In this document: positions 1 to 64,000 of the stretch, piece after piece
Position numbering within the stretch: the first letter of the stretch is position 1
How the letters are laid out: the number at the start of each line of letters is the position of its first letter
Virus record (IMG/VR): IMGVR_UViG_3300033183_000491
Span: 64,001-128,000 of that record
Strand: one strand, 5' to 3'
From: a virus
DNA length: 64,000 bases
Made by a program: the position numbers and the translations under genes
Notes under the pieces: generated by a model
Told to the model about the DNA's origin: nothing
Databases searched by the model: none
Seen by the model: only the letters and a program-made list of their open reading frames with translations

Positions 1-509
1 GGATACCAGTTTTTTGTTTTTTCCCAATATTTCTCTTCAGGATGCATACAAATATCAATACCGATAGAGTACTTATTAAACTTTCCTGCATGATATGCTG
101 CAAGACCTGTATCTAAACACTGTAAGATTTCATATTCACCTGACTTGTGATTTCTACCAATTAAGAAATGTGATGATACATGGCGACCTCTTGCCATATT
201 AAATACATTATAACAATGTCTCGTATTTAAACCTCCCCAGTGTACGCAAATAGTAGACGGTGCTGCTTTCCTTGTATACCAGTTCTTTGTTCCATCATCA
301 AGTTCATATAGAGGTGCAGACCAGTCAACTTCTAACGGTGCATCAATAGGAACTACTTTTCCCATATGCATAATAACTGGCATTCCATAATAGTTTTTGA
401 CTGCATTGTGAGTTGCAGGCCCATAAACTCCGTCAGCTTTAGCGCCTACTTCTTGTTGAAGAGATGTTACATAGTCTCTATTACTGTTTAATGTACTAAA
501 TTGTTCCAT
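1..509 (-). CDS. N-acetylmuramoyl-L-alanine amidase endolysin (partial, C-terminus beyond window)
   Basis: Translating back from the ATG at 507-509 gives an uninterrupted frame running off the left edge (at least 169 residues). Residues about 10-35 look like a peptidoglycan-binding domain type 1 half-repeat (LQQEVGAKADGVYGPATHNAV). From about residue 85 the protein matches the Amidase_2/T7-lysozyme-like fold: CVHWGG carries the first zinc His, VSSHFLIGRN follows, and AAYHAGKFNKYSIGID carries a second His and the conserved GID strand. Such enzymes cut the amide bond between N-acetylmuramic acid and L-alanine in peptidoglycan at the end of infection. The final zinc ligands lie outside the window. 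It is remote from the candidate membrane lysis proteins near 46-47 kb. Family assignment is firm; role as endolysin is inferred. Confidence 0.85.
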   Translation of the reverse strand, partial: MEQFSTLNSNRDYVTSLQQEVGAKADGVYGPATHNAVKNYYGMPVIMHMGKVVPIDAPLEVDWSAPLYELDDGTKNWYTRKAAPSTICVHWGGLNTRHCYNVFNMARGRHVSSHFLIGRNHKSGEYEILQCLDTGLAAYHAGKFNKYSIGIDICMHPEEKYWEKTKNWY

Positions 510-538
510 TTTATTTTCTTTCTAAAAATTTTTATTTA

Positions 539-1402
539 TTACCAATCGTCGCCTAATTCTTCACTAAATATGTCAGAATCAAATACTAAATTAGGTAACT
601 CACGTTCGGGAATTTCATTAACATCAAAGTACGGATCATCTTCATAAACATCAGGATTTTCTACTAAGTAAAGTATCTTTTTAAGAGATAGTGAATAATG
701 ACGTCCTCTATTATACGGTGAACTATCAAAAACTGCAATTAAAAATCTTAAAGACTCAGCGTCGTTCTCATCAAACTCTGATGAGTTTGATTGGACAAAA
801 TCTGCGAGTGTTGAAAGTTCAGTTCTCCAATCTTCTTGCGTTAAATTTTGCAAATAATTTATATAATCTTCACTTTTTTCTTCACCTGATAGTATGTTCT
901 TAAATGAATCGTATTTATATTCATGTTCATTTTCAATAAAATTATTGACTTCTGAACTTTTTCCTAAAACTAAAGCAAATTCTTCTGTAGAAAGACTAGA
1001 CAATTGTTTAGGTGTTAATTCAGAAATTGTCTTATTTCCCTTAGAAGGTACTGTTGTGTTTTCTATAGTATTAACAGCTCTGTCTATATTATCGTTATTA
1101 ATTTCTAAATTGTTTTTTGCTAAATAAAAGCAAGTTAAAAGAGTCAAAATCTTAATTGGTACTGCATTAGTTTTATTTTTCTTTAATAAATTTTGATTGC
1201 TATTTTTTTTATCTAATTTATAATCTAGTCTATCTTTAGACTTTAATGCTTTGTTGACTTTAGATAAATCTTTTTCGCTTGGGGTAAATCCAAGTTTTTT
1301 CTTGAAAAAGTCAAGAATCCTACCTTCTATAAGAAGATCTTCTTTATTATCTTCAAAGTAAAAAAATTCTTTTATATAATTTTCTATTAATACTTCAGAC
1401 AT
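539..1402 (-). CDS. hypothetical acidic protein
   Basis: A 287-residue protein that I do not recognise. The N-terminal third is Lys/Glu-rich and probably helical (IKEFFYFEDNKEDLL, then FTPSEKDLSKVNKAL). The middle is Asn-rich, and the last 60 residues are very acidic with Asp/Glu clusters (YEDDPYFDVNEIPERELP). There is no signal peptide, membrane segment or catalytic motif. It lies 29 bases upstream of the amidase gene and 57 bases downstream of the ClpP-like gene in one minus-strand run. The acidic tail could bind a DNA-binding protein or be virion-internal, but this is a guess. Confidence 0.7.
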   Translation of the reverse strand: MSEVLIENYIKEFFYFEDNKEDLLIEGRILDFFKKKLGFTPSEKDLSKVNKALKSKDRLDYKLDKKNSNQNLLKKNKTNAVPIKILTLLTCFYLAKNNLEINNDNIDRAVNTIENTTVPSKGNKTISELTPKQLSSLSTEEFALVLGKSSEVNNFIENEHEYKYDSFKNILSGEEKSEDYINYLQNLTQEDWRTELSTLADFVQSNSSEFDENDAESLRFLIAVFDSSPYNRGRHYSLSLKKILYLVENPDVYEDDPYFDVNEIPERELPNLVFDSDIFSEELGDDW

Positions 1403-1459
1403 GTTTTAATCTTTCGAGTTTATGTTTTATTAATTATATATTAATAGAAAATTATAGTT

Positions 1460-2065
1460 TTAAACTAAATCAATAGTGACATTTACAGTTCCTTTCAACG
1501 TAGGAACTCTTAGTTGCTGAACTATATTATGTTCTTTAGCTTCTTCTGCTTCCAAAAACCAATCAGCATGCCCTTTATCATGAATAAGATTCATAAAATA
1601 GTCATCAGGTTTTCCACAGTTTCTTGCCATCATTGTATATAATTTTTTATTTAATCTATCTGCTTCCCTAGCATCTGCCTTCATTTCTTCAACTTTACCA
1701 AACGCTGAAGATGAAACATCATGTATCATGAGGACAGCGTCTTTATCCATGAATCTTAAACCTTCTTCACCGAAAGAAGACAAAATTGCTCCGCAAGACA
1801 TTGCTTTCCCTTTAACAATTGTAGCGATAGGAATTGTTGAAGATTTAATCGATCCAATCATCGATAATAGAGAATAAGCTTGTCCACCATAAGAATCAAT
1901 AACTACCGGGATAACTTTTTGACCTGTGTTTTGTGCAGCGCTAACTAGAGTTGCAAATTCATTTGCAGATTCCTCAGTAAATTCATTAACTATAATAACT
2001 ACAGGGTCATTCCTAAGTTCAACTTCTTTAATAAGAGGAGATACGTCTGCAATAAAATTAATCAT
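1460..2065 (-). CDS. ClpP-family serine protease (peptidase S14)
   Basis: A 201-residue protein with the full ClpP/crotonase-like layout. It has VIDSYGG before the active-site strand, nucleophile Ser90 in GKAMSCGA, His115 in MIHD, and Asp168 in ADWFLEAEEAKEHNIV. The Ser-His spacing of 25 residues equals that of E. coli ClpP, and the helix after the Asp reads like the usual FLSAEEAVEYGLVD. Length is normal for ClpP. It has no transit sequence and no ATPase partner gene is visible, so it may use host ClpX/ClpA or degrade peptides alone. A role in prohead maturation is less likely because a separate T4-type prohead protease is encoded at 58607-59209. It sits just downstream of the thioredoxin gene. 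Confidence 0.85.
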   Translation of the reverse strand: MINFIADVSPLIKEVELRNDPVVIIVNEFTEESANEFATLVSAAQNTGQKVIPVVIDSYGGQAYSLLSMIGSIKSSTIPIATIVKGKAMSCGAILSSFGEEGLRFMDKDAVLMIHDVSSSAFGKVEEMKADAREADRLNKKLYTMMARNCGKPDDYFMNLIHDKGHADWFLEAEEAKEHNIVQQLRVPTLKGTVNVTIDLV

Positions 2066-2130
2066 ATTTTTTTAATAACCTTCCGTTTGTATTTGTAATA
2101 TTATAATAAGATTTTAAAGATTTTATTTAA

Positions 2131-2373
2131 TTACATCTTTTTTAATTCGTCAAGAGAAACAGATCCGATTTTTCTTGAGATTTCTTTTCCATCTTCTAGT
2201 ACTACAAATGTAGGAACATTCATAACTTGAAATTGTGTTGCTTTATCCATGTCAATTGATATATCAATTATCTTCATATTAAGTTCAGATTTGATTTCTT
2301 CATTTAACATTGATTTCATATGTCTACAAGGTCCACACCACGGTGAACTAAAAAATAGTATTTCTTTATTCAT
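2131..2373 (-). CDS. thioredoxin-like protein
   Basis: An 80-residue mini-thioredoxin. The active-site motif WCGPC occurs at residues 12-16 after the first beta strand, and the cis-Pro motif NVPTF is present at about 53-57. It is shorter than host thioredoxin (about 105-110 residues) but keeps the core fold. The ATG lies 13 bases from the end of the ribonucleotide reductase small-subunit gene, so it is very likely co-transcribed with it. It probably reduces the C-terminal CxxC of the phage reductase, as T4 NrdC does for the T4 enzyme. The motif is firm; the partner is inferred from position. Confidence 0.88.
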   Translation of the reverse strand: MNKEILFFSSPWCGPCRHMKSMLNEEIKSELNMKIIDISIDMDKATQFQVMNVPTFVVLEDGKEISRKIGSVSLDELKKM

Positions 2374-2385
2374 TGTTTTTCTTTC

Positions 2386-3351
2386 TTATCCTATTAATTC
2401 CCATCCCCAACTATCACCACTCATACCATCTGCATTATAATCAGTGACAGTTCCTTCGAAGAAGTTTTTAAAACTATCTCCGTTAATAATCCAGTCTAAC
2501 CAGTCTAAAGGATTTGTTTTTACCTTGAAGTTAGGTTTAAGTCCTAATTGAATTAATCGACGGTCAGCTAGATATCTAATATATTGTTTTACTTCTTCTT
2601 TATCTAATCCTTCAATTTGTCCCATCTCGTAAGCTAAGTCAATAACTTTATCTTCTAATTTAACAGCTTGTCGATACATTTTATAAATAGATTTTTTAAA
2701 TTCATCATTTATAATTCGTGGATGTTCTTTTACATATTCTCTAAATAATTGAGTCATTCCTTGAACATGCATTGTCTCGTCTCTAATAGACCATTCAACA
2801 ATTTCGCACATTCCTTTCATTTTTCCAAACCTTTGATAGTTTAATAACATAACAAACGCTGAAAATAGACTCATTCCTTCGTTACATGCAGACTGAGCAA
2901 GAGCCAAACCTAATCCTTTTTTAGTACTTACATCATTTTGTTGCATGAATTCAATTTTGTCACTCATTTCTTTATATTCAAGAAAGGCTCCATATTCTTC
3001 TTCGGGTAGACCAAGGGTATCATTTAAAAGAGCATAACTTCTTTGATGAGTTCCTTCTCGATTTGCAAAACTTAATAACATACTCCTAATTTCATTATTC
3101 TTAAATTTAGGAATAAATAAGTCACAATAGTTTCCACCAACTTGTACATCACTTTGAGTAAATAATCTAAGGATTTGTGTAATGTGATTTTTCTCTTCAG
3201 AAGAGATTTTTCCACCTTTCCATTGATTTACATCTTCAGCTAATTTAGCTTCCCAACTTCCCCAGTGAATTTTTTCATGACTTTCAGCTATTTCCATTGC
3301 CCATGGGTATTTAAACGGTTTATATGTTGTGTTATATTTTAGTAATGACAT
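2386..3351 (-). CDS. nrdB: class I ribonucleotide reductase, small (beta) subunit
   Basis: A 321-residue radical-generating subunit. All six metal ligands of the ferritin-like di-iron site can be placed: Asp68, Glu99, His102, Glu158, Glu192 and His195, with the same spacing as in E. coli NrdB. Tyr106, four residues after His102, matches the radical tyrosine of E. coli NrdB (E-x2-H-x3-Y). It would form the tyrosyl radical passed to the large subunit for reduction of ribonucleoside diphosphates. The gene is intact and free of inteins. It lies between thioredoxin and the C-terminal half of the large subunit. Confidence 0.93.
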   Translation of the reverse strand: MSLLKYNTTYKPFKYPWAMEIAESHEKIHWGSWEAKLAEDVNQWKGGKISSEEKNHITQILRLFTQSDVQVGGNYCDLFIPKFKNNEIRSMLLSFANREGTHQRSYALLNDTLGLPEEEYGAFLEYKEMSDKIEFMQQNDVSTKKGLGLALAQSACNEGMSLFSAFVMLLNYQRFGKMKGMCEIVEWSIRDETMHVQGMTQLFREYVKEHPRIINDEFKKSIYKMYRQAVKLEDKVIDLAYEMGQIEGLDKEEVKQYIRYLADRRLIQLGLKPNFKVKTNPLDWLDWIINGDSFKNFFEGTVTDYNADGMSGDSWGWELIG

Positions 3352-3386
3352 TGTCGTTTAACCTTTGTAAAATCCTTGTATAATAA

Positions 3387-4445
3387 TTATCCTTGACAGC
3401 TTAAACATTCTTCAGGGTCAGCAAAATCTTTAAGTCTATCTTGTTCTACCTTTTGACTAACTTTTTCTGCAGAAGCACCGGCATTTGTTCTTAGATAATA
3501 TAAACCTTTTAATTTCTTTTTCCAAGCTCTAATATGAACTGCATTTACAACAGATTTATCAGTTCCAGCGGGAAAGAATAAATTAACACTTTGTCCTTGA
3601 CAAATAAACTCTTGTCTATCTCCAGCATGATCAACAATCCACCTTTGATCTAGTTCGAATGCAGTTTTAAAAACTTCTTTATGCCAATCTGACATATATT
3701 CTAAATGTTGTACAGAACCTTCAGCCAAAATAATTGATTTCCATTGTTCTTTCATCCATTCTTCAATATTATTATCATTTTCTGTGCAATAACTTCTTAG
3801 AACATTTTCTAGATGTGGATTTTTAACTAAGTAAGATCCGACTCTTGTTCTATGAGTATAGGCATTACTTTTCCAAGGTTCAATCGAAGGAGATGTACCT
3901 GCGATAATAGAAGAATTAGCGTTAGGAGCAATAGCTAATAGGTGAGAATTTCTAACATTATGACCAATACCATCCGGGCATTCACCTTTTATTTTAGATA
4001 ACTCTATTGTTTTCTGTTTTGCTTTTTCTTTAATATCCATGAATATACCTTTGTTTGCAGCAACTGCAATACCAGATTCAAACGGGATATTCTTTTTCTG
4101 TAGGTATGCGTGGAATCCCATGGCACCTAAGCCTAAACTTCTTTCAGATTGTGCAGATTTAATTGCTCTTTCTAAAGCTGGAGGTGCGTTATTAACAAAA
4201 TAAGAAATAACATTATCAAGATATTCTATAAGATCAGCAACAATTGATGTATCTTTCCATTCGTCATATTTTTCAATATTTAAAGAGCTTAAACAACAAA
4301 CTGCGCTTCTTTCAGGAGAAGTGCTAAGATGGATCTCGTTGCAATTGTGAACAAGTATATTATTTGCAAAAAAATTACTATTGTCTTTAACAGTTATATC
4401 GAAGACAGTCTCTTTAGCTTCTCTTTTAATTATTTTTAGTCCCAT
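3387..4445 (-). CDS. nrdA: ribonucleotide reductase large subunit, C-terminal half, with split-intein C fragment
   Basis: Residues 1-34 are an intein C-terminal piece: block F (VFDITVKDNSNFFANN) and block G ending ILVHN. They are followed by the +1 Cys of the C-extein. The extein (about 318 residues) starts CNEIHLST, which is the thiyl-radical loop of class I reductases (E. coli C439 and E441). It contains AVCCLSSLN (second active-site Cys region), the radical-transfer tyrosine pair in LYYLRT, and ends CLSCQG, the C-terminal redox CxxC reduced by thioredoxin. Alone it is inactive; it must be joined by protein trans-splicing to the product of 5243-6418. Its first 20 bases overlap the GIY-YIG gene upstream. 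Confidence 0.93.
   Translation of the reverse strand: MGLKIIKREAKETVFDITVKDNSNFFANNILVHNCNEIHLSTSPERSAVCCLSSLNIEKYDEWKDTSIVADLIEYLDNVISYFVNNAPPALERAIKSAQSERSLGLGAMGFHAYLQKKNIPFESGIAVAANKGIFMDIKEKAKQKTIELSKIKGECPDGIGHNVRNSHLLAIAPNANSSIIAGTSPSIEPWKSNAYTHRTRVGSYLVKNPHLENVLRSYCTENDNNIEEWMKEQWKSIILAEGSVQHLEYMSDWHKEVFKTAFELDQRWIVDHAGDRQEFICQGQSVNLFFPAGTDKSVVNAVHIRAWKKKLKGLYYLRTNAGASAEKVSQKVEQDRLKDFADPEECLSCQG
4344..4445 (-). other. split intein, C-terminal fragment (34 residues)
   Basis: Encodes 34 residues ending in the catalytic His-Asn pair (LVHN) and followed directly by extein Cys. The Met start provides a natural C-fragment. It pairs with the N fragment at 5243-5563. By memory it closely resembles the environmental NrdA-2 type split intein from marine metagenomes; I could not check this. 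Confidence 0.9.
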
Positions 4446-5184
4446 ATTTCCTACCTTTTATCCATTCTTCATTATTAAGTATATCAATTTCTTTTTTACT
4501 CATTTGCCTTGAAATTTTAAGTTTTTCGTTAGAGTACCAAACTTTTCCTGATAAAGACTTAGAAAGTTTTTTACTGTGACTATTTGTTCTTTTATATTTA
4601 AAATCATCATCTTTTAAATTATACAAATCTTTCATTGCATTTACAAAACCTTTTAAACCTGATCCGTATTTTTTAAATCTAAATTTTGAATAAGACTTTG
4701 GAAAGCCATAGACTTCTGAACTATATATTTGCCACTTTCTTTTAGGTAATTGACCTTCTTTTTTAAAATAAGAAAAAGCTGCTTCTAATATTTCTTCATC
4801 TGTAAATCCTGTATATGTTGGATTTTTTTCTCCTGAAATTGCAATTGATTTTTTTCTTATCCATTCATCATATTTTTCATCGGGTACTACCCATCCTCCG
4901 TCACCGCCTATAGTCATATTATAGCCATTTTTAAAAGTATCATAATATTCTATATAATACTTTTCTTTTTCTAAGGCTTCCTCTTTAGAACTACATTCGC
5001 AAATTACTTTAGATACTATGTTTTTAGGACTGTGTTTTCTAATTGCTCTATAAAAGTGTGTATCTAATCCTGATTGTGCATTTGTAATATGTTTATGTAA
5101 TCTTTTTGACAACGTTAGTCCTGTATATCCAATATACGACTTATTTGTTTGCTTAAAAGTGTGCATATATATTATATATTTCAA
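4426..5184 (-). CDS. GIY-YIG homing endonuclease inside the fractured nrdA locus
   Basis: A 252-residue protein. The N-terminal GIY-YIG nuclease domain shows the two strands as YIIYMH and SYIGYTG, the catalytic Arg in SKRLHKHI and the catalytic Glu in KYYIEYYDTFKNGYN. Residues after about 110 contain a SGEKNPTYTGF patch resembling NUMOD-type DNA-binding repeats. Near the C-terminus a Trp-rich module ends WIKGRKY, as seen in phage homing enzymes. It lies exactly between the two halves of the broken reductase gene, 58 bases after the N half and overlapping the C half by 20 bases. This suggests it mobilises, or once mobilised, the intein insertion point. The frame appears intact. Confidence 0.88.
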   Translation of the reverse strand: MKYIIYMHTFKQTNKSYIGYTGLTLSKRLHKHITNAQSGLDTHFYRAIRKHSPKNIVSKVICECSSKEEALEKEKYYIEYYDTFKNGYNMTIGGDGGWVVPDEKYDEWIRKKSIAISGEKNPTYTGFTDEEILEAAFSYFKKEGQLPKRKWQIYSSEVYGFPKSYSKFRFKKYGSGLKGFVNAMKDLYNLKDDDFKYKRTNSHSKKLSKSLSGKVWYSNEKLKISRQMSKKEIDILNNEEWIKGRKYGTKNN

Positions 5185-5242
5185 AACGTCTCCTTAAGTC
5201 TGTAAATGAATTTCAATAATAAATATACATCTAGCGATCAAA

Positions 5243-5563
5243 TTAAGAAAAAACTAACTCATCGTCTTCTTTAAGATCTTTAGCTTTTACGTAGCCTCTA
5301 TTTGTAGTGTATACTTTATGATCAGGAGTACAAACTATTTTTTGACCAGACTCTTCGTCTATAATTTCAAGTACTTCCGCGTTTTTACTAATTAATCCTG
5401 CATCAGTAATTTCTTTGTATTCAATTTCTTCTGTATCAATATTGTAAGACAAAACAAAAACTTCTTTTCCTTCATTGAAAAGATTAACAACTTCTTCTAA
5501 TGATATTTGAGAATTTGGAACATTGTCAATTAATACATCAATTTTTGTATCTCCTGTTAAACA
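5243..5563 (-). other. split intein, N-terminal fragment (106 residues)
   Basis: Begins with the splicing nucleophile Cys (CLTGDTKI) and contains the block B TPDH motif near residues 79-82. It ends DDELVFS at the natural stop codon. The insertion point is directly before the reductase catalytic Cys, a highly conserved site typical of inteins. Confidence 0.9.
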
Positions 5564-6418
5564 AAGATTTGAACCGTGAATTTTTAACCCTAAATCTTTT
5601 TGAAATTGTGGGAGATGTCTATTTGCTTCGTCAATAAAATTGACATAAGGCTCACCTGTCCTAAACCTAACTTGTAGTATTCTCTGCCAAAGTTGTCTTG
5701 CATCTATAGAATCTCTAATAGAACCGTCATTCGGATCAATAAGATTCCATTTTTCTCCTTTTAAAACTGCTTCCATAAAATCATCTGTAATATTTACAGC
5801 ATTATTTAGATTAAAGCATTTGCGATTTACATCACCACCAGTTGGAACTCTAATGTTAAGAAATTCAACGATATCGGGATGTGAAATATCAAGATAAGCT
5901 GCATATGAACCTTTTCTTGTTTTTCCTTGTCGATAAGCTGTCATATCGCTATCGACTGTTTTAAGAAAAGGCACTGGACCGGGAGAAATTGTACTATTTG
6001 ACCTAACGTCACTCCAATGTCCTCCAACGCCTCCTCCTTTTACAGACATCCAACGTAACTCATCTGAATGAGAGATTAGTCCTTCAAGAGAGTCATCAAC
6101 ATATGTTAAAAAACAAGAAATAGGTAATCCTCTTGTCGTTTCTCCTGGTTTAGGAGCATTTGACAGAATTGGAGAACTAAACATAAACCAGCCTTTTGAA
6201 GCATAATCATAAATTCTTTGAGCTAATTCTAAATTATTTATATTGTTTTCTTTTGTATAAAGATCACCTGAAAATGCTACAGCTGCTCTGGCAAAACTTT
6301 CTTGAGGAGATTCTTCATAATCATTCATATAATAATCTCTTAGTAAGTTTTTTGAAAAGTCTGTAAGTAAATTATCCCTATCTAAATCTATAGTAATACC
6401 ATAGCATTCTTTTTTCAT
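5243..6418 (-). CDS. nrdA: ribonucleotide reductase large subunit, N-terminal half, with split-intein N fragment
   Basis: 391 residues: about 285 of N-extein, then 106 of intein. The extein has the reductase barrel start, the active-site Cys in PISCFL, the MSVKGGGVGGHWSD loop and the specificity region around RQGKTRKGSYAAYL, and stops at HGSNL. The intein begins CLTGDTKI (block A) and has block B as VCTPDHKVYT. There is no N-terminal ATP-cone, because the barrel signature SCFL appears already near residue 100. Splicing with the product of 3387-4445 would give a reductase of about 603 residues. The dUTPase gene ends 14 bases upstream of its start. Confidence 0.93.
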   Translation of the reverse strand: MKKECYGITIDLDRDNLLTDFSKNLLRDYYMNDYEESPQESFARAAVAFSGDLYTKENNINNLELAQRIYDYASKGWFMFSSPILSNAPKPGETTRGLPISCFLTYVDDSLEGLISHSDELRWMSVKGGGVGGHWSDVRSNSTISPGPVPFLKTVDSDMTAYRQGKTRKGSYAAYLDISHPDIVEFLNIRVPTGGDVNRKCFNLNNAVNITDDFMEAVLKGEKWNLIDPNDGSIRDSIDARQLWQRILQVRFRTGEPYVNFIDEANRHLPQFQKDLGLKIHGSNLCLTGDTKIDVLIDNVPNSQISLEEVVNLFNEGKEVFVLSYNIDTEEIEYKEITDAGLISKNAEVLEIIDEESGQKIVCTPDHKVYTTNRGYVKAKDLKEDDELVFS

Positions 6419-6432
6419 AAATATTCCTTTAT

Positions 6433-6918
6433 TTAATCTGAACTTCCTATCTTGCCTGATTTTCTCCGGGAAGAATCGGTAATATTTAAATATTCGTCTT
6501 CATCGACAATAGAAAATTCATTGTCACATTTAACAACAACAATTTGTACAGGAAGTTTTTTATATGAATCAAGTTTATATTCTTCAGACCCTGTGTTAAT
6601 TAAATTGACAAAAACTTCCCCAGTATATCCACTATCAATTACTCCCGCTCTAACTTTAAGTGGTGTTTTAGTAATCGATCCTCTTTCTTGAATAAGAGCA
6701 ACATAACCTTTTGGAACCTTCATTTTTAATCCTGTTCCAATTAAAGATTTGTGATTCTTAGGTAAAACAGTTTGAGGAAGAATTGTAACACGATCTCCTG
6801 CGTTATATAAATCTAATCCTGCACTCTCTCCATTATATGCAGGAATATAGTCTTTTACATCTATATTATTTATATTTAAAGCTAATTTTAAACTTTCCAT
6901 TAAACAAATATTAATCAT
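6433..6918 (-). CDS. dut: dUTPase (deoxyuridine 5'-triphosphate nucleotidohydrolase)
   Basis: A 161-residue trimeric-type dUTPase. Motif 1 is SAGLDLYN, motif 2 is ERGSITK, motif 3 is AGVIDSGYTGEVFV, and motif 4 is near KLPVQIVV. Motif 5 at the C-terminus (RRKSGKIGSSD) departs from the usual GGFGSTG and lacks the aromatic residue that stacks on uracil. It hydrolyses dUTP to dUMP, keeping uracil out of phage DNA and feeding dTMP synthesis. The start at 6918 overlaps the helicase stop by 8 bases and has an AGAGG-type ribosome site. An internal Met at 6900 lacks one, so the longer form is preferred. Confidence 0.92.
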   Translation of the reverse strand: MINICLMESLKLALNINNIDVKDYIPAYNGESAGLDLYNAGDRVTILPQTVLPKNHKSLIGTGLKMKVPKGYVALIQERGSITKTPLKVRAGVIDSGYTGEVFVNLINTGSEEYKLDSYKKLPVQIVVVKCDNEFSIVDEDEYLNITDSSRRKSGKIGSSD

Positions 6919-8287
6919 CTTTTTTATTTACCTCTTTCCATTTTTCTCTTAATTTCTCTTTCATAGAGTGATTATCTTGAGTAACTACTTCATTTAGTGT
7001 AAGTTCAGTATCATCAAGAATATCAAATTTTGATTTTGCTGTATCGATGTTGATTGGAAAAAGCAAACCATCTCTACCAGCCCTGTTTTTTGCTACGAAT
7101 ATACGTCCTCCACCAGTTGACTTTTCCATAGGTTTTCTACTAATTGAAAGAACAACATCAGCTACTTGAGCTTTTCCATAAGATTCGCCAAGATTTTCCA
7201 AACCAACAACGTCAGATTTTGAAGAATCTTTATTAGCTTGTGAAGCTGTCCAAATAGGAATATTTAATTCAACTGCGAGGTTTCTTAGTTCAGTATATAT
7301 TAATTTTAATTCATGACGTAAAGAGTCATAAGCTTTAGAAGATTTCATAACATCAGCATAGTCAACCGTAACTAGACTTGGTTTAAATCCTTTTAAAGTA
7401 AGTTTTTCAATATGATTACGCAAAGTCATAACTGACGCAGAACCAGTTGGATATTCTTTAATAATAAGTTTTCCTAAATCCATCGATTTATATTTGTCAA
7501 TGACTTCTTGTTTTCTCTCAATGATTTCATTTGAAGGAATATCACATAAGTTCGAATCATATCTCTTACCTGTATCATGTTCTGATAATTCAAATGTATA
7601 GTGAATAACATTTTTACCAGCACGCATAGCTGCACATCCCATTGCTACCAAAAAGTGAGATTTACCAACACCTGTATTAGCTGCAATAACACCTAATTCT
7701 CCTCTTCCAAGACCACCCCTTAAAATATCAGGAGCATCAATCCTATCTAAACCTGTTGGACAAACTTGACGATTAATTTGAACAAAGCGAGCTTCAATAT
7801 CATCAAAGAAATCATGGCCTGCAGTATTAGGCATACCAACAGAAATAGCTTCTTTCATAATGTTTAAAACAGATTCATATTTTTCTGTTTGAATAAGTTC
7901 AACGCTTTGTTCTAGAGCATCGCGAAAAGCTTGTCTTTTACAAAATTCGAGTGATTTATCTTTTACATATTGTAAATCACCCATATCAGGATTTGTTTTC
8001 ATCCTGTGGAGATATTCAATGATTTGATCTCTTAAGACATGGTCTTTTGATTTAGAAAGATCTTCTTTGATAATAGTTATTAAGATTGTAAGTGTTGGAA
8101 AAGTTTTATATTTCTGATAGTATGAGTAATATCTTTCACATAGATAAGAAAGATATTTTAGATCAAAATAGTCTGAACTCATAACTTCGATCATTTGTGC
8201 AGACCAATGAACATCAGTTAACATACTTTGAAAGACTTTTTCTTGAAAAGCTTTTCCAAATTTAGAGAAGTTTTTTTCTTGACTCAT
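6911..8287 (-). CDS. replicative DNA helicase, DnaB/gp41-like
   Basis: A 458-residue RecA-fold hexameric helicase. Walker A is ANTGVGKS at residues 203-210, Walker B ends at Asp309 (LVTVDYADV), and a DnaB-type ENLGESYGKAQVADVVLSI segment follows with the arginine-finger region. The first 150 residues are helical and correspond to the N-terminal domain of T4 gp41/DnaB. It would unwind the fork 5' to 3' and recruit primase, but no primase is in this window. The start codon shares one base with the stop of the 5' nuclease gene (TAATG), so the two are translationally coupled. Confidence 0.92.
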   Translation of the reverse strand: MSQEKNFSKFGKAFQEKVFQSMLTDVHWSAQMIEVMSSDYFDLKYLSYLCERYYSYYQKYKTFPTLTILITIIKEDLSKSKDHVLRDQIIEYLHRMKTNPDMGDLQYVKDKSLEFCKRQAFRDALEQSVELIQTEKYESVLNIMKEAISVGMPNTAGHDFFDDIEARFVQINRQVCPTGLDRIDAPDILRGGLGRGELGVIAANTGVGKSHFLVAMGCAAMRAGKNVIHYTFELSEHDTGKRYDSNLCDIPSNEIIERKQEVIDKYKSMDLGKLIIKEYPTGSASVMTLRNHIEKLTLKGFKPSLVTVDYADVMKSSKAYDSLRHELKLIYTELRNLAVELNIPIWTASQANKDSSKSDVVGLENLGESYGKAQVADVVLSISRKPMEKSTGGGRIFVAKNRAGRDGLLFPINIDTAKSKFDILDDTELTLNEVVTQDNHSMKEKLREKWKEVNKKDD

Positions 8288-9264
8288 TAAGTATTATTCC
8301 TTAAACATGACTTAAGTGATATTAAAAAAGAATGAATATCGTAAAAATTTAAACCTTCACGATTCATTATTTTCATAAGCTTGAATTTATTGATTTTCGC
8401 TTCTTTGTTTTCATATTGAAAGTTTATTTTTTTTATTTGATCTGCGCTTAACATTGCAGAGTCTAAATACATTAACTTCCAATTTTTAATTAAATGATTT
8501 TTATTTTGTATTATATTACTAAAGAGTTTCAATTTACACCCGTTATTAATTTTTTTATCTGACTCATTAATAATATCATTAATTGATGTTTCTCTTTTCT
8601 GAATTAAATCTGGGAATCTCTTTACTATTGTTTTAATCCCTGCACCTTTGATCCCTTTGATACCATCACTAACATCTCCTGAAAAGCATCTTGCAAGACA
8701 AAAATTGTATGCTGGAACTCCCCAGTTTTCTAATACATATTCTTCATCTATTAATTGCTTTTTATTTGGAGACCAGATTTTAGTATTCTCATCTAAAAGT
8801 TGATAATAATCCTTATCAGAAGTTACTATTATATTTTTTGTATCTTGTTTTTTTGTTTTAACTAGATAAGAAATAACATCATCTGCTTCACAGTCATTTA
8901 CATATATTTGTGTAACAGGTGTATCATATAATATTTCTACTAAAATCTTTAATTGATTATCTCTATTTTCAGTTGTATCTGGAATGTCTTTATAATATTC
9001 ACTTCTATTAAGTTTTACTGGTCTACGTCCTTCTTTGTAATTTGGGTCGATGTTTCTTCTTCTCAAAGATCCTCCACCTTCCCAAGCAACGACTATTTTT
9101 TGAGGTCTAAACTTAGAAGATAAATAATCTATATTTTTAAGAAAACCAATAATTCCTCCACAAAGATTTCCATTTAAAGACTTTGTGGGGTTAGCAGCAA
9201 AATGTCTCATGAAAACATTCAGACCATCAATATAAATAATAGGTTTATCATTATAGTAAATCAA
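8287..9264 (-). CDS. 5'-3' exonuclease / RNase H-like flap nuclease (PIN/FEN family)
   Basis: A 325-residue nuclease of the T4 RNase H / polymerase I 5'-nuclease family. Metal-binding acids sit in YIDGLN (Asp13), NDCEADDVISYLV and VTSDKDYYQLL, and a helix-hairpin-helix with GDVSDGIKGIKGAG follows. The arch region RRRNIDPNYKEGR binds single-stranded flaps. It removes RNA primers and flaps from Okazaki fragments. This matters because the small DNA polymerase at 14114-15163 has no nuclease domain. It is the first gene of the minus-strand run leading through the reductase genes, and diverges from the plus-strand gene at 9333 across a 68-base gap. Confidence 0.92.
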   Translation of the reverse strand: MIYYNDKPIIYIDGLNVFMRHFAANPTKSLNGNLCGGIIGFLKNIDYLSSKFRPQKIVVAWEGGGSLRRRNIDPNYKEGRRPVKLNRSEYYKDIPDTTENRDNQLKILVEILYDTPVTQIYVNDCEADDVISYLVKTKKQDTKNIIVTSDKDYYQLLDENTKIWSPNKKQLIDEEYVLENWGVPAYNFCLARCFSGDVSDGIKGIKGAGIKTIVKRFPDLIQKRETSINDIINESDKKINNGCKLKLFSNIIQNKNHLIKNWKLMYLDSAMLSADQIKKINFQYENKEAKINKFKLMKIMNREGLNFYDIHSFLISLKSCLRNNT

Positions 9265-9332
9265 GAATTTTCCTTTTTTTAGATAATTAGAATATTAATA
9301 TAATTTTGTTTTTACACTTTTAGAGAGGAAAT

Positions 9333-9770
9333 ATGTCTTATATAGAAAGAAATACTTATTTCGCTGAATTGAATGGTGCTACTTCAACTAGAATACAAGG
9401 TGGTGGAAATGGTGTAGGATCAGGAATTAAAGGAGTTTTAACGTTTTCAAGTGAAAAACACTGGATTAGTTCTAACACAGAAAATACAGATTTTACAGTA
9501 ACTTCTGAATGTTTAATTCAAGGTTCTTCACAATCAACAAATGACGGTGCTGATCTTTATCATAGATATGGTATTACAGGAAATAATTTGTCTATTGCTT
9601 ATAGTGGACAAACTAACGCTGAAGCTGCTGGGTCTTTTTCGAAAATAGATGAAGATGTATTTTCAATATCCAATGTAGGAAACTTTAGCTTTGAATTAAC
9701 TGGAAAGTATAACAGTGGTTATTTTTGTGACGAAAACTCAAAATTAGTAGTTTTAAGGTTAGGATATTAA
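9333..9770 (+). CDS. hypothetical small beta-rich protein (first of plus-strand trio)
   Basis: A 145-residue protein of unknown function. It is rich in Ser, Thr, Asn and Gly with alternating hydrophobic residues, predicted all-beta, and has no signal peptide or membrane helix. Its style matches its two neighbours and suggests a jelly-roll virion decoration or fibre-tip protein (C1q/TNF-like), but I cannot identify a named family. A good ribosome site (AGAGAGGAAAT) precedes the ATG. A TATAAT-like box occurs at 9299-9304 in the short gap shared with the divergent nuclease gene, with no good -35 element. Confidence 0.7.
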   Translation: MSYIERNTYFAELNGATSTRIQGGGNGVGSGIKGVLTFSSEKHWISSNTENTDFTVTSECLIQGSSQSTNDGADLYHRYGITGNNLSIAYSGQTNAEAAGSFSKIDEDVFSISNVGNFSFELTGKYNSGYFCDENSKLVVLRLGY

Positions 9771-9771
9771 A

Positions 9772-10290
9772 GTGACATATGGACACATTTTAAAACCTGA
9801 TGTTAGTGTTGGTATAATTGATTTAGATACTGCAGGTGTTACTATTTCTAATACTGCACCTAAAGTAGAATTTAATCCAATAAATTGGAGATCATCAAGT
9901 AGTGGATCAGCTTCTGTCACTGGTATAGATAGTGATATTATTACACTTGTAGCTAATAAAAAATATTTATTACAAGCTACTTTAAGTTTTAACGCAGCAA
10001 TTGGTTATAGTGATAGAAAATATAGATGGTATAATGAGTCTACTTCTTCATGGATAGGCAAACATGGTATATGTGATGGTTCATATGAAGCATATGGAAG
10101 CATAACACTAGAAAGAATTGATGAATCTGCCAGAGCTGTTATTACTGTTGGTTCTTCCAATGTCAATGTGAGTCTAAGATATTCTGGAACAACTGCACAA
10201 TCATTTTCTGTAGGGAACAGAAATCTCTCATCTCCCTGGACATACTTAGAAGATTATGGAAGAATAGAAATATGGGAGTTTAATCAATGA
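9772..10290 (+). CDS. small beta-rich protein resembling phage C1q/TNF-like jelly-roll proteins
   Basis: 172 residues, starting at GTG one base after the previous stop. The segment KKYLLQATLSF, then YRWYNESTSSWIGKHG, then GSITLERI and the closing IEIWEF resembles small phage proteins with a C1q-like trimeric beta-sandwich used as head fibres or receptor-binding tips. That resemblance is from memory of the pattern, not a search. Its last 4 bases overlap the next gene (ATGA), so translation is coupled. There is no signal peptide. Confidence 0.7.
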   Translation: MTYGHILKPDVSVGIIDLDTAGVTISNTAPKVEFNPINWRSSSSGSASVTGIDSDIITLVANKKYLLQATLSFNAAIGYSDRKYRWYNESTSSWIGKHGICDGSYEAYGSITLERIDESARAVITVGSSNVNVSLRYSGTTAQSFSVGNRNLSSPWTYLEDYGRIEIWEFNQ

Positions 10291-10748
10291 CTTATAATCA
10301 ATATATAAATAGAGAAGCTGAGTCTATTCTTTGTGAATTTAAAATGTCCTCAGACCAAAGTATAACATCTACATCGAATTATGGTCAAACTGTTGCTATA
10401 GACACAGTTAACGGTTCTAATAGTGTAACTGTTAGTAGCAATATAATTTCTTTACCTAAAGGATATGAATTCTTAATAAGATTTTTTGTTGGTATAAGTA
10501 GAAATAGTATTGGTGGTGAGTTATACGCTAAAGTAGAGTATAGTAATGGGTCGAGTGTTTTAGATGCGACTTTAGCTGAAATTGGTGGCGCTGGTAACAA
10601 TAAGTCTTCCTTGGAAGATATCACATGTGTTATTGATACTAGTAGTGAAGCAAAAGATATTGTGTATAAAGCTCATATAAACTCAGGATACACAATATCT
10701 CTACTTTCAGAACATTGTTATGGTATTATTTTAGGTTTTGAAAAATAA
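10287..10748 (+). CDS. hypothetical small beta-rich protein (third of plus-strand trio)
   Basis: 153 residues, overlapping the previous gene by an ATGA junction. It has the same alternating beta pattern (SNSVTVSSNIISLPKGYEF, AKVEYSNG, CYGIILGFEK). It is probably a diverged paralogue of the preceding protein with a jelly-roll fold; no named family is recognised. It ends tail to tail with the recA-like gene, with a single base between the two stop codons, so no terminator fits between them. Confidence 0.68.
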   Translation: MTYNQYINREAESILCEFKMSSDQSITSTSNYGQTVAIDTVNGSNSVTVSSNIISLPKGYEFLIRFFVGISRNSIGGELYAKVEYSNGSSVLDATLAEIGGAGNNKSSLEDITCVIDTSSEAKDIVYKAHINSGYTISLLSEHCYGIILGFEK

Positions 10749-10749
10749 A

Positions 10750-11943
10750 TTACTTTAACATTTCAAATGCGTCTTCGTGCACTTCCATAACGTGTTCTGC
10801 AACAGCTCTAATATCTGTATAACTTTCAGGATCAATATCTGGATCTTCTGTTTCGTTCTTTCTAATCATTGCTTTTTCTAAGAGCATGTCAACATATTGA
10901 CTATATTCTGTGTGATTCATAATTTCGCCGAAATCTCCTTTGTAGAATTTCTTTTGAATAATTTGTTCACCATCAGAATTATAGACTTCTAAATGTTTCC
11001 ATGCACCATTTCCTCCTACTTCGATTGTATATCCACCAATTTCTTCTGACCCATGTTTTCTTAATACATCAAAGACTTGTTCGTGTTCTTTAATACCTTT
11101 ACCAAAGTGAATTTCAAAATTACATGTTCTAAATGGAGCTGATACTTTGTTTTTAATTGTTTTAGCAGAAACATTAATCCCGATAGGCTCTTTATCTTTA
11201 TTAAGAATTTGAGAACCTGCACCTAATTTGATACGTACTGAACTATGGAATGGTATTGCCATGCCGCCCGGTGTTGTTGTCGGATCACCATACATTGTGC
11301 CAACTTTTGTTCTAATCTGATTAAGACAAATCATAAGAACTTTTTCGTTTGCAATTACACCAGTAATTTTTCTCATACCTTTTGAAATAGCGCGCGCTTG
11401 TAAGCCAATACTTTCTTTTTCATAATCACCAGTAAGTTCTGCTCTTGGTGAAGTTGCAGCAACTGAGTCCCATATAATTGTAACAGGAACATCTTTGTCC
11501 ATCGCCTTAGCTTTAATAATAGTACTTTCAGCGATGGACAATACTTCTTCTGTACAATGTGTATCTACATAAACAAATCTTTTCTTTATATCGACACCTA
11601 GCATTCTAAGGTTTTCAACTGATGTGGCGTTTTCTGTGTCAATATAGACTACGATTCCTCCCATCTTCTGTGTCGATTTTGCGATTTGAGTTGCAATATG
11701 AGATTTACCAATACTTGGAGGACCAAAGATTTCTACGATTCTACCTTCTGGTAAACCACCATCTTTTTGATTTGATATAATATAATCTAATTGTTTAGAG
11801 CCAGTGCTGATCCATCTGTTAACGTGTGTAGGAGATTCATCAGTACTTAAATTATAAGCGACGCGAGTTCCTCTTTCTTTGTTAAGAGATTTAATGAGAT
11901 CAGATGTAAAATCATCTAATTCTTCTTTTTTCTTTTTAGCCAT
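10750..11943 (-). CDS. RecA/UvsX-type recombinase
   Basis: A 397-residue RecA-family ATPase. Walker A is GPPSIGKS at residues 74-81, Walker B is VTIIWDS with Asp159, and loop L2 is preceded by CLNQIRTKVG (Asn208, Gln209), with GGMAIPFHSSVRI after it. The sequence is nearer bacterial-type RecA than coliphage UvsX in these motifs. It forms filaments on single-stranded DNA and performs strand exchange, supporting recombination-dependent replication. A strong ribosome site (AAGGAG) stands before the ATG. It follows the SSB gene, from which it is separated by a strong terminator, so it probably has its own promoter. Confidence 0.93.
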   Translation of the reverse strand: MAKKKKEELDDFTSDLIKSLNKERGTRVAYNLSTDESPTHVNRWISTGSKQLDYIISNQKDGGLPEGRIVEIFGPPSIGKSHIATQIAKSTQKMGGIVVYIDTENATSVENLRMLGVDIKKRFVYVDTHCTEEVLSIAESTIIKAKAMDKDVPVTIIWDSVAATSPRAELTGDYEKESIGLQARAISKGMRKITGVIANEKVLMICLNQIRTKVGTMYGDPTTTPGGMAIPFHSSVRIKLGAGSQILNKDKEPIGINVSAKTIKNKVSAPFRTCNFEIHFGKGIKEHEQVFDVLRKHGSEEIGGYTIEVGGNGAWKHLEVYNSDGEQIIQKKFYKGDFGEIMNHTEYSQYVDMLLEKAMIRKNETEDPDIDPESYTDIRAVAEHVMEVHEDAFEMLK

Positions 11944-12004
11944 TTAAATTTCTCCTTGACATGACTATATTTTAATACAGACTTCTTGGGTCTACAAAAT
12001 TACT

Positions 12005-12032
12005 TTAAAAAAATACCAGCATTAGCTGGTAT
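12005..12032 (-). terminator. intrinsic terminator after the SSB gene
   Basis: Read on the minus strand, ATACCAGC, a 4-base TAAT loop and GCTGGTAT form a perfect 8-bp stem followed at once by a run of seven T. It lies 30 bases after the SSB stop codon and separates it from recA. Confidence 0.85.
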
Positions 12033-12062
12033 AGATTTCGTAATATTTTTATGAGTCTTTTT

Positions 12063-12851
12063 TTATAGAGAATCTAGATCTGCAAAGGCATCATCTAAAC
12101 TCTTGTATTTACCGTTAATTGAATCTGGGGAATCATCATCTTGTTTTTGTGAATTATAATTTCCGCCTCTTGTTGTTTCTGAAGAGGATTCTTCATCATC
12201 GTCATTAAGCCAATTATTTACGATTTTTTCAAGATCTTCGTAAGATTTAAGTTCGAAAAGGTCATTAACATCTGGGATTGTATCCAACCATTGCTTTGAC
12301 TTTGATGAATCTTCAGACAAGGGTGAATCTTTTCCACGAGGTCTTACTTCAGTTGTTGCCCACATTTGACCGGGATTTTTTGTACAAATAATACGAACGT
12401 CTCTTCCTTCATGAGGATCAGTAATATCGCCATAATCTTCATCTAACATATAATTTAGAAGAGTTTGATAGACTGATTTTCCAAATGCCCAAAGTCTAAC
12501 ACCTTTTTCTTCTTCACCTCGGACAATAACTGGAGCATAACATCTCATTTTTGGATATAGCTTTTTAGCTAATTCATATGATTCTTTAGATCCTTCATCG
12601 CGAAGTTTTGTAATAAGCTCTTGAATAGGGTCTGGTTTGTCAAATTGATAAGGAGAAAGAAGTCCTGGATTGTTACCGATGTTGTAATAGAACATAAGCT
12701 CTTTAAATGGTTGACCGTCATTATTAGGATAAGCAAGGAGTCTTACTGTTGTTTCGGATCCTTCTTCTGGTCTCCACATAACATTCTTTTTAGAATTTTG
12801 TCCACTGAGTTGACCAAGTTTTTTACGGATTGCTGCTAGATCAATAGCCAT
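12063..12851 (-). CDS. gp32-like single-stranded DNA-binding protein
   Basis: 262 residues. The N-terminal basic arm (LAAIRKKLGQL) resembles the gp32 cooperativity region. The core has VMWRPEEG, KLYPKMRCYAPVIV and VRLWAFGKSVYQTLL, matching the gp32 OB-fold segment that reads LWKFGK in T4. The tail is Ser/Asp-rich and ends in an acidic, amphipathic segment (LDDAFADLDSL) like the gp32 C-terminus that docks replication partners. The Cys-His zinc site of T4 gp32 is not clearly conserved. It coats single-stranded DNA during replication and recombination. The leader holds tandem A/T-rich octamers that may mediate autogenous control, and a strong terminator follows the gene. Confidence 0.88.
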   Translation of the reverse strand: MAIDLAAIRKKLGQLSGQNSKKNVMWRPEEGSETTVRLLAYPNNDGQPFKELMFYYNIGNNPGLLSPYQFDKPDPIQELITKLRDEGSKESYELAKKLYPKMRCYAPVIVRGEEEKGVRLWAFGKSVYQTLLNYMLDEDYGDITDPHEGRDVRIICTKNPGQMWATTEVRPRGKDSPLSEDSSKSKQWLDTIPDVNDLFELKSYEDLEKIVNNWLNDDDEESSSETTRGGNYNSQKQDDDSPDSINGKYKSLDDAFADLDSL

Positions 12852-12866
12852 ATTGTGAAATTGCCT

Positions 12867-12914
12867 TTCATTGTTTATTTGTTTAATTTTTTAATTGGTT
12901 AATTGTTTAATTGT
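12867..12914 (-). repeat. six tandem 8-bp A/T-rich repeats in the SSB leader
   Basis: On the minus strand the leader reads ACAATTAA, ACAATTAA, CCAATTAA, AAAATTAA, ACAAATAA, ACAATGAA. These are six consecutive octamers ending 15 bases before the ATG of the gp32-like gene. The stretch is unable to fold and resembles the unstructured A/U repeat part of the T4 gene 32 translational operator. Confidence 0.75.
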
Positions 12915-12972
12915 TTTTGTCTACCAATTATGGAGACATTATATGTTATAAATTTTGTTTTTACACAAAAAT

Positions 12973-13200
12973 TTATTTATTGTTTTTTAAGTAATATTGA
13001 ACTGATTTTGTTTTTGATTTTTTGTTTTTAGAACGATGCTTTTTATCTGTTGATTTTTGATCTTTATAAATATTTTCTCCATGAGAAGCTGCAGTAGAAC
13101 CTGTACCAAGAGGGGTTGCGACTCCACCGATTGCGCCTGCACCTGAAAATTCGTTTATTAGTTTTTCTAATATTATTTCATAGATATCATCTTCTAACAT
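12973..13200 (-). CDS. hypothetical small basic protein
   Basis: 75 residues. The N-terminal 18 residues form an acidic amphipathic helix (DDIYEIILEKLINEF). A Gly-rich GAGAIGGVATPLGTG stretch follows, and the C-terminal half is strongly basic (KKHRSKNKKSKTK). The Gly-rich block recalls small phage virion or head-core peptides, but I do not recognise the protein. A very good ribosome site (AAAAGGAG) supports translation. It sits between the SSB and the HD-like gene. Confidence 0.7.
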   Translation of the reverse strand: MLEDDIYEIILEKLINEFSGAGAIGGVATPLGTGSTAASHGENIYKDQKSTDKKHRSKNKKSKTKSVQYYLKNNK

Positions 13201-13230
13201 AATTGCTCCTTTTATAATAATCTATAAATA

Positions 13231-13836
13231 TTAAAATGGAGAAGTGTATGTGTTATCGATTCTATCTTTTTCATCTTTCATTACAGATTCATGCGCTAAT
13301 TGCATTACTAACGAAAGACGACATTTATAATAACCATAAAATTTATTATCTTCAGAGGTTAAGTCTTTAAGTAAAGAGAGAGTTTGCCATTCATCCCAAG
13401 AAAGATTAATCCCGTAATGTTGGATTATAAACAATGTCATATCATTTACTTGGTATTTAGGGCAATTTTCATTCCAATCGTAATATTGACCAAGTTTTTC
13501 TTTATGCCACTCTGATTTTGTTTCAATGAATCTGTCTTCATGGATAGTACCTACTCTTCCTAAGATTGTAAGTAAAGAACATTTTATAATAGAAGATTTA
13601 TTTAAATCATAATTTAAAGCTTTAGAAATATTATTTGCAGATTTTGCAAGTTCTAAAGAATATTCAACGAGTCCTCCAATTCCACAAAAAGGTTCTTTTT
13701 CTCTTTGTGAAAATGATCCAGTTAAAATTCTTTGGCCAAATTGATCAACGATTTTACTCACGTTTTCATCATTTAGCTTATTTAATAGGTTACTATATTT
13801 TTCCCATAAAGATTCAACGTCGCGTTCTTTATACAT
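13231..13836 (-). CDS. degenerate HD-domain-like protein
   Basis: 201 residues, all helical. GGLVEYSLELAKSA followed by KCSLLTILGRVGTI aligns by eye with the HD-superfamily pattern GGLLEHSLRVAxxA and ALLHDIGKVG. The metal-binding His and the His-Asp pair are replaced (Tyr, and Thr-Ile). A catalytic role is therefore unlikely, and the protein may be a structural or regulatory relic. A helix with LSLVMQLAHESVM ends the domain, where active relatives usually have an Asp. It lies in the replication block upstream of SSB. The fold assignment is tentative. Confidence 0.72.
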   Translation of the reverse strand: MYKERDVESLWEKYSNLLNKLNDENVSKIVDQFGQRILTGSFSQREKEPFCGIGGLVEYSLELAKSANNISKALNYDLNKSSIIKCSLLTILGRVGTIHEDRFIETKSEWHKEKLGQYYDWNENCPKYQVNDMTLFIIQHYGINLSWDEWQTLSLLKDLTSEDNKFYGYYKCRLSLVMQLAHESVMKDEKDRIDNTYTSPF

Positions 13837-13846
13837 TAATTTCCTT

Positions 13847-14098
13847 TTATAATTTCCATTTAATTCCTGTTACATTTTGGAATCTTTTTGTTAAGTCTTT
13901 TTTCTTATGAATCATGTCAATAGCAAGATCGATATCACAATCTTTTTTATTAAGCTCAGTCATTAAATCTTTTGATACATTTAAAAGGTTTTGCAAAACT
14001 TCTAATTGAATATCTGAACCTGAAATGTTGACAGAGATATCTTGTCCTTTTATAAATCTTGCTGCAATTTGATGTAATAAGTTCTCATTTATATTCAT
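13847..14098 (-). CDS. hypothetical small helical protein
   Basis: 83 residues of unknown function, predicted mostly helical, Lys/Asp-rich, with no membrane segment. It lies 10 bases upstream of the HD-like gene and 15 bases downstream of the polymerase gene. It is therefore part of the replication transcript and may serve as a small accessory factor. No motif can be named. Confidence 0.68.
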   Translation of the reverse strand: MNINENLLHQIAARFIKGQDISVNISGSDIQLEVLQNLLNVSKDLMTELNKKDCDIDLAIDMIHKKKDLTKRFQNVTGIKWKL

Positions 14099-14113
14099 TT
14101 TAATTCCTTTATT

Positions 14114-15163
14114 CTAATCACATGAATTATTAAATTGTGATATAGACACAGGAAAATTACCTAAGTCTTTATCATTATATCCTTTCTTAATTATTTCTGA
14201 AAATTCATTAATATAGTCTTTTTGTATATCAAAAACAATAGCATCATGAATTATAAAAATTGGAACTGCTCTTTTTAAATCTAATTGATTAACAAGTTCA
14301 GAAAAATAAGTTAATGAAATATCAACAGCAGACGATTGGACGAAATTATTAATTATTATATTTTCTTTCTTCTCTTCTAGATTCCAAATTGGTCTTCCAA
14401 AAAAATTTCTTCGTATTCCATGGTCATCTACTTTAGACGATATTTCTAGTAAATACTCCATATTAAAAAATTCTTTGATCGTTTCAAAAATCTTTAAGGA
14501 TTTAGATGCTGATATATTCTTTAAGTTTTCGTGACTTGCACCATACAAAACTGATATTATTGCTCTTTTTATAATTGACCTATCGATATTAAACTCTAAT
14601 AACTCATTGATTTTATTGTAAATGTCTCCATCAATATCATTTCCTACTATTTTTAGACAAAACCTAGGCTCTAAATTTACAAAATCTAAACTTAGCAAAG
14701 ATCCTTCTTTAAATCTACTCTCAAATATATTTCTGCATCTTTTAGGTAATGTTAAAATGTTTGGACCATTATTTACAATAAGCCTTCCTGAAATGTTTTG
14801 AGAGTTATCAAATTCACACCTGTCAGCATAACCTTGATTAGGTTTAAATGACTTTAAATTACTTAAAATACTTTTATTTATTTCTAAAGTTTGAATTGCT
14901 TTATATGCTAACGAATTAATTTTAGATCTTTCTATATTAGAAAAGAGACTATCATAGTTTTCTAGTCTTTTAACATATCCTAGTGAATCAATTAAATTTA
15001 TATTATCTAATATTTCTTTCTTGTGATTTGTAAATTCTTCTAATAGATAATCTGGTATTACTTCTTCTTCTTCGTAATTCTCGTTATTCTGTTCGAAGAA
15101 TTTAAACATTTTCTTAAAGTGATCATTATAATTTGTATTATATATTCTAAATAATTTTTTCAT
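14114..15163 (-). CDS. minimal family A DNA polymerase (palm and fingers only)
   Basis: 349 residues corresponding to the C-terminal polymerase domain of Pol I. Motif A is LLSLDFVNLEPRF with Asp160. Motif B is R195-S-I-I-K199 to Y207-G208. Motif C is IIHDAIVFD with His306-Asp307 (Ala in place of the usual Glu). The GRLIVNNGPNILTLPKR segment matches the pre-motif-A region. The 3'-5' exonuclease domain is absent and the thumb is very short (about 110 residues). Asp160 and Asp307, the two metal-binding acids, are present, so activity is possible. No Shine-Dalgarno sequence is visible; a small hairpin (GTTTAT/ATAAAC) stands directly before the ATG. It could be the phage replicase or an accessory polymerase. 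Confidence 0.82.
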   Translation of the reverse strand: MKKLFRIYNTNYNDHFKKMFKFFEQNNENYEEEEVIPDYLLEEFTNHKKEILDNINLIDSLGYVKRLENYDSLFSNIERSKINSLAYKAIQTLEINKSILSNLKSFKPNQGYADRCEFDNSQNISGRLIVNNGPNILTLPKRCRNIFESRFKEGSLLSLDFVNLEPRFCLKIVGNDIDGDIYNKINELLEFNIDRSIIKRAIISVLYGASHENLKNISASKSLKIFETIKEFFNMEYLLEISSKVDDHGIRRNFFGRPIWNLEEKKENIIINNFVQSSAVDISLTYFSELVNQLDLKRAVPIFIIHDAIVFDIQKDYINEFSEIIKKGYNDKDLGNFPVSISQFNNSCD

Positions 15164-15199
15164 GTTTATATGATAACATAAACAATGTAAATTTACACT

Positions 15200-18100
15200 T
15201 TATTTTTTAATATCTTCCCATTCAACATATTTAAATTTTTCCAAGTAATCTGAATTGAGTTCGTCAGATCCCTCGTCAGATTTTTTGTTTTCATTACCAT
15301 ATCTGTCTTTAACTTGTTCAAGTAATATTTTAAAAGCTGTTTCTTTTTCAATAGACTTAACATTATAGATACCAGAATTAGCTCTAGAGTTTATGATTTC
15401 TCGAAGCCAAGTATCAGCAGTTGAAATAGTATCTTGATTACCCCAAACGTGTTTTGATGTTGGTTTGTATTTTTTTATACTTAAATTATTTTTAAATTTA
15501 ACACGGGAAGCAATGCCATCACTTGGATTTAAAGAAACAGTTTTATTTTCAAGTTTTTTTTCAAGTTTTTTAATACTTTCTGGATTTGCATATTTAAAAA
15601 TTTCATTAAGACTTACTTGAGAAGTATCTTCTCCTGATAAGAGATTGAAATCTTCGTATATTTGCGATTGATTAATTATATCAATATGAAATCCATTATA
15701 TTTTTTACCATTTGGTCTTAATGGGACTCCTCGTTCATCTAAAACAATCCTTCCTTTAAACTTTTTTGTGTTTTCATCGAGGCTTTTAATTGTATTAACA
15801 TTCTTCGTTGTTATTCCATATCTATGTGGTTTTGGATAAGCCATATAATCAATACCTGCACCTACATTGTTTGCGCCTAGATTAAAACATGTTTTTATAA
15901 AAAATTGTGTTATTTTAAAGTCATCGTCATCATTAGGATCATATAAACAAACATTTTTTTGTTCACCATCAATATTTCTAACTAAATATATATCAGCAGC
16001 ATATCCTAAAGCGTGGTTCATATCTCCGCCGTGTGATCTTTTTAGTATTTTTTTTAACATATTTTTTTTGTTTCTAATATTTCCTTGAAGAAAAAGACCA
16101 AACTCTTCTACGTTTTCTGTAAGACTTCCTAAATCTTCTGTATAAAATGTATAAAATGTTTTAGCTATTTTATACCATAAATTTATTGATAAAGAACCGC
16201 CACTAATAATTTTAACTTTTTCTAAAGAAGGATAAACTTCTTGCGTCAACTTAAAAGATTCATCTATTATCTTTAATAATTTAGGCTGAATGTTGCTTCT
16301 TCTTTCAGTCCAAGCATCATATTCAAAACCATATTCTATATTACTACTCCCCGTAGGATTTTGCTTTCCATTTGGGTTATCTTCGCTAATATTATTTAAC
16401 TTTATAAATTCATCTTGGTTTCCTCCACCCACGAGATTTATTTTGTCTATTATTTCTTCTTTTATTTTTTTTATTCTATCTTTGTAAACATATCCAGTGT
16501 TTTTTAAACTTGAAAGTTTTCGCTTATCCTTTTTAGACATATTGATGCTTTTTGAAGAAGTTTTATCATTTGAAATCTTTAAAACCTGTTCGCTTTTTCC
16601 TTTAAATAAATCTTCTTCGATAATTTCATCTTCTTCAAAAACTAAAGATGACGTTCTAATAATCGAAGAATCTTCTTCAGACTCAGTGTCAGATTCTTCG
16701 ATTAAAGACCTTCTATCATAAGAGTTTTTGTTATACTCTGATTTTAAATCATATAAAATTGATGAATAATAATCTTCTCTAAATTCAGGATAAAAATATA
16801 AATTAGGATCTCTCTTGGTAAGAGTATCTCCTAATTCTTTATAGTCGATAGATAAATATTTTTTACCATAAAGATTATGTAACAAAAAAATATTTTTTTG
16901 TTTAGAGAAAATATTTTTTTTAAAAATACATTTATCTATTATCATATTAACATTGATTGAATAAGTTTCATCAATCTTATAAAATAAATTAAAATCGCTA
17001 TCTCCTGGTTTTAAATTATAATACTTTGAAAATGGTTCTGGTGTTTTTGTAAATTTCTCTTTCTCTTTAGTAAGAAGATATTCTCCGTTTATTGTATTTA
17101 AATAAATATCTGGTTCGAACAAATGAAAATTTGAATATTCATCATCTGATATTACTTGATTATTTAAAAAAACGTTTTGATTTTTTGCTATCTTATCATC
17201 TAATATAGTATATTCAAAAACAAAATAAATTTTATTGTCTTCACTTGAAAAATAAATATCTTTTATAAAGTCTATACTAGACAAACCATCTAAAGTATAA
17301 CTGTCTAGTATAGACTTTATATCTTCATAAGACATAATACTACATTCGTTAGAAATTTCGAAAGAAGTGTTTGTTAATGTCGACTTTAAAATTTCATTAT
17401 CATTTTTGTATAACTCTATACCGACTGAAGATGTTATTGATTGTCTTAAATATGTATTATTTTTATTAGATGAAAAAACTGAAAAGAAAGCCAACGAATA
17501 TTTGTTAAAAAAGTCAACCCCAGCCTTATCAGTATTATTAATTGTAAAATCTTCTCTAAGTTTAGACAGTATTTTATTGTAATCATTAAATGTTAAAGAT
17601 TTTACAGAAAAACCTACAGTTCTAGAGAAATCATTTTTATCTTTATACACATCAGAAATATTTTTTATATAAGAATAATAAAAATCTTTATTGTTATAGT
17701 TATAGAACTTCGATGTAAAATCATCGTTTTCTCCTGTTTCCAAAACTATTTCTTCTAAAGACTCATATCCTTCCATTTGGTCAATTGTTTTTGAAAAATC
17801 TATTGTATCAAAGTCTTTTCCAAGAAATAAATCTTCTGTGTTATTTAATGTTATTTGAGCTTTAATACTTGGATCCATTTTAAAAACTATTTCTTTTTGC
17901 GGAATAAAAGAAGAATGTTTTAATAGATTTTTATTTGTACCTGATAATTCAAATGCAAAAGAAAAATTTTGATCTTCAACTTCGTTATTAAATATTACTC
18001 TTCCATACGTTTCATAGTTTTTAATATTATTAAGAACATATCTAAATTCATCAATAAAAGAATAATAAGATCTACTCTTAAATTTTTCAATAATCTCAAT

Positions 18101-18286
18101 ATCAGACTCAGGAGGATTTTTTAAATAATCAATTATAGATTTGTCATTACAAAAGTTATTTAAAAATCCGTTACTGTAAAAGAATAGATTTTCCCATTTG
18201 TTAGAATAATATCCAGGAAAATGTGTTTCAAAGTTTATTTTAAAAGAATTTTCACTTTGTGAGTATTTGTCTTCTATTGAACTCAT
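15200..18286 (-). CDS. large baseplate/tail protein with C-terminal DD-peptidase-like (M15/hedgehog-fold) domain
   Basis: 1028 residues. The first 600 are Asp/Asn/Phe/Tyr-rich and unlike anything I can name. From about 660 a peptidase fold appears: KIISGGSLS, then NHALGYAADIYL (His758, Asp765), then ANNVGAGIDYM and GFHIDI (His867, Asp869). This is the zinc-ligand order of M15/VanX-type D-Ala-D-Ala peptidases (H-x6-D ... H-x-D). It probably cuts peptide cross-links in the host wall during tail penetration, as tail-tip hydrolases do. It follows the other large tail proteins in the same transcript, which supports virion location. Confidence 0.75.
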   Translation of the reverse strand: MSSIEDKYSQSENSFKINFETHFPGYYSNKWENLFFYSNGFLNNFCNDKSIIDYLKNPPESDIEIIEKFKSRSYYSFIDEFRYVLNNIKNYETYGRVIFNNEVEDQNFSFAFELSGTNKNLLKHSSFIPQKEIVFKMDPSIKAQITLNNTEDLFLGKDFDTIDFSKTIDQMEGYESLEEIVLETGENDDFTSKFYNYNNKDFYYSYIKNISDVYKDKNDFSRTVGFSVKSLTFNDYNKILSKLREDFTINNTDKAGVDFFNKYSLAFFSVFSSNKNNTYLRQSITSSVGIELYKNDNEILKSTLTNTSFEISNECSIMSYEDIKSILDSYTLDGLSSIDFIKDIYFSSEDNKIYFVFEYTILDDKIAKNQNVFLNNQVISDDEYSNFHLFEPDIYLNTINGEYLLTKEKEKFTKTPEPFSKYYNLKPGDSDFNLFYKIDETYSINVNMIIDKCIFKKNIFSKQKNIFLLHNLYGKKYLSIDYKELGDTLTKRDPNLYFYPEFREDYYSSILYDLKSEYNKNSYDRRSLIEESDTESEEDSSIIRTSSLVFEEDEIIEEDLFKGKSEQVLKISNDKTSSKSINMSKKDKRKLSSLKNTGYVYKDRIKKIKEEIIDKINLVGGGNQDEFIKLNNISEDNPNGKQNPTGSSNIEYGFEYDAWTERRSNIQPKLLKIIDESFKLTQEVYPSLEKVKIISGGSLSINLWYKIAKTFYTFYTEDLGSLTENVEEFGLFLQGNIRNKKNMLKKILKRSHGGDMNHALGYAADIYLVRNIDGEQKNVCLYDPNDDDDFKITQFFIKTCFNLGANNVGAGIDYMAYPKPHRYGITTKNVNTIKSLDENTKKFKGRIVLDERGVPLRPNGKKYNGFHIDIINQSQIYEDFNLLSGEDTSQVSLNEIFKYANPESIKKLEKKLENKTVSLNPSDGIASRVKFKNNLSIKKYKPTSKHVWGNQDTISTADTWLREIINSRANSGIYNVKSIEKETAFKILLEQVKDRYGNENKKSDEGSDELNSDYLEKFKYVEWEDIKK

Positions 18287-18310
18287 GTTTTATCTTTCTA
18301 TCCTATAGAC

Positions 18311-21300
18311 TTAGCTTTTCTGTGCAGCGAGAGTAACGTCGTATTCTTTGAGTTTTTCATAACCCGGATCTATTGTAAGTTTAAATACTTTTTTAACTTT
18401 AGACGAACTTTTTGTTTTAGACAATTTATCTTTAATACTTTTTTCTTCTTCTGCTTCTTTTGAATTTAAAATATCTGTATAGTTTTGTAATTGACCAAAA
18501 TTGTCACCATAAGAAAGAGTTAGTCTTGTTGTAAACTTACCAGGAGATAAATTATGATCTATACCTGTGACAATGTATCTATTATCAATAGTAGTACCTG
18601 TCCCAAAATCTAAAAATATAGATTGTCCAAAGTTTACCCAAGGACATCCAAATATCTCAATACTCGCTTGAGATGGCATAATAACCAATGGAAGACTTGG
18701 ATTAATTCTACTGTTGATTAAGCTTTGATCATTTCTTTCTGGACGAGTCATAAATATTGTTGATAGTTTATTATCGTTTATTGTTGTTACATTTGCATCA
18801 ATCATTATAGAATTTTGCATTCCAAATGTTAAAGAAGGATATATTTCTTTATAAAGATCTTTTATCTCTCCAATAAAATTTTTTCTTCCTCTTAGTTTGT
18901 CTTCATTTATTGAATAAGTTCCATTTTTATTTTTAATAATGTATTCTCTCGATAAAAGAGTTTCTAATTCTTTTTTGTGTTTTACATTAAACTCTTCTAG
19001 ATTTTTTCTTGTATCACCTTCTCTTTTATTGTTTTGATAATCTATTCTATTAGCGATTAAATCACCAAAACTTCCTTTTAGATTGTTTGTATAAATTTTA
19101 TTTAAAATCTCTGAAGACGAACTAAAAGGTGAATCTATTCTGTCAAAAACTGATATTCTTAAAATTGATTTACTATTCTTGTTTGATTCTAAACTATCTG
19201 AAGATAGACAATCAAAATTTATATGAATAATAGGCATTCTAAATTCTGCTTTCGAATCTTCAGATGGTTTATCACCATAATATATTTTTTTTAGAGTTTT
19301 TGACAAGTCAGACTTAAAGCTTTTTTTATCAATTAAACTTTGTTTAGGAGAAACGGGAGATTTATAACTAGTTTTACCCTTTTTTCTTTCATATAAATCT
19401 GACAATCCTAAACTAATGTTGTCTTCAACTTGGACAAGTTTTAAAAGTATTTGTGTAATAAGAGATTCTGGCGTAATAACTGTATTATTAGAAAAAATAT
19501 CTTTTAAGAGTTCACCTAACATTTTCTTATTAATTAAAAATGAAGACAGGTTTTCATTTGCCATTAATGCGGATTTGTCATTTGCTGTGTAAAATATTGT
19601 TTGAATTTCATCAAACCTAGACTCAAATCTACCTTTAGGATTTGCTATGTAGTTTTGAACGATTGAATTTATAATTGATCCTAAACTGATATAATCTTCT
19701 GGGTTTTTTATTTGTGAATAAATCTTGTTACTTGTAGGATAAAAATGATCAATATATTCAACAGATCCCATGACGCTTTCAAGAATTTTTCTTTCATTGA
19801 CAGCTTCTAAATTATCTTGTTTTACAATTTCAGATATAACATTAACTAATTCTTCTGAGTACAGGTATATTTTTTTTAATATCTCTAATATTTCTTCAAA
19901 ATCAATTTTATTATTAATAATTTTTATTTTATAAATATTTAAAGTTGAATCAAAAAATTTTTCATCATAAGTTTCATTAGTTAAAATCTCTATAAGAGTT
20001 TTTATTTGATTTTTCCCCAAATTTTGAATTTGAAATTCAAAAAAATCATCAGAAAAAGGTCCAGTTCTTCCTTGAATGATTGTTATATATTTTGATATAT
20101 TTCTTTTTATTGACGATAAAACTCTAATCCTCGGCGAATTATAAGATATTAAGTAATCTCTTTGATCAGGTGTTAATCTTGAAGTCTCACTAAAAATTCC
20201 TTTAAATTGATTTGTATTTATCGTTATATCTTTATCTAATAGTTGACTTTGCAAACTTCTTATTTTACTTAATAAATTTTCAAATTCCGATTCTGTAATT
20301 CTGTTTCTAACAGATCTTTCAATTTTTTGATTTTTAAACTCGTGAGGACCTTTCATTGCAAGAGACAAGTCAATATTAACTTGACCAGTATTATCCATAG
20401 ATAATGAAGAGTTAACAATCATATATTTTTCTAAGATCTTTGAATTTCCAATAAAATATCCAATAGGATTTTTTACATTTTCTTGATCCGGATTCGACCA
20501 TCCATATTCAACAGCAATTTCAGCACCAAAAGCACCTAACAGGTCTGGTTTTATAAAAGCTTGAACATCGTTCATACGTGATCTATCATGTAAGACTAAA
20601 CTCATTCTAGCAGTCTTATAAGACATTAAACCTTTTGTAGGAGCAGAATTTATATTAAAACTTTTAATTGTCATCAAAGGTTGAGTAGGGTCTATAACAG
20701 TATTTTTCCTGTTTTCGTTTGGATTATTTTGTGAATAACCAACTGGTTCATCAAGATTAACCATCGTTTGTGGTGATGTAAAAATAGACATGTTTGTCTG
20801 AGTAAAACCATTTACTTTGTTACCTGAAAGGTTGTCGTAATTTGAAGTTTTGTTTTTTACGTTTCCAAACAAGAAATTATTAATTGTTGTCGAATTAGAA
20901 GAAACTTTTAATTCTTTACTTTTATCGTTTGACGATATTGAAGGAATAATAAAAGTTGCATTAAAATAAGGATATGATCTGTTTAGTTCGAGAGTAGTTA
21001 ATCCATTAAAGAATGTTGATAATTCTAGACTGTTTTGTGAGCCAACTCTTATACTCGGATTGCTAATTAATATTGAAGAAACAGAAGTATTTTCTTTCGT
21101 AGGATTTGATACTTTTTTATTTAAATTATACTCTTTAAAAGTTGTTTTTAAAGAATTAAAGTTTGTCTTCGTGTTTTTGCTCGTTGAAACTCCTGCAAAA
21201 GACGAAAGGGATTTTATATCTCTTTTAAAAGGAGGATAACTGCCTATAATTTTTGATCCCGTAGATCCTATAACAAGACCCATATTAAAATGGTCTTTTG

Positions 21301-21736
21301 AGTCATGACCAAATAAAATGTTTTTTAATACTTTTTGATTTTTAGAACTACTAGTCCAAAGTTTATTTTTAGTATAGTCTGTATGGACAAAACAAAAAGA
21401 TCTTTTAAGAAACTCTATAATTTCATTTTTTTGTTCATCACTGAATATTTGACTGTCACCCGTTCCTGCATTAATTACATTACACATAAATTCTAAGATT
21501 TCATACGTTGTGTAACCAATATTTGTTAACGACTGAAAAATGTAAGAAATTAAGTCATAAAACTCTTCTTTTGATTTAATAGAGTCTGATTCTTCTCCTA
21601 AAACAATTCCTTTTTTTAAAACTTCAGAAGATTTAACTATTTGTATAAAGTTTTCAATATTGCTTCTTTTTAATACAGAGTGTATTTTTCCATATGAGTT
21701 CTCTGATTTAATATTAGAATATACTCTTCCACTCAT
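18311..21736 (-). CDS. baseplate hub-like tail protein (gpD-like C-terminus)
   Basis: 1141 residues. The central segment (TARMSLVLHDRSRMNDV, then AFGAEIAVEYGWSNP) and the end (NRYIVTGIDHNLSPGKFTTRLTLSYGD) resemble hub proteins of the gp27/gpD type. In those, the last strands before the C-terminus read TVTGVxHxIxPGxFxTxL. It probably builds the baseplate hub that holds the tube and spike. Its start overlaps the stop of the LysM-like gene by one base. Long Asn/Ser/Lys-rich insertions separate the recognisable parts. Confidence 0.68.
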   Translation of the reverse strand: MSGRVYSNIKSENSYGKIHSVLKRSNIENFIQIVKSSEVLKKGIVLGEESDSIKSKEEFYDLISYIFQSLTNIGYTTYEILEFMCNVINAGTGDSQIFSDEQKNEIIEFLKRSFCFVHTDYTKNKLWTSSSKNQKVLKNILFGHDSKDHFNMGLVIGSTGSKIIGSYPPFKRDIKSLSSFAGVSTSKNTKTNFNSLKTTFKEYNLNKKVSNPTKENTSVSSILISNPSIRVGSQNSLELSTFFNGLTTLELNRSYPYFNATFIIPSISSNDKSKELKVSSNSTTINNFLFGNVKNKTSNYDNLSGNKVNGFTQTNMSIFTSPQTMVNLDEPVGYSQNNPNENRKNTVIDPTQPLMTIKSFNINSAPTKGLMSYKTARMSLVLHDRSRMNDVQAFIKPDLLGAFGAEIAVEYGWSNPDQENVKNPIGYFIGNSKILEKYMIVNSSLSMDNTGQVNIDLSLAMKGPHEFKNQKIERSVRNRITESEFENLLSKIRSLQSQLLDKDITINTNQFKGIFSETSRLTPDQRDYLISYNSPRIRVLSSIKRNISKYITIIQGRTGPFSDDFFEFQIQNLGKNQIKTLIEILTNETYDEKFFDSTLNIYKIKIINNKIDFEEILEILKKIYLYSEELVNVISEIVKQDNLEAVNERKILESVMGSVEYIDHFYPTSNKIYSQIKNPEDYISLGSIINSIVQNYIANPKGRFESRFDEIQTIFYTANDKSALMANENLSSFLINKKMLGELLKDIFSNNTVITPESLITQILLKLVQVEDNISLGLSDLYERKKGKTSYKSPVSPKQSLIDKKSFKSDLSKTLKKIYYGDKPSEDSKAEFRMPIIHINFDCLSSDSLESNKNSKSILRISVFDRIDSPFSSSSEILNKIYTNNLKGSFGDLIANRIDYQNNKREGDTRKNLEEFNVKHKKELETLLSREYIIKNKNGTYSINEDKLRGRKNFIGEIKDLYKEIYPSLTFGMQNSIMIDANVTTINDNKLSTIFMTRPERNDQSLINSRINPSLPLVIMPSQASIEIFGCPWVNFGQSIFLDFGTGTTIDNRYIVTGIDHNLSPGKFTTRLTLSYGDNFGQLQNYTDILNSKEAEEEKSIKDKLSKTKSSSKVKKVFKLTIDPGYEKLKEYDVTLAAQKS

Positions 21737-22020
21737 TACGATATCTCTTTTTTAAGATTAATAATTTCGTTTAAACTAATAGGGATTCTTAAAACAACAC
21801 CTTCAGGAACTTGAAGCCACCACCCTATTCCACTTGCTGCTGCGATAATCCACCAATTATTTGCATCACCATAATACTCGTTTGCATAATGATCTAACCT
21901 TTTACCTTCTTCAGATATTACAAGCTCATACTGGATTAAATCATTTTCTACAGCTTTGTAAACATGAGGTGATATATTAATAAATTTTCCTCTAACTAAT
22001 TTGTATTTATCAATAGCCAT
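21736..22020 (-). CDS. LysM-like baseplate protein (gp53/tail protein X type)
   Basis: 94 residues. GKRLDHYANEYYGDANNWWIIAAAS followed by LQVPEGVVLRIP is the classical LysM-like tail module in which a protein binds the hub or the cell wall. T4 gp53 and P2 gpX have the same pattern. One-base overlaps on both sides link it to the neighbouring large tail genes. It probably joins the hub to the wedge or tube. Confidence 0.8.
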   Translation of the reverse strand: MAIDKYKLVRGKFINISPHVYKAVENDLIQYELVISEEGKRLDHYANEYYGDANNWWIIAAASGIGWWLQVPEGVVLRIPISLNEIINLKKEIS

Positions 22021-24869
22021 TATTTATTACCAGTCAATCCGTCTCTTCCATAAGACAAAGTATTATTAATTGATCCTACATCATAAATTGGAGCTCTCAT
22101 AATTCCTTCATGGTCAAGACCTGGAGCAATATCGTGTATTGGAGAGAATCCTAGAGTTATTTTTACTGAATGTGGCGCAAGAGATCCTCTATTATCTCCT
22201 TCAGTAGAGTTGTTTGTCTCCCATGTCGAATCTTGAAATTCAACATTTAAATTTGTTATAAATCCTGCGAGACCTTGTCCGTAAGATGAACTAAATGATG
22301 CTGAATATGGATTGTTTATTGAAGAATCGTCACCTATTACGGTCGACAGAACTACACTATCGTCTATTGAATCATAGAATTCTTTCTTTAATAAACTTTC
22401 TTTGTTTCTCATTCTTTCAATTTTATCTGAAATTTCTACTGCTTTTTTTGGAATCGCAATAATTTCCGATCTTTCATCTTGGTCTATACTTAAAGATGTT
22501 TTAATTAGTAAAAAAATAAAGTTTTTATCTAATTCAAAAAGACGTAAATCTTGTGAAAATGAAGGCTCTCTTGTAAACTCTCCTGTCAAAACAAATTTTT
22601 TATCATTATCTTTTACAAAACCTCCTGGATCAACTTTCCCAGATACAACTTGACTTATTAAAATCTTTTTTATAAAAATTGTCTCTATTGTTGGATCAAA
22701 GTTATTAATATTTTTTTCTAGATTAGTAAAAATTAAATTTCCTTCTTCGAGATTTATTTCTTTACCTTCTAAAGATTTGTTTTTATATATTCTTACACCA
22801 TTACTGGATTTAACACCATTTTTTTCAACCTTGAAATCCATTAAAAACTTTAATCTTTCAACATCTTCAGGGTCTTCTTCAAAGTTATTACTTGTAATTA
22901 AGTCAATTGAATCATTAATATAAGTTAAGTCTCTAACTGAGTCTTCACTTAATACGTAATATTCATCTAGCGAAGAAACCTTATAAGATAAAATCTTGTC
23001 ATTTAAAGTAACAGTATTTTCTATTTCTTTAATAGAATCTAAAGTAGATTTTTTATATTTTTTATTTCCGTGGAGTCTTTTTAAGTTATTAAAGCTATAA
23101 TTTGTTTTAAAAACATCACCAACTCTAAGTCTTATAAGAGGAGAAGATGTTGGCATTTGTGTAAATGGAAATCTAAAGTCTTTGTCAAATTTTTTATTGT
23201 TAGAAGGTATACCTTGAGACCACTGTGGGTAAACCATTGAAACTATTTTGTTAATTTGATACCACATTAAATCGTGGTCTGATTTTTCCATAGAAACTAA
23301 AGAGAAAGTTAAATTAATATTTCTTGTTGTTTTAATATAATGTTTAACATCATCAATTCTTCCGTATCCGGATGAACTACTATATTCTGGTGAAAAAGAA
23401 TCTGAAATAGAGTCTAAAAACGCGTGCATAGAAATAATTTCATTTGTTCTTAAATCATGAAAATAAAAAGGCATATATTCATTACCTAAATATTGTTCTA
23501 CTTTTCTTACTAAGTCTCTTGGAAGTCTCTTAGAACTTTTTCCGTGCAAGTCAGAAGCAAAATTCTTTTGTTGTTTTATAGAAGATTTACTAAGTCTGTA
23601 TTTTAAATACTCATCAGACTTAAGTAATTGTGGAAGACTCCCGATAGAAGTTTTAAAAGTAGTATCTTTAATAACATCGTTTTCTCTCCACCTATATTCA
23701 TGATCGTCATTTGGCCCATTAGACAAACCACCTCGATTAACACTATTTCTTTTTTCAAGATCTGATTTATCCCTTTCAGGGTTAATATTACCTAACCTTG
23801 AAGCGTTAAACATTCTTGATCTTTGATCTTTATAGCTTAAATTATACATCCTGTCTTTATTAAAAATCAAATAACCAATATTAATTCTTTCAACGATGAA
23901 TTTAAAGTAATATTGGCTAAATTCTATAAAAAATTTATCAAGAAAATTTTCAGATTCATTTTCTTTTGCATTGTATAAAATTTCTGAATGCCAGTAAGAT
24001 TCTTGTTGAAATTTCCTTATTAATAAAAAAACTCGATTACGTCCTACTTTTGAAAAACCAAGTAATGAATTTTTAAGATAGGTATATATAACGTCAATTG
24101 ACCCAGAAAAACTAGATAGATTTCCTTCATAAGAACTAGTTAAACTAGGAAATTTTGGGTCCGTGTTTATAAATTTGTCTAATCCAATAATAAAATAGTT
24201 AACAAGTCTTGAGAATTCATTTTCTCTTAAAACATTATCGTTCATGTTAATAATTTTACTGAAATAGTAATGTATTGGTTTAAACAAAGATGGTTTAATA
24301 TTTTTACTGAACCAGAAGTCTTTATTTAAGATATGATAAACACCTAAATAAATAATTGATTCAACAATATAATCAAATAAAAACAAAATATTTGTAAGAT
24401 CAACACCTTTTGGAGAAAGGATAATTCCTAAAGAGTTTAGTTCAACACCAGCAATCATTTCAAGTTCTTCAGCATAGATTGATTTTTGATTATCATTTTC
24501 TAAAAATACTGAATTGTATTGTCCATAATATTTGATTGGTTTATTTGGGTCATGCCCAAAAGAAGGATTAACTAAAATGTTTGTTTGTCCTTCTGCATTT
24601 GTTTTTTCTGGAAAAAGATTTCCTTCTTTAATATTAGCTTTTTCTTCTCCAAGAACGTTACTTTTACTAGTATCTCTTCCTGTAGCTAAAGATATTGCGC
24701 CAGTAGGTAGTCTTGGTCTAGCATAGAGTTTGTTTCTTAAATTGTCAAAAGAATCATAGTTTTGAAGTATTTGTTGGGACACATTACTTGCATCTAATTT
24801 ACTTTCTCCACCATCAGATATATCTTTATCTATGATTTTTCCGCTTGGGTCCAACACATACTTTGGCAT
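22020..24869 (-). CDS. large tail/baseplate structural protein
   Basis: 949 residues. The best preserved segment (PFYFHDLRTNEIISMHAFL, then GYGRIDDVKHYIKTTRNINL and DLMWYQINKIVSMVYPQW) matches a pattern I associate with structural proteins next to the tape measure in large myoviruses. There are no enzyme motifs. It sits between the LysM-like protein and a small protein preceding the tape measure. It is probably a baseplate or tube-initiation component; the exact T4 counterpart is not clear. Confidence 0.68.
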   Translation of the reverse strand: MPKYVLDPSGKIIDKDISDGGESKLDASNVSQQILQNYDSFDNLRNKLYARPRLPTGAISLATGRDTSKSNVLGEEKANIKEGNLFPEKTNAEGQTNILVNPSFGHDPNKPIKYYGQYNSVFLENDNQKSIYAEELEMIAGVELNSLGIILSPKGVDLTNILFLFDYIVESIIYLGVYHILNKDFWFSKNIKPSLFKPIHYYFSKIINMNDNVLRENEFSRLVNYFIIGLDKFINTDPKFPSLTSSYEGNLSSFSGSIDVIYTYLKNSLLGFSKVGRNRVFLLIRKFQQESYWHSEILYNAKENESENFLDKFFIEFSQYYFKFIVERINIGYLIFNKDRMYNLSYKDQRSRMFNASRLGNINPERDKSDLEKRNSVNRGGLSNGPNDDHEYRWRENDVIKDTTFKTSIGSLPQLLKSDEYLKYRLSKSSIKQQKNFASDLHGKSSKRLPRDLVRKVEQYLGNEYMPFYFHDLRTNEIISMHAFLDSISDSFSPEYSSSSGYGRIDDVKHYIKTTRNINLTFSLVSMEKSDHDLMWYQINKIVSMVYPQWSQGIPSNNKKFDKDFRFPFTQMPTSSPLIRLRVGDVFKTNYSFNNLKRLHGNKKYKKSTLDSIKEIENTVTLNDKILSYKVSSLDEYYVLSEDSVRDLTYINDSIDLITSNNFEEDPEDVERLKFLMDFKVEKNGVKSSNGVRIYKNKSLEGKEINLEEGNLIFTNLEKNINNFDPTIETIFIKKILISQVVSGKVDPGGFVKDNDKKFVLTGEFTREPSFSQDLRLFELDKNFIFLLIKTSLSIDQDERSEIIAIPKKAVEISDKIERMRNKESLLKKEFYDSIDDSVVLSTVIGDDSSINNPYSASFSSSYGQGLAGFITNLNVEFQDSTWETNNSTEGDNRGSLAPHSVKITLGFSPIHDIAPGLDHEGIMRAPIYDVGSINNTLSYGRDGLTGNK

Positions 24870-24874
24870 GACGT

Positions 24875-25141
24875 TTATCCTTTAATAATAGGCTTATCTT
24901 TTAAATATTCATCCAAGTCAACGTCTTTTGAGCTTTTTATGTTTTTGACGTTTTCTTCTGTTACACCTTTTTCAAATTTATTATGTATTGTATCAATATG
25001 TCTATTAAACTTTGCAGACACAATTTCTGATGCTTTCTTTTTATCTATTTCTAAGACTTGAGAATATACTTCAGACATCATCTCTTTAATTTGATCTAGT
25101 TCTTTTAAGTTTAACAATTCTTTTTTAAAATCAATATTCAT
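24875..25141 (-). CDS. small tail protein or tail assembly factor (hypothetical)
   Basis: 88 residues, strongly charged and helical (KELLNLKELDQIKEMMSEVY and a coiled-coil-like KASEIVSAKFNRHID). It lies directly after the tape measure gene and 5 bases before the next large tail protein. Position and size suggest a tail assembly helper; no family is recognised. Confidence 0.65.
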   Translation of the reverse strand: MNIDFKKELLNLKELDQIKEMMSEVYSQVLEIDKKKASEIVSAKFNRHIDTIHNKFEKGVTEENVKNIKSSKDVDLDEYLKDKPIIKG

Positions 25142-25147
25142 TTATTT

Positions 25148-28100
25148 TTATATTCCTGCGAATTCTGTTGATCCACCCATTGGGTTTCTCGTTGCATTAT
25201 CATTTAATCCTTCTTGTCCTTTTAATAATGAAGGATTCTTTAAAGCCTTTGTTAATCCAGCACCCGGTAAATAAGGAACCATTATTGTTGCAATCGTTTG
25301 ACCGTCTATATTTAGTACTAAAGGTCTTTCACTAACTTGTTGATTCTGCTGAACTGTACTTGAAGATTTTCTTTCTGAAGGTTGCATTATTGACCTTGCC
25401 AACATTGATGCAACATTACCAGAATACCTAATTGCCTCAACAACAGGTCCTCCTCCCATTCCCGCAAGAATTTGATCATTGTCTGCTAAATTTGTCACAG
25501 ACATTCCCGATGGTCCGCTTTGAACAACAGATTGTCCTCCAAATAAATCTCCAAACCAATCTTTCGCTGAACTTTGTCTAATAATAATTGAGTTTTCTTC
25601 TAGTTTGTTAAATAGATTATTTAATTTAGTATCGTAACTATTTAACATCTCATTAACATAAGATTCTGACGCGTCGTATAATAATTTTAATAACTCATCT
25701 TTTTTTTCGTTATCTTTGACTTGATTTCTAATTATAGCTTCTAAAGTTCCAATAGCACCCGCCTGCTCAGAGTCATATCCTTTTCTTAACTTTTCTTCTA
25801 GATTCATAGCACGGGCATCTTTATCTGTAAATTCAAATCTTTTTGCTATATTGTAATCTCTAACAGTTGATTTTTTTAAAGAATTAGTAGCTATCCCTAC
25901 AGTTGAAGATAAGACTGATCCTAGCCATGTGCTTTCTATCGCTTTTGAGGCTGCCTCAAAAGCGATATCAACAATAGTTGTTGTCATATCATAAATAAAT
26001 TTAAAAATTGGTTTTCCTAACTGGAAAAATGAAGGGATAACTTTTGTAGTTACTGTATTTAATACTTTTTGTATTGATAATTCTAATGCTTCTGCTTCTT
26101 TATCGTCCAAAGAAAATATAGTCTTAAAGTTTTCACTAAGATTTGTAAATTTTGTATTACCATCAATAAAATCTACTAAAGTCTCAAATCCTGATGCTAA
26201 TGTATCAACAATCCCGGGACCAATTGCTGCGAATCCTTTCATAAATTGCCCGACAAGTTTTGTTCCCGTTAAGAATAAAGTAGAACCAGGATTATTTGGA
26301 TTGTTTTTTATATTATTAAAATCAAAAGTCTTTTTTAACAATAAAGAAAAGTTATTTTGTGCTTTTAATAAATTACTATTATCTTTAAAAGATTCGCCCA
26401 AAATCTTAGCAAGGTTATCCATGAAAGGTTTAACTGTTTTTGTTAATATATTTTTATTAAAAAGACCTTTTTTGCTAGACGTTCCATCACCAATAAGCTT
26501 TGTTAATGTGTCTTCAATTGGTTTAAATGCAGACTTAAAAGACGACATCATTTTATTATCTTTACCAAAGCCGATTGCTGTTAAATAAAAATCTTCCATT
26601 GTTTTGGAAACTTCAATAAATTTATCTCCAATACCTGAAGCTAGGACGATCGAAGTCCTTAAGCCTTTAAAGAAAGATTCAAAGAAAGAAGTTTCTTGCA
26701 TAATATTCTTTATTTCTTGTAAAGATCCTGACATTTCTTTGAATGCTTTAAGTTGTTTTGCTTCTGGCGTATTTTCCTGCATCTTTTTCATTGCAGCTTC
26801 ATAAGACATACCAGCATCTCTGAAATCAAACAAAGACTTGAGAGCCATTTGAGAAAGTCCTGTTGTTGAAGCAATTAAAGATTTTTCGTGACGATTTAGT
26901 TGTTCAAAGGATCTCCCTGTTGACATCATCGCGTTTCTTAAATCTTCAAAAATCTCTTGAGGATTTTCAGCTCGAATTAATTTAAGAGCATCAAGATTCA
27001 TTCCAAAAGATTGCGACAACATCGCAGCCATTTGAGCAGCAGATTCAAACGTATCTAACTTTGAAAACATACCTGCGGCATCTTGTGCTGATAATCCCAT
27101 CTTAGTCAAAGATTCAGACGTTTCTAATAATTCTTTCGAAGATAAATGTCCAAAATCTTGAATATTTCTTCTCATTACTAAGAAATTTCTTGATATAATT
27201 TTTTGGTTTACCCCAGATGTCTTTGAAACATCATTAAGTTCCATCTGCATCTTTAATAAAACTGTATTTATGTGTTGTCCACTCTTTACAGCTTCTTGAG
27301 AAAAATATGCAACATCTTCAGCGCTTGCACCAATTGCTCTTAAACTTTTTTCTAAGAAATTAAATTGACTTGCGTTTCCTCCTACTATCTTCGATAAACT
27401 TTTACCAAAGATATCAGCATAAACTCCCATTTCGCTTAATCTTTTTGCTAATGCTTGTAATCTATTAGCAACACCTTGAGCGCCTTTTCCAAATAAAATA
27501 ACGCTTTCACTTGTTATATCTCTAAATTCTAATAAACTACTTTTAGATGCTTCAGCAAAACTTTTAATTGCACTACCTGCACCACTACCATATTTCTCTG
27601 AAATATCGAACATTTCTTTTGTAGCTTCAACAGCAGTCCCAATTGTCATCACCAAGTCTTGTCTTAAAGAATTCCCCATCTTTGCAGCTAATCCTGCAAT
27701 CTTTAAAGGTAATGTCGACATGAACTTTACAAAGCGAGTAGCATACTTCATTGATTGAGTAAAAAGAGAAATAAAACCACCTAAAACTAGTTTTGTACCA
27801 AGTATAAAAGGATTTTGAAATAAACTCGTAAAAGATCTATTTACTTTGTTAAAAACATTAAAAGCCATCTTTGGAATAGAAAACAATCCTCCTAATATTC
27901 CTTTTGTCCAAGCTATTTCGTCTTTAAATTCATTAGAGATTTGATACCCTAATTTTTTAAAGGACATCGATGTTTTTAAAAGAAATGTATTAAGTTTACC
28001 AAGAGAATCTTTATTCTCATTTATTTTTTTATTTAAAACACTAAAAGCTTCTTCAATATTTTTACTATTCTTTTTATATAAATTTTCTGATTCTTCAATA

Positions 28101-28279
28101 GATTTTGTAAATTCTTTGTACTTGTCTTTAAGTTTATCTGTTAAACTTATTCTGACTTTGAAAGATTCTATAAATTTTTCTTGGATATCTTTTTGTAATT
28201 GACTCTCTTCATTTAGTTCACTTGTAGCTTTTTTAAGAGCATTAATCATTTCTAATTGGATTTGAGCAGAATCTGACAT
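25148..28279 (-). CDS. tail tape measure protein
   Basis: 1043 residues, largely alpha-helical. The first 100 residues form a long coiled coil. Hydrophobic helices follow (GILGGLFSIPKMAFNVF, LVLGGFISLF), then Ala-rich helices (GLAAKMGNSLRQDL, AAGMFSKLDTFESAAQMAAM), as in myovirus tape measures such as gp29. The C-terminal third has two more hydrophobic stretches and ends in a Gly/Gln-rich flexible tail. It sets tail length and may be ejected into the host membrane. It follows the gp26/gp51-like pair, as a tape measure does behind its chaperone genes. Confidence 0.85.
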   Translation of the reverse strand: MSDSAQIQLEMINALKKATSELNEESQLQKDIQEKFIESFKVRISLTDKLKDKYKEFTKSIEESENLYKKNSKNIEEAFSVLNKKINENKDSLGKLNTFLLKTSMSFKKLGYQISNEFKDEIAWTKGILGGLFSIPKMAFNVFNKVNRSFTSLFQNPFILGTKLVLGGFISLFTQSMKYATRFVKFMSTLPLKIAGLAAKMGNSLRQDLVMTIGTAVEATKEMFDISEKYGSGAGSAIKSFAEASKSSLLEFRDITSESVILFGKGAQGVANRLQALAKRLSEMGVYADIFGKSLSKIVGGNASQFNFLEKSLRAIGASAEDVAYFSQEAVKSGQHINTVLLKMQMELNDVSKTSGVNQKIISRNFLVMRRNIQDFGHLSSKELLETSESLTKMGLSAQDAAGMFSKLDTFESAAQMAAMLSQSFGMNLDALKLIRAENPQEIFEDLRNAMMSTGRSFEQLNRHEKSLIASTTGLSQMALKSLFDFRDAGMSYEAAMKKMQENTPEAKQLKAFKEMSGSLQEIKNIMQETSFFESFFKGLRTSIVLASGIGDKFIEVSKTMEDFYLTAIGFGKDNKMMSSFKSAFKPIEDTLTKLIGDGTSSKKGLFNKNILTKTVKPFMDNLAKILGESFKDNSNLLKAQNNFSLLLKKTFDFNNIKNNPNNPGSTLFLTGTKLVGQFMKGFAAIGPGIVDTLASGFETLVDFIDGNTKFTNLSENFKTIFSLDDKEAEALELSIQKVLNTVTTKVIPSFFQLGKPIFKFIYDMTTTIVDIAFEAASKAIESTWLGSVLSSTVGIATNSLKKSTVRDYNIAKRFEFTDKDARAMNLEEKLRKGYDSEQAGAIGTLEAIIRNQVKDNEKKDELLKLLYDASESYVNEMLNSYDTKLNNLFNKLEENSIIIRQSSAKDWFGDLFGGQSVVQSGPSGMSVTNLADNDQILAGMGGGPVVEAIRYSGNVASMLARSIMQPSERKSSSTVQQNQQVSERPLVLNIDGQTIATIMVPYLPGAGLTKALKNPSLLKGQEGLNDNATRNPMGGSTEFAGI

Positions 28280-28338
28280 ATCTAAGTACTCACTTTAAAG
28301 GTATGATATAAATATTATCAAAAGAAAAACATAAAGAT

Positions 28339-28605
28339 TTAAAATTGTTTTTTAAATATATTTCTTGTGTTGTTTTGGCTTGGAGTACTTTGATTATTAT
28401 AATGATTTTGTTCTTGTTCTAATGTTTCTTTAAGTTTTCCTATAAACCAAGTTCTTTTCCATATTGGAAGGTTATAAGCATCTTTATAGCTGAAATTTAT
28501 GTGTTTCATAAGAACAAATAATTGTTCAAGAATGACGTCTTTGTTTTCAGGAGTCAGGCCAAAAAAACGAGGCTCCGATTGGCAAATCAACCTCACTTTC
28601 TTCAT
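28339..28605 (-). CDS. gp51-like tail chaperone extension, probably made by frameshift
   Basis: 88 residues in the frame that overlaps the end of the gp26-like gene by 59 bases. The core NKDVILEQLFVLMKHINFSY, then KDAYNLPIWKRTWFIGKL, resembles small T4-like baseplate-hub assembly proteins, and gene 51 follows gene 26 in T4. No Shine-Dalgarno sequence stands before its own ATG. The shared T7 run in the overlap allows a slip that would fuse it to the gp26-like protein. It precedes the tape measure gene, the position of tail chaperone extensions in other long-tailed phages. The Asn/Gln-rich C-terminus is probably disordered. Confidence 0.72.
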   Translation of the reverse strand: MKKVRLICQSEPRFFGLTPENKDVILEQLFVLMKHINFSYKDAYNLPIWKRTWFIGKLKETLEQEQNHYNNQSTPSQNNTRNIFKKQF

Positions 28606-29386
28606 GACAGTGTGAGCATAGCATATGAGATTTCATTTCAACTCCTGGTTCATGTTCGTCCAGGAATCTTCTAAGGGCAAGCGAATCTCTTGCAGGCATA
28701 TTTTGAACAAACAAACTAATTTTATTCTTATCAGAGATATTTTCAATTGAGAGAATAGAACGAGAAAGTCTATCTGTTACAGAACTCTCAACATTAAAGC
28801 CACTCTTTTTCTTTCTTTCATTGATGATCATCATTTCTCTTTCATCATGACCATTTAAGAATTTAACTTTTACGTTTTTCTTTGTGACAGGAAGTTGAAC
28901 TTCAAAAATGTTTTGTCCTATTTCAACAGGGTCAACTTGAAGTCTTTTAATAGGGAGACTTGAAAGATCAAAAGTTGATTTATTAGTCTTAGAACATTCT
29001 GGACATCCAATTTCTAGTGTGTAATCTGAGCCGTATCCTGTAATTCTAAGTGCAATAAGAAGAGCATTTCTATCACCTGAAATTAAATCGTCTGGGTCAA
29101 TAGATTTGTCAATTAAGCAGCTTTTAATAAGTTTTGAAATAACTGTTCCGTTTTTAATATAAGCTCTTGAAGTTAAAATATCTTCTTCTTTAGCTGTCAT
29201 TGGTTTGATTTCAAGAGTTTCTGTTCCAAGTAGGCTATCATTATTATAAATAACACCTCTTGATGGAAGAGGAACTGCTTCTGCTGCAATATCAATACCG
29301 AAGTCGTCAAGCATTACATTGCTTTTTTTAATAGGCCCACGATCATCAATATCAGATGGTTTAATTGGCTCATCTAATTTATTCAT
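28547..29386 (-). CDS. gp26-like baseplate hub / tail chaperone protein
   Basis: 279 residues. GVIYNNDSLLGTETLEIKPM, then TAKEEDILTSRAYIKNGTVI, is the signature of the T4 gp26 family. A four-Cys zinc-ribbon-like pattern follows: GCPECSK near residue 130 and LCSHCHE near 260. It takes part in hub/tape-measure assembly rather than in the finished virion shell. The last 20 codons overlap the downstream gp51-like frame and contain seven consecutive T. Confidence 0.8.
   Translation of the reverse strand: MNKLDEPIKPSDIDDRGPIKKSNVMLDDFGIDIAAEAVPLPSRGVIYNNDSLLGTETLEIKPMTAKEEDILTSRAYIKNGTVISKLIKSCLIDKSIDPDDLISGDRNALLIALRITGYGSDYTLEIGCPECSKTNKSTFDLSSLPIKRLQVDPVEIGQNIFEVQLPVTKKNVKVKFLNGHDEREMMIINERKKKSGFNVESSVTDRLSRSILSIENISDKNKISLFVQNMPARDSLALRRFLDEHEPGVEMKSHMLCSHCHEESEVDLPIGASFFWPDS
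28561..28567 (-). other. candidate +1 translational slippery site (T7)
   Basis: On the coding strand the gp26-like frame reads TCG TTT TTT TGG and the gp51-like frame reads CGT TTT TTT GGC. Moving two Phe tRNAs one base forward keeps perfect pairing and enters the second frame, which has no ribosome site of its own. Confidence 0.55.
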
Positions 29387-29406
29387 CTTATCTCCAAATA
29401 TACATA

Positions 29407-32400
29407 CTATCTATTTACATTAATTATACCAATATTATTTTCATCTGTAAAATCATTTACGTTATTTATTAGATTATTAATTTGTATATTTTGGAAGAAA
29501 TCTTCATTTAAATTGTCTCCAAACAAAGAGAATCCAACATTACCTGAAATTGTATGTTCGAGATCTTCTAAGTTTGTTTTGTTTAAATTTGTAATAGGGA
29601 TATCAACAAAGTAATTTTTAATAATGCCTGATTGTCTGTAATTGTCAAAGAAATTTGTTAATTCAATAGAGAGTTGAGCTCTTGTATTTGCTAAAGGATT
29701 TGTCGACGAAGTCATATTAAATAGAACAGTATCATTATTAACAATAGGTTGAGTTATTAATAGATTCTTAAGATTTCTTTTTATATTTAAATAAATTCTG
29801 ACATTGTGAAACAGAGAAAATATATTTTTTCTTTGATTAATTAAAGTATTTGCTGAAAGTGGTTTTATTTTTTTATTAGCAGATAGAGTCCCGATAGGGT
29901 TAACAATATATTCTTTATTTTTTGTTTTTGTTAAGAGATTATCAAAATCATTATTTGAATAAATAAATTTAGAGTTTACAGGATTAGTAAATGTAATTAG
30001 ATTATTGTTATAATTTATACTATCGAGAGGCTGACTAATACTTTGACTTTGAGAAAGAGAATTTATAAATAACATAGAAGAAGGAACTTCTAGATTTAAA
30101 TCATCAACAACAGCTTCACATCTATTAAAAGTACTAATACTAAATCTAGAATTTAAGAATCTTAGTTTTTGCTGATCTAAACTAGTTTCAGTTCCATTAA
30201 TTAAACTAGATTTAACTTCATCTCTTTCATCTAATAAGTCAACTATATTTTTATCTAAATTATTAAAATAATATGTATCTTTAATTAAATTTTCATTCGA
30301 ATCGTACTCTAAAGTATCAAATACATATAAGAAATTTGAATCATCTCTTGATTTAACAACAATATCATCAACAATTTCAGGAGTATTAATACCTGGAATA
30401 TAGAAAACATCACATCTAAAATTATCATTATCTAATGCAATATCTTTAGCAACTTTATATGCATAAGTTGTTTGTCCTACAGTCTGATTAGGTATTTCAC
30501 CATCATATTCTCTTAAACAAGATTCATTAAGCATTTTTCTTTTATATTCATCAAGAATATTAATTCCATCAAACCCGCCATAAGAAAAGAAATCAAAACT
30601 TAAAAATCTCGAAGCAATTGCATCAGCTTCTGTTTCAGAATTAAGAACTTCATTAACATTAATATAATTAAAAGAATCAGGAATATGATCGATATCAGAC
30701 AAATCTTTTCCATCTCTTCTATAGAAAGAATATTGCCACTTATCATTTGTTGTTAATTCATTGGGAAGATATAAAATCTTTTCTAAATGAAAAAATCCAT
30801 TTTGACTATCACTATCAGTATCTTCTAAAGGTGTAATCCAAAACTTTTGATCTCTAAAGTCTTGAAAATATTTCGTATAACTGTGATAAAAATTATATTC
30901 ATCAGAAGAACTTTGCTGAAATGTGTCGAACATAAACTTATATGTATCGTTTTGCCCAACTAGAGAAACATCTTTAATTTCTCCTTTTAATGTTTTATCA
31001 AATTGAACTCCCCAATAACTATTGTCAATGTCATAATTTATTTTATTGTCACTAATTTCATTAATTTTTCTATTTGCGACATATAGTATCGGGTTCTGCA
31101 TTACAGAAACATCGTCTGTTACATCCAGATTACTCTCGTTTATGTTCAAATGAGGATATGGAAAAAATCCACATGGAATCAAAAAAGATTCATTCTGCAT
31201 ATATTCTACATCATCATGTATTTCAACATAAATGTGGTTATTTGTTTTTTTATAGTCACCAACATGAATAACTTCTTTTGTATTCAAATCATAGTATTCA
31301 TATTCTGTCCCAATAATCTTCCCTATATAATTTTCACTTTTAGGATTTAAATCTAAGTCTCTAAAAGACATTAAATTCATAAAAGAGTTATTTTTATAGT
31401 CGTATTTATATACAATTAAATCGAATATTGACCAAGATTCTCTTTGATCTCTTTTAAAAGATTTACCTAGTCTTCTTGGGATTATTCTAAATCTATATTT
31501 GTTTCCTTTTTTACCATCTGAATATGAATGGAATCTAAACAGTTTTTTACATTCATTATGAAAATTCTGTCTAAAACCTTCTTGTCTATATAAAGGTTGG
31601 GAAACGACCCAAGGTGTTTTTGCTTTTTTATAAATACTTTCAAACGATTCAAAATTAACTGTAGGATTGGAACCACTATCAATTTCTTCATTCCAATTAT
31701 TTATACCTACTGTAACAAAATGTCTACTATTATCAGCATCACTTTTAACTGTCTGATTAAATGAACTAATGTTTCTAAATGATGCGTAATTTAAATTTCC
31801 TTTTTCAAGATAATAATCTGGTGATGTATTAAAATAGCTTTCAAAATAATTCTTTTTTAAATATCGGTTTGTTTCATCAGGAAATTCTAAAATAACTTTG
31901 TTTTTATTAAGAACGCCTTGTAAATATATTTTTGGATTTTTTAATGAAGACTCAGTATTACCATATTCAATAGAGTTATTACTACTAACTGAAGATAGTT
32001 TGTTGTATAAATCTTCTTGTTTAAAAGTGTCAAGTTCATCTGATTGCAGTTTAAACTTTGTTCCTTTTGCTGCAAAAACAATGTCAGTAATTAAACCTAG
32101 TTTTGTAATTGAAGAATCACCTGTAATTTGCTCAATATAGTCTCTATAAGGAGAAACATATCCGTCTAAATCTATATTTTCATAATATGATCCGAAAAAA
32201 GTAGTTTTTCCTTTACTTCCACCAGAAACAGCAAAAGAATTATCACCTTTGATTCCAGATGTTATACTTCCTTTTAAAACGTCATCGCCAACAATAAAAC
32301 CAGCATGTTCATATTTGTTTTGAGAGTTTAAGCCGTTTCCATCACCAATACCAAGAACTCTTGTATAAGTTAATTGATTACCATTATTTGACAACCAGAT

Positions 32401-32646
32401 GTTTGAAGTTAAAGGACCATATTGATCTTTTTGATATTCAAAGTCACCAAATATGTTTTCCCACGTATTTAAAGTTGCTTCAGACTTTCCAAAAGACAAT
32501 ATTTGTTGTGGAACAAAAGCAGGACCCATATTAGCTGTACCAACAACTGAAAGTGTTTCTTCAGTTAATGATACTGTTACCTCTTCTTTAAAAGAGTTAG
32601 GTGTTACAATATGACCACTTATTTGTGAATTGTTGACATTTGACAT
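29407..32646 (-). CDS. third, divergent tail-sheath-like protein
   Basis: 1079 residues. The N-terminus (VVGTANMGPAFVPQQILSFG, then YTRVLGIGDGNG, then AGFIVGDDVLKG) is clearly paralogous to the two sheath genes upstream. The middle keeps FDGINILDEYKRKM, the sheath GGFDGLNIL motif. The C-terminus has lost the usual LDRxNVRRL segment and the EFI-x-DFV end; instead it runs NVRIYLNIKRNLKNLL and continues with Asn-rich sequence. It may cap the sheath, join it to the baseplate, or form a specialised ring. It is the only sheath gene placed after the tube gene, and a hairpin covers its ribosome site. Confidence 0.82.
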   Translation of the reverse strand: MSNVNNSQISGHIVTPNSFKEEVTVSLTEETLSVVGTANMGPAFVPQQILSFGKSEATLNTWENIFGDFEYQKDQYGPLTSNIWLSNNGNQLTYTRVLGIGDGNGLNSQNKYEHAGFIVGDDVLKGSITSGIKGDNSFAVSGGSKGKTTFFGSYYENIDLDGYVSPYRDYIEQITGDSSITKLGLITDIVFAAKGTKFKLQSDELDTFKQEDLYNKLSSVSSNNSIEYGNTESSLKNPKIYLQGVLNKNKVILEFPDETNRYLKKNYFESYFNTSPDYYLEKGNLNYASFRNISSFNQTVKSDADNSRHFVTVGINNWNEEIDSGSNPTVNFESFESIYKKAKTPWVVSQPLYRQEGFRQNFHNECKKLFRFHSYSDGKKGNKYRFRIIPRRLGKSFKRDQRESWSIFDLIVYKYDYKNNSFMNLMSFRDLDLNPKSENYIGKIIGTEYEYYDLNTKEVIHVGDYKKTNNHIYVEIHDDVEYMQNESFLIPCGFFPYPHLNINESNLDVTDDVSVMQNPILYVANRKINEISDNKINYDIDNSYWGVQFDKTLKGEIKDVSLVGQNDTYKFMFDTFQQSSSDEYNFYHSYTKYFQDFRDQKFWITPLEDTDSDSQNGFFHLEKILYLPNELTTNDKWQYSFYRRDGKDLSDIDHIPDSFNYINVNEVLNSETEADAIASRFLSFDFFSYGGFDGINILDEYKRKMLNESCLREYDGEIPNQTVGQTTYAYKVAKDIALDNDNFRCDVFYIPGINTPEIVDDIVVKSRDDSNFLYVFDTLEYDSNENLIKDTYYFNNLDKNIVDLLDERDEVKSSLINGTETSLDQQKLRFLNSRFSISTFNRCEAVVDDLNLEVPSSMLFINSLSQSQSISQPLDSINYNNNLITFTNPVNSKFIYSNNDFDNLLTKTKNKEYIVNPIGTLSANKKIKPLSANTLINQRKNIFSLFHNVRIYLNIKRNLKNLLITQPIVNNDTVLFNMTSSTNPLANTRAQLSIELTNFFDNYRQSGIIKNYFVDIPITNLNKTNLEDLEHTISGNVGFSLFGDNLNEDFFQNIQINNLINNVNDFTDENNIGIINVNR

Positions 32647-32709
32647 TTAACATCCTGTTTTTAACTTTATTATATAACTATTAATGTAGGTTAAAAAACA
32701 GGATGTTAA
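32647..32709 (-). promoter_or_regulatory. long hairpin covering the ribosome binding site of the third sheath-like gene
   Basis: Arms TTAACATCCTGTTTTT and AAAAACAGGATGTTAA pair perfectly over 16 bp and continue for 3 bp after a one-base bulge. The AGGA ribosome site is buried in the 3' arm, which ends directly at the ATG (32644-32646). There is no T run after the stem, so it is not an ordinary terminator. Confidence 0.8.
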
Positions 32710-32725
32710 TATTTAATGATTTAAA

Positions 32726-33214
32726 TTAGTATTGAAGTACGCAGTTATCAAATCTGATTGTTAAAGAAATGTCTGCTGGTGCTTCATCATCATATGAAAG
32801 ATCACTAAAGTTTGCATTAGTTAAGAAAGCTCCTTTAATATCCCAAAGTTCAACAACTGTTCCAACAGGATCAAGCATCTTAAGTTGACAATCTCTTTTA
32901 TAGAAATCTGCATAACCAGCTCTACCACTAACAGATTCATAGTGTGTACGAATCCATTCCATAACTTGTTGCGCTCCACTTGGCGCAATAGGATCGTGAA
33001 GAGTAACATTCATTTGTTCGAATGTCATCTTACCTGCAACATATCTTTTTGCATTGATAAAGTTAATTTCTTGCTCACCAATTGAAAATGAAGGTCGACT
33101 AGCAGACTTAAGGATAAAGGCATCAATACCCTCAATTGCGAAGACCCATCTGTTCTTTCTTTTTGGCTCAAACTTATTCGGAATCATTTCCGTGACTGAA
33201 AGCGTCTCTGCCAT
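32726..33214 (-). CDS. tail tube protein, gp19-like
   Basis: 162 residues, the same length as T4 gp19 (163). IPNKFEPKRKNRWVFAIEGI, then SIGEQEINFINAKRYVAGK, then ADISLTIRFDNCVLQY are the conserved strands of myovirus tube proteins. It stacks as hexameric rings inside the sheath. It follows the second sheath gene by 35 bases with a good ribosome site, and is separated from the third sheath-like gene by the hairpin at 32647-32709. Confidence 0.92.
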   Translation of the reverse strand: MAETLSVTEMIPNKFEPKRKNRWVFAIEGIDAFILKSASRPSFSIGEQEINFINAKRYVAGKMTFEQMNVTLHDPIAPSGAQQVMEWIRTHYESVSGRAGYADFYKRDCQLKMLDPVGTVVELWDIKGAFLTNANFSDLSYDDEAPADISLTIRFDNCVLQY

Positions 33215-33249
33215 TTTATTATCTCCTAAAATTCTTTATATTATATATA

Positions 33250-36200
33250 TTAGTCTATTGAATTAGTTACAACGAAATCAAGTGAAATAAACTCTACAGA
33301 TTTGGTAGGTTGCAAATAAACTTTACCACGAATTGTATTGTTTTCAATATCATTTTGAGTTGTTGTTGATGTATCAATTTGAACTTTATAACGTTCTACA
33401 CCTTGACGTGCCTGAACTTCTGACATGATCGGCTCAACGAGTGAACTAAATCTATTAAGAGTTGAAGCTCTATTCGGCTCGAATAAGAGTGTATTAGCAA
33501 CTGCCTTAACTCTACGACGAATGTTAATCAAAAGTCTACGAACATTAATTCGATCAAGAGCTGATTGATTTTGTAACAAAGTCTTTTGTCCAAATGCATA
33601 AACCTCGTTTGTACGTCCTGATGGAACATAAATTGGATTAATGTCTGCATCATAAAGATCATTTAACAAATCTCGATTCATTTGAACCTTTGCATTACTT
33701 GCATTTAAACGTCCACGAGTTAAACCAGCTGGAGCAAACCAAGGATCAGCTAATGTATCATTTTGACTCATAACACCAAGTATACATACTGACGGAGGAA
33801 CCTGAATTGGTGTGTTATTTGACGATCTTCTTGAAATAACATCTGGGAAATATGCAGCTGCAAAAGATGTATCCAATCCACGATTTTCAAATGTTGTAAT
33901 TGTTTGACCAACGTGAGGCTTAATATCTGATGATGTAATAACTGCAGAATTCTTATCAGATTCTTGAATATCCATAACCAACATTGCATCAAATCTGCTT
34001 TCGCAAGCTGTAATTGCATAATCTGTTACTAAAGGTTCACGAATACCAGGAATTGCTAACAACTGAATCTCTGTTGCACTCTTATCTGAAAGAACGTCAA
34101 TTGCTCTCTTGTAAGATTCAACAGTTGGGCCAGTAAACTTGTTTGATCCTACCACTTCCTCGTTAGCTTCACGATGAGCAGCAACTGTACTTAAAGCAGC
34201 TTTTTCCTTGTTAAAGATATTAAGACCATCAAATCCACCTTGCATTAAACAACGGAACTTAAGAAACTTAACATTACCACCCTTAGCTGCAGTTGAAATG
34301 TCAAATGCAGAAAGATTAGAATTGTCACTCGAACCAGATCTTTCATAAACAGCTGATGCCCAATCTGACCCATCCCAGAAAATATTCTCAAGAGAGAAAG
34401 ATTCACTAGACAATTTAGAGAAAGAATAAGTTCCCATATCAGGATAAAATTTTGTCCAAGATCTAATACTTGGATTAAGTCTAATCTCACCTAACTCTTT
34501 ATGAAGACCACCATTTTCTTTCTTTGCAAATTTAACGCCCCACGCCAAATCAGAAGATGGTGATACAGATACACCAGATTGTCTCGTTAATGTCTTTACG
34601 AAAGGTAAAGGTAAAACCTCAAGATTCTCAAGAGTGTTTACTAGAAGTAAACGTGATTCACCTGATCCATTTGTTCCTGATTCATCAAATAATCCTGTAT
34701 AACCTGTGTTAAGTGTTACATACTCTGAGAATCCACAAGGAAGAGTCACATAATCCAAGTCACCAGACATAAGCTCTTCAGACATTTCAACCCAAACATA
34801 TTTGTTTCGAAGTTCAAAATCTCCATCTTCAACGAGCTTTCCTTTCTTGAAATCATAATAAACATTCTTGTTACCAATAACTCTACCAATAAAGTTTCTA
34901 TGGTCTGGGTCAAGTGTTAAATTCTTCCAAGACACAATAGACTCACCCTTGACAGGATCACTATCAAAACTCTCTAATGATAAACTAAATGTTGCCCACT
35001 CAGACGCTGTTGAACCTAGTCTTAAATCTGAAATAAGGATTCTAAATCTATCGTTTGCTATTGCACCATCATCTTGTGCATGTAGTCTAAATAGTTTCTT
35101 TGTTTGTCCACCAAACTTTTGAGACATAATCCAAGGAGATTTTGCTGTTCTGAATCTTGTGTCAAAGCCTTCAAAATTAGGACTGTCAGCTGTTTCAGTA
35201 TTTCTTGATCCTTGTGACGGTAAACAGAAAGCAGCAGTTTCTGAACTAGCTGCGGTATTTGTAGACGTATATACACCTGTTACATCAATTACTGAAACGT
35301 CTGGATCAACGTCCCAATGAGCATATAAATAATGTCCACATTCTTCAATCTTTTCTGGGTCTGTGTTTAAAACTTTAGCAAAGTAATTAACACTTTCAGG
35401 ATCAAATGAACAAGTTAAAACTGCTGGATGATCAGTGTTACTAAACCCATTTAATAAAACTGTAAAAGAATTATTATCTACTTTACCTAATTCGTAACCA
35501 ATTAAATCAGAAGCCTCAGTGCCACCAAAGTTTCTTAAAGTACCTTCGCTAGTTACAGATTTTCTTGCATCTGCATCTGTAGTAGAGACAGATGTGTATG
35601 TTCCATCTGTAACGTCTAATGTAGCTTTAACTCCTTGAGGAGTCATAAGTAGACCTCGAATTACAGGAATAGCTGATCCACTTCCTCCAGTTAAGTTTAA
35701 TTGTTGAATTCCAAAACTACTATCAATCCTTGTTCCATTAAATGAAGCCTTTATTGGAGAACCTTTTATTTTTAAAATAATACTATCACTAAAGAAATTA
35801 CCAACATCTGAATTAGTCTTTGCTTCAAGACTAAGATACATTAGATAAATATTACTTTCATCCTGAACTGCGTCGCTTATGATACCAAATGGTCTAATAT
35901 TTTGATCAGTTTGACTATTTCCAATAGTATCTCTTAAAACATCTTGAATTCTATTAACTGTTTCAACTTGATTTGTATTGTCGATTTCAATTTGATAATA
36001 TCCACTTACTAGAGTACCATTAACTGTTCCATCTGTATACTCAACAAATTTGTATCTTACTGTAGTATCTGTTGCAGTATTAAGAGATTTAAAATCAAAA
36101 GAAAATTCATTCCCGATTAAAGTATCACTAATATCAAATTCCAAGAAAAAAGTACTATTTTCAGTAATATTAGACCCAGTAGTATCAACTGTTGAGGATG

Positions 36201-37623
36201 TATTATCAATATCACTTACATTAACAAAGTTTGTAATCGCGCCTTTTAAAGAACTTGTAATAGTTAATGTTCCATTATTATTATTTACAAATGTATACGT
36301 AGGATCTCCTTGACCATCTAATTGGTTTGCTTCAGCAGCAGCTCGTCCAAAAGTAATAGCTTCAGCTATTCTTCCCGCTATATTTGTATTATTACCTAAT
36401 TGGTTTGAAATACCAATAACAACATTTCCTTGAGTATTGTCTCTAGCAGCTGCTGAATCTTGTGTTGTATCAATTCTAATTGTTAAATCATTTCCTAAAA
36501 TATCTGTTATAACAATAGTATCATCATTTAATGGGTTGCCAGAAATTGTAAGAGTAACAATTTCTGCAACTGCAGGTGTGTCGTAAATAGGACCAAGTGC
36601 AAGCTGAGTTTCTAAATCTGTTCCACTTGAAGAACTATTCCCTAATGATGAAAGGGTAATCGACCCTTCTGTATCTGTATTTAAGAAATATTTAACACTT
36701 GTATTTGTAGATTCTCCTGTTCCAACGTGACTAATTTCAATAAAGTTACTAACTAAATCTTTTGTAATAACATTTAAATAGTTTGATGATAAAATTTTAC
36801 TTGAGGGAAAAGCTATTCCTAATTCGCTTTGTCCACTAAATGCTTTTTCTAATTGACTTAAAAATCCGTCAATATCTAAACCATTAATACCGACGGATAT
36901 CTCATGTGGATCTGACTCTGTCCCAGCAGAATCAGTCAAATCTTCAGGGGTGATAGTTGATGATCCTGTTAAGAAAATAAATTTAAGCCATTTAATATCA
37001 CTTTCACCTACAGCTTTAATTAAAATAAAATCATCGTTTGAAGGTAACTCATCTCCAAGAGTAATTTTTAATCTAGAAGAAACATTCGAACTTTGAAGTC
37101 CTGCATCTTTTAAGAATTCACTTCCAGCAGCATCTTTCATGAAACATCCTAAGAAGTGTGTTCTTCCGACATCTTTTGCAGCAGTTTTTGAAGCTGCAGC
37201 ATTAGGTCCTGATTCATAAGCTGCATGTTGATTATCTGTTAAATCTGTTCCATCGTATGAAACTGAGTCACCAACGATAAAACCAGCACCTTGTGTTTTT
37301 TTATTTGAATCTAATGTACCGTCGCCATCACCAACGCCAAGAACTCGAACGTAAGCTCCAGCTTGAGCATTTCTCATCCATTCATTAATAGCAAGAGGAC
37401 CAAAGAGATTGGCGTTGCTATCTTGGCTAACTTCTGAAAGAGATCCGAAAATGTCTCCGAATTGTTGTGTATTTGCGAATGTTTTTGGTACGAAAGCAGG
37501 GCCACGTTTAGCAGGCCCTACAACTGCAGCAGGAACACCTTGAGGTAGAACTTCTTGGTCCCTAACTTGTGATAAATCTATTTCTCTTAGAGTAACTCTT
37601 GCTGAGCCTTGATTATCGGCCAT
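33250..37623 (-). CDS. tail sheath protein, long paralogue with inserted domains
   Basis: 1457 residues. The N-terminus (VVGPAKRGPAFVPKTFAN, YVRVLGVGDGDG) and C-terminus (ALDRINVRRLLINIRRRVK, VEFISLDFVVTN) are those of a contractile sheath. Between about residues 190 and 680 lies a large insertion of Thr/Asn/Asp-rich beta sequence not present in the shorter paralogue. It would face outward, as the protease-resistant domains of gp18 do. GGFDGLNIF is conserved near residue 1130. It and the 37666-40773 gene both end with the same intergenic TAATATATAATATAAAG-like sequence. Confidence 0.9.
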   Translation of the reverse strand: MADNQGSARVTLREIDLSQVRDQEVLPQGVPAAVVGPAKRGPAFVPKTFANTQQFGDIFGSLSEVSQDSNANLFGPLAINEWMRNAQAGAYVRVLGVGDGDGTLDSNKKTQGAGFIVGDSVSYDGTDLTDNQHAAYESGPNAAASKTAAKDVGRTHFLGCFMKDAAGSEFLKDAGLQSSNVSSRLKITLGDELPSNDDFILIKAVGESDIKWLKFIFLTGSSTITPEDLTDSAGTESDPHEISVGINGLDIDGFLSQLEKAFSGQSELGIAFPSSKILSSNYLNVITKDLVSNFIEISHVGTGESTNTSVKYFLNTDTEGSITLSSLGNSSSSGTDLETQLALGPIYDTPAVAEIVTLTISGNPLNDDTIVITDILGNDLTIRIDTTQDSAAARDNTQGNVVIGISNQLGNNTNIAGRIAEAITFGRAAAEANQLDGQGDPTYTFVNNNNGTLTITSSLKGAITNFVNVSDIDNTSSTVDTTGSNITENSTFFLEFDISDTLIGNEFSFDFKSLNTATDTTVRYKFVEYTDGTVNGTLVSGYYQIEIDNTNQVETVNRIQDVLRDTIGNSQTDQNIRPFGIISDAVQDESNIYLMYLSLEAKTNSDVGNFFSDSIILKIKGSPIKASFNGTRIDSSFGIQQLNLTGGSGSAIPVIRGLLMTPQGVKATLDVTDGTYTSVSTTDADARKSVTSEGTLRNFGGTEASDLIGYELGKVDNNSFTVLLNGFSNTDHPAVLTCSFDPESVNYFAKVLNTDPEKIEECGHYLYAHWDVDPDVSVIDVTGVYTSTNTAASSETAAFCLPSQGSRNTETADSPNFEGFDTRFRTAKSPWIMSQKFGGQTKKLFRLHAQDDGAIANDRFRILISDLRLGSTASEWATFSLSLESFDSDPVKGESIVSWKNLTLDPDHRNFIGRVIGNKNVYYDFKKGKLVEDGDFELRNKYVWVEMSEELMSGDLDYVTLPCGFSEYVTLNTGYTGLFDESGTNGSGESRLLLVNTLENLEVLPLPFVKTLTRQSGVSVSPSSDLAWGVKFAKKENGGLHKELGEIRLNPSIRSWTKFYPDMGTYSFSKLSSESFSLENIFWDGSDWASAVYERSGSSDNSNLSAFDISTAAKGGNVKFLKFRCLMQGGFDGLNIFNKEKAALSTVAAHREANEEVVGSNKFTGPTVESYKRAIDVLSDKSATEIQLLAIPGIREPLVTDYAITACESRFDAMLVMDIQESDKNSAVITSSDIKPHVGQTITTFENRGLDTSFAAAYFPDVISRRSSNNTPIQVPPSVCILGVMSQNDTLADPWFAPAGLTRGRLNASNAKVQMNRDLLNDLYDADINPIYVPSGRTNEVYAFGQKTLLQNQSALDRINVRRLLINIRRRVKAVANTLLFEPNRASTLNRFSSLVEPIMSEVQARQGVERYKVQIDTSTTTQNDIENNTIRGKVYLQPTKSVEFISLDFVVTNSID

Positions 37624-37665
37624 ATCTATAGTCTCCTGTTATTCTTTAAATCTTTATATTATATA

Positions 37666-40600
37666 TTAGGGAAATTCAACACCTGCGTTTGTAATAACAA
37701 AATCAATTGCAATAAATTCAACAGCACGTGTTGGGACGATAACAATTTTACCATTTAATCGATTATTGTCAACATCTTCAGATGTATTATTTGTATCATC
37801 CATGATAACCCTGAAGTCTTCAATCCCTTGATTAACTTGAATTGAAGATAATTGTGAATTTGAGCTTTGAACGAACCTTGCTCTCGTTTCACTGTTATTT
37901 TGTTCGAATAAAAGCCCTTGAGCAATTAATTCGATTCTTCTCTTAACTTCTAGGACCAAACGACGTACGTTAACGCGATCAAGAGCTGTTCTTGCTAGTT
38001 GTGAAGTCTTTTGTCCAAAGATAACAAATTGTTTGTTCGGGAAGTTTGCAATAGGATTAATACGTGCTTCGTAAAGAGTATCACGATCTTCTGCATTTAA
38101 TCTAACATCGATTGCCTGAATTGTTTCGAGTGTTCCTCTTGTAAATCCTGCAGGAGCAAACCAAGGTTGTGCAACATCATCAGTCTTAGCTAATGCACCA
38201 AGAGCAATAATTGATGGTGGAACCTTAATCATTCTTCTACTTGCTAAAGCTGCTGTTTCATCATCGCTAAAGTCTAAGATCTTAACGTCAGGGAAATAAG
38301 ATGCTGTATAAGATGAATTAACTTCTCTACGATCAAATGCTCCAGCTGTTTCATCAACATCAGGTCTACTTGAAGAAAGTCCTTTTTCATTCACAAAGAC
38401 TCTAAATCCATCTGTATCGAATTGTTGGATGTCCATTAGGTAAAGAGATTTTCCAAATTCTTCGCTCTTTAATTTAACTCTATCAGTAATGAATGGATCT
38501 CTAATTCCTGGAAGAAGAAGAACATTATGATTAACAACCATTTCGTCAGTCATTAAATTAACAGCATTCATGTAAGATGCAACAACATTGTTTTCATCTT
38601 CAGCACCTTGCATAGCAGCAGCTGTTGTAAGCGCAAGACCACTGTCAAATCCAGATGAACTTGCTTTACCTTGATCAGCTAAATCAGAACCTGCTCCTTT
38701 TTGTGTCAATTCAATCGATGCAGCGCGATCTGTCATGTAATATGAGTCGCTGTCTAAGATATTAAGTCCATCAAATCCACCAAAGAAAGGAGCTGTAAAC
38801 TTAGCTGCAACGCTATACTTATTAAACTTAGTTACATCCTCTGCTAAAAGTTTTGCTAATGACATTCTAACAGATTGAACTTCAACTGATGTATCTTCAC
38901 CTGAAAGAGCGTCTTTTGAATCTGTAACTGTGAAATTAATTGTATGATTAGAAGAATCATATAGTTTTGATCCAACATCTGCATTTCTTATATAAACAGC
39001 ATCTTTAAATAGTTCTGAAACTGAACCCTTGAGAGCATCAACTCTAAGGTCAGCAGAACTTCCATCGTCTGCAAGAGGAGTTTTAAAACAAACTTTTGCT
39101 AAACTGAATTTGTTATTGTTATGAGAATCTGCCTTTGATCTTGACCAAACATCAGTATCTGCACTTAAAAACTTTGTATAATTCTCTAGGAGTTGATTAA
39201 ACTCTGTACTGTGATTAGGATTATCAATGTCTTTAATTCTTGTTGACATTAAACCCCAGTGAAGACTTAAATCAACAGATTCAGAAGGTGATGCTTCACC
39301 TGTAAACGTTTGATTATATGAAAGACCTCCTGTTTTAATACTTCCTTTTGTAATCTTAAATCTACTTGGTAAAGGAGGCATAACAGATTTATTTAGATTT
39401 GATGCTGGGTTACTATCTGTAAATGTAGTCCAAAGTGCTGTCGAAGAGTCTTTACCCTCTGCGTTTAATAAAAGAGCAGGAACTCCACGATAACCGAATG
39501 GAAGAGCTTTTTGTGGAGCTTCTCCATTTAAGACATCATCACTTACAACAACTCTAACTCTTGTTGAATTATTAGAGAATGATCCTTCACGAATTAATCT
39601 TCTTTCAGATTCTTGTGCTTCAAAATTATAATAAATCTTTTGATCACCAATAACATTACCAATAAATGATTCTGAATTGGGATCTAATGAACAATTTGTA
39701 AATGTTTCATAAACAATTTGAGCTTCATCTGTATCTCTTAAATCTCTTACCGAAACTGTGAATGTTCCATATTCGCTTGTTGGATCATTACTTGCTCTTA
39801 GATTCGAAATAGAAATCTTATATTTATTACTTGCATATGCACCATCATCTAATGATTCAAAGTGGAATAAATCGTATTCTTTATCACCAAAAGGTTGAGA
39901 GATAAACATTGGCGTTTCTGGAGTTGTAAACTTATTTTCAAAGTTAGCATACTTACTTAAATAATTTACTCCGCTAACATCATCATTTCCTCTTAAGAGA
40001 GCAACAGCTTGTCCGACGTTTGAAGCAACTTCTACATCAACAGGAAAATGTGCATATAATAAGACTTTATGTTCATCAAAAGCTAAAGGATCTGTATTTA
40101 AAACTTTTGAGATATAGCTTGAACTAGATGGATCTAATGAAATGTCTCTAGTATAAATTGAACCTGCATCGTTTCTAATATCTAAAGTAAATAATCCAGA
40201 TGTTTCATCAGAAGTTTCGACGTCAGCGTTTGTTCCTACTTTTAAGTGAACATCTTTATGAACAAAAATCATTGCTCTAACTAATTCGACAATACCATCT
40301 CCAGCATTACCTAAACCATCTGTTAAATCATTGTCCATGTCTGTTGTATGAGAATTATTGTCGTTAAAGTTACCTAAAGCAAGATGTTCTGCGTTATCTA
40401 ATTTATGCTTTGCAGCAAGAAAAAAGACGCTGCCTTTTCCTGATGCATCGTCTGAACTAAGTTTGAATCCTGCATTGACTGAAGGTGATCCTATAGAGTA
40501 TCCACTTCCAAGAGTTCTACAAAAAGTAAGAGCTTTACCGTTGTTTCTAAAAAATTCTGTTGCTGCGTGTCCGCCAAGCATGCGTCTGTCAGGTGCTCCG

Positions 40601-40773
40601 AAGATTCGAGTGTATTCTTCAATTGATGAAACAGTAGTTGGTACAAATGCTGGACCTCTTTCAGAAGGACCAATAACACCGACAGGTGTTGCTGTGTTTC
40701 TAAAAATAGGTCTACTGATTATTTCAATTTCACGCTCAAAAAAACCTGGAGACTTAAATGTCTGCTCTGCCAT
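37666..40773 (-). CDS. tail sheath protein, gp18-like
   Basis: 1035 residues. GVIGPSERGPAFVPTTVSS at the N-terminus, FGGFDGLNILDSD in the middle, PWFAPAGFTRG, and TALDRVNVRRLVLEVKRRI then VEFIAIDFVIT at the C-terminus mark a full contractile sheath with intact N- and C-terminal linking arms. It is longer than T4 gp18 (659) because of extra domains. GC content is visibly higher than in neighbouring genes, as in the capsid gene, consistent with strong expression. It is probably the principal sheath subunit. Confidence 0.93.
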   Translation of the reverse strand: MAEQTFKSPGFFEREIEIISRPIFRNTATPVGVIGPSERGPAFVPTTVSSIEEYTRIFGAPDRRMLGGHAATEFFRNNGKALTFCRTLGSGYSIGSPSVNAGFKLSSDDASGKGSVFFLAAKHKLDNAEHLALGNFNDNNSHTTDMDNDLTDGLGNAGDGIVELVRAMIFVHKDVHLKVGTNADVETSDETSGLFTLDIRNDAGSIYTRDISLDPSSSSYISKVLNTDPLAFDEHKVLLYAHFPVDVEVASNVGQAVALLRGNDDVSGVNYLSKYANFENKFTTPETPMFISQPFGDKEYDLFHFESLDDGAYASNKYKISISNLRASNDPTSEYGTFTVSVRDLRDTDEAQIVYETFTNCSLDPNSESFIGNVIGDQKIYYNFEAQESERRLIREGSFSNNSTRVRVVVSDDVLNGEAPQKALPFGYRGVPALLLNAEGKDSSTALWTTFTDSNPASNLNKSVMPPLPSRFKITKGSIKTGGLSYNQTFTGEASPSESVDLSLHWGLMSTRIKDIDNPNHSTEFNQLLENYTKFLSADTDVWSRSKADSHNNNKFSLAKVCFKTPLADDGSSADLRVDALKGSVSELFKDAVYIRNADVGSKLYDSSNHTINFTVTDSKDALSGEDTSVEVQSVRMSLAKLLAEDVTKFNKYSVAAKFTAPFFGGFDGLNILDSDSYYMTDRAASIELTQKGAGSDLADQGKASSSGFDSGLALTTAAAMQGAEDENNVVASYMNAVNLMTDEMVVNHNVLLLPGIRDPFITDRVKLKSEEFGKSLYLMDIQQFDTDGFRVFVNEKGLSSSRPDVDETAGAFDRREVNSSYTASYFPDVKILDFSDDETAALASRRMIKVPPSIIALGALAKTDDVAQPWFAPAGFTRGTLETIQAIDVRLNAEDRDTLYEARINPIANFPNKQFVIFGQKTSQLARTALDRVNVRRLVLEVKRRIELIAQGLLFEQNNSETRARFVQSSNSQLSSIQVNQGIEDFRVIMDDTNNTSEDVDNNRLNGKIVIVPTRAVEFIAIDFVITNAGVEFP

Positions 40774-40828
40774 ACTAGTTCTCCTAATATCTAAATTATT
40801 TATCTATTCTAATTATACATTAAATATT

Positions 40829-42058
40829 CTAATTATCTTTAATCGAGATATTAAAAATAGATTCTGCATATTTTTGATCATAAATTGTTTCTCCAGAAGA
40901 ACTTGCGACACCTTTAATTTCTATAATGTTGCCTTTACTGTCCTTATGGATAACTTTTCTTTGTTTTTTAGAATTTGAGCTTCTTTCTCCTACAAAATCA
41001 TAAACTTCTAAATTAGATTCACCAACTGCAAAAGCTGAAGATTTATCTGTATTATGTAGGTTATCTAAAGAGTCTAAAGCGTTGACTCCAATTCTTTGTG
41101 CAACAGGTTGTAAGTCTTCGTCTAGAATTGGATCAAGAATTCTAGAGTTTGGATCGTTGCTTTGAATACCACCTAGATGAGGATCTAGTTGTGAAGGATT
41201 ATCAAGAATTTCAAATGAAACTTGAGGAGCACTTGTTAAAGATTTAATTCCAACTTTTCCACCAGTTATATTAGGTGCAAGAATATATCCTGTTGCTCCA
41301 ACTGTCATACTATATTTAATATATCGTTCTGCATCAGTGTAATCTGCATAATTAGTATCTTGAGAAAAAGAACTTTCGACAAATGCTGGGAACCAATAGC
41401 CTTTCTTACTTTCTATACGAAATTGTTGTCCAGGATTAAGCGTGTAAGCACTCATGATTGATTCTAATATATTGTTCATTTGTTGAGTAAAAGATGACCA
41501 GATTGTAATCTCGTAACTTGCTCCAAAATATTTAACTGGTGGTATTTCTATTGTCTCATAGATATTGTTATTTATTTGTGGTTTAAGGCTATAAGAAGAT
41601 TTTTGTGAATCTGTATTGACTGAAGTGTGATTTAAACTTTTGAAACCTTCAAAATTATTAAGTTGACGATATTCTGTATTATTTTCAGCGATTCGTCTAA
41701 TAAATGTTTCTGGAAGCATTTCATTATTAGCAATACCTTTTTGAGGTTTATTTTCAAGATTTGTTCTTGTAATAGATATTAAAGGTAAGATTAAAGCACC
41801 AGATTTATCTGTAATAGGTTGTTTTCTTCTTAAGATTGCAAATCTTTCACCTGTTGCAAATATAACAGGAATTTTTTTAACTTCACCTTGAATCTCAAAA
41901 AATAAAGGAATTTGTTTGTTAAAAAGATTAAAAATAGCAAAGTCTAAATCTTCAATACCACATGAAGGAATAACATAATCATATGCTTTATTTGTATCTT
42001 CATATCCGCTTATAATTGAAGAGTTATCTTCTGTTGTTTTATCATATCTTGTTGACAT
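40829..42058 (-). CDS. tail terminator / sheath stabiliser, gp15-like
   Basis: 409 residues. KIPVIFATGERFAILRRKQP, then LPLISITRTNLE, then VKYFGASYEITIWSSFTQQM is close to the gp15 pattern (IPVIYGN... LPRIAF/ISV..., YELxFxLYI...DxxQIVEQI). gp15 caps the tail and joins it to the neck. The order gp13-like, gp14-like, this gene, sheath equals the T4 order 13-14-15-18 and supports the assignment. The C-terminal third is Asp/Ser-rich and variable. The start overlaps the previous stop by one base. Confidence 0.68.
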   Translation of the reverse strand: MSTRYDKTTEDNSSIISGYEDTNKAYDYVIPSCGIEDLDFAIFNLFNKQIPLFFEIQGEVKKIPVIFATGERFAILRRKQPITDKSGALILPLISITRTNLENKPQKGIANNEMLPETFIRRIAENNTEYRQLNNFEGFKSLNHTSVNTDSQKSSYSLKPQINNNIYETIEIPPVKYFGASYEITIWSSFTQQMNNILESIMSAYTLNPGQQFRIESKKGYWFPAFVESSFSQDTNYADYTDAERYIKYSMTVGATGYILAPNITGGKVGIKSLTSAPQVSFEILDNPSQLDPHLGGIQSNDPNSRILDPILDEDLQPVAQRIGVNALDSLDNLHNTDKSSAFAVGESNLEVYDFVGERSSNSKKQRKVIHKDSKGNIIEIKGVASSSGETIYDQKYAESIFNISIKDN

Positions 42059-42714
42059 TATTCATCTCCATAAAAAGATGTTCCGATTCCATTAACACTT
42101 TTAACAGACCCATCAGGAGCAACTTTTTTAGGTCCACTAATTGGTGCATCAAGAACACCATCTTTTTGAAGTTGTCTAACATCATGATCAGGTTTACCAC
42201 GTTGTTGCTCAAAAGTTGTTTGAACAGCGTTGTCTTCAAGATATGCTTCAGATGTTGGTCCAAGTGCATTCTTGTAGATATTTTCTATTCTTGTTTGTTT
42301 TGCAGTAAGTTTTATTGATGCTGCACGTTCAACTTGTCCATAAATAAGTTTATCAAAAACAAATGAAGTAATTTCAAAAAAGAATTCTCCATAAGAAATA
42401 AAATCACCTTGTTTGACATCGATTTCTCTATCAATTAAATCTCTATGATGCAAATAAGCTGTGATAACTTTGATTTGTTCATGACCAAACTGAGTTGTTT
42501 TAACTTCAGAAGGTTGCCAATCAACTAAACATTCTATTAAAATAGGTGGGTTAAATATTTTATGAATTGCTTCTTCATAAATGTCATGAACATCAGATAA
42601 ATCTTCTCTTATAGTATAATAATAGATTTTTTGACCTGCAACATCTTTAATAACTTCTTTTGTTAAATCTGAAAAGAAGTCTGCTTCTTTTTGTCCTAAA
42701 AATAATCTAGCCAT
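42058..42714 (-). CDS. neck protein, gp14-like
   Basis: 218 residues. KIYYYTIREDLSDVHDIYEE, then FNPPILIECLVDWQPSE, then DVKQGDFISYGEFFFEITS is a strongly patterned head-to-tail connector sequence I associate with T4-like neck proteins (gp13/gp14 group). It is probably a ring between portal and tail. It sits between the gp13-like and gp15-like genes. The C-terminal 50 residues are probably flexible. Confidence 0.68.
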   Translation of the reverse strand: MARLFLGQKEADFFSDLTKEVIKDVAGQKIYYYTIREDLSDVHDIYEEAIHKIFNPPILIECLVDWQPSEVKTTQFGHEQIKVITAYLHHRDLIDREIDVKQGDFISYGEFFFEITSFVFDKLIYGQVERAASIKLTAKQTRIENIYKNALGPTSEAYLEDNAVQTTFEQQRGKPDHDVRQLQKDGVLDAPISGPKKVAPDGSVKSVNGIGTSFYGDE

Positions 42715-42718
42715 TTTA

Positions 42719-44290
42719 TTATCCTATAATGATTGCTCTACCATTAGGAACAGGGACTCTTCGAAGAATATTTAACATTGCTTCTGATTGAGCTGCATCT
42801 GCTTCTAATAATTTTTGATAAGTTAATTTATCTAAAGTCTCTGTAAGTGTTTCACTTAATTTTGTTTTATCTTCTCTTCCTTGATTAATTAAATCACTAC
42901 CATTTAATTGAACATCACTTCCAGGAATTGGAACAGCACTAAACTTTGATCTAATTAATCCAAGAGTTTCTTTACAAAGAGCTAATGTATACTGTCTAAT
43001 CCATTGTCTACTCATTTGATTAATCTTACTAAAGTTAATATTTCCAAAAGGAATATTTGACAAATTTGAAACGCCGTCAATTGATGAATCATCATAAGGA
43101 AGATTAGGTTTAAAGGGATCTGAAGGGAAAGAAAACTTAATAAATAAATTTTGTGGATTGTCTTGCGTTGGTCGTGGAAAGATTCTTAATTCTTGACCTT
43201 GTAATTTATAACTATAATTACTTCTTCTTACTCTATTCGATATATCTAATTGTCCTGCTCTTAATAAGTCTTCAAATACAGGAAGAACATAAAAGACAGT
43301 CTCAGGAGTAAATGACTCAAAAGAGAATTGATTATTTAAATAGTTTATAGCTGAAGTTGTATCAAAGAATCGATATGCAGCTTGAGGAGAGAAATGGAAT
43401 ATCTCGTTAATCTTTAATTTTGAAGGTGTTGCTGATGGTAGTATTTTATCTTTATATACAGGATTAAATATAGATAATTGATTTTCATCGTAATTATATT
43501 CATCTAATTTTAATTCTTTACCTTCAAAAGGAATAATCAAATCTTTATAAACATTATAGTCTTGTTTATCATGTTCTAATTCAATATATCCTCTTATTGC
43601 ATTACTTACTCCTCCTACAAATGCATCAGAAGCGTAAGGTTCAGCTCTTCTAATAAGATAATCTAAAGTTTCTCTTGGGAATCTTTGTTCTTGTCCATTA
43701 GGACCAATCCTCTTATCAACGATAGGAGAAACTTCACCAGCTGAAGTCCCTGATAATTCTTCGATCTCAAGTGGTAATAAAATTATACTTATAGAACCAT
43801 CAGAATTTGTCTCTGTTTTGTATTTACCTTTTTTATTTTGAATTCTAAACCTTGGGTCATTTGGGTCTTGTATAAGTAAAACCTGAACATCTTCAGCGAT
43901 ATCTGATTGTTCATTACCTAAACTATCAAATTCGTGATTATTAACTATATCACTCGCAGTTTGTCCTTCATCTAACCAATAATAATGCCCAAATTTATTT
44001 TTCTTGAAAGTCTCACTTGGTCCAGATTGAAGACCAAGAATATTTGACATATAAGATTCTGCTTGATGAGTGTTTATTTGTCTTGAATATTCTAGTGTTG
44101 CTTCTTCAAAGTTTGCCCATATCTGTTTACTTGTCAATTCAACAGTCATAATGTCATCACCAAGACGTCTTTTCACATATAATACAATACTATCAGCCTC
44201 TTCCTGAAAGTGTGTGTCGTCATCAAATGCTCCAAAAGGTGTTGGTTTTCCATCAGTTGGACTGTTTAATATATCATAAAACGAAGCCAT
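42719..44290 (-). CDS. neck protein, gp13-like
   Basis: 523 residues. The N-terminus LYVKRRLGDDIMTVELTSKQ, then IWANFEEATLEYSRQINT, and the C-terminal WIRQYTLALCKETLGLIRSK, then FSAVPIPGSDVQLNG, followed by Glu/Leu helices, match the head-completion/neck protein gp13 pattern. It is longer than T4 gp13 (309) owing to a middle insertion. It would close the portal after DNA packaging. It is the first gene of the neck-tail run and follows a strong terminator, so it probably has its own promoter. Confidence 0.7.
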   Translation of the reverse strand: MASFYDILNSPTDGKPTPFGAFDDDTHFQEEADSIVLYVKRRLGDDIMTVELTSKQIWANFEEATLEYSRQINTHQAESYMSNILGLQSGPSETFKKNKFGHYYWLDEGQTASDIVNNHEFDSLGNEQSDIAEDVQVLLIQDPNDPRFRIQNKKGKYKTETNSDGSISIILLPLEIEELSGTSAGEVSPIVDKRIGPNGQEQRFPRETLDYLIRRAEPYASDAFVGGVSNAIRGYIELEHDKQDYNVYKDLIIPFEGKELKLDEYNYDENQLSIFNPVYKDKILPSATPSKLKINEIFHFSPQAAYRFFDTTSAINYLNNQFSFESFTPETVFYVLPVFEDLLRAGQLDISNRVRRSNYSYKLQGQELRIFPRPTQDNPQNLFIKFSFPSDPFKPNLPYDDSSIDGVSNLSNIPFGNINFSKINQMSRQWIRQYTLALCKETLGLIRSKFSAVPIPGSDVQLNGSDLINQGREDKTKLSETLTETLDKLTYQKLLEADAAQSEAMLNILRRVPVPNGRAIIIG

Positions 44291-44368
44291 ATTAACTCCT
44301 ATAATTTTTATTTTCTTATCTAATTATAAAAGTTTTCATAAAACAATCAAATTAACAGACTACGAATA

Positions 44369-44408
44369 CAAAAAAACCCCTAAAACAATAATGTTAATTA
44401 GGGGTTTA
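44369..44408 (-). terminator. intrinsic terminator after the small gene at 44440
   Basis: On the minus strand AACCCCTAA and TTAGGGGTT form a 9-bp stem around a 14-base loop, followed by seven T. It separates the accessory region from the neck/tail transcript. Confidence 0.85.
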
Positions 44409-44439
44409 AAAATTTTATATTTTTTAATTAAATTAATTT

Positions 44440-44673
44440 TTATGCAAATGTTGCTGATGTATCATTTCCATCTGAGGTGCCATCCCCTGTTGGAATTGAA
44501 GTTGATAATGTCAATGCTGTTCCATTATTGTTAACATGTAGGTAGTATTGTGTACCACCTGCAGATGTTAAAACGATATATCCTGGCTTGTCAGAGTCAT
44601 TATTATCAATAATGAATCCTTCACCTGTCTCTTGAACTAAACCTTTTTTATCTGTGACTACGACTTTTGGCAT
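44440..44673 (-). CDS. small beta-rich protein, possible decoration protein
   Basis: 77 residues. It starts VVVTDKKGLVQETGEGFIID and has several beta strands (GYIVLTSAGGTQYYLHV) before an Asp/Thr/Ser-rich tail. Size and fold would suit a capsid decoration protein, but there is no sequence identification. A good ribosome site and its own downstream terminator suggest a separately and highly expressed gene. Confidence 0.7.
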   Translation of the reverse strand: MPKVVVTDKKGLVQETGEGFIIDNNDSDKPGYIVLTSAGGTQYYLHVNNNGTALTLSTSIPTGDGTSDGNDTSATFA

Positions 44674-44709
44674 TTTATATCTCCTTTTTTTCTTTATTAT
44701 TTTAAGTTA

Positions 44710-45144
44710 TTATACCAATTTGAGTTGTGAAGACTCGTATAAATAAGTCTTACCTGGGTTTCTTTCGCTTTTTACTTCGAAATAACCTTTACGATTAATC
44801 GAAATAACCTTTCCACGTTTTCCAGAAGGCATTATTACTAATGATCCAATCTCTACAACACGTGGTGCTGGTGTAACAGCTTGAACTGCTACTTCTTCAA
44901 CAACAGTTTCAATAACAGGTTCTGCAACCGGTTCAACAACTGGTGCTGGTTCTGGTGCTGGTTCTGGTGGTGGTGGAGGCAACTCTTCTTGAACTGGTTC
45001 TGATGCAACCTTTTCAACTGCTTTTTTAGATGCAGCCTTTTTAGGCTCCTCAACCTTAGGCTCAATAACTTCTTTTTTAGGAGATTCTACTACGTCTTCT
45101 ACTTTTTTCTTTGACGTAGACCTTCTTCCTCTACTTGTTGCCAT
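44710..45144 (-). CDS. Lys/Pro/Ala-rich linker protein with C-terminal KOW/SH3-like domain
   Basis: 144 residues. The start at 45144 is chosen because a perfect AAGGAGG lies 8 bases before it; the upstream in-frame ATG at 45174 has none. Residues 1-30 are basic (TSRGRRSTSKKK). A Pro/Glu/Val/Ala-rich linker with PPPPPEPAPEPAP follows. The last 45 residues form a small beta domain (EIGSLVIMPSGKRGKVISIN then KSERNPGKTYLYES) of KOW/SH3 type. The architecture resembles a nucleoid- or capsid-associated tether; the function is unknown. The leader contains a possible hairpin. Confidence 0.72.
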   Translation of the reverse strand: MATSRGRRSTSKKKVEDVVESPKKEVIEPKVEEPKKAASKKAVEKVASEPVQEELPPPPPEPAPEPAPVVEPVAEPVIETVVEEVAVQAVTPAPRVVEIGSLVIMPSGKRGKVISINRKGYFEVKSERNPGKTYLYESSQLKLV

Positions 45145-45180
45145 AACTTCCTCCTTATAGGATAACTTGTCCACATGATT

Positions 45181-45219
45181 CCAATGCGCTGGTGGGGTCA
45201 GCTGTTATGTTTGCATTGG
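45181..45219 (-). promoter_or_regulatory. possible leader hairpin upstream of the KOW-domain gene
   Basis: CCAATGC and GCATTGG are inverted repeats 25 bases apart in an unusually GC-rich leader (for this genome) just upstream of the start at 45144. It might be an RNA regulatory structure. Weak evidence. Confidence 0.3.
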
Positions 45220-45247
45220 GCCTATTATTATATATTAGTTTAAATAC

Positions 45248-45270
45248 AAAAAAAGTGCAATTAAGCACCT
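45248..45270 (-). terminator. intrinsic terminator after the 79-residue gene
   Basis: On the minus strand GGTGC, TTAATT and GCAC make a short stem followed by seven T, starting about 20 bases after the stop codon at 45291. Confidence 0.7.
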
Positions 45271-45290
45271 TTATAAATTAATTTTTTATA

Positions 45291-45530
45291 TTACTCAGAA
45301 TCTGAGTCAGTCTCTGGTAGGCTTACAGTTGCTTCAGCCTCATCACCTTGCGCACCATCATCTTGTGCTGCAGCTGCCTGTCTCTCTTGTTCTTCACGAG
45401 GAACCAAACGATCAATTGACTCTTGGAGGGTATGAGCATCTTGTAGAGAAAAAGCGCCACGTCGTTGAGCTACTTGAACAGCGGAGAGTAGTACGTTAAC
45501 AGATTGAACTTGTTCTGGTGATAGTTGCAT
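45291..45530 (-). CDS. hypothetical small Gln/Ala/Glu-rich protein
   Basis: 79 residues. The N-terminal 45 residues form amphipathic helices (SPEQVQSVNVLLSAVQVAQ), and the rest is an acidic, Ala-rich tail ending SDSE. Codon use is clearly more GC-rich than in its neighbours. This could reflect high expression or recent acquisition. A good AAAGGA ribosome site and a terminator flank it, so it forms a monocistronic unit. Unrecognised. Confidence 0.68.
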   Translation of the reverse strand: MQLSPEQVQSVNVLLSAVQVAQRRGAFSLQDAHTLQESIDRLVPREEQERQAAAAQDDGAQGDEAEATVSLPETDSDSE

Positions 45531-45657
45531 ATTATTATATCCTTTATAAATAAATTTTTTAATTTAAATTAATTGATTAATCCCCGTTGATTAACCATGT
45601 GCATATAATAATCACGACAAATCAAATGTACAATTATTTTTTAAAAAAAATTAACTC

Positions 45658-45894
45658 TTAATTTCTTTCACTAAGGCGTGAATATTCTTCCTTAATAAGA
45701 CGATTAAGATACTCAGGTGTAACTTTAACTGGTTGATTTTGAATAGCTGAATATTCTTCTTTGATAAGTCTATTAAGATACTCAGGTGTAACTTTAACTG
45801 TTTTGCTTTCTTGAAAAGATTGTCTTTTTTCCATTTTAACATTATTCATTTCTTCAAGAGCGATTCTTCTTAAGTTTTCTGCTGTAAGCTTCAT
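45658..45894 (-). CDS. small protein of tandem KVTPEYLNRLIKEEY repeats
   Basis: 78 residues. Three copies of a helix motif occur: one diverged (KLTAENLRRIALEE) and two near-identical (KVTPEYLNRLIKEEYS), with a 23-residue spacing between the latter two. Similar helices open other proteins of the head module (57413-57703 and 57786-58202). The motif may therefore target proteins to the capsid or to the scaffold. No enzymatic motif. A good ribosome site lies before the ATG. Confidence 0.7.
   Translation of the reverse strand: MKLTAENLRRIALEEMNNVKMEKRQSFQESKTVKVTPEYLNRLIKEEYSAIQNQPVKVTPEYLNRLIKEEYSRLSERN
45679..45800. repeat. tandem duplication of about 53 bp with 69-bp period
   Basis: The stretches 45679-45731 and 45748-45800 differ at only about four positions and encode the last two helix repeats of the small protein. 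The near identity indicates a recent in-frame duplication. Confidence 0.85.
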
Positions 45895-45906
45895 AATTTA
45901 TTTCCT

Positions 45907-46173
45907 TTATTTATCAGATTTTTTATTTAATTCTTTTTCAACTTGAGTTAGTTTAGTATCTATTTTAGCCAATGCTACTTTGATTTCTTGAACAGAGCTC
46001 AATAATTCCTGAAGGACTGATTCTGTTTGTGAAGCTCTATGTTCTAATGAAGAAACTCTCGCCTTTAGTTCTGCCATTTCTTCAGCATTTTGTTTTGAGT
46101 CTTTGTGCCACGAGTAAAATAGACCTAAGACTGACAGGACTGTTCCTACTGAAAGTACTAGATTTGGTTCCAT
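45907..46173 (-). CDS. membrane-anchored coiled-coil protein (possible holin or i-spanin)
   Basis: 88 residues. Residues 5-22 form a transmembrane segment (LVLSVGTVLSVLGLFYSW). Residues 26-85 are a long coiled coil with heptads (AELKARVSSLEHRASQTES). This layout resembles XhlA-type holin-associated proteins or inner-membrane spanins. It is followed by two further membrane proteins in the same run, suggesting a lysis or envelope function. Tentative. Confidence 0.7.
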   Translation of the reverse strand: MEPNLVLSVGTVLSVLGLFYSWHKDSKQNAEEMAELKARVSSLEHRASQTESVLQELLSSVQEIKVALAKIDTKLTQVEKELNKKSDK

Positions 46174-46224
46174 AGACTTCTCCCTAAAATCTTTATAATA
46201 ATAATTATTACTATAGAATTTATT

Positions 46225-46737
46225 TTATTTAGATATCGTCATAATAAGTGCACCTAATCCTGCACCAACGAATGCTGAAATGCTTGAAAAGATTAAAACT
46301 TTCTTTTCTTCAGAGTTTAATTTTTTCTCTAAAACTATTTTATCGAGTCTTAATTGTTCGTTTTTATCTTCAATAGTTTTAACTCTTTGGTCGCAATCTT
46401 CTTGACATTTAGCTAAATCTTCTTGACAAGATTCATCAACAACATCAACAAGTGATCCACAACTTCTTTCACACCTTTCTAAAATACCTGTAATGATTTT
46501 TCTATCTTGAATTGTTAAAATATATCCTTGATGTTTTGCTATTTCGCCTTTTAAAACAAAAGATTCGTCTCTAAATCTTTCTTTTACTATTAATTCAATA
46601 GACTTAGGTTGTGTAACTAATTCTGACCTTTTTAAGACTAACGGGTTTGACTCAAGAGTATAATTTGGAACTTGAGCTGCTGAAGATGTTATTAAAGAAA
46701 AAATGACTGTTAATGAAGTGAATATATTTTTAAACAT
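46225..46737 (-). CDS. exported Cys-rich coiled-coil protein with C-terminal membrane anchor
   Basis: 170 residues. A signal peptide (hydrophobic residues 5-21, ending SSAAQ) precedes a beta-like region. A Cys-rich segment follows (CERSC, SCQEDLAKCQEDC), then a coiled coil, then a C-terminal membrane helix (LIFSSISAFVGAGLGALIM). It is thus probably anchored with its body in the periplasm. No family is recognised. The start is 1 base from the end of the next membrane protein gene, so the two are co-translated. A spanin or superinfection-related role is possible. Confidence 0.7.
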   Translation of the reverse strand: MFKNIFTSLTVIFSLITSSAAQVPNYTLESNPLVLKRSELVTQPKSIELIVKERFRDESFVLKGEIAKHQGYILTIQDRKIITGILERCERSCGSLVDVVDESCQEDLAKCQEDCDQRVKTIEDKNEQLRLDKIVLEKKLNSEEKKVLIFSSISAFVGAGLGALIMTISK

Positions 46738-46738
46738 T

Positions 46739-47095
46739 TTACTTGCAAACTCCTCTTATTTTACAGATTGGGCAATGAATATCAGGATCAAAATCACTCC
46801 CATTAGAAGCTTCTTCGATATCTAATGCACACTCAGCATTAAGATCTTGTCTTAATTTTTGCAAAGATTTCTTTCTTTCAGTAGCACATTTTGTTCTTTG
46901 AGTTTTAAGTTGTTCAGATAGTTTATCTCTATCTTTTGATATGTCTTCGCAAACAACAGACTTAATACAAAGAGGAGCTGTTGCTCTTCCTGCCCAAAAT
47001 GATAAAGCACCTATTACTAAAAATCCAATAAATACTTGTACTGTTTTGTCTTTTAAAAGAATTAAAAATTCTTTCGCGTTACTTAAATCAATCAT
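46739..47095 (-). CDS. inner-membrane coiled-coil protein, i-spanin candidate
   Basis: 118 residues. An N-terminal membrane helix at about 17-40 (QVFIGFLVIGALSFWAGRA) has a short N-in segment. It is followed by a basic coiled coil (RDKLSEQLKTQRTKCATERK) and a Cys-rich tail (HCPICKIRGVCK). The single N-terminal anchor with periplasmic coiled coil is the usual i-spanin (Rz) topology. It starts 90 bases from the divergent plus-strand lipoprotein gene, a possible o-spanin partner. Assignment rests on topology only. Confidence 0.7.
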   Translation of the reverse strand: MIDLSNAKEFLILLKDKTVQVFIGFLVIGALSFWAGRATAPLCIKSVVCEDISKDRDKLSEQLKTQRTKCATERKKSLQKLRQDLNAECALDIEEASNGSDFDPDIHCPICKIRGVCK

Positions 47096-47185
47096 AAATT
47101 TGTCTCCTATTTAAAATTAATTATAAAACATATATTAATAATATATAATAAAGAATCATATTAATATTTTTTAAGGAGAAATAAT

Positions 47186-47626
47186 ATGAAAAAAGTAAGA
47201 ACAATTATTTTAGCACTTCTAGTATTAGTTACAACTCTTGCAGCAGGATGTGATGATGACAAAGAAAAGTCAGAAGAAGATCCTCAAGCTGGTCAAGAAG
47301 TTTCTTGTGTAGCTGGTGAAGAAGTAGTTGATCCTGACGCAGAACCTCCTGTTGAAGCTGGCGAAGAAGTAGACCTAGTTGATCCAGTAGCAGGTGAAGA
47401 ACCTCCTGTTGAGGTGGGTGAAGAAGTTGATACAGACCCTGCGGGCGAAGAAGTAGTTGAACCACAACCAGAGGCTGGTACTGAGGTTGATCCTGTAGAT
47501 CCAGAGGCTGGTGAAGAAGTTGAACCTGCTCCTGAAGCTGGTGTAGAAGAAACTACTGAAGAAGTTCCTGCGGGTGAAGCAAGTGAGCCAGTTGATCCAG
47601 CTCCTCAAGCTGGCGAGCCTGGATGA
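47186..47626 (+). CDS. acidic repeat lipoprotein (possible o-spanin or surface lipoprotein)
   Basis: 146 residues. A lipoprotein signal peptide (KKVRTIILALLVLVTTLAAGC) has lipobox LAAGC, predicting lipidation of Cys22. The mature part is a low-complexity run of repeats of the type AGEEVxPxxPE, with few residues other than Glu, Val, Pro, Ala, Gly and Asp, and is surely disordered. A strong ribosome site (AAGGAG) and a plus-strand terminator at 47681 make it a single-gene unit on the minority strand. A Pro-containing lipoprotein beside membrane coiled-coil proteins suggests an o-spanin. A receptor-blocking surface lipoprotein is an alternative. Confidence 0.82.
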   Translation: MKKVRTIILALLVLVTTLAAGCDDDKEKSEEDPQAGQEVSCVAGEEVVDPDAEPPVEAGEEVDLVDPVAGEEPPVEVGEEVDTDPAGEEVVEPQPEAGTEVDPVDPEAGEEVEPAPEAGVEETTEEVPAGEASEPVDPAPQAGEPG

Positions 47627-47861
47627 TATAATTTATCTTTTTAACACGATTTAATCGTTTAAATTGATATTCTTCCTTAGAAGCGATGGAGCGATTCATC
47701 GCTTTTTTTATGAGAGTAAATCGACAAGGTCTTCTTGATCTTGTATATTTAGCACCTCCTTTTAATTCTCCATTATGCTGTTTTAATCTTCTTTCTGGGT
47801 CTGTTGTTATACCACAATACAAAGAATTATCATTACAGATCAAAACATATAAATACCACAA
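47553..47861 (-). CDS. YhbQ/UvrC-type GIY-YIG nuclease-like protein
   Basis: 102 residues with a TTG start preceded by AAGGA. WYLYVLICNDNSLYCGITTD, then PERRLKQHN, then GAKYTRSRRP, then EEYQFKRLNRVKK is the complete small GIY-YIG domain of the YhbQ/YazA family, with catalytic Arg and Glu. The family domain ends near residue 78. The last 24 residues are read from the strand opposite the plus-strand lipoprotein gene (overlap 47553-47626) and are low-complexity, so they are probably a run-on extension. It may be a repair-type nuclease or a host-DNA degrading enzyme. Confidence 0.78.
   Translation of the reverse strand: MWYLYVLICNDNSLYCGITTDPERRLKQHNGELKGGAKYTRSRRPCRFTLIKKAMNRSIASKEEYQFKRLNRVKKINYIIQARQLEELDQLAHLLHPQELLQ
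47681..47709 (+). terminator. intrinsic terminator after the plus-strand lipoprotein gene
   Basis: AAGCGATG and CATCGCTT form a perfect 8-bp stem with an 8-base loop, followed by seven T on the plus strand. It lies inside the coding region of the opposing GIY-YIG gene. Confidence 0.85.
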
Positions 47862-48008
47862 AATTCTTCCTTACGTTTCCTTCTTGTTAAAGAAAGTGTG
47901 AAAATCTAACAAGTCAATTGGCATTACGACACTCTTTATACGCTACCACACTTCTTCTTCGCATAATATATAAAGCGCATTCAATAAGGCAAGAATATCT
48001 AGATTATA

Positions 48009-48533
48009 TTAACTCTTTTTTACTTTGTAATATTTTTCTTTTGAAATTGTTGGACTAAAGAAAGCTAAACGATTACCTTCTGGGTCAATGATATGAAAAG
48101 AAGCATCTCCCCACGGGTTTTCAACAAGATCTCCTAAGGTAATATTTTTCTTTTTCATTTTATCATAAAATTTATAAACATCATTAACTTTTACTGAAAG
48201 TGATACGTTTCCATGGAAATTCTTATTTGAATAATTTCTTCTTCCTTTCGAAAACAATTCAATTAAATTTCCTCCAACATTGATTTGAGTTCCATCCCCA
48301 TCAGAATATCTCCAATACCTAACTACAGGAAACTCTAATATTTGGTTATAAAACCTAACCATTTCTTCCATGTTTTTTACATAAATATGAACTCTAACTT
48401 CACGTGAATAAGCATTCCATTTATTGGCTAAATCAATTCCGATTTCTTTTGCAGAATCAACTTCAGATTTAGTAGGTGATGTATTAATTTTTTTTACTTG
48501 TTTCTTTTTATCTTCTTGATTATAAAACGGCAT
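48009..48533 (-). CDS. VOC-superfamily (glyoxalase/bleomycin-resistance-like) protein
   Basis: 174 residues from the ATG at 48533. An upstream in-frame GTG at 48557 lies inside the previous gene and lacks a better ribosome site. After a basic N-terminus it has the VOC two-module fold: VRVHIYVKNMEEMVRFYNQI, then GNLIELFSKG, then NVSLSVKVNDVYKFYDKM, then FHIIDPEGNRLAFFSP. Metal-ligand positions His and Glu are present in the first module, and the last Glu is replaced (Phe). The substrate is unknown; it could be a dioxygenase-like or resistance protein, or a structural use of the fold. Confidence 0.85.
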   Translation of the reverse strand: MPFYNQEDKKKQVKKINTSPTKSEVDSAKEIGIDLANKWNAYSREVRVHIYVKNMEEMVRFYNQILEFPVVRYWRYSDGDGTQINVGGNLIELFSKGRRNYSNKNFHGNVSLSVKVNDVYKFYDKMKKKNITLGDLVENPWGDASFHIIDPEGNRLAFFSPTISKEKYYKVKKS

Positions 48534-48534
48534 A

Positions 48535-48912
48535 TTACTTTTCTTTCTTTTCTCCACCTAAAGGATATTTTTTCCAAGCAAACTTTTCCCTATTATCTAA
48601 ATAGTAATCTAAATCATCACAGTTCCATGCTTCTTGTTCAAATCTTATAGATAAGTAAGATTCTCTATTAAAACCTTTTCTGCATAAAATAGAAGCCCAG
48701 AAATAATCAAATAAATAAACTGCTATAAATCCAATAAACCAAAGCTCTTTATATTGCAAATAATGAATTGTCTCGTGTCTTTTAGTTCTATCAGATAATT
48801 CTCCTTGACAAAACACCCATGGACCTAATGTTATCGCCCATATCTCTATTGGAGCAAATTTACTTAAATAAACAGGGACTTTGCTGTTTTCAAAAAACTT
48901 TGGATATTTCAT
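48535..48912 (-). CDS. membrane-associated HExxH metallopeptidase-like protein
   Basis: 125 residues. RHETIHYLQ (His46, Glu47, His50) is a zinc-peptidase HExxH motif. A hydrophobic hairpin follows (about 57-77: LWFIGFIAVYLFDYFWASIL), and then IRFEQEAW, in which Glu92 or Glu94 could be the third ligand as in gluzincin peptidases. It is small, lacks a signal peptide, and is probably an integral membrane peptidase. It is co-transcribed between a small acidic protein and the VOC gene. The substrate is unknown. Confidence 0.75.
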   Translation of the reverse strand: MKYPKFFENSKVPVYLSKFAPIEIWAITLGPWVFCQGELSDRTKRHETIHYLQYKELWFIGFIAVYLFDYFWASILCRKGFNRESYLSIRFEQEAWNCDDLDYYLDNREKFAWKKYPLGGEKKEK

Positions 48913-48913
48913 G

Positions 48914-49141
48914 TTAATAACTATTTAAAATTTCTTCGTCTTCAAATGAAATTGATGTATCTATATCGTCTCCTGATAAATCTTCATCTTCTGGAGCTTC
49001 TTCATTTTCAAACTCAGGTCCTTTAGAAGGCTCTTCTTCACCTAATGGGTCTTCTCCAAACTCATTAAAACTAGGTCTTTCTTCAGTGTCTTCTTTTAAA
49101 AATTTTCTCCAAGATTCCATTATAAGTTTTGTATTATTCAT
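48914..49141 (-). CDS. small acidic protein with capsid-targeting-like N-terminus
   Basis: 75 residues. The N-terminus (KLIMESWRKFLKED) is an amphipathic helix like the T4 internal-protein capsid targeting sequence (MKTYQEFIAEA). The rest is highly acidic (GEEEPSKGPEFENEEAPEDE). It may be a prohead core or internal head protein that is removed by the prohead protease. It lies 1 base from the HExxH gene. Role inferred from sequence style only. Confidence 0.68.
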   Translation of the reverse strand: MNNTKLIMESWRKFLKEDTEERPSFNEFGEDPLGEEEPSKGPEFENEEAPEDEDLSGDDIDTSISFEDEEILNSY

Positions 49142-49169
49142 TTTTTAACTTCTTTCTTTTAAATATTTA

Positions 49170-50918
49170 TTAATAGTCATCGCCAAAATCAAAATCATCA
49201 TATGATGGTATTTCAAAATCGTCATATAAATCTTCGTCATCTCCCATTAAATCGTCTTTTAGCTTTCTATAATATTCTTCTTCTTCTTCTGGAGACATTT
49301 CTTCTTTTTTCGAAGAAGATTTTATTTTTTTATAAACTATATTTTTAAATTTATCTGAAAGTGGTGAAACTGTTTCGAGATTTTCTAGGATTTTATCAAT
49401 TATTCCAATACAAAGATTTTTGTCTTCTTGACTATCAATAAAATCATCAAAAGAATAAGTAACTCCAAATCCATCATCAGATCTAGATAATTCTTCAATT
49501 TCACCTTCAACTTCATCTGTCAAATAATTTAAACTAGTTTTACATTGAACGTCACTTTTAATTATAGGATATTGATTATATAAATCTAATATTGCTCTAG
49601 ATTTAAATAATAATGTAAATAGATGCAATCCTAATGATGAATTGAATTTTCTTATTTTAGAAACAACGTCAGATTCTCCCGGGATTGTTGTTATAACATT
49701 CATTTCGCATAATTTAATCTCGTCAATAACTAATTTTAAGCATTCAACGATTGTGCTATTTTTATTTTCGCTCTTTAAATTGTCAACGAATTCTTTAATT
49801 TCATTTTTTAATTTTTCGTAAGCTTCGGGAGATTTAATCATAATTCCACTTGATTCATATGATCCAAAATCAATAACGTTTAAATTTGGGTCTTCTGAGT
49901 CAACTGAATAGAGAGATTTTTTAGCAAAGTGAATAAAATTATTCTTGTCCCAAATAAAATTATTTGCATCTTCAAGTAATCTAGGATCACTAGATGCATC
50001 TTCTTTAATTTTTTCTAAAGCCATACTATAAGATTCAGATAATTCTGGTGTAGAATTAGAAGTTAACTCAGACTTAAGTCTATTATAGAAATTATCTGTT
50101 ACATATTCTCCACAAATGTCATCATTAAAAGCATCAACAGATGCTCCACCATTTAATTCTGGTTCAATTCTGTTTTTGTAAGCTTTAAATCCAATACAAA
50201 CTTTTCTAAATTCATCATCTCCTCTAAAGATATTATTATTTTTAACAATATAATAAAGATTTATTTTGTCTCTTTCATAATAATCTTCAAAGAGATTTGC
50301 TTTACCTGTTTTTGCTGTACACCAAGTTATTTTAGGACCTTTTACTCCTCGAGGCGCATCTTTTTCTCTTGTTCCATCATACATTCCATGAGCCCATGCC
50401 ATTGATCCAACTATATTTAAAGGTTTTACAGCGACGATATTTTCATCTTTGTAAACAATTTTTGCATTTGTTGGATTATTCATAATATAATCACTTACAG
50501 CTTTAGTGATACCAGACTTTTCACCTGAGTCTTGAATATCGTAATCTAAATCGATAATACTATAGTTTCCTGAAATGAGATCAGATTTATCTTCTTGTTT
50601 TAATGAATTAAACTTTGTCTTACTATGTAAGATACAAACAGAGATTCTTTCTAAGAGAGATAAAGAAGAATCAGATTCAACTAAGTCTTGCAATAAAACA
50701 TTTTGATAATTTACTAATTCTTTATGATGTTGTCTTATTAAGTCAATACTAGAATCCAATGAATCATCAGTAGACCACTTTTGTTTAATTCTTTCTACAA
50801 AATCTTTAAGTTTATATGCTTCATTTAAAAGACTTTTGTCAGATTTAACATTAATATCATTATAAAGATATTCTCTCCAACCTTCTAATAAAACTTTAAT
50901 ATTTTTATTTGACTCCAT
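49170..50918 (-). CDS. large protein with WCTA-type domain and targeting-like N-terminus
   Basis: 582 residues. The N-terminus IKVLLEGWREYLYND is a helix of the same kind as that of the neighbouring 75-residue protein. The middle (about 165-250) has SMAWAHGMYDG, then KITWCTAKTGKANLFEDYYE, then INLYYIVKNNNIF and RKVCIGFK. I have seen this WCT(A/S) plus aromatic beta pattern in large phage proteins but cannot name the family. The C-terminus is very acidic (EEEEEYYRKL, then DDEDLYDDFEIPSYDDFDFG). It is probably a head-internal or injected effector; function unknown. Confidence 0.72.
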   Translation of the reverse strand: MESNKNIKVLLEGWREYLYNDINVKSDKSLLNEAYKLKDFVERIKQKWSTDDSLDSSIDLIRQHHKELVNYQNVLLQDLVESDSSLSLLERISVCILHSKTKFNSLKQEDKSDLISGNYSIIDLDYDIQDSGEKSGITKAVSDYIMNNPTNAKIVYKDENIVAVKPLNIVGSMAWAHGMYDGTREKDAPRGVKGPKITWCTAKTGKANLFEDYYERDKINLYYIVKNNNIFRGDDEFRKVCIGFKAYKNRIEPELNGGASVDAFNDDICGEYVTDNFYNRLKSELTSNSTPELSESYSMALEKIKEDASSDPRLLEDANNFIWDKNNFIHFAKKSLYSVDSEDPNLNVIDFGSYESSGIMIKSPEAYEKLKNEIKEFVDNLKSENKNSTIVECLKLVIDEIKLCEMNVITTIPGESDVVSKIRKFNSSLGLHLFTLLFKSRAILDLYNQYPIIKSDVQCKTSLNYLTDEVEGEIEELSRSDDGFGVTYSFDDFIDSQEDKNLCIGIIDKILENLETVSPLSDKFKNIVYKKIKSSSKKEEMSPEEEEEYYRKLKDDLMGDDEDLYDDFEIPSYDDFDFGDDY

Positions 50919-50962
50919 TATACACCTTATTACTATACAACGTTTTTATTATATAATATATA

Positions 50963-52360
50963 TTAACTCAGTAACCATATATTACTCCCGCATCCCCAAA
51001 CTTTATATAGATTCATTTCAAAAGCTTTTTCTCTTTCGCATTTATTAAGATCTGACTTAACAATAAATCTATCATACCTTTGTCTCCCGTCAGTATACCA
51101 ATAATCGATACCTGTTTCGCCATAATATTTAAAGCCTACTTTTTCATATCCTAATCCTTCACCAAATCTTCGATCTGCATAAGTCATCAAAGGATATTCA
51201 TAGTTTTCTTTAAATCTTTTTAAAAGTTTTCCTAATCCACCAACAACAACAGTATTTAGTTTAGAAGCAAACCTGCTTATTTCATAATAACCTTTCCATT
51301 TCTTTTGTCTAGGTTTTCTAAATCCAATAGCTGATATTAATTCTTCTTTATAAAACAATCCAAGTCTAATACTACTATTAACAGATCCACTAATATGACT
51401 CTTATTCATAAAAAGATCAAACTCTTTTTTACCAATTTCTTTAACAACACATTTTCTTGCCCATATCTTATTACAAAGTCCAAGTCTATTATTAATCATA
51501 CTTTTGCAGATCTCTCTTTTATATTCCCATTCATCAGAGAATATATGCATTAACTTCATCCCTAAAGACTTACATTCTTTTGTTTTCCAAATCATATCTT
51601 CTTTGTTTGTCGAATCAACAACTTCAGAGTGCCAATATAAACCATTATATTCAATTCCAAAATTCTTCTGTTTTAATGAAATGTCGATTTCTTTAGGTTT
51701 AATCAAATTTCTATCTCCATTAATAACAGAATCAAATCCTAAACTTTTTACATATTCATATATTTCTATCTCAGCTGCGCTTTTATTTATTGGATAACAC
51801 TTAGGACATAATGATCCTCTTTCAAATGATTGCAAAGTTTTCTTACAAATAAAATTACATTTTTTACATTTAAATTCTAAATACTGATGTTGTCTACTGA
51901 AATATTCTTCGACAGGTGTTAATATTTCAAATTCTTCATTTCTATCTAAGATTCTTTGTAAAACTTCGTAGCTTCCTAATTGTTTAGTCATGCTAATTCT
52001 ATTTTTAGTTTTTGATGTATGTTTCTTTCCCCAGAAAGGATTATCTTTACCTGACAAGCCTTTTATTCTATCATCGTCTAATTTTGTTTTTCCTTTATTC
52101 CAAGACTCAGACTTACCGCCTTTTTTCCCGCCTTCTTTCATTGCAAGTTTTCCACAATCTTTACAATATTTTTTAAAAGAAAACGCTACATACCTAGTCT
52201 CTTTTCCACAATTAAAGCATCCCTTGTAATCTTTGCAAATATATTCTCTTGTGTATTCTTTACTACTTAATTTATGTTCACTTCTCAAGTGATTACTAAA
52301 TTTTTTTCCTTCACCCTCAAAATCACATAAATAACATTTCATATCATTATACCTTTTCAT
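50963..52360 (-). CDS. EDxHD/Vsr-like free-standing homing endonuclease
   Basis: 465 residues, modular. A C2H2 finger occurs at residues 9-29 (CYLC ... HLRSEH) and a Cys4 ribbon at about 43-75. Next come a NUMOD3-type DNA-binding patch (GKDNPFWGKKHTSKTKNRIS) and a second Cys4 ribbon (FKCKKC ... CPKC). The nuclease core follows: AEIEIYEYV, PKEIDISLK and IEYNGLYWHSE, giving the Glu-Asp-His acids of EDxHD/Vsr-type nucleases. The C-terminal 170 residues have a GNAT-like region (RKCVVKEI, VVGGLGKLLKRF, TYADRRFGEGL) common in phage homing enzymes. It sits directly after the major capsid gene and probably spreads by cutting relatives lacking it. Confidence 0.85.
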   Translation of the reverse strand: MKRYNDMKCYLCDFEGEGKKFSNHLRSEHKLSSKEYTREYICKDYKGCFNCGKETRYVAFSFKKYCKDCGKLAMKEGGKKGGKSESWNKGKTKLDDDRIKGLSGKDNPFWGKKHTSKTKNRISMTKQLGSYEVLQRILDRNEEFEILTPVEEYFSRQHQYLEFKCKKCNFICKKTLQSFERGSLCPKCYPINKSAAEIEIYEYVKSLGFDSVINGDRNLIKPKEIDISLKQKNFGIEYNGLYWHSEVVDSTNKEDMIWKTKECKSLGMKLMHIFSDEWEYKREICKSMINNRLGLCNKIWARKCVVKEIGKKEFDLFMNKSHISGSVNSSIRLGLFYKEELISAIGFRKPRQKKWKGYYEISRFASKLNTVVVGGLGKLLKRFKENYEYPLMTYADRRFGEGLGYEKVGFKYYGETGIDYWYTDGRQRYDRFIVKSDLNKCEREKAFEMNLYKVWGCGSNIWLLS

Positions 52361-52413
52361 GGTCTTTGTATAAATATCAAATATTATAAATTTAATTTTT
52401 CTTTTTTACAATA

Positions 52414-52438
52414 CAAAAAAACCAGCAAAAGCTGGTTT
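52414..52438 (-). terminator. intrinsic terminator after the major capsid gene
   Basis: On the minus strand AAACCAGC, TTTT and GCTGGTTT form a perfect 8-bp stem followed by a run of T. It lies 36 bases after the capsid stop codon. Confidence 0.88.
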
Positions 52439-52443
52439 AATGT

Positions 52444-52455
52444 CACCCTAGGGTG
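52444..52455. other. 12-base palindrome between capsid stop and terminator
   Basis: CACCCTAGGGTG is a perfect palindrome that can also pair partly with GGTG next to the capsid stop codon. It may stabilise the 3' end of the capsid mRNA. Low confidence. Confidence 0.35.
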
Positions 52456-52474
52456 CTAGCCACCAAAACTTATC

Positions 52475-54283
52475 TTAGATAACGTTCATGTCGAGGCATG
52501 TAACTGTTCCGTAGAAGTCAGCGCGGACCATCTTCTTACCGTAACGAGTCATAACACCCTTACGTGGTGTGAAATCCTCTGGTTGGAAGATGGTTGGTGT
52601 TACGATGAGTGGTACGTATGGAGCATAAACGAAGCCAGTCTCTAGGTAAGAACCACCTTTGTAACCAACGAGGATCTTGTTGCGTGGGAAGTATGGGTCT
52701 TTGTAAACTGTGAAACGGTTTGAAAGTGAACCAACCTTCTCTGCACCCATTGTGAAAGGAGCACCAACTTGTCCGTCACCGTCAAGGCTGTAGCTTGGGC
52801 GGTAAAGAACAGAAGCTTCAAGGATTGTAGCAACATCAGGAGAAACCACGATGAAGTTAGCAGAACCACGAAGAGTCTTTCTGTGGATTTCATTAGCAAC
52901 GTCGATAACAGTCTCTGTTAGGGTCTCATACCATTCACGAACTGTACCAGTGAATGCTGGACCAGGGGTGAGTGTAGAAGCACGTGCAATCTCTGCACCT
53001 GTACGCTTGTTAACGAATTTACCAGGTGAACGACTCCAGAAGAAGTTAGCACCTTGTGCACCTGTAAGAAGATCGCCAAGAATCTCACGATCGATTTCAA
53101 GAGCAATCTGCTCTGAAAGGATTTGTGTGAGCTCGACCTCTGCATCCATTGAGTGGTATGCGTTAAGGTCTTGCGCAAGCTCAGGACTCCAACGAGCACG
53201 GAGCTTACGTGTTTGTGCTGTTACTGGGATTGACTCGATCTTAATATCAATCTCTGGGATTGCAGATGGGTTAAGATCAGTAGGAGTTTCTGGCTGCAAG
53301 AATTCCATTGCTGGATCAACATCAACACCACCAACGCTGTTAGCAATACCTTCTGCACCATCAGCAGCTACGTATTCAACTGCTAAGACATTAAGATTAT
53401 TGTCAGCGCCACCTTTTGCTCTTAAAGCTTCTGTTGATGAGGTAGCACTTGTTTGAACGAGGAAAAGAACTCTATCACCAGCAACTGCATCAGCTTTAAA
53501 TAATGCGAGTGTATCACCTGTACCAACCTTTGAAACTTTTCTTACATTGTGTGAAAGACCACCTTGAAGTTTTTGCGCTGCAGAAATTTCAACAGAAATA
53601 GCAGCTGCATCATCTTCAATTGTTGCTTTTGCTGTCTTAATAAGAGAAAGATCAGCACCTGTAAGTGAAGATGTCGGACATAGAACAAATTGGAATGTGC
53701 TGCTCGAAGCTGCATCAATAACTGCTGAGTCATAATCAACAAGTGCTAAGTGAACTGCGTCAGTTGGATCAAATTTTGCAGTCTCTAAAAGAGCACCGTG
53801 AGCAACGTCTACAGATTTATGCTCGCGAGAGAAACCACTACCTACAAGATCGTATTGACCACCAAGAGCGTCAGCGCCACCTTGAATAGCCTTACCTGAA
53901 GGGCCACCATAGATTGACTCAGTTGTTTGGTGAGGACCTTCAACTGAACCGTATGTGTAATCTAGGTAGAAAAGGAGACCGCTTGGAAGGCTCATTGGTT
54001 GAATTGAAACGAGTTCATTTGCAATAAGACCACCAAAAACACGACGAACGATTGGGAATGCAATGTTTGAGAAACCACCAACATCGCCGCCATTCATTGT
54101 GCTGCTTTCGCGAAGAACTTGAGCAGCTTGGTTTTCTAGAAGAGTAGCCATGTTTTCACGGCTTGTTTCTTCCATGCCACGGAGAAGACCAGTGCGAGAC
54201 CATTTCTCAACGAGGCGCTTATTTTGTTGGCCTACGTGGCGGTCTCTAATACCTTCAGTTAACTTTTGTAATGAAAAACTCAT
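52475..54283 (-). CDS. major capsid protein, gp23-like
   Basis: 602 residues with the HK97/T4 fold. The N-terminal delta-like region has RLVEKWSRTGLLRGMEE, then ATLLENQAAQVLRE. Cleavage by the prohead protease is likely after Glu59 (VLRE-SSTM), near the T4 gp23 site at residue 65. Then FPIVRRVFGGLIANELVSIQ, then PMSLPSGLLFYLDY, is diagnostic of gp23, as is the end FTPRKGVMTRYGKKM, then VRADFYGTVTCLDM. Codon use is distinctly GC-richer than in other genes of the window, consistent with very high expression. It lies between the scaffold gene and its own strong terminator. Confidence 0.96.
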   Translation of the reverse strand: MSFSLQKLTEGIRDRHVGQQNKRLVEKWSRTGLLRGMEETSRENMATLLENQAAQVLRESSTMNGGDVGGFSNIAFPIVRRVFGGLIANELVSIQPMSLPSGLLFYLDYTYGSVEGPHQTTESIYGGPSGKAIQGGADALGGQYDLVGSGFSREHKSVDVAHGALLETAKFDPTDAVHLALVDYDSAVIDAASSSTFQFVLCPTSSLTGADLSLIKTAKATIEDDAAAISVEISAAQKLQGGLSHNVRKVSKVGTGDTLALFKADAVAGDRVLFLVQTSATSSTEALRAKGGADNNLNVLAVEYVAADGAEGIANSVGGVDVDPAMEFLQPETPTDLNPSAIPEIDIKIESIPVTAQTRKLRARWSPELAQDLNAYHSMDAEVELTQILSEQIALEIDREILGDLLTGAQGANFFWSRSPGKFVNKRTGAEIARASTLTPGPAFTGTVREWYETLTETVIDVANEIHRKTLRGSANFIVVSPDVATILEASVLYRPSYSLDGDGQVGAPFTMGAEKVGSLSNRFTVYKDPYFPRNKILVGYKGGSYLETGFVYAPYVPLIVTPTIFQPEDFTPRKGVMTRYGKKMVRADFYGTVTCLDMNVI

Positions 54284-54326
54284 ATGTTTTATCCTTTATT
54301 TATATAAATTAAATCTGTTAAAATTC

Positions 54327-55868
54327 TTAGTTCTTAATACCAGCAAGAGTTGCCCAGCGATCAAGTGCAGCAGATTCATTTAGAGTTTGTGCACTACGAA
54401 CAGGTTGTGAAGAAGAGTTAAGTGGTCTTCTTACAGAACCTTCTGCTAAGTTATTCTTCCTAGTTGGGTTTGCAATTGACTTAGAGAGGCTTTCAAATAG
54501 GATTTTAGCTTCACCAAGTGTTTTTGCGTTGTCGAGAGACTCAACAATGTGACGTTGTTGTTTCATTGAGAGTTCTCTGTTTTGCATGAGCTTGTTAGCG
54601 TAAAGAAGCTTCGCGTTGAATAGGTTCATTTCAGTGAGTTGGTCCTTCATTCCACGAAGAGCCTTTTTGTATTGAGAAAGCTTGCTTTCTAGCATACGAT
54701 TCATGCGTACAACTTTTGCAGCTTTAGTTTTCATCTCGTGCAATTTGTTAAGTTCAACACCATCAACAAATGCCTCACCCTCAATAGAACCTCCTCCAAA
54801 GTGTGAAGCTACATCTTTTGCTTCACCTTCACGAAGAGCCTTCATTCTACCAATTTCTCTTTTAAGCATATTTTCATCGATTTCTAGAATACGATCACGT
54901 GATTCGTACATACCTTCTTCTTTTGGCTCTTCTTCACCTTCTTCTTCACCTTCTTCTTCACCTTCTTCTTCAGAAGGTTTCTCAGTTTCGAAAAGAGCTT
55001 CGTCGATTTCAAGTTCTAGTTCTTCGCCAACATTCTCGTCTTCTTCAACAAGACCTGCAGCAATTGCTAATTCACGAACTGTAGTCTGGTCGGTGATTTC
55101 TAGTTCTTCACCTTCTTCTTCGACTTCTTCGACTTCTTCGACTTCTTCGACTTCTAGATCTTCATCTGCTTCTGCAGGTTGTTCCTCAGGAGCTTCTTCA
55201 CCAGCTTCATCTCCTGGAAGATCTGCAGCTTCATCACTTAAATCTAGTTCTTCTTCGTCACCGTCAGCTTCAAATAGATCCATCTCTAAAAGATCTGACA
55301 AGCTTTCGTTAAGATATTTACTATTAGAACGTCTTCTAGACATATTCTCTATCTCCTTGTTTAATTTATAGAATTCTTTTAAAAGTTCTTTATCACTTCT
55401 AATTATACTGTTTGTTTTTAAATTTGTTACTTCATTAAGTAAATTTTTATATAGAACAACAACTCTAGGTTTAGTCTGATGAAATAAGTTAGAGCTTTCT
55501 GATATTGTTATTGCCTTTTGAAGCGATTTAAGACTCTCTTTAAGAGATTCTAGTTTTTGGTGAGCTGCTTCTTTTTTTGCATTAGAATTAATTAATTTGT
55601 TTAATATTCTTCTAGACTCTGCATTAAGTTCAACTTTGTTTTCTTCTGTTTCTTCAACAGATTCATAATTGCTGCACTCTTCTGTCGTTTCTTCAGATTC
55701 TTCGACAGGACTATCAGTTTCTTCTTTTGATTCAAATAATCTTTTCTCAACTAAACTTTTGATTTGTGGAGAAATAGATTCAACAATATGTTGTTTGACC
55801 TTTTCTTCAGCAGCAAGTTTAATTTCTTCTGCAGCTTTAATTGCTTCGTTATATAATGTACTACTCAT
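54327..55868 (-). CDS. prohead core scaffold protein, gp22-like
   Basis: 513 residues, helical and highly charged. The N-terminal half has coiled coils (KKEAAHQKLESLKESLKSLQ). The middle is a long Glu-rich low-complexity region with runs of GEEE and EVEEVEEV. The C-terminal third has coiled coils (MNRMLESKLSQYKKALRGM) and ends SAALDRWATLAGIKN. It precedes the capsid gene, the position of scaffold genes. The region ITDQTTVRELAIAAGL recurs in the neighbouring 285-residue protein. Internal LxE/IxE-like sites could serve the protease. Confidence 0.82.
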   Translation of the reverse strand: MSSTLYNEAIKAAEEIKLAAEEKVKQHIVESISPQIKSLVEKRLFESKEETDSPVEESEETTEECSNYESVEETEENKVELNAESRRILNKLINSNAKKEAAHQKLESLKESLKSLQKAITISESSNLFHQTKPRVVVLYKNLLNEVTNLKTNSIIRSDKELLKEFYKLNKEIENMSRRRSNSKYLNESLSDLLEMDLFEADGDEEELDLSDEAADLPGDEAGEEAPEEQPAEADEDLEVEEVEEVEEVEEEGEELEITDQTTVRELAIAAGLVEEDENVGEELELEIDEALFETEKPSEEEGEEEGEEEGEEEPKEEGMYESRDRILEIDENMLKREIGRMKALREGEAKDVASHFGGGSIEGEAFVDGVELNKLHEMKTKAAKVVRMNRMLESKLSQYKKALRGMKDQLTEMNLFNAKLLYANKLMQNRELSMKQQRHIVESLDNAKTLGEAKILFESLSKSIANPTRKNNLAEGSVRRPLNSSSQPVRSAQTLNESAALDRWATLAGIKN

Positions 55869-55928
55869 GATAAAACCTATAATTTATATTATTTATATAT
55901 ATTAGAATTTTTGTTTTTTTATTAAACA

Positions 55929-56786
55929 CTAAATTTGTTTAACAATTCCTGCTCTTAAATTATCCAAAAATTCTTGATCAGACGTTGCATTTAAAATTTC
56001 AAAAGAAGATAATTTACCATTTTCTAAACTATTATAGTTAAATTTCGATAAAGGTGTATCAATAGTTTCTTCTCCCGAAGTTGTAGGAGTCATATCAATT
56101 TCAATGTCACCTTTAGGAGTACTTCCTTTAATTTTTACTTTGACTTTTTTTTGTCCGTAACCTTTATTATTAATACCATGACGTCCTGTGGGAAGATGTC
56201 CTGGAGGTGCTGCGTTTGCAGTATTTGTTGAAGCCATTGCATTTTTATACATGCTTCCTTTACCAGTAGACCTAACTGCAATACTTCCACTCATATATTT
56301 TTCAGACAAGATAACTTCTTTTATATAATCTTTAAGGTCGTTTTCCATTAAAGTATTCCCTTGGATTTCATGTCCTGCAGAAAGTCCTATAACACCAGCA
56401 ATACTATTTCCTAGGCCACCTAAACTAGAGATATCTGTACCTTTTTTAGCTAAACTATCTGATGCTCTTCTCTGGTATGATGTATGAGCTTTACTTTCAA
56501 TATCAGATTCGAATTCATTAAAATCAGATTCATTATCTCCAATAAGACCTGCATATAAAGCTAAATCTTTTACTGTAGTTTGAGAATTTATTTTGTAACT
56601 TTTTGTTTCTAATTCTTCTTCATCCCATTGGCCTTTTGGAGAGCTTAAAGCGTCACCCATATTCCAATTAGAACCAATTCCTTTACCGGGGCCTCCACCT
56701 AAAGATCCAATTCCTAATCCCGTTCTAGAATCGTAATTAAACGACCCTCCGAAAGAATTAGGATTAGTTGAACTGAAATTAGACAT
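55929..56786 (-). CDS. head-associated Gly/Ser-rich protein sharing a scaffold motif
   Basis: 285 residues. The N-terminus is Gly/Ser/Asn-rich and disordered (GSFNYDSRTGLGIGSLGGGP). Then SQTTVKDLALYAGLIGDNES follows, clearly related to DQTTVRELAIAAGLVEEDEN of the scaffold. The centre has a helix (MENDLKDYIKEVILSEKYM) and a basic beta region (QKKVKVKIKG). It is not recognised as a T4 protein. The location in the head operon suggests a prohead core or internal head component. Confidence 0.72.
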   Translation of the reverse strand: MSNFSSTNPNSFGGSFNYDSRTGLGIGSLGGGPGKGIGSNWNMGDALSSPKGQWDEEELETKSYKINSQTTVKDLALYAGLIGDNESDFNEFESDIESKAHTSYQRRASDSLAKKGTDISSLGGLGNSIAGVIGLSAGHEIQGNTLMENDLKDYIKEVILSEKYMSGSIAVRSTGKGSMYKNAMASTNTANAAPPGHLPTGRHGINNKGYGQKKVKVKIKGSTPKGDIEIDMTPTTSGEETIDTPLSKFNYNSLENGKLSSFEILNATSDQEFLDNLRAGIVKQI

Positions 56787-56799
56787 ATCTTCTTAAATC

Positions 56800-57381
56800 T
56801 TATTCAGGTTGAGAGTAATTAATGTTTGGATCTTCTGAAGGGTTTTTAGCTTCACCTAAAACTGGTCGAGATACATTTGAATTAACGCCTGATGAGTTAT
56901 AGTGAGAACTAAAATAAGTTCCTATTGTTGAAGCTTGAGTCCCTGGCTCATTTCTATCATCTCTCCAACCAAAACCTTTATTCTGTCTTTCAGCAGGAAT
57001 TGTAGCAACTCCACTAGTTTCAGCTGTAAGATTATTAATGTCTGGCGCAATAAGATTTGGACCTTTTCTAGACGGTTTATCTTTTGCACTTCCTAGATCA
57101 TCATACATTGAAAGAGCATTACCATGTGCAAAGTCAATTGCAGGAATAAAATCAGGGTTTCCACTTTCACCGGGTAAAGAAGAATCTAAACTATTCATTG
57201 TATTTACTGATGCAGTAAGTATTTCTGATCTCATATCGGGAAAAAGAAGACTTGATTGAGATGCAACTCCCATTGTACTAGTACTTCCATTTTGATATGA
57301 TTCTCTTTGGCGCTCTATTTGTTTATTAAATGTTGTTGCATTAACAAAGTCTTCAGCACCTGATTTTCTATATCCAGCCAT
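56800..57381 (-). CDS. hypothetical head-region protein
   Basis: 193 residues, Ser/Asn/Pro/Gly-rich and probably largely unstructured (MAGYRKSGAEDFVNATTFNK then IERQRESYQNG). No signal peptide or motif. It lies 13 bases upstream of the 285-residue protein gene, within the head transcript between protease and scaffold genes. It could be an internal or vertex-associated head protein; unidentified. Confidence 0.65.
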   Translation of the reverse strand: MAGYRKSGAEDFVNATTFNKQIERQRESYQNGSTSTMGVASQSSLLFPDMRSEILTASVNTMNSLDSSLPGESGNPDFIPAIDFAHGNALSMYDDLGSAKDKPSRKGPNLIAPDINNLTAETSGVATIPAERQNKGFGWRDDRNEPGTQASTIGTYFSSHYNSSGVNSNVSRPVLGEAKNPSEDPNINYSQPE

Positions 57382-57412
57382 AATAAAGCCCTTTCAGAGT
57401 TAAAATAAAAAC

Positions 57413-57703
57413 TTATATACCTTTAATTATACGTCTTCTAAGCTCTCTTTTAACTTCTTGAAGAGTTTTTAGTTCTTCAACCATTTTAGCTTCTTTGATT
57501 TTACATGCTTGATAATAGTCCATACATTGTGCAAGACTATTAGCATAATCAGATGGGCCAACCTCTTTTACTTTGTTACTAACCTCTGAAGGGTGTTTTG
57601 CTTTTAACTCAAGTGTTTCATTAAGAAGATCTTTCTCTTCTAAGACCATTCTTCTAATTGTTTCAGGTGTAACTTTAATAAGCTTTTCTCTATTTCTAGA
57701 CAT
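57413..57703 (-). CDS. small helical protein with KVTPE-type N-terminus
   Basis: 96 residues. NREKLIKVTPETIRRMVLEE is the same helix motif found in the repeat protein at 45658-45894. The rest is a coiled coil (KIKEAKMVEELKTLQEVKRE). It probably belongs to the prohead core. No enzymatic motif is seen. It lies in the head operon, separated by 82 bases of AT-rich spacer from the upstream 138-residue gene. Confidence 0.68.
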   Translation of the reverse strand: MSRNREKLIKVTPETIRRMVLEEKDLLNETLELKAKHPSEVSNKVKEVGPSDYANSLAQCMDYYQACKIKEAKMVEELKTLQEVKRELRRRIIKGI

Positions 57704-57785
57704 AAATTAACTCCATTAATTGTATTTTCATTAATTAATATATTCTTAAATATATCTAAAAAAATAAATTTTATTTTATTCAACA

Positions 57786-58202
57786 TTATTTATCCGAAAA
57801 TGCTAATGATGCCCAATTACTTGATGATCCACCAAACATTTCCATTGGGTCACTTTCGCTAACTGCTTGGCTAAAAACATCGATATTTTTTGCTGAAAAT
57901 TTGTTTGGTTGGTCAGCAGTGTTTTGCTCTTGTAAAGTTGTTTGCGCAGTATCTTCTAAAATCGAAGCCATAACAGGATCTTTTGTTGCTTGAGATATAA
58001 TCTGTTTTGTTTTCTTTTCAAAGTTTGGATTTAACACCTTGTTTGAAGATTCTTTTTTAACAGAGACATTTTCGTAATTACTTTTAACATTAAGACTTTC
58101 ATTTAGAGAAGTTGTATCTCCTTCACTAAGACCTTCAGCTAACAGTTCTACTAAACACTCTTTTACAATGCTTTTAAGCATACTTCTACTTACTTTTGCC
58201 AT
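57786..58202 (-). CDS. hypothetical head-operon protein with targeting-like N-terminus
   Basis: 138 residues. It starts AKVSRSMLKSIVKECLVELL, another variant of the recurring N-terminal helix. A Ser/Asn-rich, Lys-containing middle and a Gln/Asp-rich end (FSQAVSESDPMEMFGGSSSN) follow. No known family. The order protease, 133-residue protein, this gene points to the prohead core or a minor capsid role. Confidence 0.66.
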   Translation of the reverse strand: MAKVSRSMLKSIVKECLVELLAEGLSEGDTTSLNESLNVKSNYENVSVKKESSNKVLNPNFEKKTKQIISQATKDPVMASILEDTAQTTLQEQNTADQPNKFSAKNIDVFSQAVSESDPMEMFGGSSSNWASLAFSDK

Positions 58203-58208
58203 TAATCA

Positions 58209-58607
58209 TTAACTCCAGTCTAACATTGACTCTGGGACAGATTTAGAAGAATCAATATGAGTTAACCCAGCTATTACACTTACAGTAGCATTCACTGTTG
58301 TTTTTACCCATATTTTAGAACATCTTAACTCTAATCTTAAAATATGAGTATCAGCAGGAACAGTAAAGTATTGATCTGCAATGGGTTGGTCAACGTTAGG
58401 TTCATCAGCTGCAGCAGTAAAATATACATCGACTGCGACATTTGATGAAATCGTTATCCATCTAGTTACTCTTGGAAATTCAAAAGTATCTACAGTATTA
58501 TTAATAGACTTTGTTTTACAAAAAGGCAAACCACTAAGTTGATATTCGGGAACACTTGTAGCACTTGGACTTGGCCATCTTGTGTTATTTATATTATGAT
58601 CAGACAT
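58209..58607 (-). CDS. small beta-rich capsid-associated protein
   Basis: 132 residues from the ATG at 58607, which overlaps the protease stop (TAATG); a GTG nine bases upstream is less likely. It is rich in beta strands (VTRWITISSNVAVDVYFTA, QYFTVPADTHILRLELRCSK), which suggests a jelly-roll or Ig-like fold and a decoration or vertex role. No T4 counterpart is recognised. Translational coupling to the protease gene supports a head function. Confidence 0.7.
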   Translation of the reverse strand: MSDHNINNTRWPSPSATSVPEYQLSGLPFCKTKSINNTVDTFEFPRVTRWITISSNVAVDVYFTAAADEPNVDQPIADQYFTVPADTHILRLELRCSKIWVKTTVNATVSVIAGLTHIDSSKSVPESMLDWS

Positions 58608-59209
58608 TATTTCCACTCCAATATATCATTGAATATTCTATCTATTCTGTCTGACTTGTTAAAGACATTATTAATTGCATTTGGTTCAATCTCTTTTCCT
58701 TCACGCATCATAAATGCACCAGGAGTTGAAGGTTCAGAAACAAAATCCCAACATATTAATTGAAAATCATCCTGAACGATTTGCATGTCACCTTGCGTTC
58801 TAGTACTTCCAACACCCCTTGAAGAAATACCTAATGTGACTCCACTTTCAACCAAAGACTGAAGTATTTTTCCACTAGGAGTATTTAGAATTTCTACTGT
58901 ACCATAGACAATATTACCTTCCATGTAAGCTTCTTTAATATTATGTGAAGCGTTTTTTAATTCAACAACAGAAGAATCTGGATGGTCTAGTTCACCAAGA
59001 GCTCTATTTTCTTTAATAAACTTTTGATAATTTGTGATTTCTCTTTCAAGGATATTACGAGGATAAACTCTACCATTTTGATTAAGAGTTTCTGCTTTTT
59101 GGAGAATCCCTTTCATAATCAAAGGTTGACCTTTTTCTCTTTGTTCTTTAATAATCTTTGGGTCATATTCAAAATTAACCCATTCTGTGATAAGTCTTTG
59201 AGCTCCCAT
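58607..59209 (-). CDS. prohead protease, gp21-like
   Basis: 200 residues. LMKG-type strands are followed by NGRVYPRNILEREI, catalytic His76 in LGELDHPDSS, and nucleophile Ser129 or Ser130 in LGISSRGVGS. This is the His-Ser layout of the U9/S77 herpes-type prohead proteases. A later Asp in the DDFQLICWDFVSEPS segment may complete the site. It would cleave scaffold, capsid and core proteins after Glu. It lies between the portal-linked 277-residue protein gene and the small beta protein, with TAATG coupling to the latter. Confidence 0.92.
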   Translation of the reverse strand: MGAQRLITEWVNFEYDPKIIKEQREKGQPLIMKGILQKAETLNQNGRVYPRNILEREITNYQKFIKENRALGELDHPDSSVVELKNASHNIKEAYMEGNIVYGTVEILNTPSGKILQSLVESGVTLGISSRGVGSTRTQGDMQIVQDDFQLICWDFVSEPSTPGAFMMREGKEIEPNAINNVFNKSDRIDRIFNDILEWK

Positions 59210-59210
59210 T

Positions 59211-60041
59211 TTAATCTCCTAGTACTTCTTCTTTTAATTTGCCAATTGTTAAAAATCTTTGTAAGTTTTCTTTTGACATATCATTAATGTCTAAATTAGA
59301 TATGTTTCTTTTAACTTCGTTATATTTTTCTAATAGTATTTGATTGTTACAATCACTTATATAATTTTCTAGGAGGTGATTACAAGAATTTTTAACTGCC
59401 TGATATTTTTGAGATAGATTATCTTCATTATCTTTAATGTAAAGAGAGATTATTTCTCTTTGTGTTTCGTTGAGTTTTGAACTATATTTTTTCTCAAACA
59501 TTTCATTCATTATTTTATAAGTAAGTTTGTCAACTTTTTTCGGAGTAATTTCATTAGAAATAAGTTCTCTTTTACTTGTTAAATTTTCATGAAGTTTTAT
59601 TTCATATTCAGTTACAATGTCAAATTGAGGAGATTGATTTCTCCATTCATTTAATAGTGTCTGAATTGTTGCATATCGTCTATAGTCTTTAACTTTTCTT
59701 TCGAATATAACACCTTTTCCAAAAGTATAGTTTAAATCTCTTATTAAAGTAGATTTTTCTTCTTCTAAAATTTTATTGTCAAACATATGATTACAAGCTT
59801 TTTTAGCTTCTTTAATAATAGATGTAGCTAAAGTATCAGAAATCTCTTGAGTTTCTGAAAGTGCTTTGAATAACTTGTATTCTTTAAATAATTGTGATCC
59901 TTCTTTGAAATTATTTTTAATAATATCAATTGCAGCTTCGGCATTAGATTTATCATTTTCCATTAGACTTTCACAAACAAAATTAATAATTTGTTCATAT
60001 ATAATTCCAATGTTTCTTTTTTTATTATGATTCTTCGCCAT
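59211..60041 (-). CDS. hypothetical helical protein between portal and prohead protease
   Basis: 277 residues if started at the ATG at 60041, which has GGGAAG five bases before it. Earlier in-frame ATGs (60044, 60062) are possible. It is basic and helical (RNIGIIYEQIINFVCESLME, then KEAKKACNHMFDNKILEEEK). The early reading overlaps the end of the portal gene. T4 has small core proteins (gp67, gp68) in this position but there is no clear similarity. It is probably a prohead core or portal-associated protein. Confidence 0.7.
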   Translation of the reverse strand: MAKNHNKKRNIGIIYEQIINFVCESLMENDKSNAEAAIDIIKNNFKEGSQLFKEYKLFKALSETQEISDTLATSIIKEAKKACNHMFDNKILEEEKSTLIRDLNYTFGKGVIFERKVKDYRRYATIQTLLNEWRNQSPQFDIVTEYEIKLHENLTSKRELISNEITPKKVDKLTYKIMNEMFEKKYSSKLNETQREIISLYIKDNEDNLSQKYQAVKNSCNHLLENYISDCNNQILLEKYNEVKRNISNLDINDMSKENLQRFLTIGKLKEEVLGD

Positions 60042-62019
60042 CATCACTTCCCTTATTTTCAAACATATTATCGTCTATAATTATATCATAATCTTTGTCG
60101 TTATTTTCTTTTAATAATTTATTTGTATTAATATTTAAAGAATCAGACATTCTTTCTAAATCTTTTGACATTCTAAAAGAGATTTGTTTATCAATAAAAT
60201 CATTAATAACCGGACTTTGTGGCATTACATTGTCATTAAGTCCTGAAGAATAAAGCCCTAAACTTTCAGATGAATCTACTGATATTGGATTTAGAGTTCC
60301 ACCGTAACCTTTTTCAGACGAAGCTGATGCGAGTGGGTTTTGTGATTTTCCTTTTTTCTTAGAGGCTACTCTTGTAAATTTACCTCTAGTTTTTGGTGAA
60401 GCTTTTATCGGGTTTTTATCATTGTTTGATCCCGCATTTTTCATATCTTCAGCGTCCATTTCTTCAATCATTTCGTCATATTGAGAAAGTTCTTCTTCAG
60501 ACATTAAATTACCATTTTTAATCTCTCCAGAGAATAAATCAACTCCCCCACCTATTTCTTCAGGGGCTTGTTGATCTTGTTGACCTTCATCACCAAAAAT
60601 ATCTGAATCTGACTCTGGGAGCTGTAATCCTTCTAGCTCCATTTCTCTAAGTTTGTCTTTTTCTCTACCTTTTTCAATTCGAGAAATTTCATCATCGTTA
60701 AGGTCAATAATATGTTTTCTAATCCACTCTCTATCTACAAAACCTTCGGGAGCTTGAGAAGCTATTTCAAATTTAGTTCTTATTAGCTCTAGTTTTTGTT
60801 GTTGAGCAACACTTGAAGGATTACAAAGTTTAAGCTCGAAGTCTAAAATAGATTCATTTGTATAACCATGTGAATATAAATGAATCATTGCTATTTTGTT
60901 TAATTCAGATATTAATGTTTTTTGAATTCTTTGAATAGTTCTACTGAATCTGATATCTTCTTGTGCAAGAGTTGCTTTAGACCCGATGTCTTCATCATAA
61001 CCCAAATAAGCTTTAGGAATTTTAAGTGCAGCAAATAGTTTTTTCTGAATATATTCAACATCTTCGATCGCTGTAGTATTTGAACCTCCAGCGAGTGTAT
61101 CAATCCTTGTTCCACTTTCTCCACCTCTTACTGGTAAGAAATAATCTTCATCAACTGAAAGTGGGTTATATCTTAAGTCTACTTGTCCTGTATTTTTGTC
61201 GACAACTGCATTTCTTTTAAGAGAACTTTGAGCTTGTTCAAGATAGTCAGATATATTTTCAGGAGGAATATTACCTACGTCAATATAAAAAACTCTTCTT
61301 TCAGGAGATCTAATGACTCTGTAAACAAGCATGGCATCTTCAATAAGGATTAATTGACGCCAGACTCTTCTTGCTCCTTCAAGTACAGAAGCTCCATAAG
61401 GTAAAAATGCGTCATTACCTAGAAGTCTAAAGTGAGAAACTTGCCAGTTTTCTAAAACTCTATTTCCTTGTGTAACCCATCTAAAGCGGACTGCACCCGG
61501 ATCATCAGGGTCAAATCCTTCTTCTCTTTCAATCTCAGAAATAGGAATTGGAAAACAATTAACAACACCAAATTCAGGATGAATATCATTAAACAGAAAG
61601 AAATCTCCATATTTACATAAGTTTCTTACCCACATAACGAGATTAAAGTCAATATTAAGAGTATCATAAAAAAGTTCGTTTAGAAGTTTTTTGATCATTC
61701 TGTTTTCTGAATAGATGTTTAGTATATTACCTTCAACATCAGGAGAAACACATTCTTCAGCATAAATGTCTAACGCCGAAGCTATTTCTGGTGTTCCTTC
61801 CATTTCTGAAAAGTCTGAATATCTTGCCATTCTGTCATAAGAACCGTAAGCTCTAAGAGTACTATTATAAACATCACTGTGAGCTTTTTTAAAAACTTCT
61901 AACGAAGATTTTGAATATGATTGCTTATTTAAGTTTTTAACTTTTCTTTTAACAACAGGACCTGATCTAAAAAGGTCTGTTAGTTTTTTGAATAAGTTAT
62001 TATTACTTTTATCTGCCAT
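60025..62019 (-). CDS. portal vertex protein, gp20-like
   Basis: 664 residues, against 524 for T4 gp20. YGSYDRMARYSDFSEMEGTP, then EIASALDIYAEE, is diagnostic. FLPYGASVLEGARRVWRQLI and IEDAMLVYRVIRSPERRVFY mark the stem, and KALKIPKAYLGYDED-type sequence precedes the crown. The extra length is a C-terminal charged extension of about 130 residues. It forms the dodecameric ring that nucleates the prohead and receives the terminase. It follows the terminase gene with 3 bases between. Confidence 0.95.
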   Translation of the reverse strand: MADKSNNNLFKKLTDLFRSGPVVKRKVKNLNKQSYSKSSLEVFKKAHSDVYNSTLRAYGSYDRMARYSDFSEMEGTPEIASALDIYAEECVSPDVEGNILNIYSENRMIKKLLNELFYDTLNIDFNLVMWVRNLCKYGDFFLFNDIHPEFGVVNCFPIPISEIEREEGFDPDDPGAVRFRWVTQGNRVLENWQVSHFRLLGNDAFLPYGASVLEGARRVWRQLILIEDAMLVYRVIRSPERRVFYIDVGNIPPENISDYLEQAQSSLKRNAVVDKNTGQVDLRYNPLSVDEDYFLPVRGGESGTRIDTLAGGSNTTAIEDVEYIQKKLFAALKIPKAYLGYDEDIGSKATLAQEDIRFSRTIQRIQKTLISELNKIAMIHLYSHGYTNESILDFELKLCNPSSVAQQQKLELIRTKFEIASQAPEGFVDREWIRKHIIDLNDDEISRIEKGREKDKLREMELEGLQLPESDSDIFGDEGQQDQQAPEEIGGGVDLFSGEIKNGNLMSEEELSQYDEMIEEMDAEDMKNAGSNNDKNPIKASPKTRGKFTRVASKKKGKSQNPLASASSEKGYGGTLNPISVDSSESLGLYSSGLNDNVMPQSPVINDFIDKQISFRMSKDLERMSDSLNINTNKLLKENNDKDYDIIIDDNMFENKGSDDGEES

Positions 62020-62022
62020 CTT

Positions 62023-63657
62023 TTATTTCCTTATTAGCCAACTTAAATCTCCTAAGGGATTTCTTGGTGTTGGACGACCATTTTTATTATTATTAAAACT
62101 ACTTTGGGGCATAAAAACAGGAATCATAGGATTAACGCTATTTTGATTATTATTATAAAAAGGAGACATAGCAGTGTTATTAATATTTGTATTATTTATT
62201 TCCATACCTTTTAAAATAGCATCTGCTTGCTCAATTTGAGTAATATTATAAGTACTAGAATTATTATCTGCTAACCAGCATCCAATTGCTATTGACATTA
62301 TTAAATCGTCATTATAGCCTTTCATAGCAGTTATTTTTTTACCATTCCAAATAAAAGTTTTAAGCTCTTGGTATAACCTTGTAGAATATGTTTTAATTCT
62401 ACCATTTCTTAAACTTTCTTCTAGATTGGCTAATATTTTATCTCTACTCTCTTTACTAGTTGTAAATCCTGCTTTACCAATATTGTTCCCTTCACCATAA
62501 AGATAAGAGTATTTTTCTTTTTCTTTTGCAAAATAAATGTTTTTATAACCTAGTTCACTTAATTTAACAAGCATAGTATAACCATATGCATTGTTTTCAG
62601 GACAAACCATAGCAGTGTTAAATCTCTTTGCAGCGTCATAAACAAGAGAAGCAAATTGATCTGGTGGTATTTTTCCTTTAAATTCGCATGATACTGAAAG
62701 TGTTTTGTTATTTATAATATGAAATGTAGAATAGTCTCCACTATCTCCTCTCGCTATATCAGCAGAAAGTGTATAATTTATTCCTTCAATTGGATATTCC
62801 CAATACCAAACGTTATTATTTGGACCACTTTTTTCGATCGGATTTTTTGTTAGCATCCTTATATTTTCTAATATATCATTTCCTAAGAAAGTATCACCTG
62901 AAGATGAGAAGTCGCAGAGAAGCTCTTGTGCAACCTGCTTTTTAGACATGTTTTTAGTTTCTTTTTCAAACCATTCATCATCTCTTTCAGGGTGAACATC
63001 CCACATAAGTTTTATAGGATTAAACTTATTTTCTTTTCTTTCAGCTTTAGTATATATTTCATGATATTGACCACCAACACCATTTGGTGTAGATAATAAA
63101 ATAGCCCTACCACCTGTTGATAATGTTGGATAAAGACCCATCCATAACTCATCAAAATTTCTTACAAAAGCAGCCTCGTCTACAATTAAAAGAGAAAGTG
63201 CTTCAGAACGTCCTGCATCTTCTGAAGTTGGGACTGCTTTTATTTGTGATCCATTTGAAAATTCTATTTGTTGTTTATTGTTTGAAACAATTACTGGGAC
63301 TAACAACCATTTAGGAATTGAATTTATATAAGTTTTTACTTTTCTTATAAAGTTTTGAGCAACTGCTAATTTTGTTGCAATTACAAGAATATTTTTTTCT
63401 TTATAAAAAACTGCTTGCCAAACAGCATATGCAGCAACTAAAGTTGACAAACCTAATTGTCTAGATTTTAAAACGATATTAAACCTGTGATTATTAAAAT
63501 CTTTAACACATTCATCTTGAAAAGGAAAAGTATTAAATCTAATCAAGCCTTTTAATGGATGTTGTATTTTTAAATACTTGTTCATGAAATAAACAGGGTC
63601 TTTACCACACTTTATTATTTCAGCGACTTGACCATTTTTGGACTTGATATTAGACAT
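62023..63657 (-). CDS. terminase large subunit, gp17-like
   Basis: 544 residues. ATPase: Walker A-type SRQLGLST at 65-72, Walker B LLIVDE at 156-161, and motif III LLSTPNG at 188-193. Nuclease: Asp300 in LSADIARGDSGD, Glu353 in CPENNAYG and Asp450 in GYNDDLIMS complete the RNase H-like metal triad. It drives headful packaging and cuts the concatemer. The C-terminus is Asn-rich (residues 490-530). It is downstream of a gene cut by the window edge; no small terminase subunit is identified in this window. Confidence 0.95.
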   Translation of the reverse strand: MSNIKSKNGQVAEIIKCGKDPVYFMNKYLKIQHPLKGLIRFNTFPFQDECVKDFNNHRFNIVLKSRQLGLSTLVAAYAVWQAVFYKEKNILVIATKLAVAQNFIRKVKTYINSIPKWLLVPVIVSNNKQQIEFSNGSQIKAVPTSEDAGRSEALSLLIVDEAAFVRNFDELWMGLYPTLSTGGRAILLSTPNGVGGQYHEIYTKAERKENKFNPIKLMWDVHPERDDEWFEKETKNMSKKQVAQELLCDFSSSGDTFLGNDILENIRMLTKNPIEKSGPNNNVWYWEYPIEGINYTLSADIARGDSGDYSTFHIINNKTLSVSCEFKGKIPPDQFASLVYDAAKRFNTAMVCPENNAYGYTMLVKLSELGYKNIYFAKEKEKYSYLYGEGNNIGKAGFTTSKESRDKILANLEESLRNGRIKTYSTRLYQELKTFIWNGKKITAMKGYNDDLIMSIAIGCWLADNNSSTYNITQIEQADAILKGMEINNTNINNTAMSPFYNNNQNSVNPMIPVFMPQSSFNNNKNGRPTPRNPLGDLSWLIRK

Positions 63658-63660
63658 TTT

Positions 63661-64000
63661 TTACTTAACCTCGTAAGTATATGTACATGTATATTTTAAT
63701 TTTCTATGAGGACTAAAAGGACTAACTGTTAATGTCTCAAAAGAGTCTTTATCTGATAGTTTTAGTGCTTTTAATGTTCTTCCTGAACATTTTTTAAATT
63801 CTTCTTTAATAGTTCTTAATCTAGACTTAATCATCTCGTCAGACTCTTTTTTAAGACCTACGACCTGATAATGGAGATCTGTTTCCCTAGAAGAGTTTAA
63901 AATAGTCATATAACTAATATGTAATTGGTCACCTGCTAATTTTGCTATTGTTTTTCTAGAGCCATCTTCTGATGTATAATTGTAAACATTGTCTATAGAG
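63661..64000 (-). CDS. hypothetical protein (partial, N-terminus beyond window)
   Basis: The frame is open from the stop at 63661 to the right edge: at least 113 residues. An internal ATG at 63909 would give only 82 residues and has no ribosome site, so the gene very likely starts outside the window. The visible part has a Lys/Glu-rich helix (KKESDEMIKSRLRTIKEEFK) and ends in beta strands (RKLKYTCTYTYEVK). The position directly upstream of the large terminase gene would suit a small terminase or a head protein, but the sequence does not look like gp16. Confidence 0.65.
   Translation of the reverse strand, partial: SIDNVYNYTSEDGSRKTIAKLAGDQLHISYMTILNSSRETDLHYQVVGLKKESDEMIKSRLRTIKEEFKKCSGRTLKALKLSDKDSFETLTVSPFSPHRKLKYTCTYTYEVK

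What the first reader, a model, noticed from the sequence alone, without database searches (positions are those of the whole stretch)
3387..6418. Ribonucleotide reductase large-subunit gene broken by a split intein with a homing endonuclease in the gap
The N half ends in an intein N fragment (CLTGDTKI to DDELVFS) and the C half starts with an intein C fragment ending LVHN. Both join exactly before the catalytic thiyl-radical Cys of the reductase. Between them is a GIY-YIG endonuclease gene overlapping the C half by 20 bases. This is the fractured-gene arrangement described for environmental phages, here with a GIY-YIG enzyme. Activity of an essential enzyme therefore depends on protein trans-splicing.
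Basis: partly seen in the sequence, partly recalled or inferred. Interest (0 to 1): 0.8.

Follow-up and report, generated by a model that had tools for sequence, protein, structure and literature searches.

The report
Intein-split phage reductase gene with endonuclease
A marine phage gene for making DNA building blocks is broken in two by a self-splicing protein (split intein) with a gene-cutting enzyme in the gap; this is a known kind of arrangement, but its relatives show the three-part cassette moving between phages as one unit and leaving the gene broken when the cutter is lost.

Summary
On the minus strand, the ribonucleotide reductase alpha gene is cut into an N half (285 extein + 106 intein-N aa) and a C half (34 intein-C + 318 extein aa). 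A GIY-YIG endonuclease ORF lies between them and overlaps the C half by 20 nt. The joined exteins (603 aa) match one full-length RNR alpha model, and the +1 residue aligns with the thiyl-radical Cys. The same layout recurs in independent metagenomic contigs, so it is not an assembly error.

This is a "fractured gene" (Dassa 2009), a known kind. A GIY-YIG-fractured RNR gene (AceL NrdHF) is published, and cultured Yersinia and Klebsiella phages carry fractured nrdA. In my survey 57 of 58 distinct relatives were split, and GIY-YIG was the commonest gap enzyme.

New here: (1) the cassette moves as one unit, with silent sites much less diverged than in the flanking exteins of the same phages; (2) a near-isogenic pair, L078 (occupied) and L105 (empty), differs by an exact 1,220-nt insertion plus a 4-21 nt co-conversion patch; (3) three lineages lost most or all of the endonuclease yet stayed split. 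Splicing and cleavage are inferred, not shown. "Essential" is unproven for a phage RNR.

The parts
5564..6418 (-). N extein of ribonucleotide reductase alpha (285 aa)
   Evidence: Pfam RNR lgN/lgC; NF006577 12-283
5246..5563 (-). intein N fragment, 106 aa, class 1 (C1, TPDH block); stop codon 5243-5245
   Evidence: intein_Nterm; relative of solved NrdJ-1 split intein 8ubs, E 5.9e-19; invariant C1, T79, H82
5185..5242 (-). 58-nt leader between intein N stop and endonuclease start, conserved between carriers; ribosome-binding site AAGGAG at 5190-5195
   Evidence: sequence; alignment, 87% mean column identity
4426..5184 (-). GIY-YIG homing endonuclease gene, 252 aa, TTG start
   Evidence: Pfam GIY-YIG; catalytic residues Y6, Y17, G19, R28, E74, N89 invariant; predicted fold matches I-TevI catalytic domain
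4426..4445 (-). 20-nt overlap of endonuclease 3' end with C-half start; the endonuclease tail (EEWIKGRKYG) encodes the C half's likely ribosome-binding site and ATG
4344..4445 (-). intein C fragment, 34 aa, ending LVHN
   Evidence: intein_Cterm; alignment of 12
3390..4343 (-). C extein of RNR alpha (318 aa) starting with catalytic Cys (+1 residue); stop 3387-3389
2386..3351 (-). intact RNR beta subunit gene, likely partner (context)
   Evidence: Pfam Ribonuc_red_sm E 2.8e-69

Best explanation
A mobile three-part cassette (intein N / GIY-YIG endonuclease / intein C) sits in the RNR alpha gene of a T4-like marine phage, exactly before the codon of the catalytic Cys. The two halves are translated separately; the C half starts inside the endonuclease tail. 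The intein fragments associate, the class 1 protein trans-splicing reaction excises them, and a 603-aa RNR alpha is restored. The endonuclease cuts intein-free alleles, and break repair copies the whole cassette into them with only short flanking co-conversion. Shown: anatomy, conserved catalytic residues, purifying selection on the cassette parts, horizontal movement of the whole cassette, an occupied/empty near-isogenic pair, and endonuclease loss with retention of the split. Inferred: trans-splicing and DNA cleavage themselves, and that the endonuclease drives the transfer.
For: Anatomy and families. Splice residues invariant in 11 N and 12 C fragments. GIY-YIG residues invariant in 15 proteins, I-TevI-like fold. 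Against the window, silent third-position differences are 0.36-0.41 in exteins but 0.14-0.23 in the cassette for L162, L004, L078, L166, L080 and L087 (Fisher p from 4e-6 to 8e-15); L078 against L080: 0.41 against 0.02, p 1e-31. The older pair window/L088 shows no difference (0.40 against 0.36), so cassette silent sites are not intrinsically constrained. Extein tree: carriers and empties interleave, 8 changes, at least 5 forced by well-supported branches. L078 and L105: 99.0% over 3,804 bp, exact 1,220-nt insertion, three mismatches at -1, -3, -4 that match other carriers (TCAAACTTA: 5 carriers, 0 of 107 empties), next mismatch at -22, none downstream to +128.
Against: No splicing or cleavage was measured. 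The co-conversion patch is short, and no elevated flank identity is seen at 20-codon scale. The direction (gain in L078 rather than loss in L105) rests on the junction bases. Transfer could be by ordinary recombination with the endonuclease as a passenger. dS in exteins is near saturation and imprecise, which is why raw silent differences are also given.
Confidence: 0.88

Rival explanations
1. Gene in pieces without splicing: the two halves fold together non-covalently, as in phage Aeh1 nrdA, and the intein fragments are relics.
For: Aeh1 nrdA split by mobE is functional without splicing (PMC3653736, PMC2988022).
Against: All splice residues are intact in every relative aligned and intein halves are under purifying selection, omega about 0.1. 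Lineages that lost the endonuclease keep both intein halves. Without splicing the intein C fragment stays attached directly before the catalytic Cys.
Confidence: 0.06
2. Sequencing or assembly artefact; the real gene is continuous.
For: Metagenomic contig; empty alleles are common (107 distinct junctions).
Against: Same layout in at least eight separate contigs and a related one in cultured phages; the gap holds a 252-aa ORF, not a frameshift.
Confidence: 0.01
3. The endonuclease is a non-mobile passenger or decayed, and the cassette spread by ordinary homologous recombination between phages.
For: Endonuclease is deleted or truncated in some carriers (L080, L197, L217); very short co-conversion.
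Against: Endonuclease catalytic residues invariant and omega about 0.14 among close carriers. Recombination with flanking homology would usually carry longer extein tracts, which are absent.
Confidence: 0.15

Closest known systems
Fractured genes with split inteins (Dassa et al. 2009, NAR 37:2560; NrdA and NrdJ loci of the Global Ocean Sampling data)
   Same: DNA-synthesis gene broken by a split intein with a free-standing endonuclease gene between; mainly phage (own knowledge of the abstract). PMC3653736 reports 7 nrdA and 2 nrdJ cases from that study. The solved NrdJ-1 intein is a relative (8ubs). From memory, untested: the published NrdA-2 intein is very similar in sequence.
   Different: The endonuclease here is GIY-YIG rather than the Vsr-like type that (from memory) was found in about half of those loci. 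The paper itself was not held.
AceL NrdHF split intein (PMC7891396)
   Same: Phage-like RNR gene in fractured organisation with an intervening GIY-YIG endonuclease.
   Different: Beta-subunit gene and a class 3 intein (Ala1); here alpha subunit and class 1.
Yersinia phage TG1 and Klebsiella phage KP13-7 nrdA
   Same: nrdA broken by a related split intein before the catalytic Cys; KP13-7 has a related GIY-YIG enzyme (40% identity).
   Different: TG1 is annotated with an HNH enzyme; KP13-7 nrdA is in more pieces and several parts are annotated as hypothetical.
Aeromonas phage Aeh1 nrdA-a/nrdA-b with mobE (PMC2988022)
   Same: Homing endonuclease splits nrdA.
   Different: No intein; halves assemble without splicing.
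I-TevI (T4 td intron GIY-YIG endonuclease)
   Same: Catalytic domain fold (1mk0, TM 0.85 normalised by target).
   Different: Intron-encoded; the DNA-binding part does not match.

Membership tests
Fractured gene (Dassa 2009) | one conserved enzyme gene in two ORFs that end and start with intein halves | tested here: met
Fractured gene (Dassa 2009) | free-standing endonuclease gene between the halves | tested here: met
   GIY-YIG 4426-5184
Fractured gene (Dassa 2009) | phage DNA-metabolism context | tested here: met
   neighbours nrdB, dUTPase, DnaB-type helicase, T4 gp23 in the record
Fractured gene (Dassa 2009) | protein trans-splicing restores the enzyme | not testable with these tools
   needs co-expression
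Class 1 split intein | Cys1, TxxH block, terminal His-Asn, +1 Cys/Ser/Thr | tested here: met
   invariant C1, T79, H82; H33, N34, C35
GIY-YIG homing endonuclease | catalytic Tyr, YIG motif, Arg, Glu, Asn | tested here: met
   Y6, Y17, G19, R28, E74, N89 invariant; I-TevI fold
GIY-YIG homing endonuclease | cuts the insertion-free allele and promotes its own inheritance | not testable with these tools
   indirect support
Vsr-like endonuclease of fractured genes | Vsr-like domain | tested here: not met
   Pfam gives GIY-YIG only
Aeh1-type gene in pieces | no intein at the break | tested here: not met
   intein halves on both ORFs

The most novel reading that the evidence does not exclude
Gene fracture itself is a horizontally spreading state. 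The whole split-intein/endonuclease cassette homes as one unit, and when the endonuclease later decays the host gene cannot rejoin by simple loss: deletions keep the endonuclease tail that carries the C half's ribosome-binding site and start, leaving orphan split inteins with a scar. This would give a directly testable route for the origin of endonuclease-free split inteins.
Probability: 0.6. Interest if true: 0.55.

Novelty: new member of a known kind. Interest (0 to 1): 0.42.

Why it matters
The locus itself is a further example of fractured RNR genes. The comparative set around it is more useful: empty alleles, one continuous mini-intein, split with active-looking endonuclease, split with truncated endonuclease, and split with none, all at one codon, plus a near-isogenic occupied/empty pair. 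That makes the proposed path from mobile intein to permanently split gene testable, and gives natural pairs of split inteins for protein engineering.

Tried and rejected
Group I intron or other RNA element at the break: no Rfam match in the window or in L016, L071, L074, L121, L122. T4-type late promoter TATAAATA before the endonuclease: none between 4300 and 6200. RNA hairpin hiding the endonuclease ribosome-binding site: folds no better than shuffles. Intrinsic terminator in the region: none. Long co-conversion tracts: not seen. Finding the NrdA-2 sequence in papers: not found; Dassa 2009 not held. PDB sequence relatives of the endonuclease: none credible, so a fold search was used.

Full report
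Observation. The N half (5243-6418) is 285 aa of RNR alpha followed by a 106-aa intein N fragment; the C half (3387-4445) is a 34-aa intein C fragment followed by 318 aa of RNR alpha; between them is a 252-aa GIY-YIG ORF (4426-5184) that starts at TTG, with AAGGAG five nt upstream, and overlaps the C half by 20 nt. In the relative L088 the same start codon is ATG. The two exteins match one RNR alpha model at 12-283 and 283-604 of 604. The residue after the intein aligns with residue 322 of T. maritima NrdJ, known as its thiyl-radical Cys. It is the only RNR alpha and the only intein detected in the 239,550-base record, which also carries a T4-type major capsid gene.

The parts look functional. 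The N fragment keeps C1 and the TPDH block, the C fragment ends HN|C, and the key residues are invariant across 11 and 12 relatives. The N fragment is a relative of the solved NrdJ-1 split intein (8ubs, E 5.9e-19). The endonuclease keeps Tyr6, Tyr17, Gly19, Arg28, Glu74 and Asn89 in 15 proteins; the predicted model (mean pLDDT 80.7) matches the I-TevI catalytic domain. Omega is about 0.1 for the intein N fragment and about 0.14 for the endonuclease among close carriers.

Natural series at one codon. At the same junction, IMG/VR contigs show: empty alleles (107 distinct junctions); a continuous mini-intein without endonuclease (L016); large continuous inteins (L074, L121, L122); split plus GIY-YIG (L004, L005, L078, L087, L088, L011, L162, L166); split plus HNH (L083); split with the endonuclease shortened by a 456-bp in-frame deletion (L080, the remaining 300 bp identical to L078); split with only the endonuclease tail left (L197, L217); and split with no endonuclease and no obvious tail (L071 and others). 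Among 58 distinct relatives of the intein N fragment, 57 are split and 43 hold an ORF of at least 150 aa. This sample is biased toward split forms because the query alignment was mostly split and only the best 80 loci were kept. Of 37 distinct gap proteins, 19 match GIY-YIG and 7 match HNH.

Movement as a unit. Between the window and L162, L004, L078, L166, L080 and L087, silent third-position differences are 0.36-0.41 in exteins and 0.14-0.23 in the cassette; between L078 and L080 they are 0.41 and 0.02. In the older pair window/L088 the two are alike (0.40 and 0.36), so cassette codons are not specially constrained; window/L011, also divergent, is intermediate (0.42 and 0.29). On the extein tree, carriers are scattered among empty alleles (8 changes; at least 5 forced). 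The nearest neighbours of the window by tree path are empty alleles, L093 and L094.

A caught event. L078 (occupied) and L105 (empty, intact ORF) are 99.0% identical over 3,804 bp up to the junction and 98.5% beyond it, with an exact 1,220-nt insertion. Near the junction they differ at -1, -3 and -4 and then not until -22; downstream there is no difference until +129. The L078 junction TCAAACTTA is shared with four other carriers and none of 107 empties. The simplest reading is recent gain with 4-21 nt of upstream co-conversion.

Why the endonuclease tail persists. In the window and most relatives the end of the endonuclease overlaps the start of the C half (36 of 43), and its last codons (...KGRKYG...) spell a purine-rich ribosome-binding site and the ATG of the C half. 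L080, L197 and L217 all keep this stretch. I infer that deletions are tolerated only if they spare it or are replaced by another start signal.

Placement. This is a fractured gene in the sense of Dassa et al. 2009, which I could not read here and know through citing papers. A GIY-YIG-fractured RNR gene is published (AceL NrdHF) and cultured phages carry fractured nrdA. The finding is therefore real and correctly interpreted, but a new member of a known kind. Splicing, cleavage and biological need for the enzyme remain untested.

Noticed in passing
L191 2647-8177 (Klebsiella phage KP13-7): nrdA is in at least four pieces, with a split intein + GIY-YIG at the catalytic Cys and a further ORF (6668-7639) overlapping both neighbours at a second break; several parts are annotated as hypothetical.
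   Followed up: partly
L235 and L236, 5001-6674: The same RNR gene carries two split inteins in a row, the second with +1 Ser and a short gap without endonuclease, so the enzyme would need two trans-splicing events.
   Followed up: partly
window 5190-5242: The leader before the endonuclease (CTAGATGTATATTTAATATTGAAATTCATTTA in the consensus) is strongly conserved between carriers but has no late promoter, hairpin or known RNA family; function unknown.
   Followed up: partly
window 47631-47858: Second GIY-YIG match in the record (open frame 105 aa, E 3e-16), not part of this locus.
   Followed up: no
L074, L121, L122: Large continuous inteins of a different type occupy exactly the same codon of RNR alpha, so this catalytic-Cys site is a repeated target.
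   Followed up: partly
window 2386-3351: RNR beta closely matches a recent PDB entry, 9dws (E 8.7e-131); the metal/radical class of this phage RNR was not examined.
   Followed up: no
window, whole: TATAAATA (T4 late promoter core) occurs 24 times against 12 expected, in keeping with a T4-like phage.
   Followed up: no

Follow-up and report, generated by a model that had tools for sequence, protein, structure and literature searches.

How does a phage single-stranded DNA-binding protein (SSB) that is indifferent to sequence select its own mRNA? In T4, translation of the gp32 message is repressed by gp32 itself, which nucleates on a pseudoknot and then polymerises along the A/U-rich leader and its UUAAA repeats (PMC535899; PMC3014915). 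A UUAAA-type motif is required in T4, and how gp32 picks out its own mRNA is described as not clear (PMC535899). Within cooperative clusters, each T4 gp32 monomer has a footprint of 7 nt (PMC7826291; PMC10484735), and the study of gp32 in diverse phages has been called for (PMC3014915). The question is raised again by a gp32-like gene in a phage described as marine. Its leader lies in the 64,000-nt stretch of a 239,550-bp virus record that we analysed (the window), and a first-pass annotation had proposed a run of octamers in it as a translational operator. Judging from sequence comparisons and predicted structures, this leader is probably an autogenous translational operator for phage gp32, made up of a 5′ hairpin and, after it, binding units whose spacing fits the gp32 lattice.

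The first-pass annotation had called the gene gp32-like, and this was borne out. The window protein matched Pfam PF08804 (E = 2e-10) and PHROG 1192, the single-strand binding protein family. Its predicted structure, a model of modest confidence (pLDDT 61), aligned with RB69 gp32 (2a1k; Z = 12.9 over 187 residues) and T4 gp32 (1gpc; Z = 12.7 over 169 residues), and the next unrelated chain scored 5.4. On this predicted fold, we regard the gene as a true gp32. The zinc-binding motif of T4 gp32, Cys77-X3-His-X5-Cys-X2-Cys90 (PMC535899), was not found in the window protein, which has two cysteines only. As gp32 has its own promoter upstream and a terminator-like hairpin downstream, it seems to be a single-gene transcription unit.

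Features of the gp32 leader and gene in the window, and SSB leaders of the nickie-like phages
Feature	Position	Strand	Remark
-35 element GTGTAA, early-type promoter	12961..12966	minus	motif copies and same spacing in relatives
-10 element TATAAT	12938..12943	minus	
Stem S1, 5′ arm TGTCT	12934..12938	minus	upstream of predicted +1; optional extra stem
Predicted transcription start +1 (A)	12931	minus	7 nt past last base of -10 hexamer; from promoter spacing
Hairpin 5′ arm UAAUUGGU	12923..12930	minus	predicted mRNA nt 2-9; 8-bp stem, pairing probability 0.96
Stem S1, 3′ arm AGACA	12918..12922	minus	pairs with TGTCT; covaries in relatives
Six-octamer array, proposed gp32-binding array	12867..12914	minus	no gaps; period kept in relatives
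Octamer 1 ACAATTAA	12914-12907	minus	
Octamer 2 ACAATTAA	12906-12899	minus	
Octamer 3 CCAATTAA	12898-12891	minus	
Hairpin 3′ arm ACCAAUUA	12892..12899	minus	last base of octamer 2 and most of octamer 3
Octamer 4 AAAATTAA	12890-12883	minus	
Octamer 5 ACAAATAA	12882-12875	minus	
Octamer 6 ACAATGAA	12874-12867	minus	
Shine-Dalgarno AAAGG	12864..12868	minus	overlaps end of octamer 6; GAAAGG or similar at same place in relatives
gp32-like single-stranded DNA-binding protein, 262 aa	12063..12851	minus	PF08804, PHROG 1192, fold match
Intrinsic terminator-like hairpin after gp32	12013..12032	minus	
Nickie-like SSB leaders with TCGACA octamers	L498-L505; L521:19403-19432		

The array itself was found exactly as first described: six octamers without gaps, separated from the ATG (12851) by 15 nt (AGGCAATTTCACAAT). 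The span originally given, 12844-12920, covers the array and is slightly too wide; the octamers occupy 12914-12867. Tandem Repeats Finder reported a repeat at 12866-12916 with period 8, 6.4 copies and 83% match. Among all 63,952 48-nt windows of the 64-kb stretch, the array had the top lag-8 score (33/40 identities), which was reached by none of 2000 dinucleotide shuffles of this intergenic region. It occurs once in the whole virus record. The leader is A/U-rich and predicted to be largely unpaired, and its UUAA(A)-type repeats extend into the ribosome site. The annotation had held that the run forms no secondary structure. This stood for octamers 1-2 and 4-6, whose pairing probability in the predicted fold was 0.06-0.13 at 37 °C, but octamer 3 is an exception, as the fold pairs it with the 5′ end of the mRNA.

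We then surveyed 139 distinct gp32 leaders gathered from IMG/VR by computing the autocorrelation over 45 nt upstream of the Shine-Dalgarno sequence and testing it against dinucleotide shuffles. For 51 representative leaders, z was +14.8 at lag 7, +7.7 at lag 14, +4.9 at lag 21 and +3.0 at lag 28. Shared ancestry inflates these values: a control taken from coding sequence gave +11.8 at lag 15. The peaks were at 8, 16 and 23/24 in the protein cluster of the window and at 7, 14, 21 and 28 in cluster L327. Phase fitting gave best periods of 8 for the window clade, 7 for L062 and 7 for L327. The autocorrelation was flat in control leaders of 38 other genes from the same contigs. Clustering by gapped DNA identity lumped all A/T-rich leaders together, and we used instead the protein clusters and a safer set of leaders that were scarcely more similar to each other than shuffled ones. 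In this mutually dissimilar set, the best lag was 7 or 8 in 30 of 33 gp32 leaders, compared with 9 of 38 control leaders (Fisher test, P = 9e-9). A stricter dissimilar set gave 13 of 15 against the same 9 of 38 (P = 4e-5). The periodicity, whose conservation among relatives the first-pass annotation had named as a check, is retained in relatives with differing leader sequences and is absent from other leaders. It was strongest next to the Shine-Dalgarno sequence and had become faint by -60. Each of the window, L062 and L327 clades has a UUAAA-like unit, which is of the type AATTAAAM in the window. Strict conservation of the octamer sequence was ruled out; the relatives retain the pitch, not the letters. 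Two relatives, Mel-JY01 and immuto, showed no clear comb in the leader.

The 7-8 nt pitch is not universal among gp32 leaders. It was not found in the Straboviridae, where the pitch is 5 in T4, 4 in LQ5 and 5 in KVP40. As the T4 repeats have a pitch of 5, the pitch of 7-8 is a feature of the window lineage and was not inherited from the T4 model. The earlier proposal of a gp32 operator with repeats near the gp32 site size is partly supported. The gp32 leader of Vibrio phage KVP40 (L402) is a run of ATACN units. Among 62 cyanophage gp32 leaders, lag 9 alone stood out and no comb was found. In the cyanophage leaders (L418-L497), a GCTACGATTACACAGTAGC-type hairpin precedes AATAC units, whose 9-nt spacing is weak.

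A second occurrence of the pitch was found in a distant phage group. Like the window, the cultured Pseudomonas phage nickie and phages like it have 8-nt tandem units ahead of the Shine-Dalgarno sequence of a gp32-type SSB gene, in the order TCGACATA TCGACAAT TCGACAGA TCGACATA. Unlike in the window, the unit (TCGACANN) is not UUAAA-like. Nine nickie-like leaders, a small number with near duplicates among them, gave z = +9.0 at lag 8, +5.5 at lag 16 and +3.6 at lag 24. Of 21 leaders examined in the nickie genome, only that of the SSB gene stood out strongly at lag 8, with z = 5.0 against 1.7 for the runner-up. We found no description of this leader as an operator in the literature searched.

These observations bear on whether the pitch matters. 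The gp32 operator might be real and its pitch incidental, if gp32 has no more than a preference for A/U-rich leaders without structure, in which repeats born by slippage are tolerated. The leaders of T4 and RB69 work at a pitch of 4-5, and the window leader is indeed A/U-rich and mostly unpaired in prediction. However, slippage predicts a variable pitch and near-identical units, whereas a pitch of 7-8 was kept across dissimilar leaders and was missing from control leaders on the same contigs. The nickie-like leaders, moreover, hold a pitch of 8 with a unit that contains G and C. We therefore consider an incidental pitch unlikely.

The proposed operator would act on RNA, and where that RNA begins is suggested by the promoter. 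The pattern GTGTA-N18-TATAAT had 35 exact copies in the record, and a reversed control pattern had none. The copies lie mostly at 206-237 kb of the record, outside the window, and those that we read precede short open frames, which suggests that they are early promoters. The identical element with the same spacing precedes gp32 in 44 distinct leaders, including that of the window. From the spacing we infer that the mRNA starts at 12931. In the L327 clade, a conserved hairpin stem starts at the base equivalent to this predicted +1.

Folding the 44 leaders from this point predicted that their 5′ ends are paired. The probability of being unpaired was 0.24 over the first 9 nt, compared with 0.75 after shuffling, and it was lower in 43 of the 44. 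No such effect was seen in transcripts from 26 other early promoters of this phage (0.68 vs 0.71). All four clades have a 5′-terminal hairpin, and in two of them its arms covary. The L327 stem, GCAAT/ATTGC, begins at the predicted +1 in most members, and its covariants include GCAAAT/ATTTGC, GCGTTAC/GTAATGC and CAACGT/ACGTTG. In L253, the natural pair GATTGGC/GCCAATT stands in place of AATTGGT/ACCAATT. Arms matched their own leader better than the leaders of others, with z = 10.7 for all leaders together, 5.0 for the window clade and 6.8 for L327; the covariation was not significant in the L062 clade (z = -0.9, n = 8). Octamer 3 is the only one that begins with CC, because it supplies the 3′ arm of the hairpin. 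In the window clade and in L327 alike, a single repeat unit thus also serves as an arm of the hairpin. The putative operator reaches upstream to the predicted transcription start. The leader might instead be only an mRNA-stabilising 5′ hairpin with an A/U-rich translation enhancer (a ribosomal protein S1 site), free of gp32 control. The conservation of the hairpin would agree with this, as would the unusual stability of T4 gene 32 mRNA (PMC3014915). But it leaves unexplained why the SSB gene in particular has a 7-8 nt comb and why the comb recurs in nickie-like phages, and we think it very improbable.

In part of the window clade, an additional stem (S1) joins the bases just 5′ of the predicted +1 to those just past AATTGG. 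Its counterparts in other leaders include TGTAGA/TCTACA, TATCGA/TCGATA and ATGGC/GCCAT, and the pairing was specific (144 vs 105 ± 5.6 in permutations). The conserved hairpin and S1, which has its 5′ arm ahead of the predicted +1, would together form an H-type pseudoknot much like that of T4 if some RNA starts further upstream; otherwise S1 is a DNA dyad. An Rfam scan of the window gave no match. Least probable of all is that the repeats are a DNA element (replication-origin iterons or a transcription-factor array) lying in the leader by chance: the leader is A/T-rich and some members of the family have a dyad across the promoter start, but the array adjoins the Shine-Dalgarno sequence and fades by -60, its 7-8 bp pitch does not keep phase with the DNA helix, it precedes gp32-type genes in distant phages too, and the hairpin arms suit an RNA that begins at +1.

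For the autogenous operator, we propose the following course of events. The early-type phage promoter would produce a transcript from about 12931, so that the mRNA opens with the hairpin UAAUUGGU/ACCAAUUA, which may shield the 5′ end, act as the first landing site of gp32, or both. Units in the hairpin loop and 3′ of the hairpin repeat at 7-8 nt and reach into the Shine-Dalgarno sequence. When gp32 exceeds the available ssDNA, we infer that monomers bind cooperatively, one per unit, and repress translation. With a pitch as long as the footprint of one monomer, each gp32 in the filament would meet the same preferred UUAAA-type contact. Such register with the lattice would give the SSB message an edge over random RNA, and the filament would cover the ribosome site. 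Replication would then draw gp32 off to ssDNA and reopen the message. Several findings count against this reading. The pitches of 4-5 in T4, LQ5 and KVP40 indicate that gp32 autoregulation can do without a site-size pitch. The pitch of the window clade is 8, not exactly 7, and 7 nt is the value for T4 gp32. As the hairpin takes up octamer 3, not all six units would be free at once.

The gp32 operator as a kind is already known. In T4 and RB69, as in the window, a folded 5′ element of the gp32 gene leader is followed by unstructured A/U-rich UUAAA-type repeats that run into the ribosome site (PMC535899; PMC3014915). Their 5′ element is an H-type pseudoknot, compact and close to an end processed by RNase E, whereas that of the window is a hairpin from the predicted +1, with an arm that, unlike in T4/RB69, is itself a repeat unit. 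The T4 repeats have a pitch of 5, compared with 8 in the window and 7 in sister clades, which matches the T4 gp32 footprint. To our knowledge, there is no phased array in the operators of T4 gene 43 and RegA. These phage proteins, too, are translational repressors that act at the ribosome site (gp43 on its own message), through a single hairpin or a short unstructured site (PMC3014915). The site-size pitch, the 5′-terminal hairpin built from a repeat and the nickie-like parallel were not found in the literature searched, which covered few subscription journals.

It is possible, and we offer it tentatively, that phage SSB messages are generally recognised by lattice register: footprint-spaced units (7-8 nt), whose sequence is freely changeable, would mark the own mRNA for cooperative binding. 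This would have arisen more than once, with UUAAA-type units in the window family and TCGACA in nickie-like phages. A pitch equal to the footprint with a changing unit would be a simple, testable answer to how gp32 selects its own message, and dozens of natural leader variants are at hand for testing it. The repeat pitch could also serve as a sequence signature for spotting SSB autoregulation in uncultured phages.

Some further features of this phage were noticed. The promoter class of gp32, whose own copy is at 12938-12966 (minus strand), has a second copy in the window at 8510-8539 (minus strand) with a spacer one base longer. Many promoters of the GTGTA-N18-TATAAT class run on into AAACCATAAGGTCC; in some, the -10 element lies at the centre of a GGTTTAT-A-ATAAACC dyad. 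A 349-aa protein encoded at 14114-15163 (minus strand) matches family A DNA polymerase over its C-terminal part alone (PF00476 positions 107-357), and is possibly one piece of a split polymerase.

Follow-up and report, generated by a model that had tools for sequence, protein, structure and literature searches.

Genome setting and genes at the tube border

The source record is a large uncultured bacterial virus of 239,550 bases, and the stretch analysed here (the window, 64,000 nucleotides) comprises its bases 64001-128000. The minus strand of the window carries structural genes for the large terminase, portal, protease and major capsid proteins, together with a first sheath (1035 aa), a second sheath (1457 aa), a tube (162 aa), a 1079-aa protein and a baseplate-hub protein. 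Within window positions 29407-40773, a single tube gene is thus surrounded by genes for three sheath-family proteins of very large size (1035, 1457 and 1079 aa). The tail tube protein gene (162 aa; 32726..33214, minus strand) ends at 32726 and is the upstream neighbour of the gene for the 1079-aa tail-sheath-like protein (29407..32646, minus strand), which starts with the ATG at 32644-32646 and is the gene that the hairpin described below would control.

Searches of PHROGs and Pfam with the 1079-aa protein produced no match. Comparison of its family profile with the first sheath showed an alignment over most of the length (hhalign, probability 99.8%, E 2.5e-28). On this profile evidence the protein can be taken as a sheath homologue, and the name 'sheath-like', which an earlier note on this DNA had given it, is right.

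Sequence and predicted fold of the hairpin

The spacer from the tube stop codon to the ATG of the 1079-aa gene is 79 nt long and reads, on the minus strand, TTTAAATCATTAAATA TTAACATCCTGTTTTT T AAC ctacattaatagttatataataaa GTT AAAAACAGGATGTTAA ATG. The hairpin is located at 32644-32709 on the minus strand. Its 5' arm (TTAACATCCTGTTTTT, 32694..32709, minus strand) begins 16 nt past the tube stop codon, while its 3' arm (AAAAACAGGATGTTAA, 32647..32662, minus strand) contains the ribosome-binding site and adjoins the ATG, which the last base of the stem directly precedes. The arms comprise 16 bp, are 100% complementary and lie 31 nt apart. Beyond a bulged T (32693), three extra pairs are formed by 32690-32692 with 32663-32665, and these make up the loop side together with the loop itself (32663..32692, minus strand). 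The AGGA Shine-Dalgarno (32653..32656, minus strand) is wholly paired within the 3' arm. The earlier note had described 16 perfect base pairs and three more between the tube stop and the ATG, with the AGGA fully paired and the stem ending at the ATG; the pairing agrees with the sequence and the fold, and the arm coordinates confirm the rest.

The hairpin is far beyond chance. Its predicted fold had an energy of -19.2 kcal/mol with a z of -5.5. When the 79-nt spacer was shuffled 2000 times with its dinucleotides preserved, perfect inverted repeats reached at most 13 bp compared to the 16 bp observed, and none of the shuffles folded equally well. Across 184 kb of the genome, read as six stretches, 170 gene starts were surveyed; the ribosome-binding zone of the 1079-aa gene had a paired probability of 1.0 compared to a median of 0.41 over all 170 starts, and this start was the most occluded among the strongly folded leaders.

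No T run was found after the stem, so the hairpin does not have the form of an intrinsic terminator, which supports what the earlier note had held. An Rfam scan of the hairpin returned no family at threshold; the sole match, a microRNA, reached 20.6 bits where the gathering score is 140 and was dismissed as chance.

Conservation and covariation in relatives

The single 1079-aa sequence used as a query found no relatives; the tube gene and then an alignment supplied them, and relatives of the gene border were collected from tube homologues in viral contigs and from relatives of the sheath-like protein. At every locus read in the close clade, where protein identity is 39-63%, a hairpin was present over the ribosome site, with a stem that encloses the site and ends on, or a few bases from, the next ATG. 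The rows of L097, L098, L101 and L104 were left out of the ribosome-site fold table, as their starts had been set by the match instead of the ATG. The letters of the arms vary widely between relatives, as in L008 (CACCCTATTTTT/AAAAATAGGGTG), L003 (TTATACCCTACTTTA/TAAAGTAGGGTATAA) and L007 (CCTAATTTCAG/CTGAAATTAGG), and the pairing is kept by compensating changes. Some relatives have shorter stems (L058 ~9 bp, L011 ~14 bp).

In the alignment of 18 sequences of this border, where pair counts are imperfect because MAFFT misplaces the 5' arm of L003, L007, L011, L024 and L087, standard pairs were found in 88.9% of cells compared to 44-52% in slid controls, and 15 cells were changed on both sides compared to 6.5 in shuffles. 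The covariation score was 0.334 compared to 0.236 in shuffles and was reached in none of 500. An arm-swap test was added because of the misplaced arms, in which duplexes of own arms averaged -19.7 kcal/mol and those of swapped arms -10.7 kcal/mol (0 of 20,000 permutations), a count which, like those of the shuffles, is to be read as support and not as an exact probability since the relatives share descent. The only invariant columns of the alignment outside the 3' arm and the start were an ATA in the loop. Overall, the predicted sequestration of the ribosome site by the hairpin, which the earlier note had proposed and which lack of covariation would have spoken against, is well supported by the folding and by the compensating arms present in the relatives.

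Promoter-like box in the loop

A promoter-like box, TATATAAT (32669..32676, minus strand), lies in the loop at -30 relative to the ATG of the 1079-aa gene and had no part in the earlier reading of the hairpin. The same box precedes the tube gene by 33 nt (33240..33247, minus strand) and the second sheath gene by 42 nt (37658..37665, minus strand). The loop also contains ATTAATA (32679..32685, minus strand), which is aligned with the ATAAATA core of most relatives' spacers. ATAAATA, the late-promoter core known from T4, KVP40 and cyanophages (PMC2984593), was present in 14 of the 21 spacers of hairpin loci, with a mean of 1.7 and a maximum of 7 in shuffles.

A 13-column motif learned from tube-gene leaders only, in a scan with the L097 and L098 leaders shifted by ~12 nt, scored 60.9 on the hairpin spacers compared to 24.5 on shuffles (sd 11.4, maximum 60.5; n=200). 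The 10-column version was weaker (73.1 compared to 45.0, maximum 78.1), and the window's own hairpin box taken by itself had only a marginal score (p about 0.065-0.09). Genome-wide, TATATAAT showed a modest sense bias (11 vs 4) and TATAAATA none (10 vs 12); the TATATAAT box is AT-rich and lies within an AT-rich genome. A scan for sigma70 hexamers showed matches no more numerous than in shuffles. Overall, from its motif, position and conservation, the TATATAAT box in the loop seems to be a promoter. A de novo motif search over all gene leaders of the window produced mostly codon-like patterns and was dropped. In addition, GTGTAA was sense-biased in the gene leaders of G000:C1:4001-188000 (12 vs 2), where it often occurs as AAGTGTAATT ahead of non-structural genes and is a candidate early-promoter element.

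Terminators at the same border in the sister clade

The sheath-like protein's more distant relatives make up a sister group in a tree with full support for the core splits, the two deepest branches having values of 81/72 and 84/81. In this group, an intrinsic terminator directly follows the tube gene at 15 of 16 loci. At L014, L028, L031-L034 and L038, the terminator is followed by TATATAAT at -33 to -36, and the sister group lacks a strong hairpin over the ribosome site. The terminator scan, which was run with wider limits since narrower ones missed long-loop terminators, found none at the hairpin-clade loci except for a weak A/T-only stem in L058. L063 is a lone relative at the base of the terminator group, yet it bears a hairpin. 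Both groups therefore appear to block expression of the sheath-like protein from the tube transcript and to restart at the next gene, the one by ending the RNA and the other by folding it.

Comparison with known systems and sigma factors

In T4, the ribosome sites of gene e (lysozyme), soc, 49 and I-TevI lie in a hairpin on upstream read-through RNA, and a late promoter within or next to the 5' part produces an RNA without the 5' arm (PMC3014915). In the T4 gene e leader, the regulation of which is experimentally established, ACCT and AGGT arms form a stem whose loop contains the late promoter TATAAATA. The arrangement here is similar, with the promoter-like box in the loop and the ribosome site in the 3' arm, as given by the predicted fold and covariation. 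However, the stem is longer, the box is TATATAAT instead of TATAAATA, and the upstream RNA, which is early or middle in the T4 gene e group, comes here from the structural genes tube and sheath.

Similar hairpins over the ribosome sites of I-TevI, segB and Aeh1 mobE in T4-related phages, from which late RNA escapes by way of a late promoter, guard mobile homing endonucleases in early or middle operons, whereas the present one guards a sheath-like tail gene (PMC2988022). A stem at the start of a tail gene is likewise found in the T4 gene 25 leader, which is conserved in T-even phages; unlike the putative promoter of this phage, none is described inside that hairpin in the available part of PMC3014915. 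The late promoter of cyanophages and T4 (NATAAATA / TATAAATA; PMC2984593) shares ATAAATA with the hairpin spacers of most relatives, while the copy in the window, ATTAATA plus TATATAAT, is unlike it.

Homologues of the T4 late sigma factor gp55 (phrog_234) were not found in the 239,550-base record, which may be incomplete, and the genome had no match to the gp45 clamp family or to RNA polymerase beta-subunit families. The only candidate sigma factor found in the genome was a sigma70-like protein. The hairpin was filed as one that would work like the T4 device and not as a gp55-dependent member, because gp55 had no match and the sigma70-like protein alone was present. Outside the window, at G000:C1:26388-26591 and 184353-184490, lie this sigma70-like protein, of 249 aa, and another one of 87 aa; the latter matches the sigma-family profile just past the part covered by the 249-aa protein, and the two are possibly a split sigma factor.

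Proposed mechanism and alternatives

The hairpin is read here, with a probability of roughly 0.6, as a silencer of read-through RNA wrapped around a promoter, with the output of the sheath-like protein tied to that promoter. On RNA that reads through from the tube gene, the hairpin would form and bar ribosomes from the start of the sheath-like gene. RNA polymerase with the promoter specificity of the structural genes (late-type) would also initiate inside the loop, and the resulting RNA would have no 5' arm, so that its AGGA would be free and the sheath-like protein translated. The output of this protein would then follow its own promoter and not the tube and sheath transcript. Computed pairing of the start region decreased from 0.87 to about 0.44 when the RNA started in the loop (mean of 17 loci), which is near the genome median of 0.41, a median calculated on a slightly narrower zone. 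From the box and these folds we infer a working promoter, the position of the RNA start and the effect on protein output. The ribosome site is most likely hidden on read-through RNA only; this is the more economical reading because the loop box sits at about the same position in relatives without the hairpin. As the upstream genes are structural, the most natural role would be to uncouple the sheath-like tail protein from tube and sheath in expression, rather than to separate early from late expression. Of the earlier interpretation, the hidden ribosome site thus stands, while a static damper, or a structure opened by a ribosome, a factor or RNase III, is less favoured, since the loop box favours silencing of read-through RNA; opening by an upstream ribosome and RNase III had no positive support.

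A constitutive damper, with the hairpin in all RNA for the gene lowering its translation relative to tube and sheath, would account for a strong, conserved and covarying stem over the ribosome site and would suit a protein required in fewer copies than either neighbour. However, it leaves the conserved loop box and the terminator-plus-box layout of the sister clade unexplained, and stems of about -19 to -29 kcal/mol are far beyond what tuning needs and would nearly abolish translation, which makes this reading improbable. Cutting of the stem by RNase III or another processing enzyme, which would separate the mRNAs of the tube and the sheath-like protein and free the ribosome site, agrees with the long and almost perfect duplex in this intergenic spacer. 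RNase III usually requires roughly two turns, and the stems of several relatives fall below this (about 9 bp in L058, about 14 bp in L011); with the conserved loop box also left unexplained, such processing is still less probable. Slimmer again is the chance that the hairpin is opened by the ribosome finishing the tube gene, by a protein or by a small molecule, as in coupling, a thermosensor or a riboswitch. The two genes are same-strand neighbours, but the stem and the ATG lie 16 nt and 79 nt past the tube stop codon, which is too far for simple coupling. The arm letters differ too widely among relatives for a protein that reads sequence, no Rfam family matched at threshold, and the stem is too stable for known thermosensors. 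Finally, the terminators of the sister clade at this border might suggest that the hairpin stabilises the 3' end of the tube mRNA, or is its degenerate terminator, and plays no part in the start of the next gene; this is very improbable given the missing T run and the close-clade stems that reach the next ATG and include the ribosome site.

Silencing of read-through RNA around a promoter would carry a textbook device of T4, known from a handful of genes, over to a tail gene of an uncultured phage lineage, in which natural covariation serves as evidence for it. The same border also offers a natural comparison of insulation by terminator and by hairpin. It is tentatively suggested, at somewhat less than even odds, that the lineage swapped two insulators of a structural gene at one border, a terminator plus promoter and a hairpin around a promoter. 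The hairpin would then be a translational stand-in for the terminator which sets amounts of structural proteins and not early against late timing. Phages would thereby gain a way of setting unequal amounts of neighbouring structural proteins, and the same phage may use the hairpin device at more than one gene.

Other inverted repeats in the genome

Outside the window, at G000:C1:167012-167070 (L160:19012-19070), a second hairpin of 17 bp covers the ribosome site (CTGGAGAT) of a 126-aa gene whose function is unknown. A hairpin over the ribosome site, with other arms, is also present in L167, the only relative found. A mirrored 17-bp start region with AAAAAAGGATTATTATG on both sides, likewise outside the window at G000:C1:52551-52624 (L158:8551-8624), is shared by two divergent genes (397 and 789 aa), so that the entire divergent promoter region is an inverted repeat. 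Within the window, gene 539-1402 has its ATG, its ribosome site and a TATA-rich box enclosed by an 18-bp perfect inverted repeat (1375-1456), the 3' arm of which is within the coding sequence. A 20-bp perfect inverted repeat was also found at window positions 17264-17321 within the 1028-aa gene 15200-18286.
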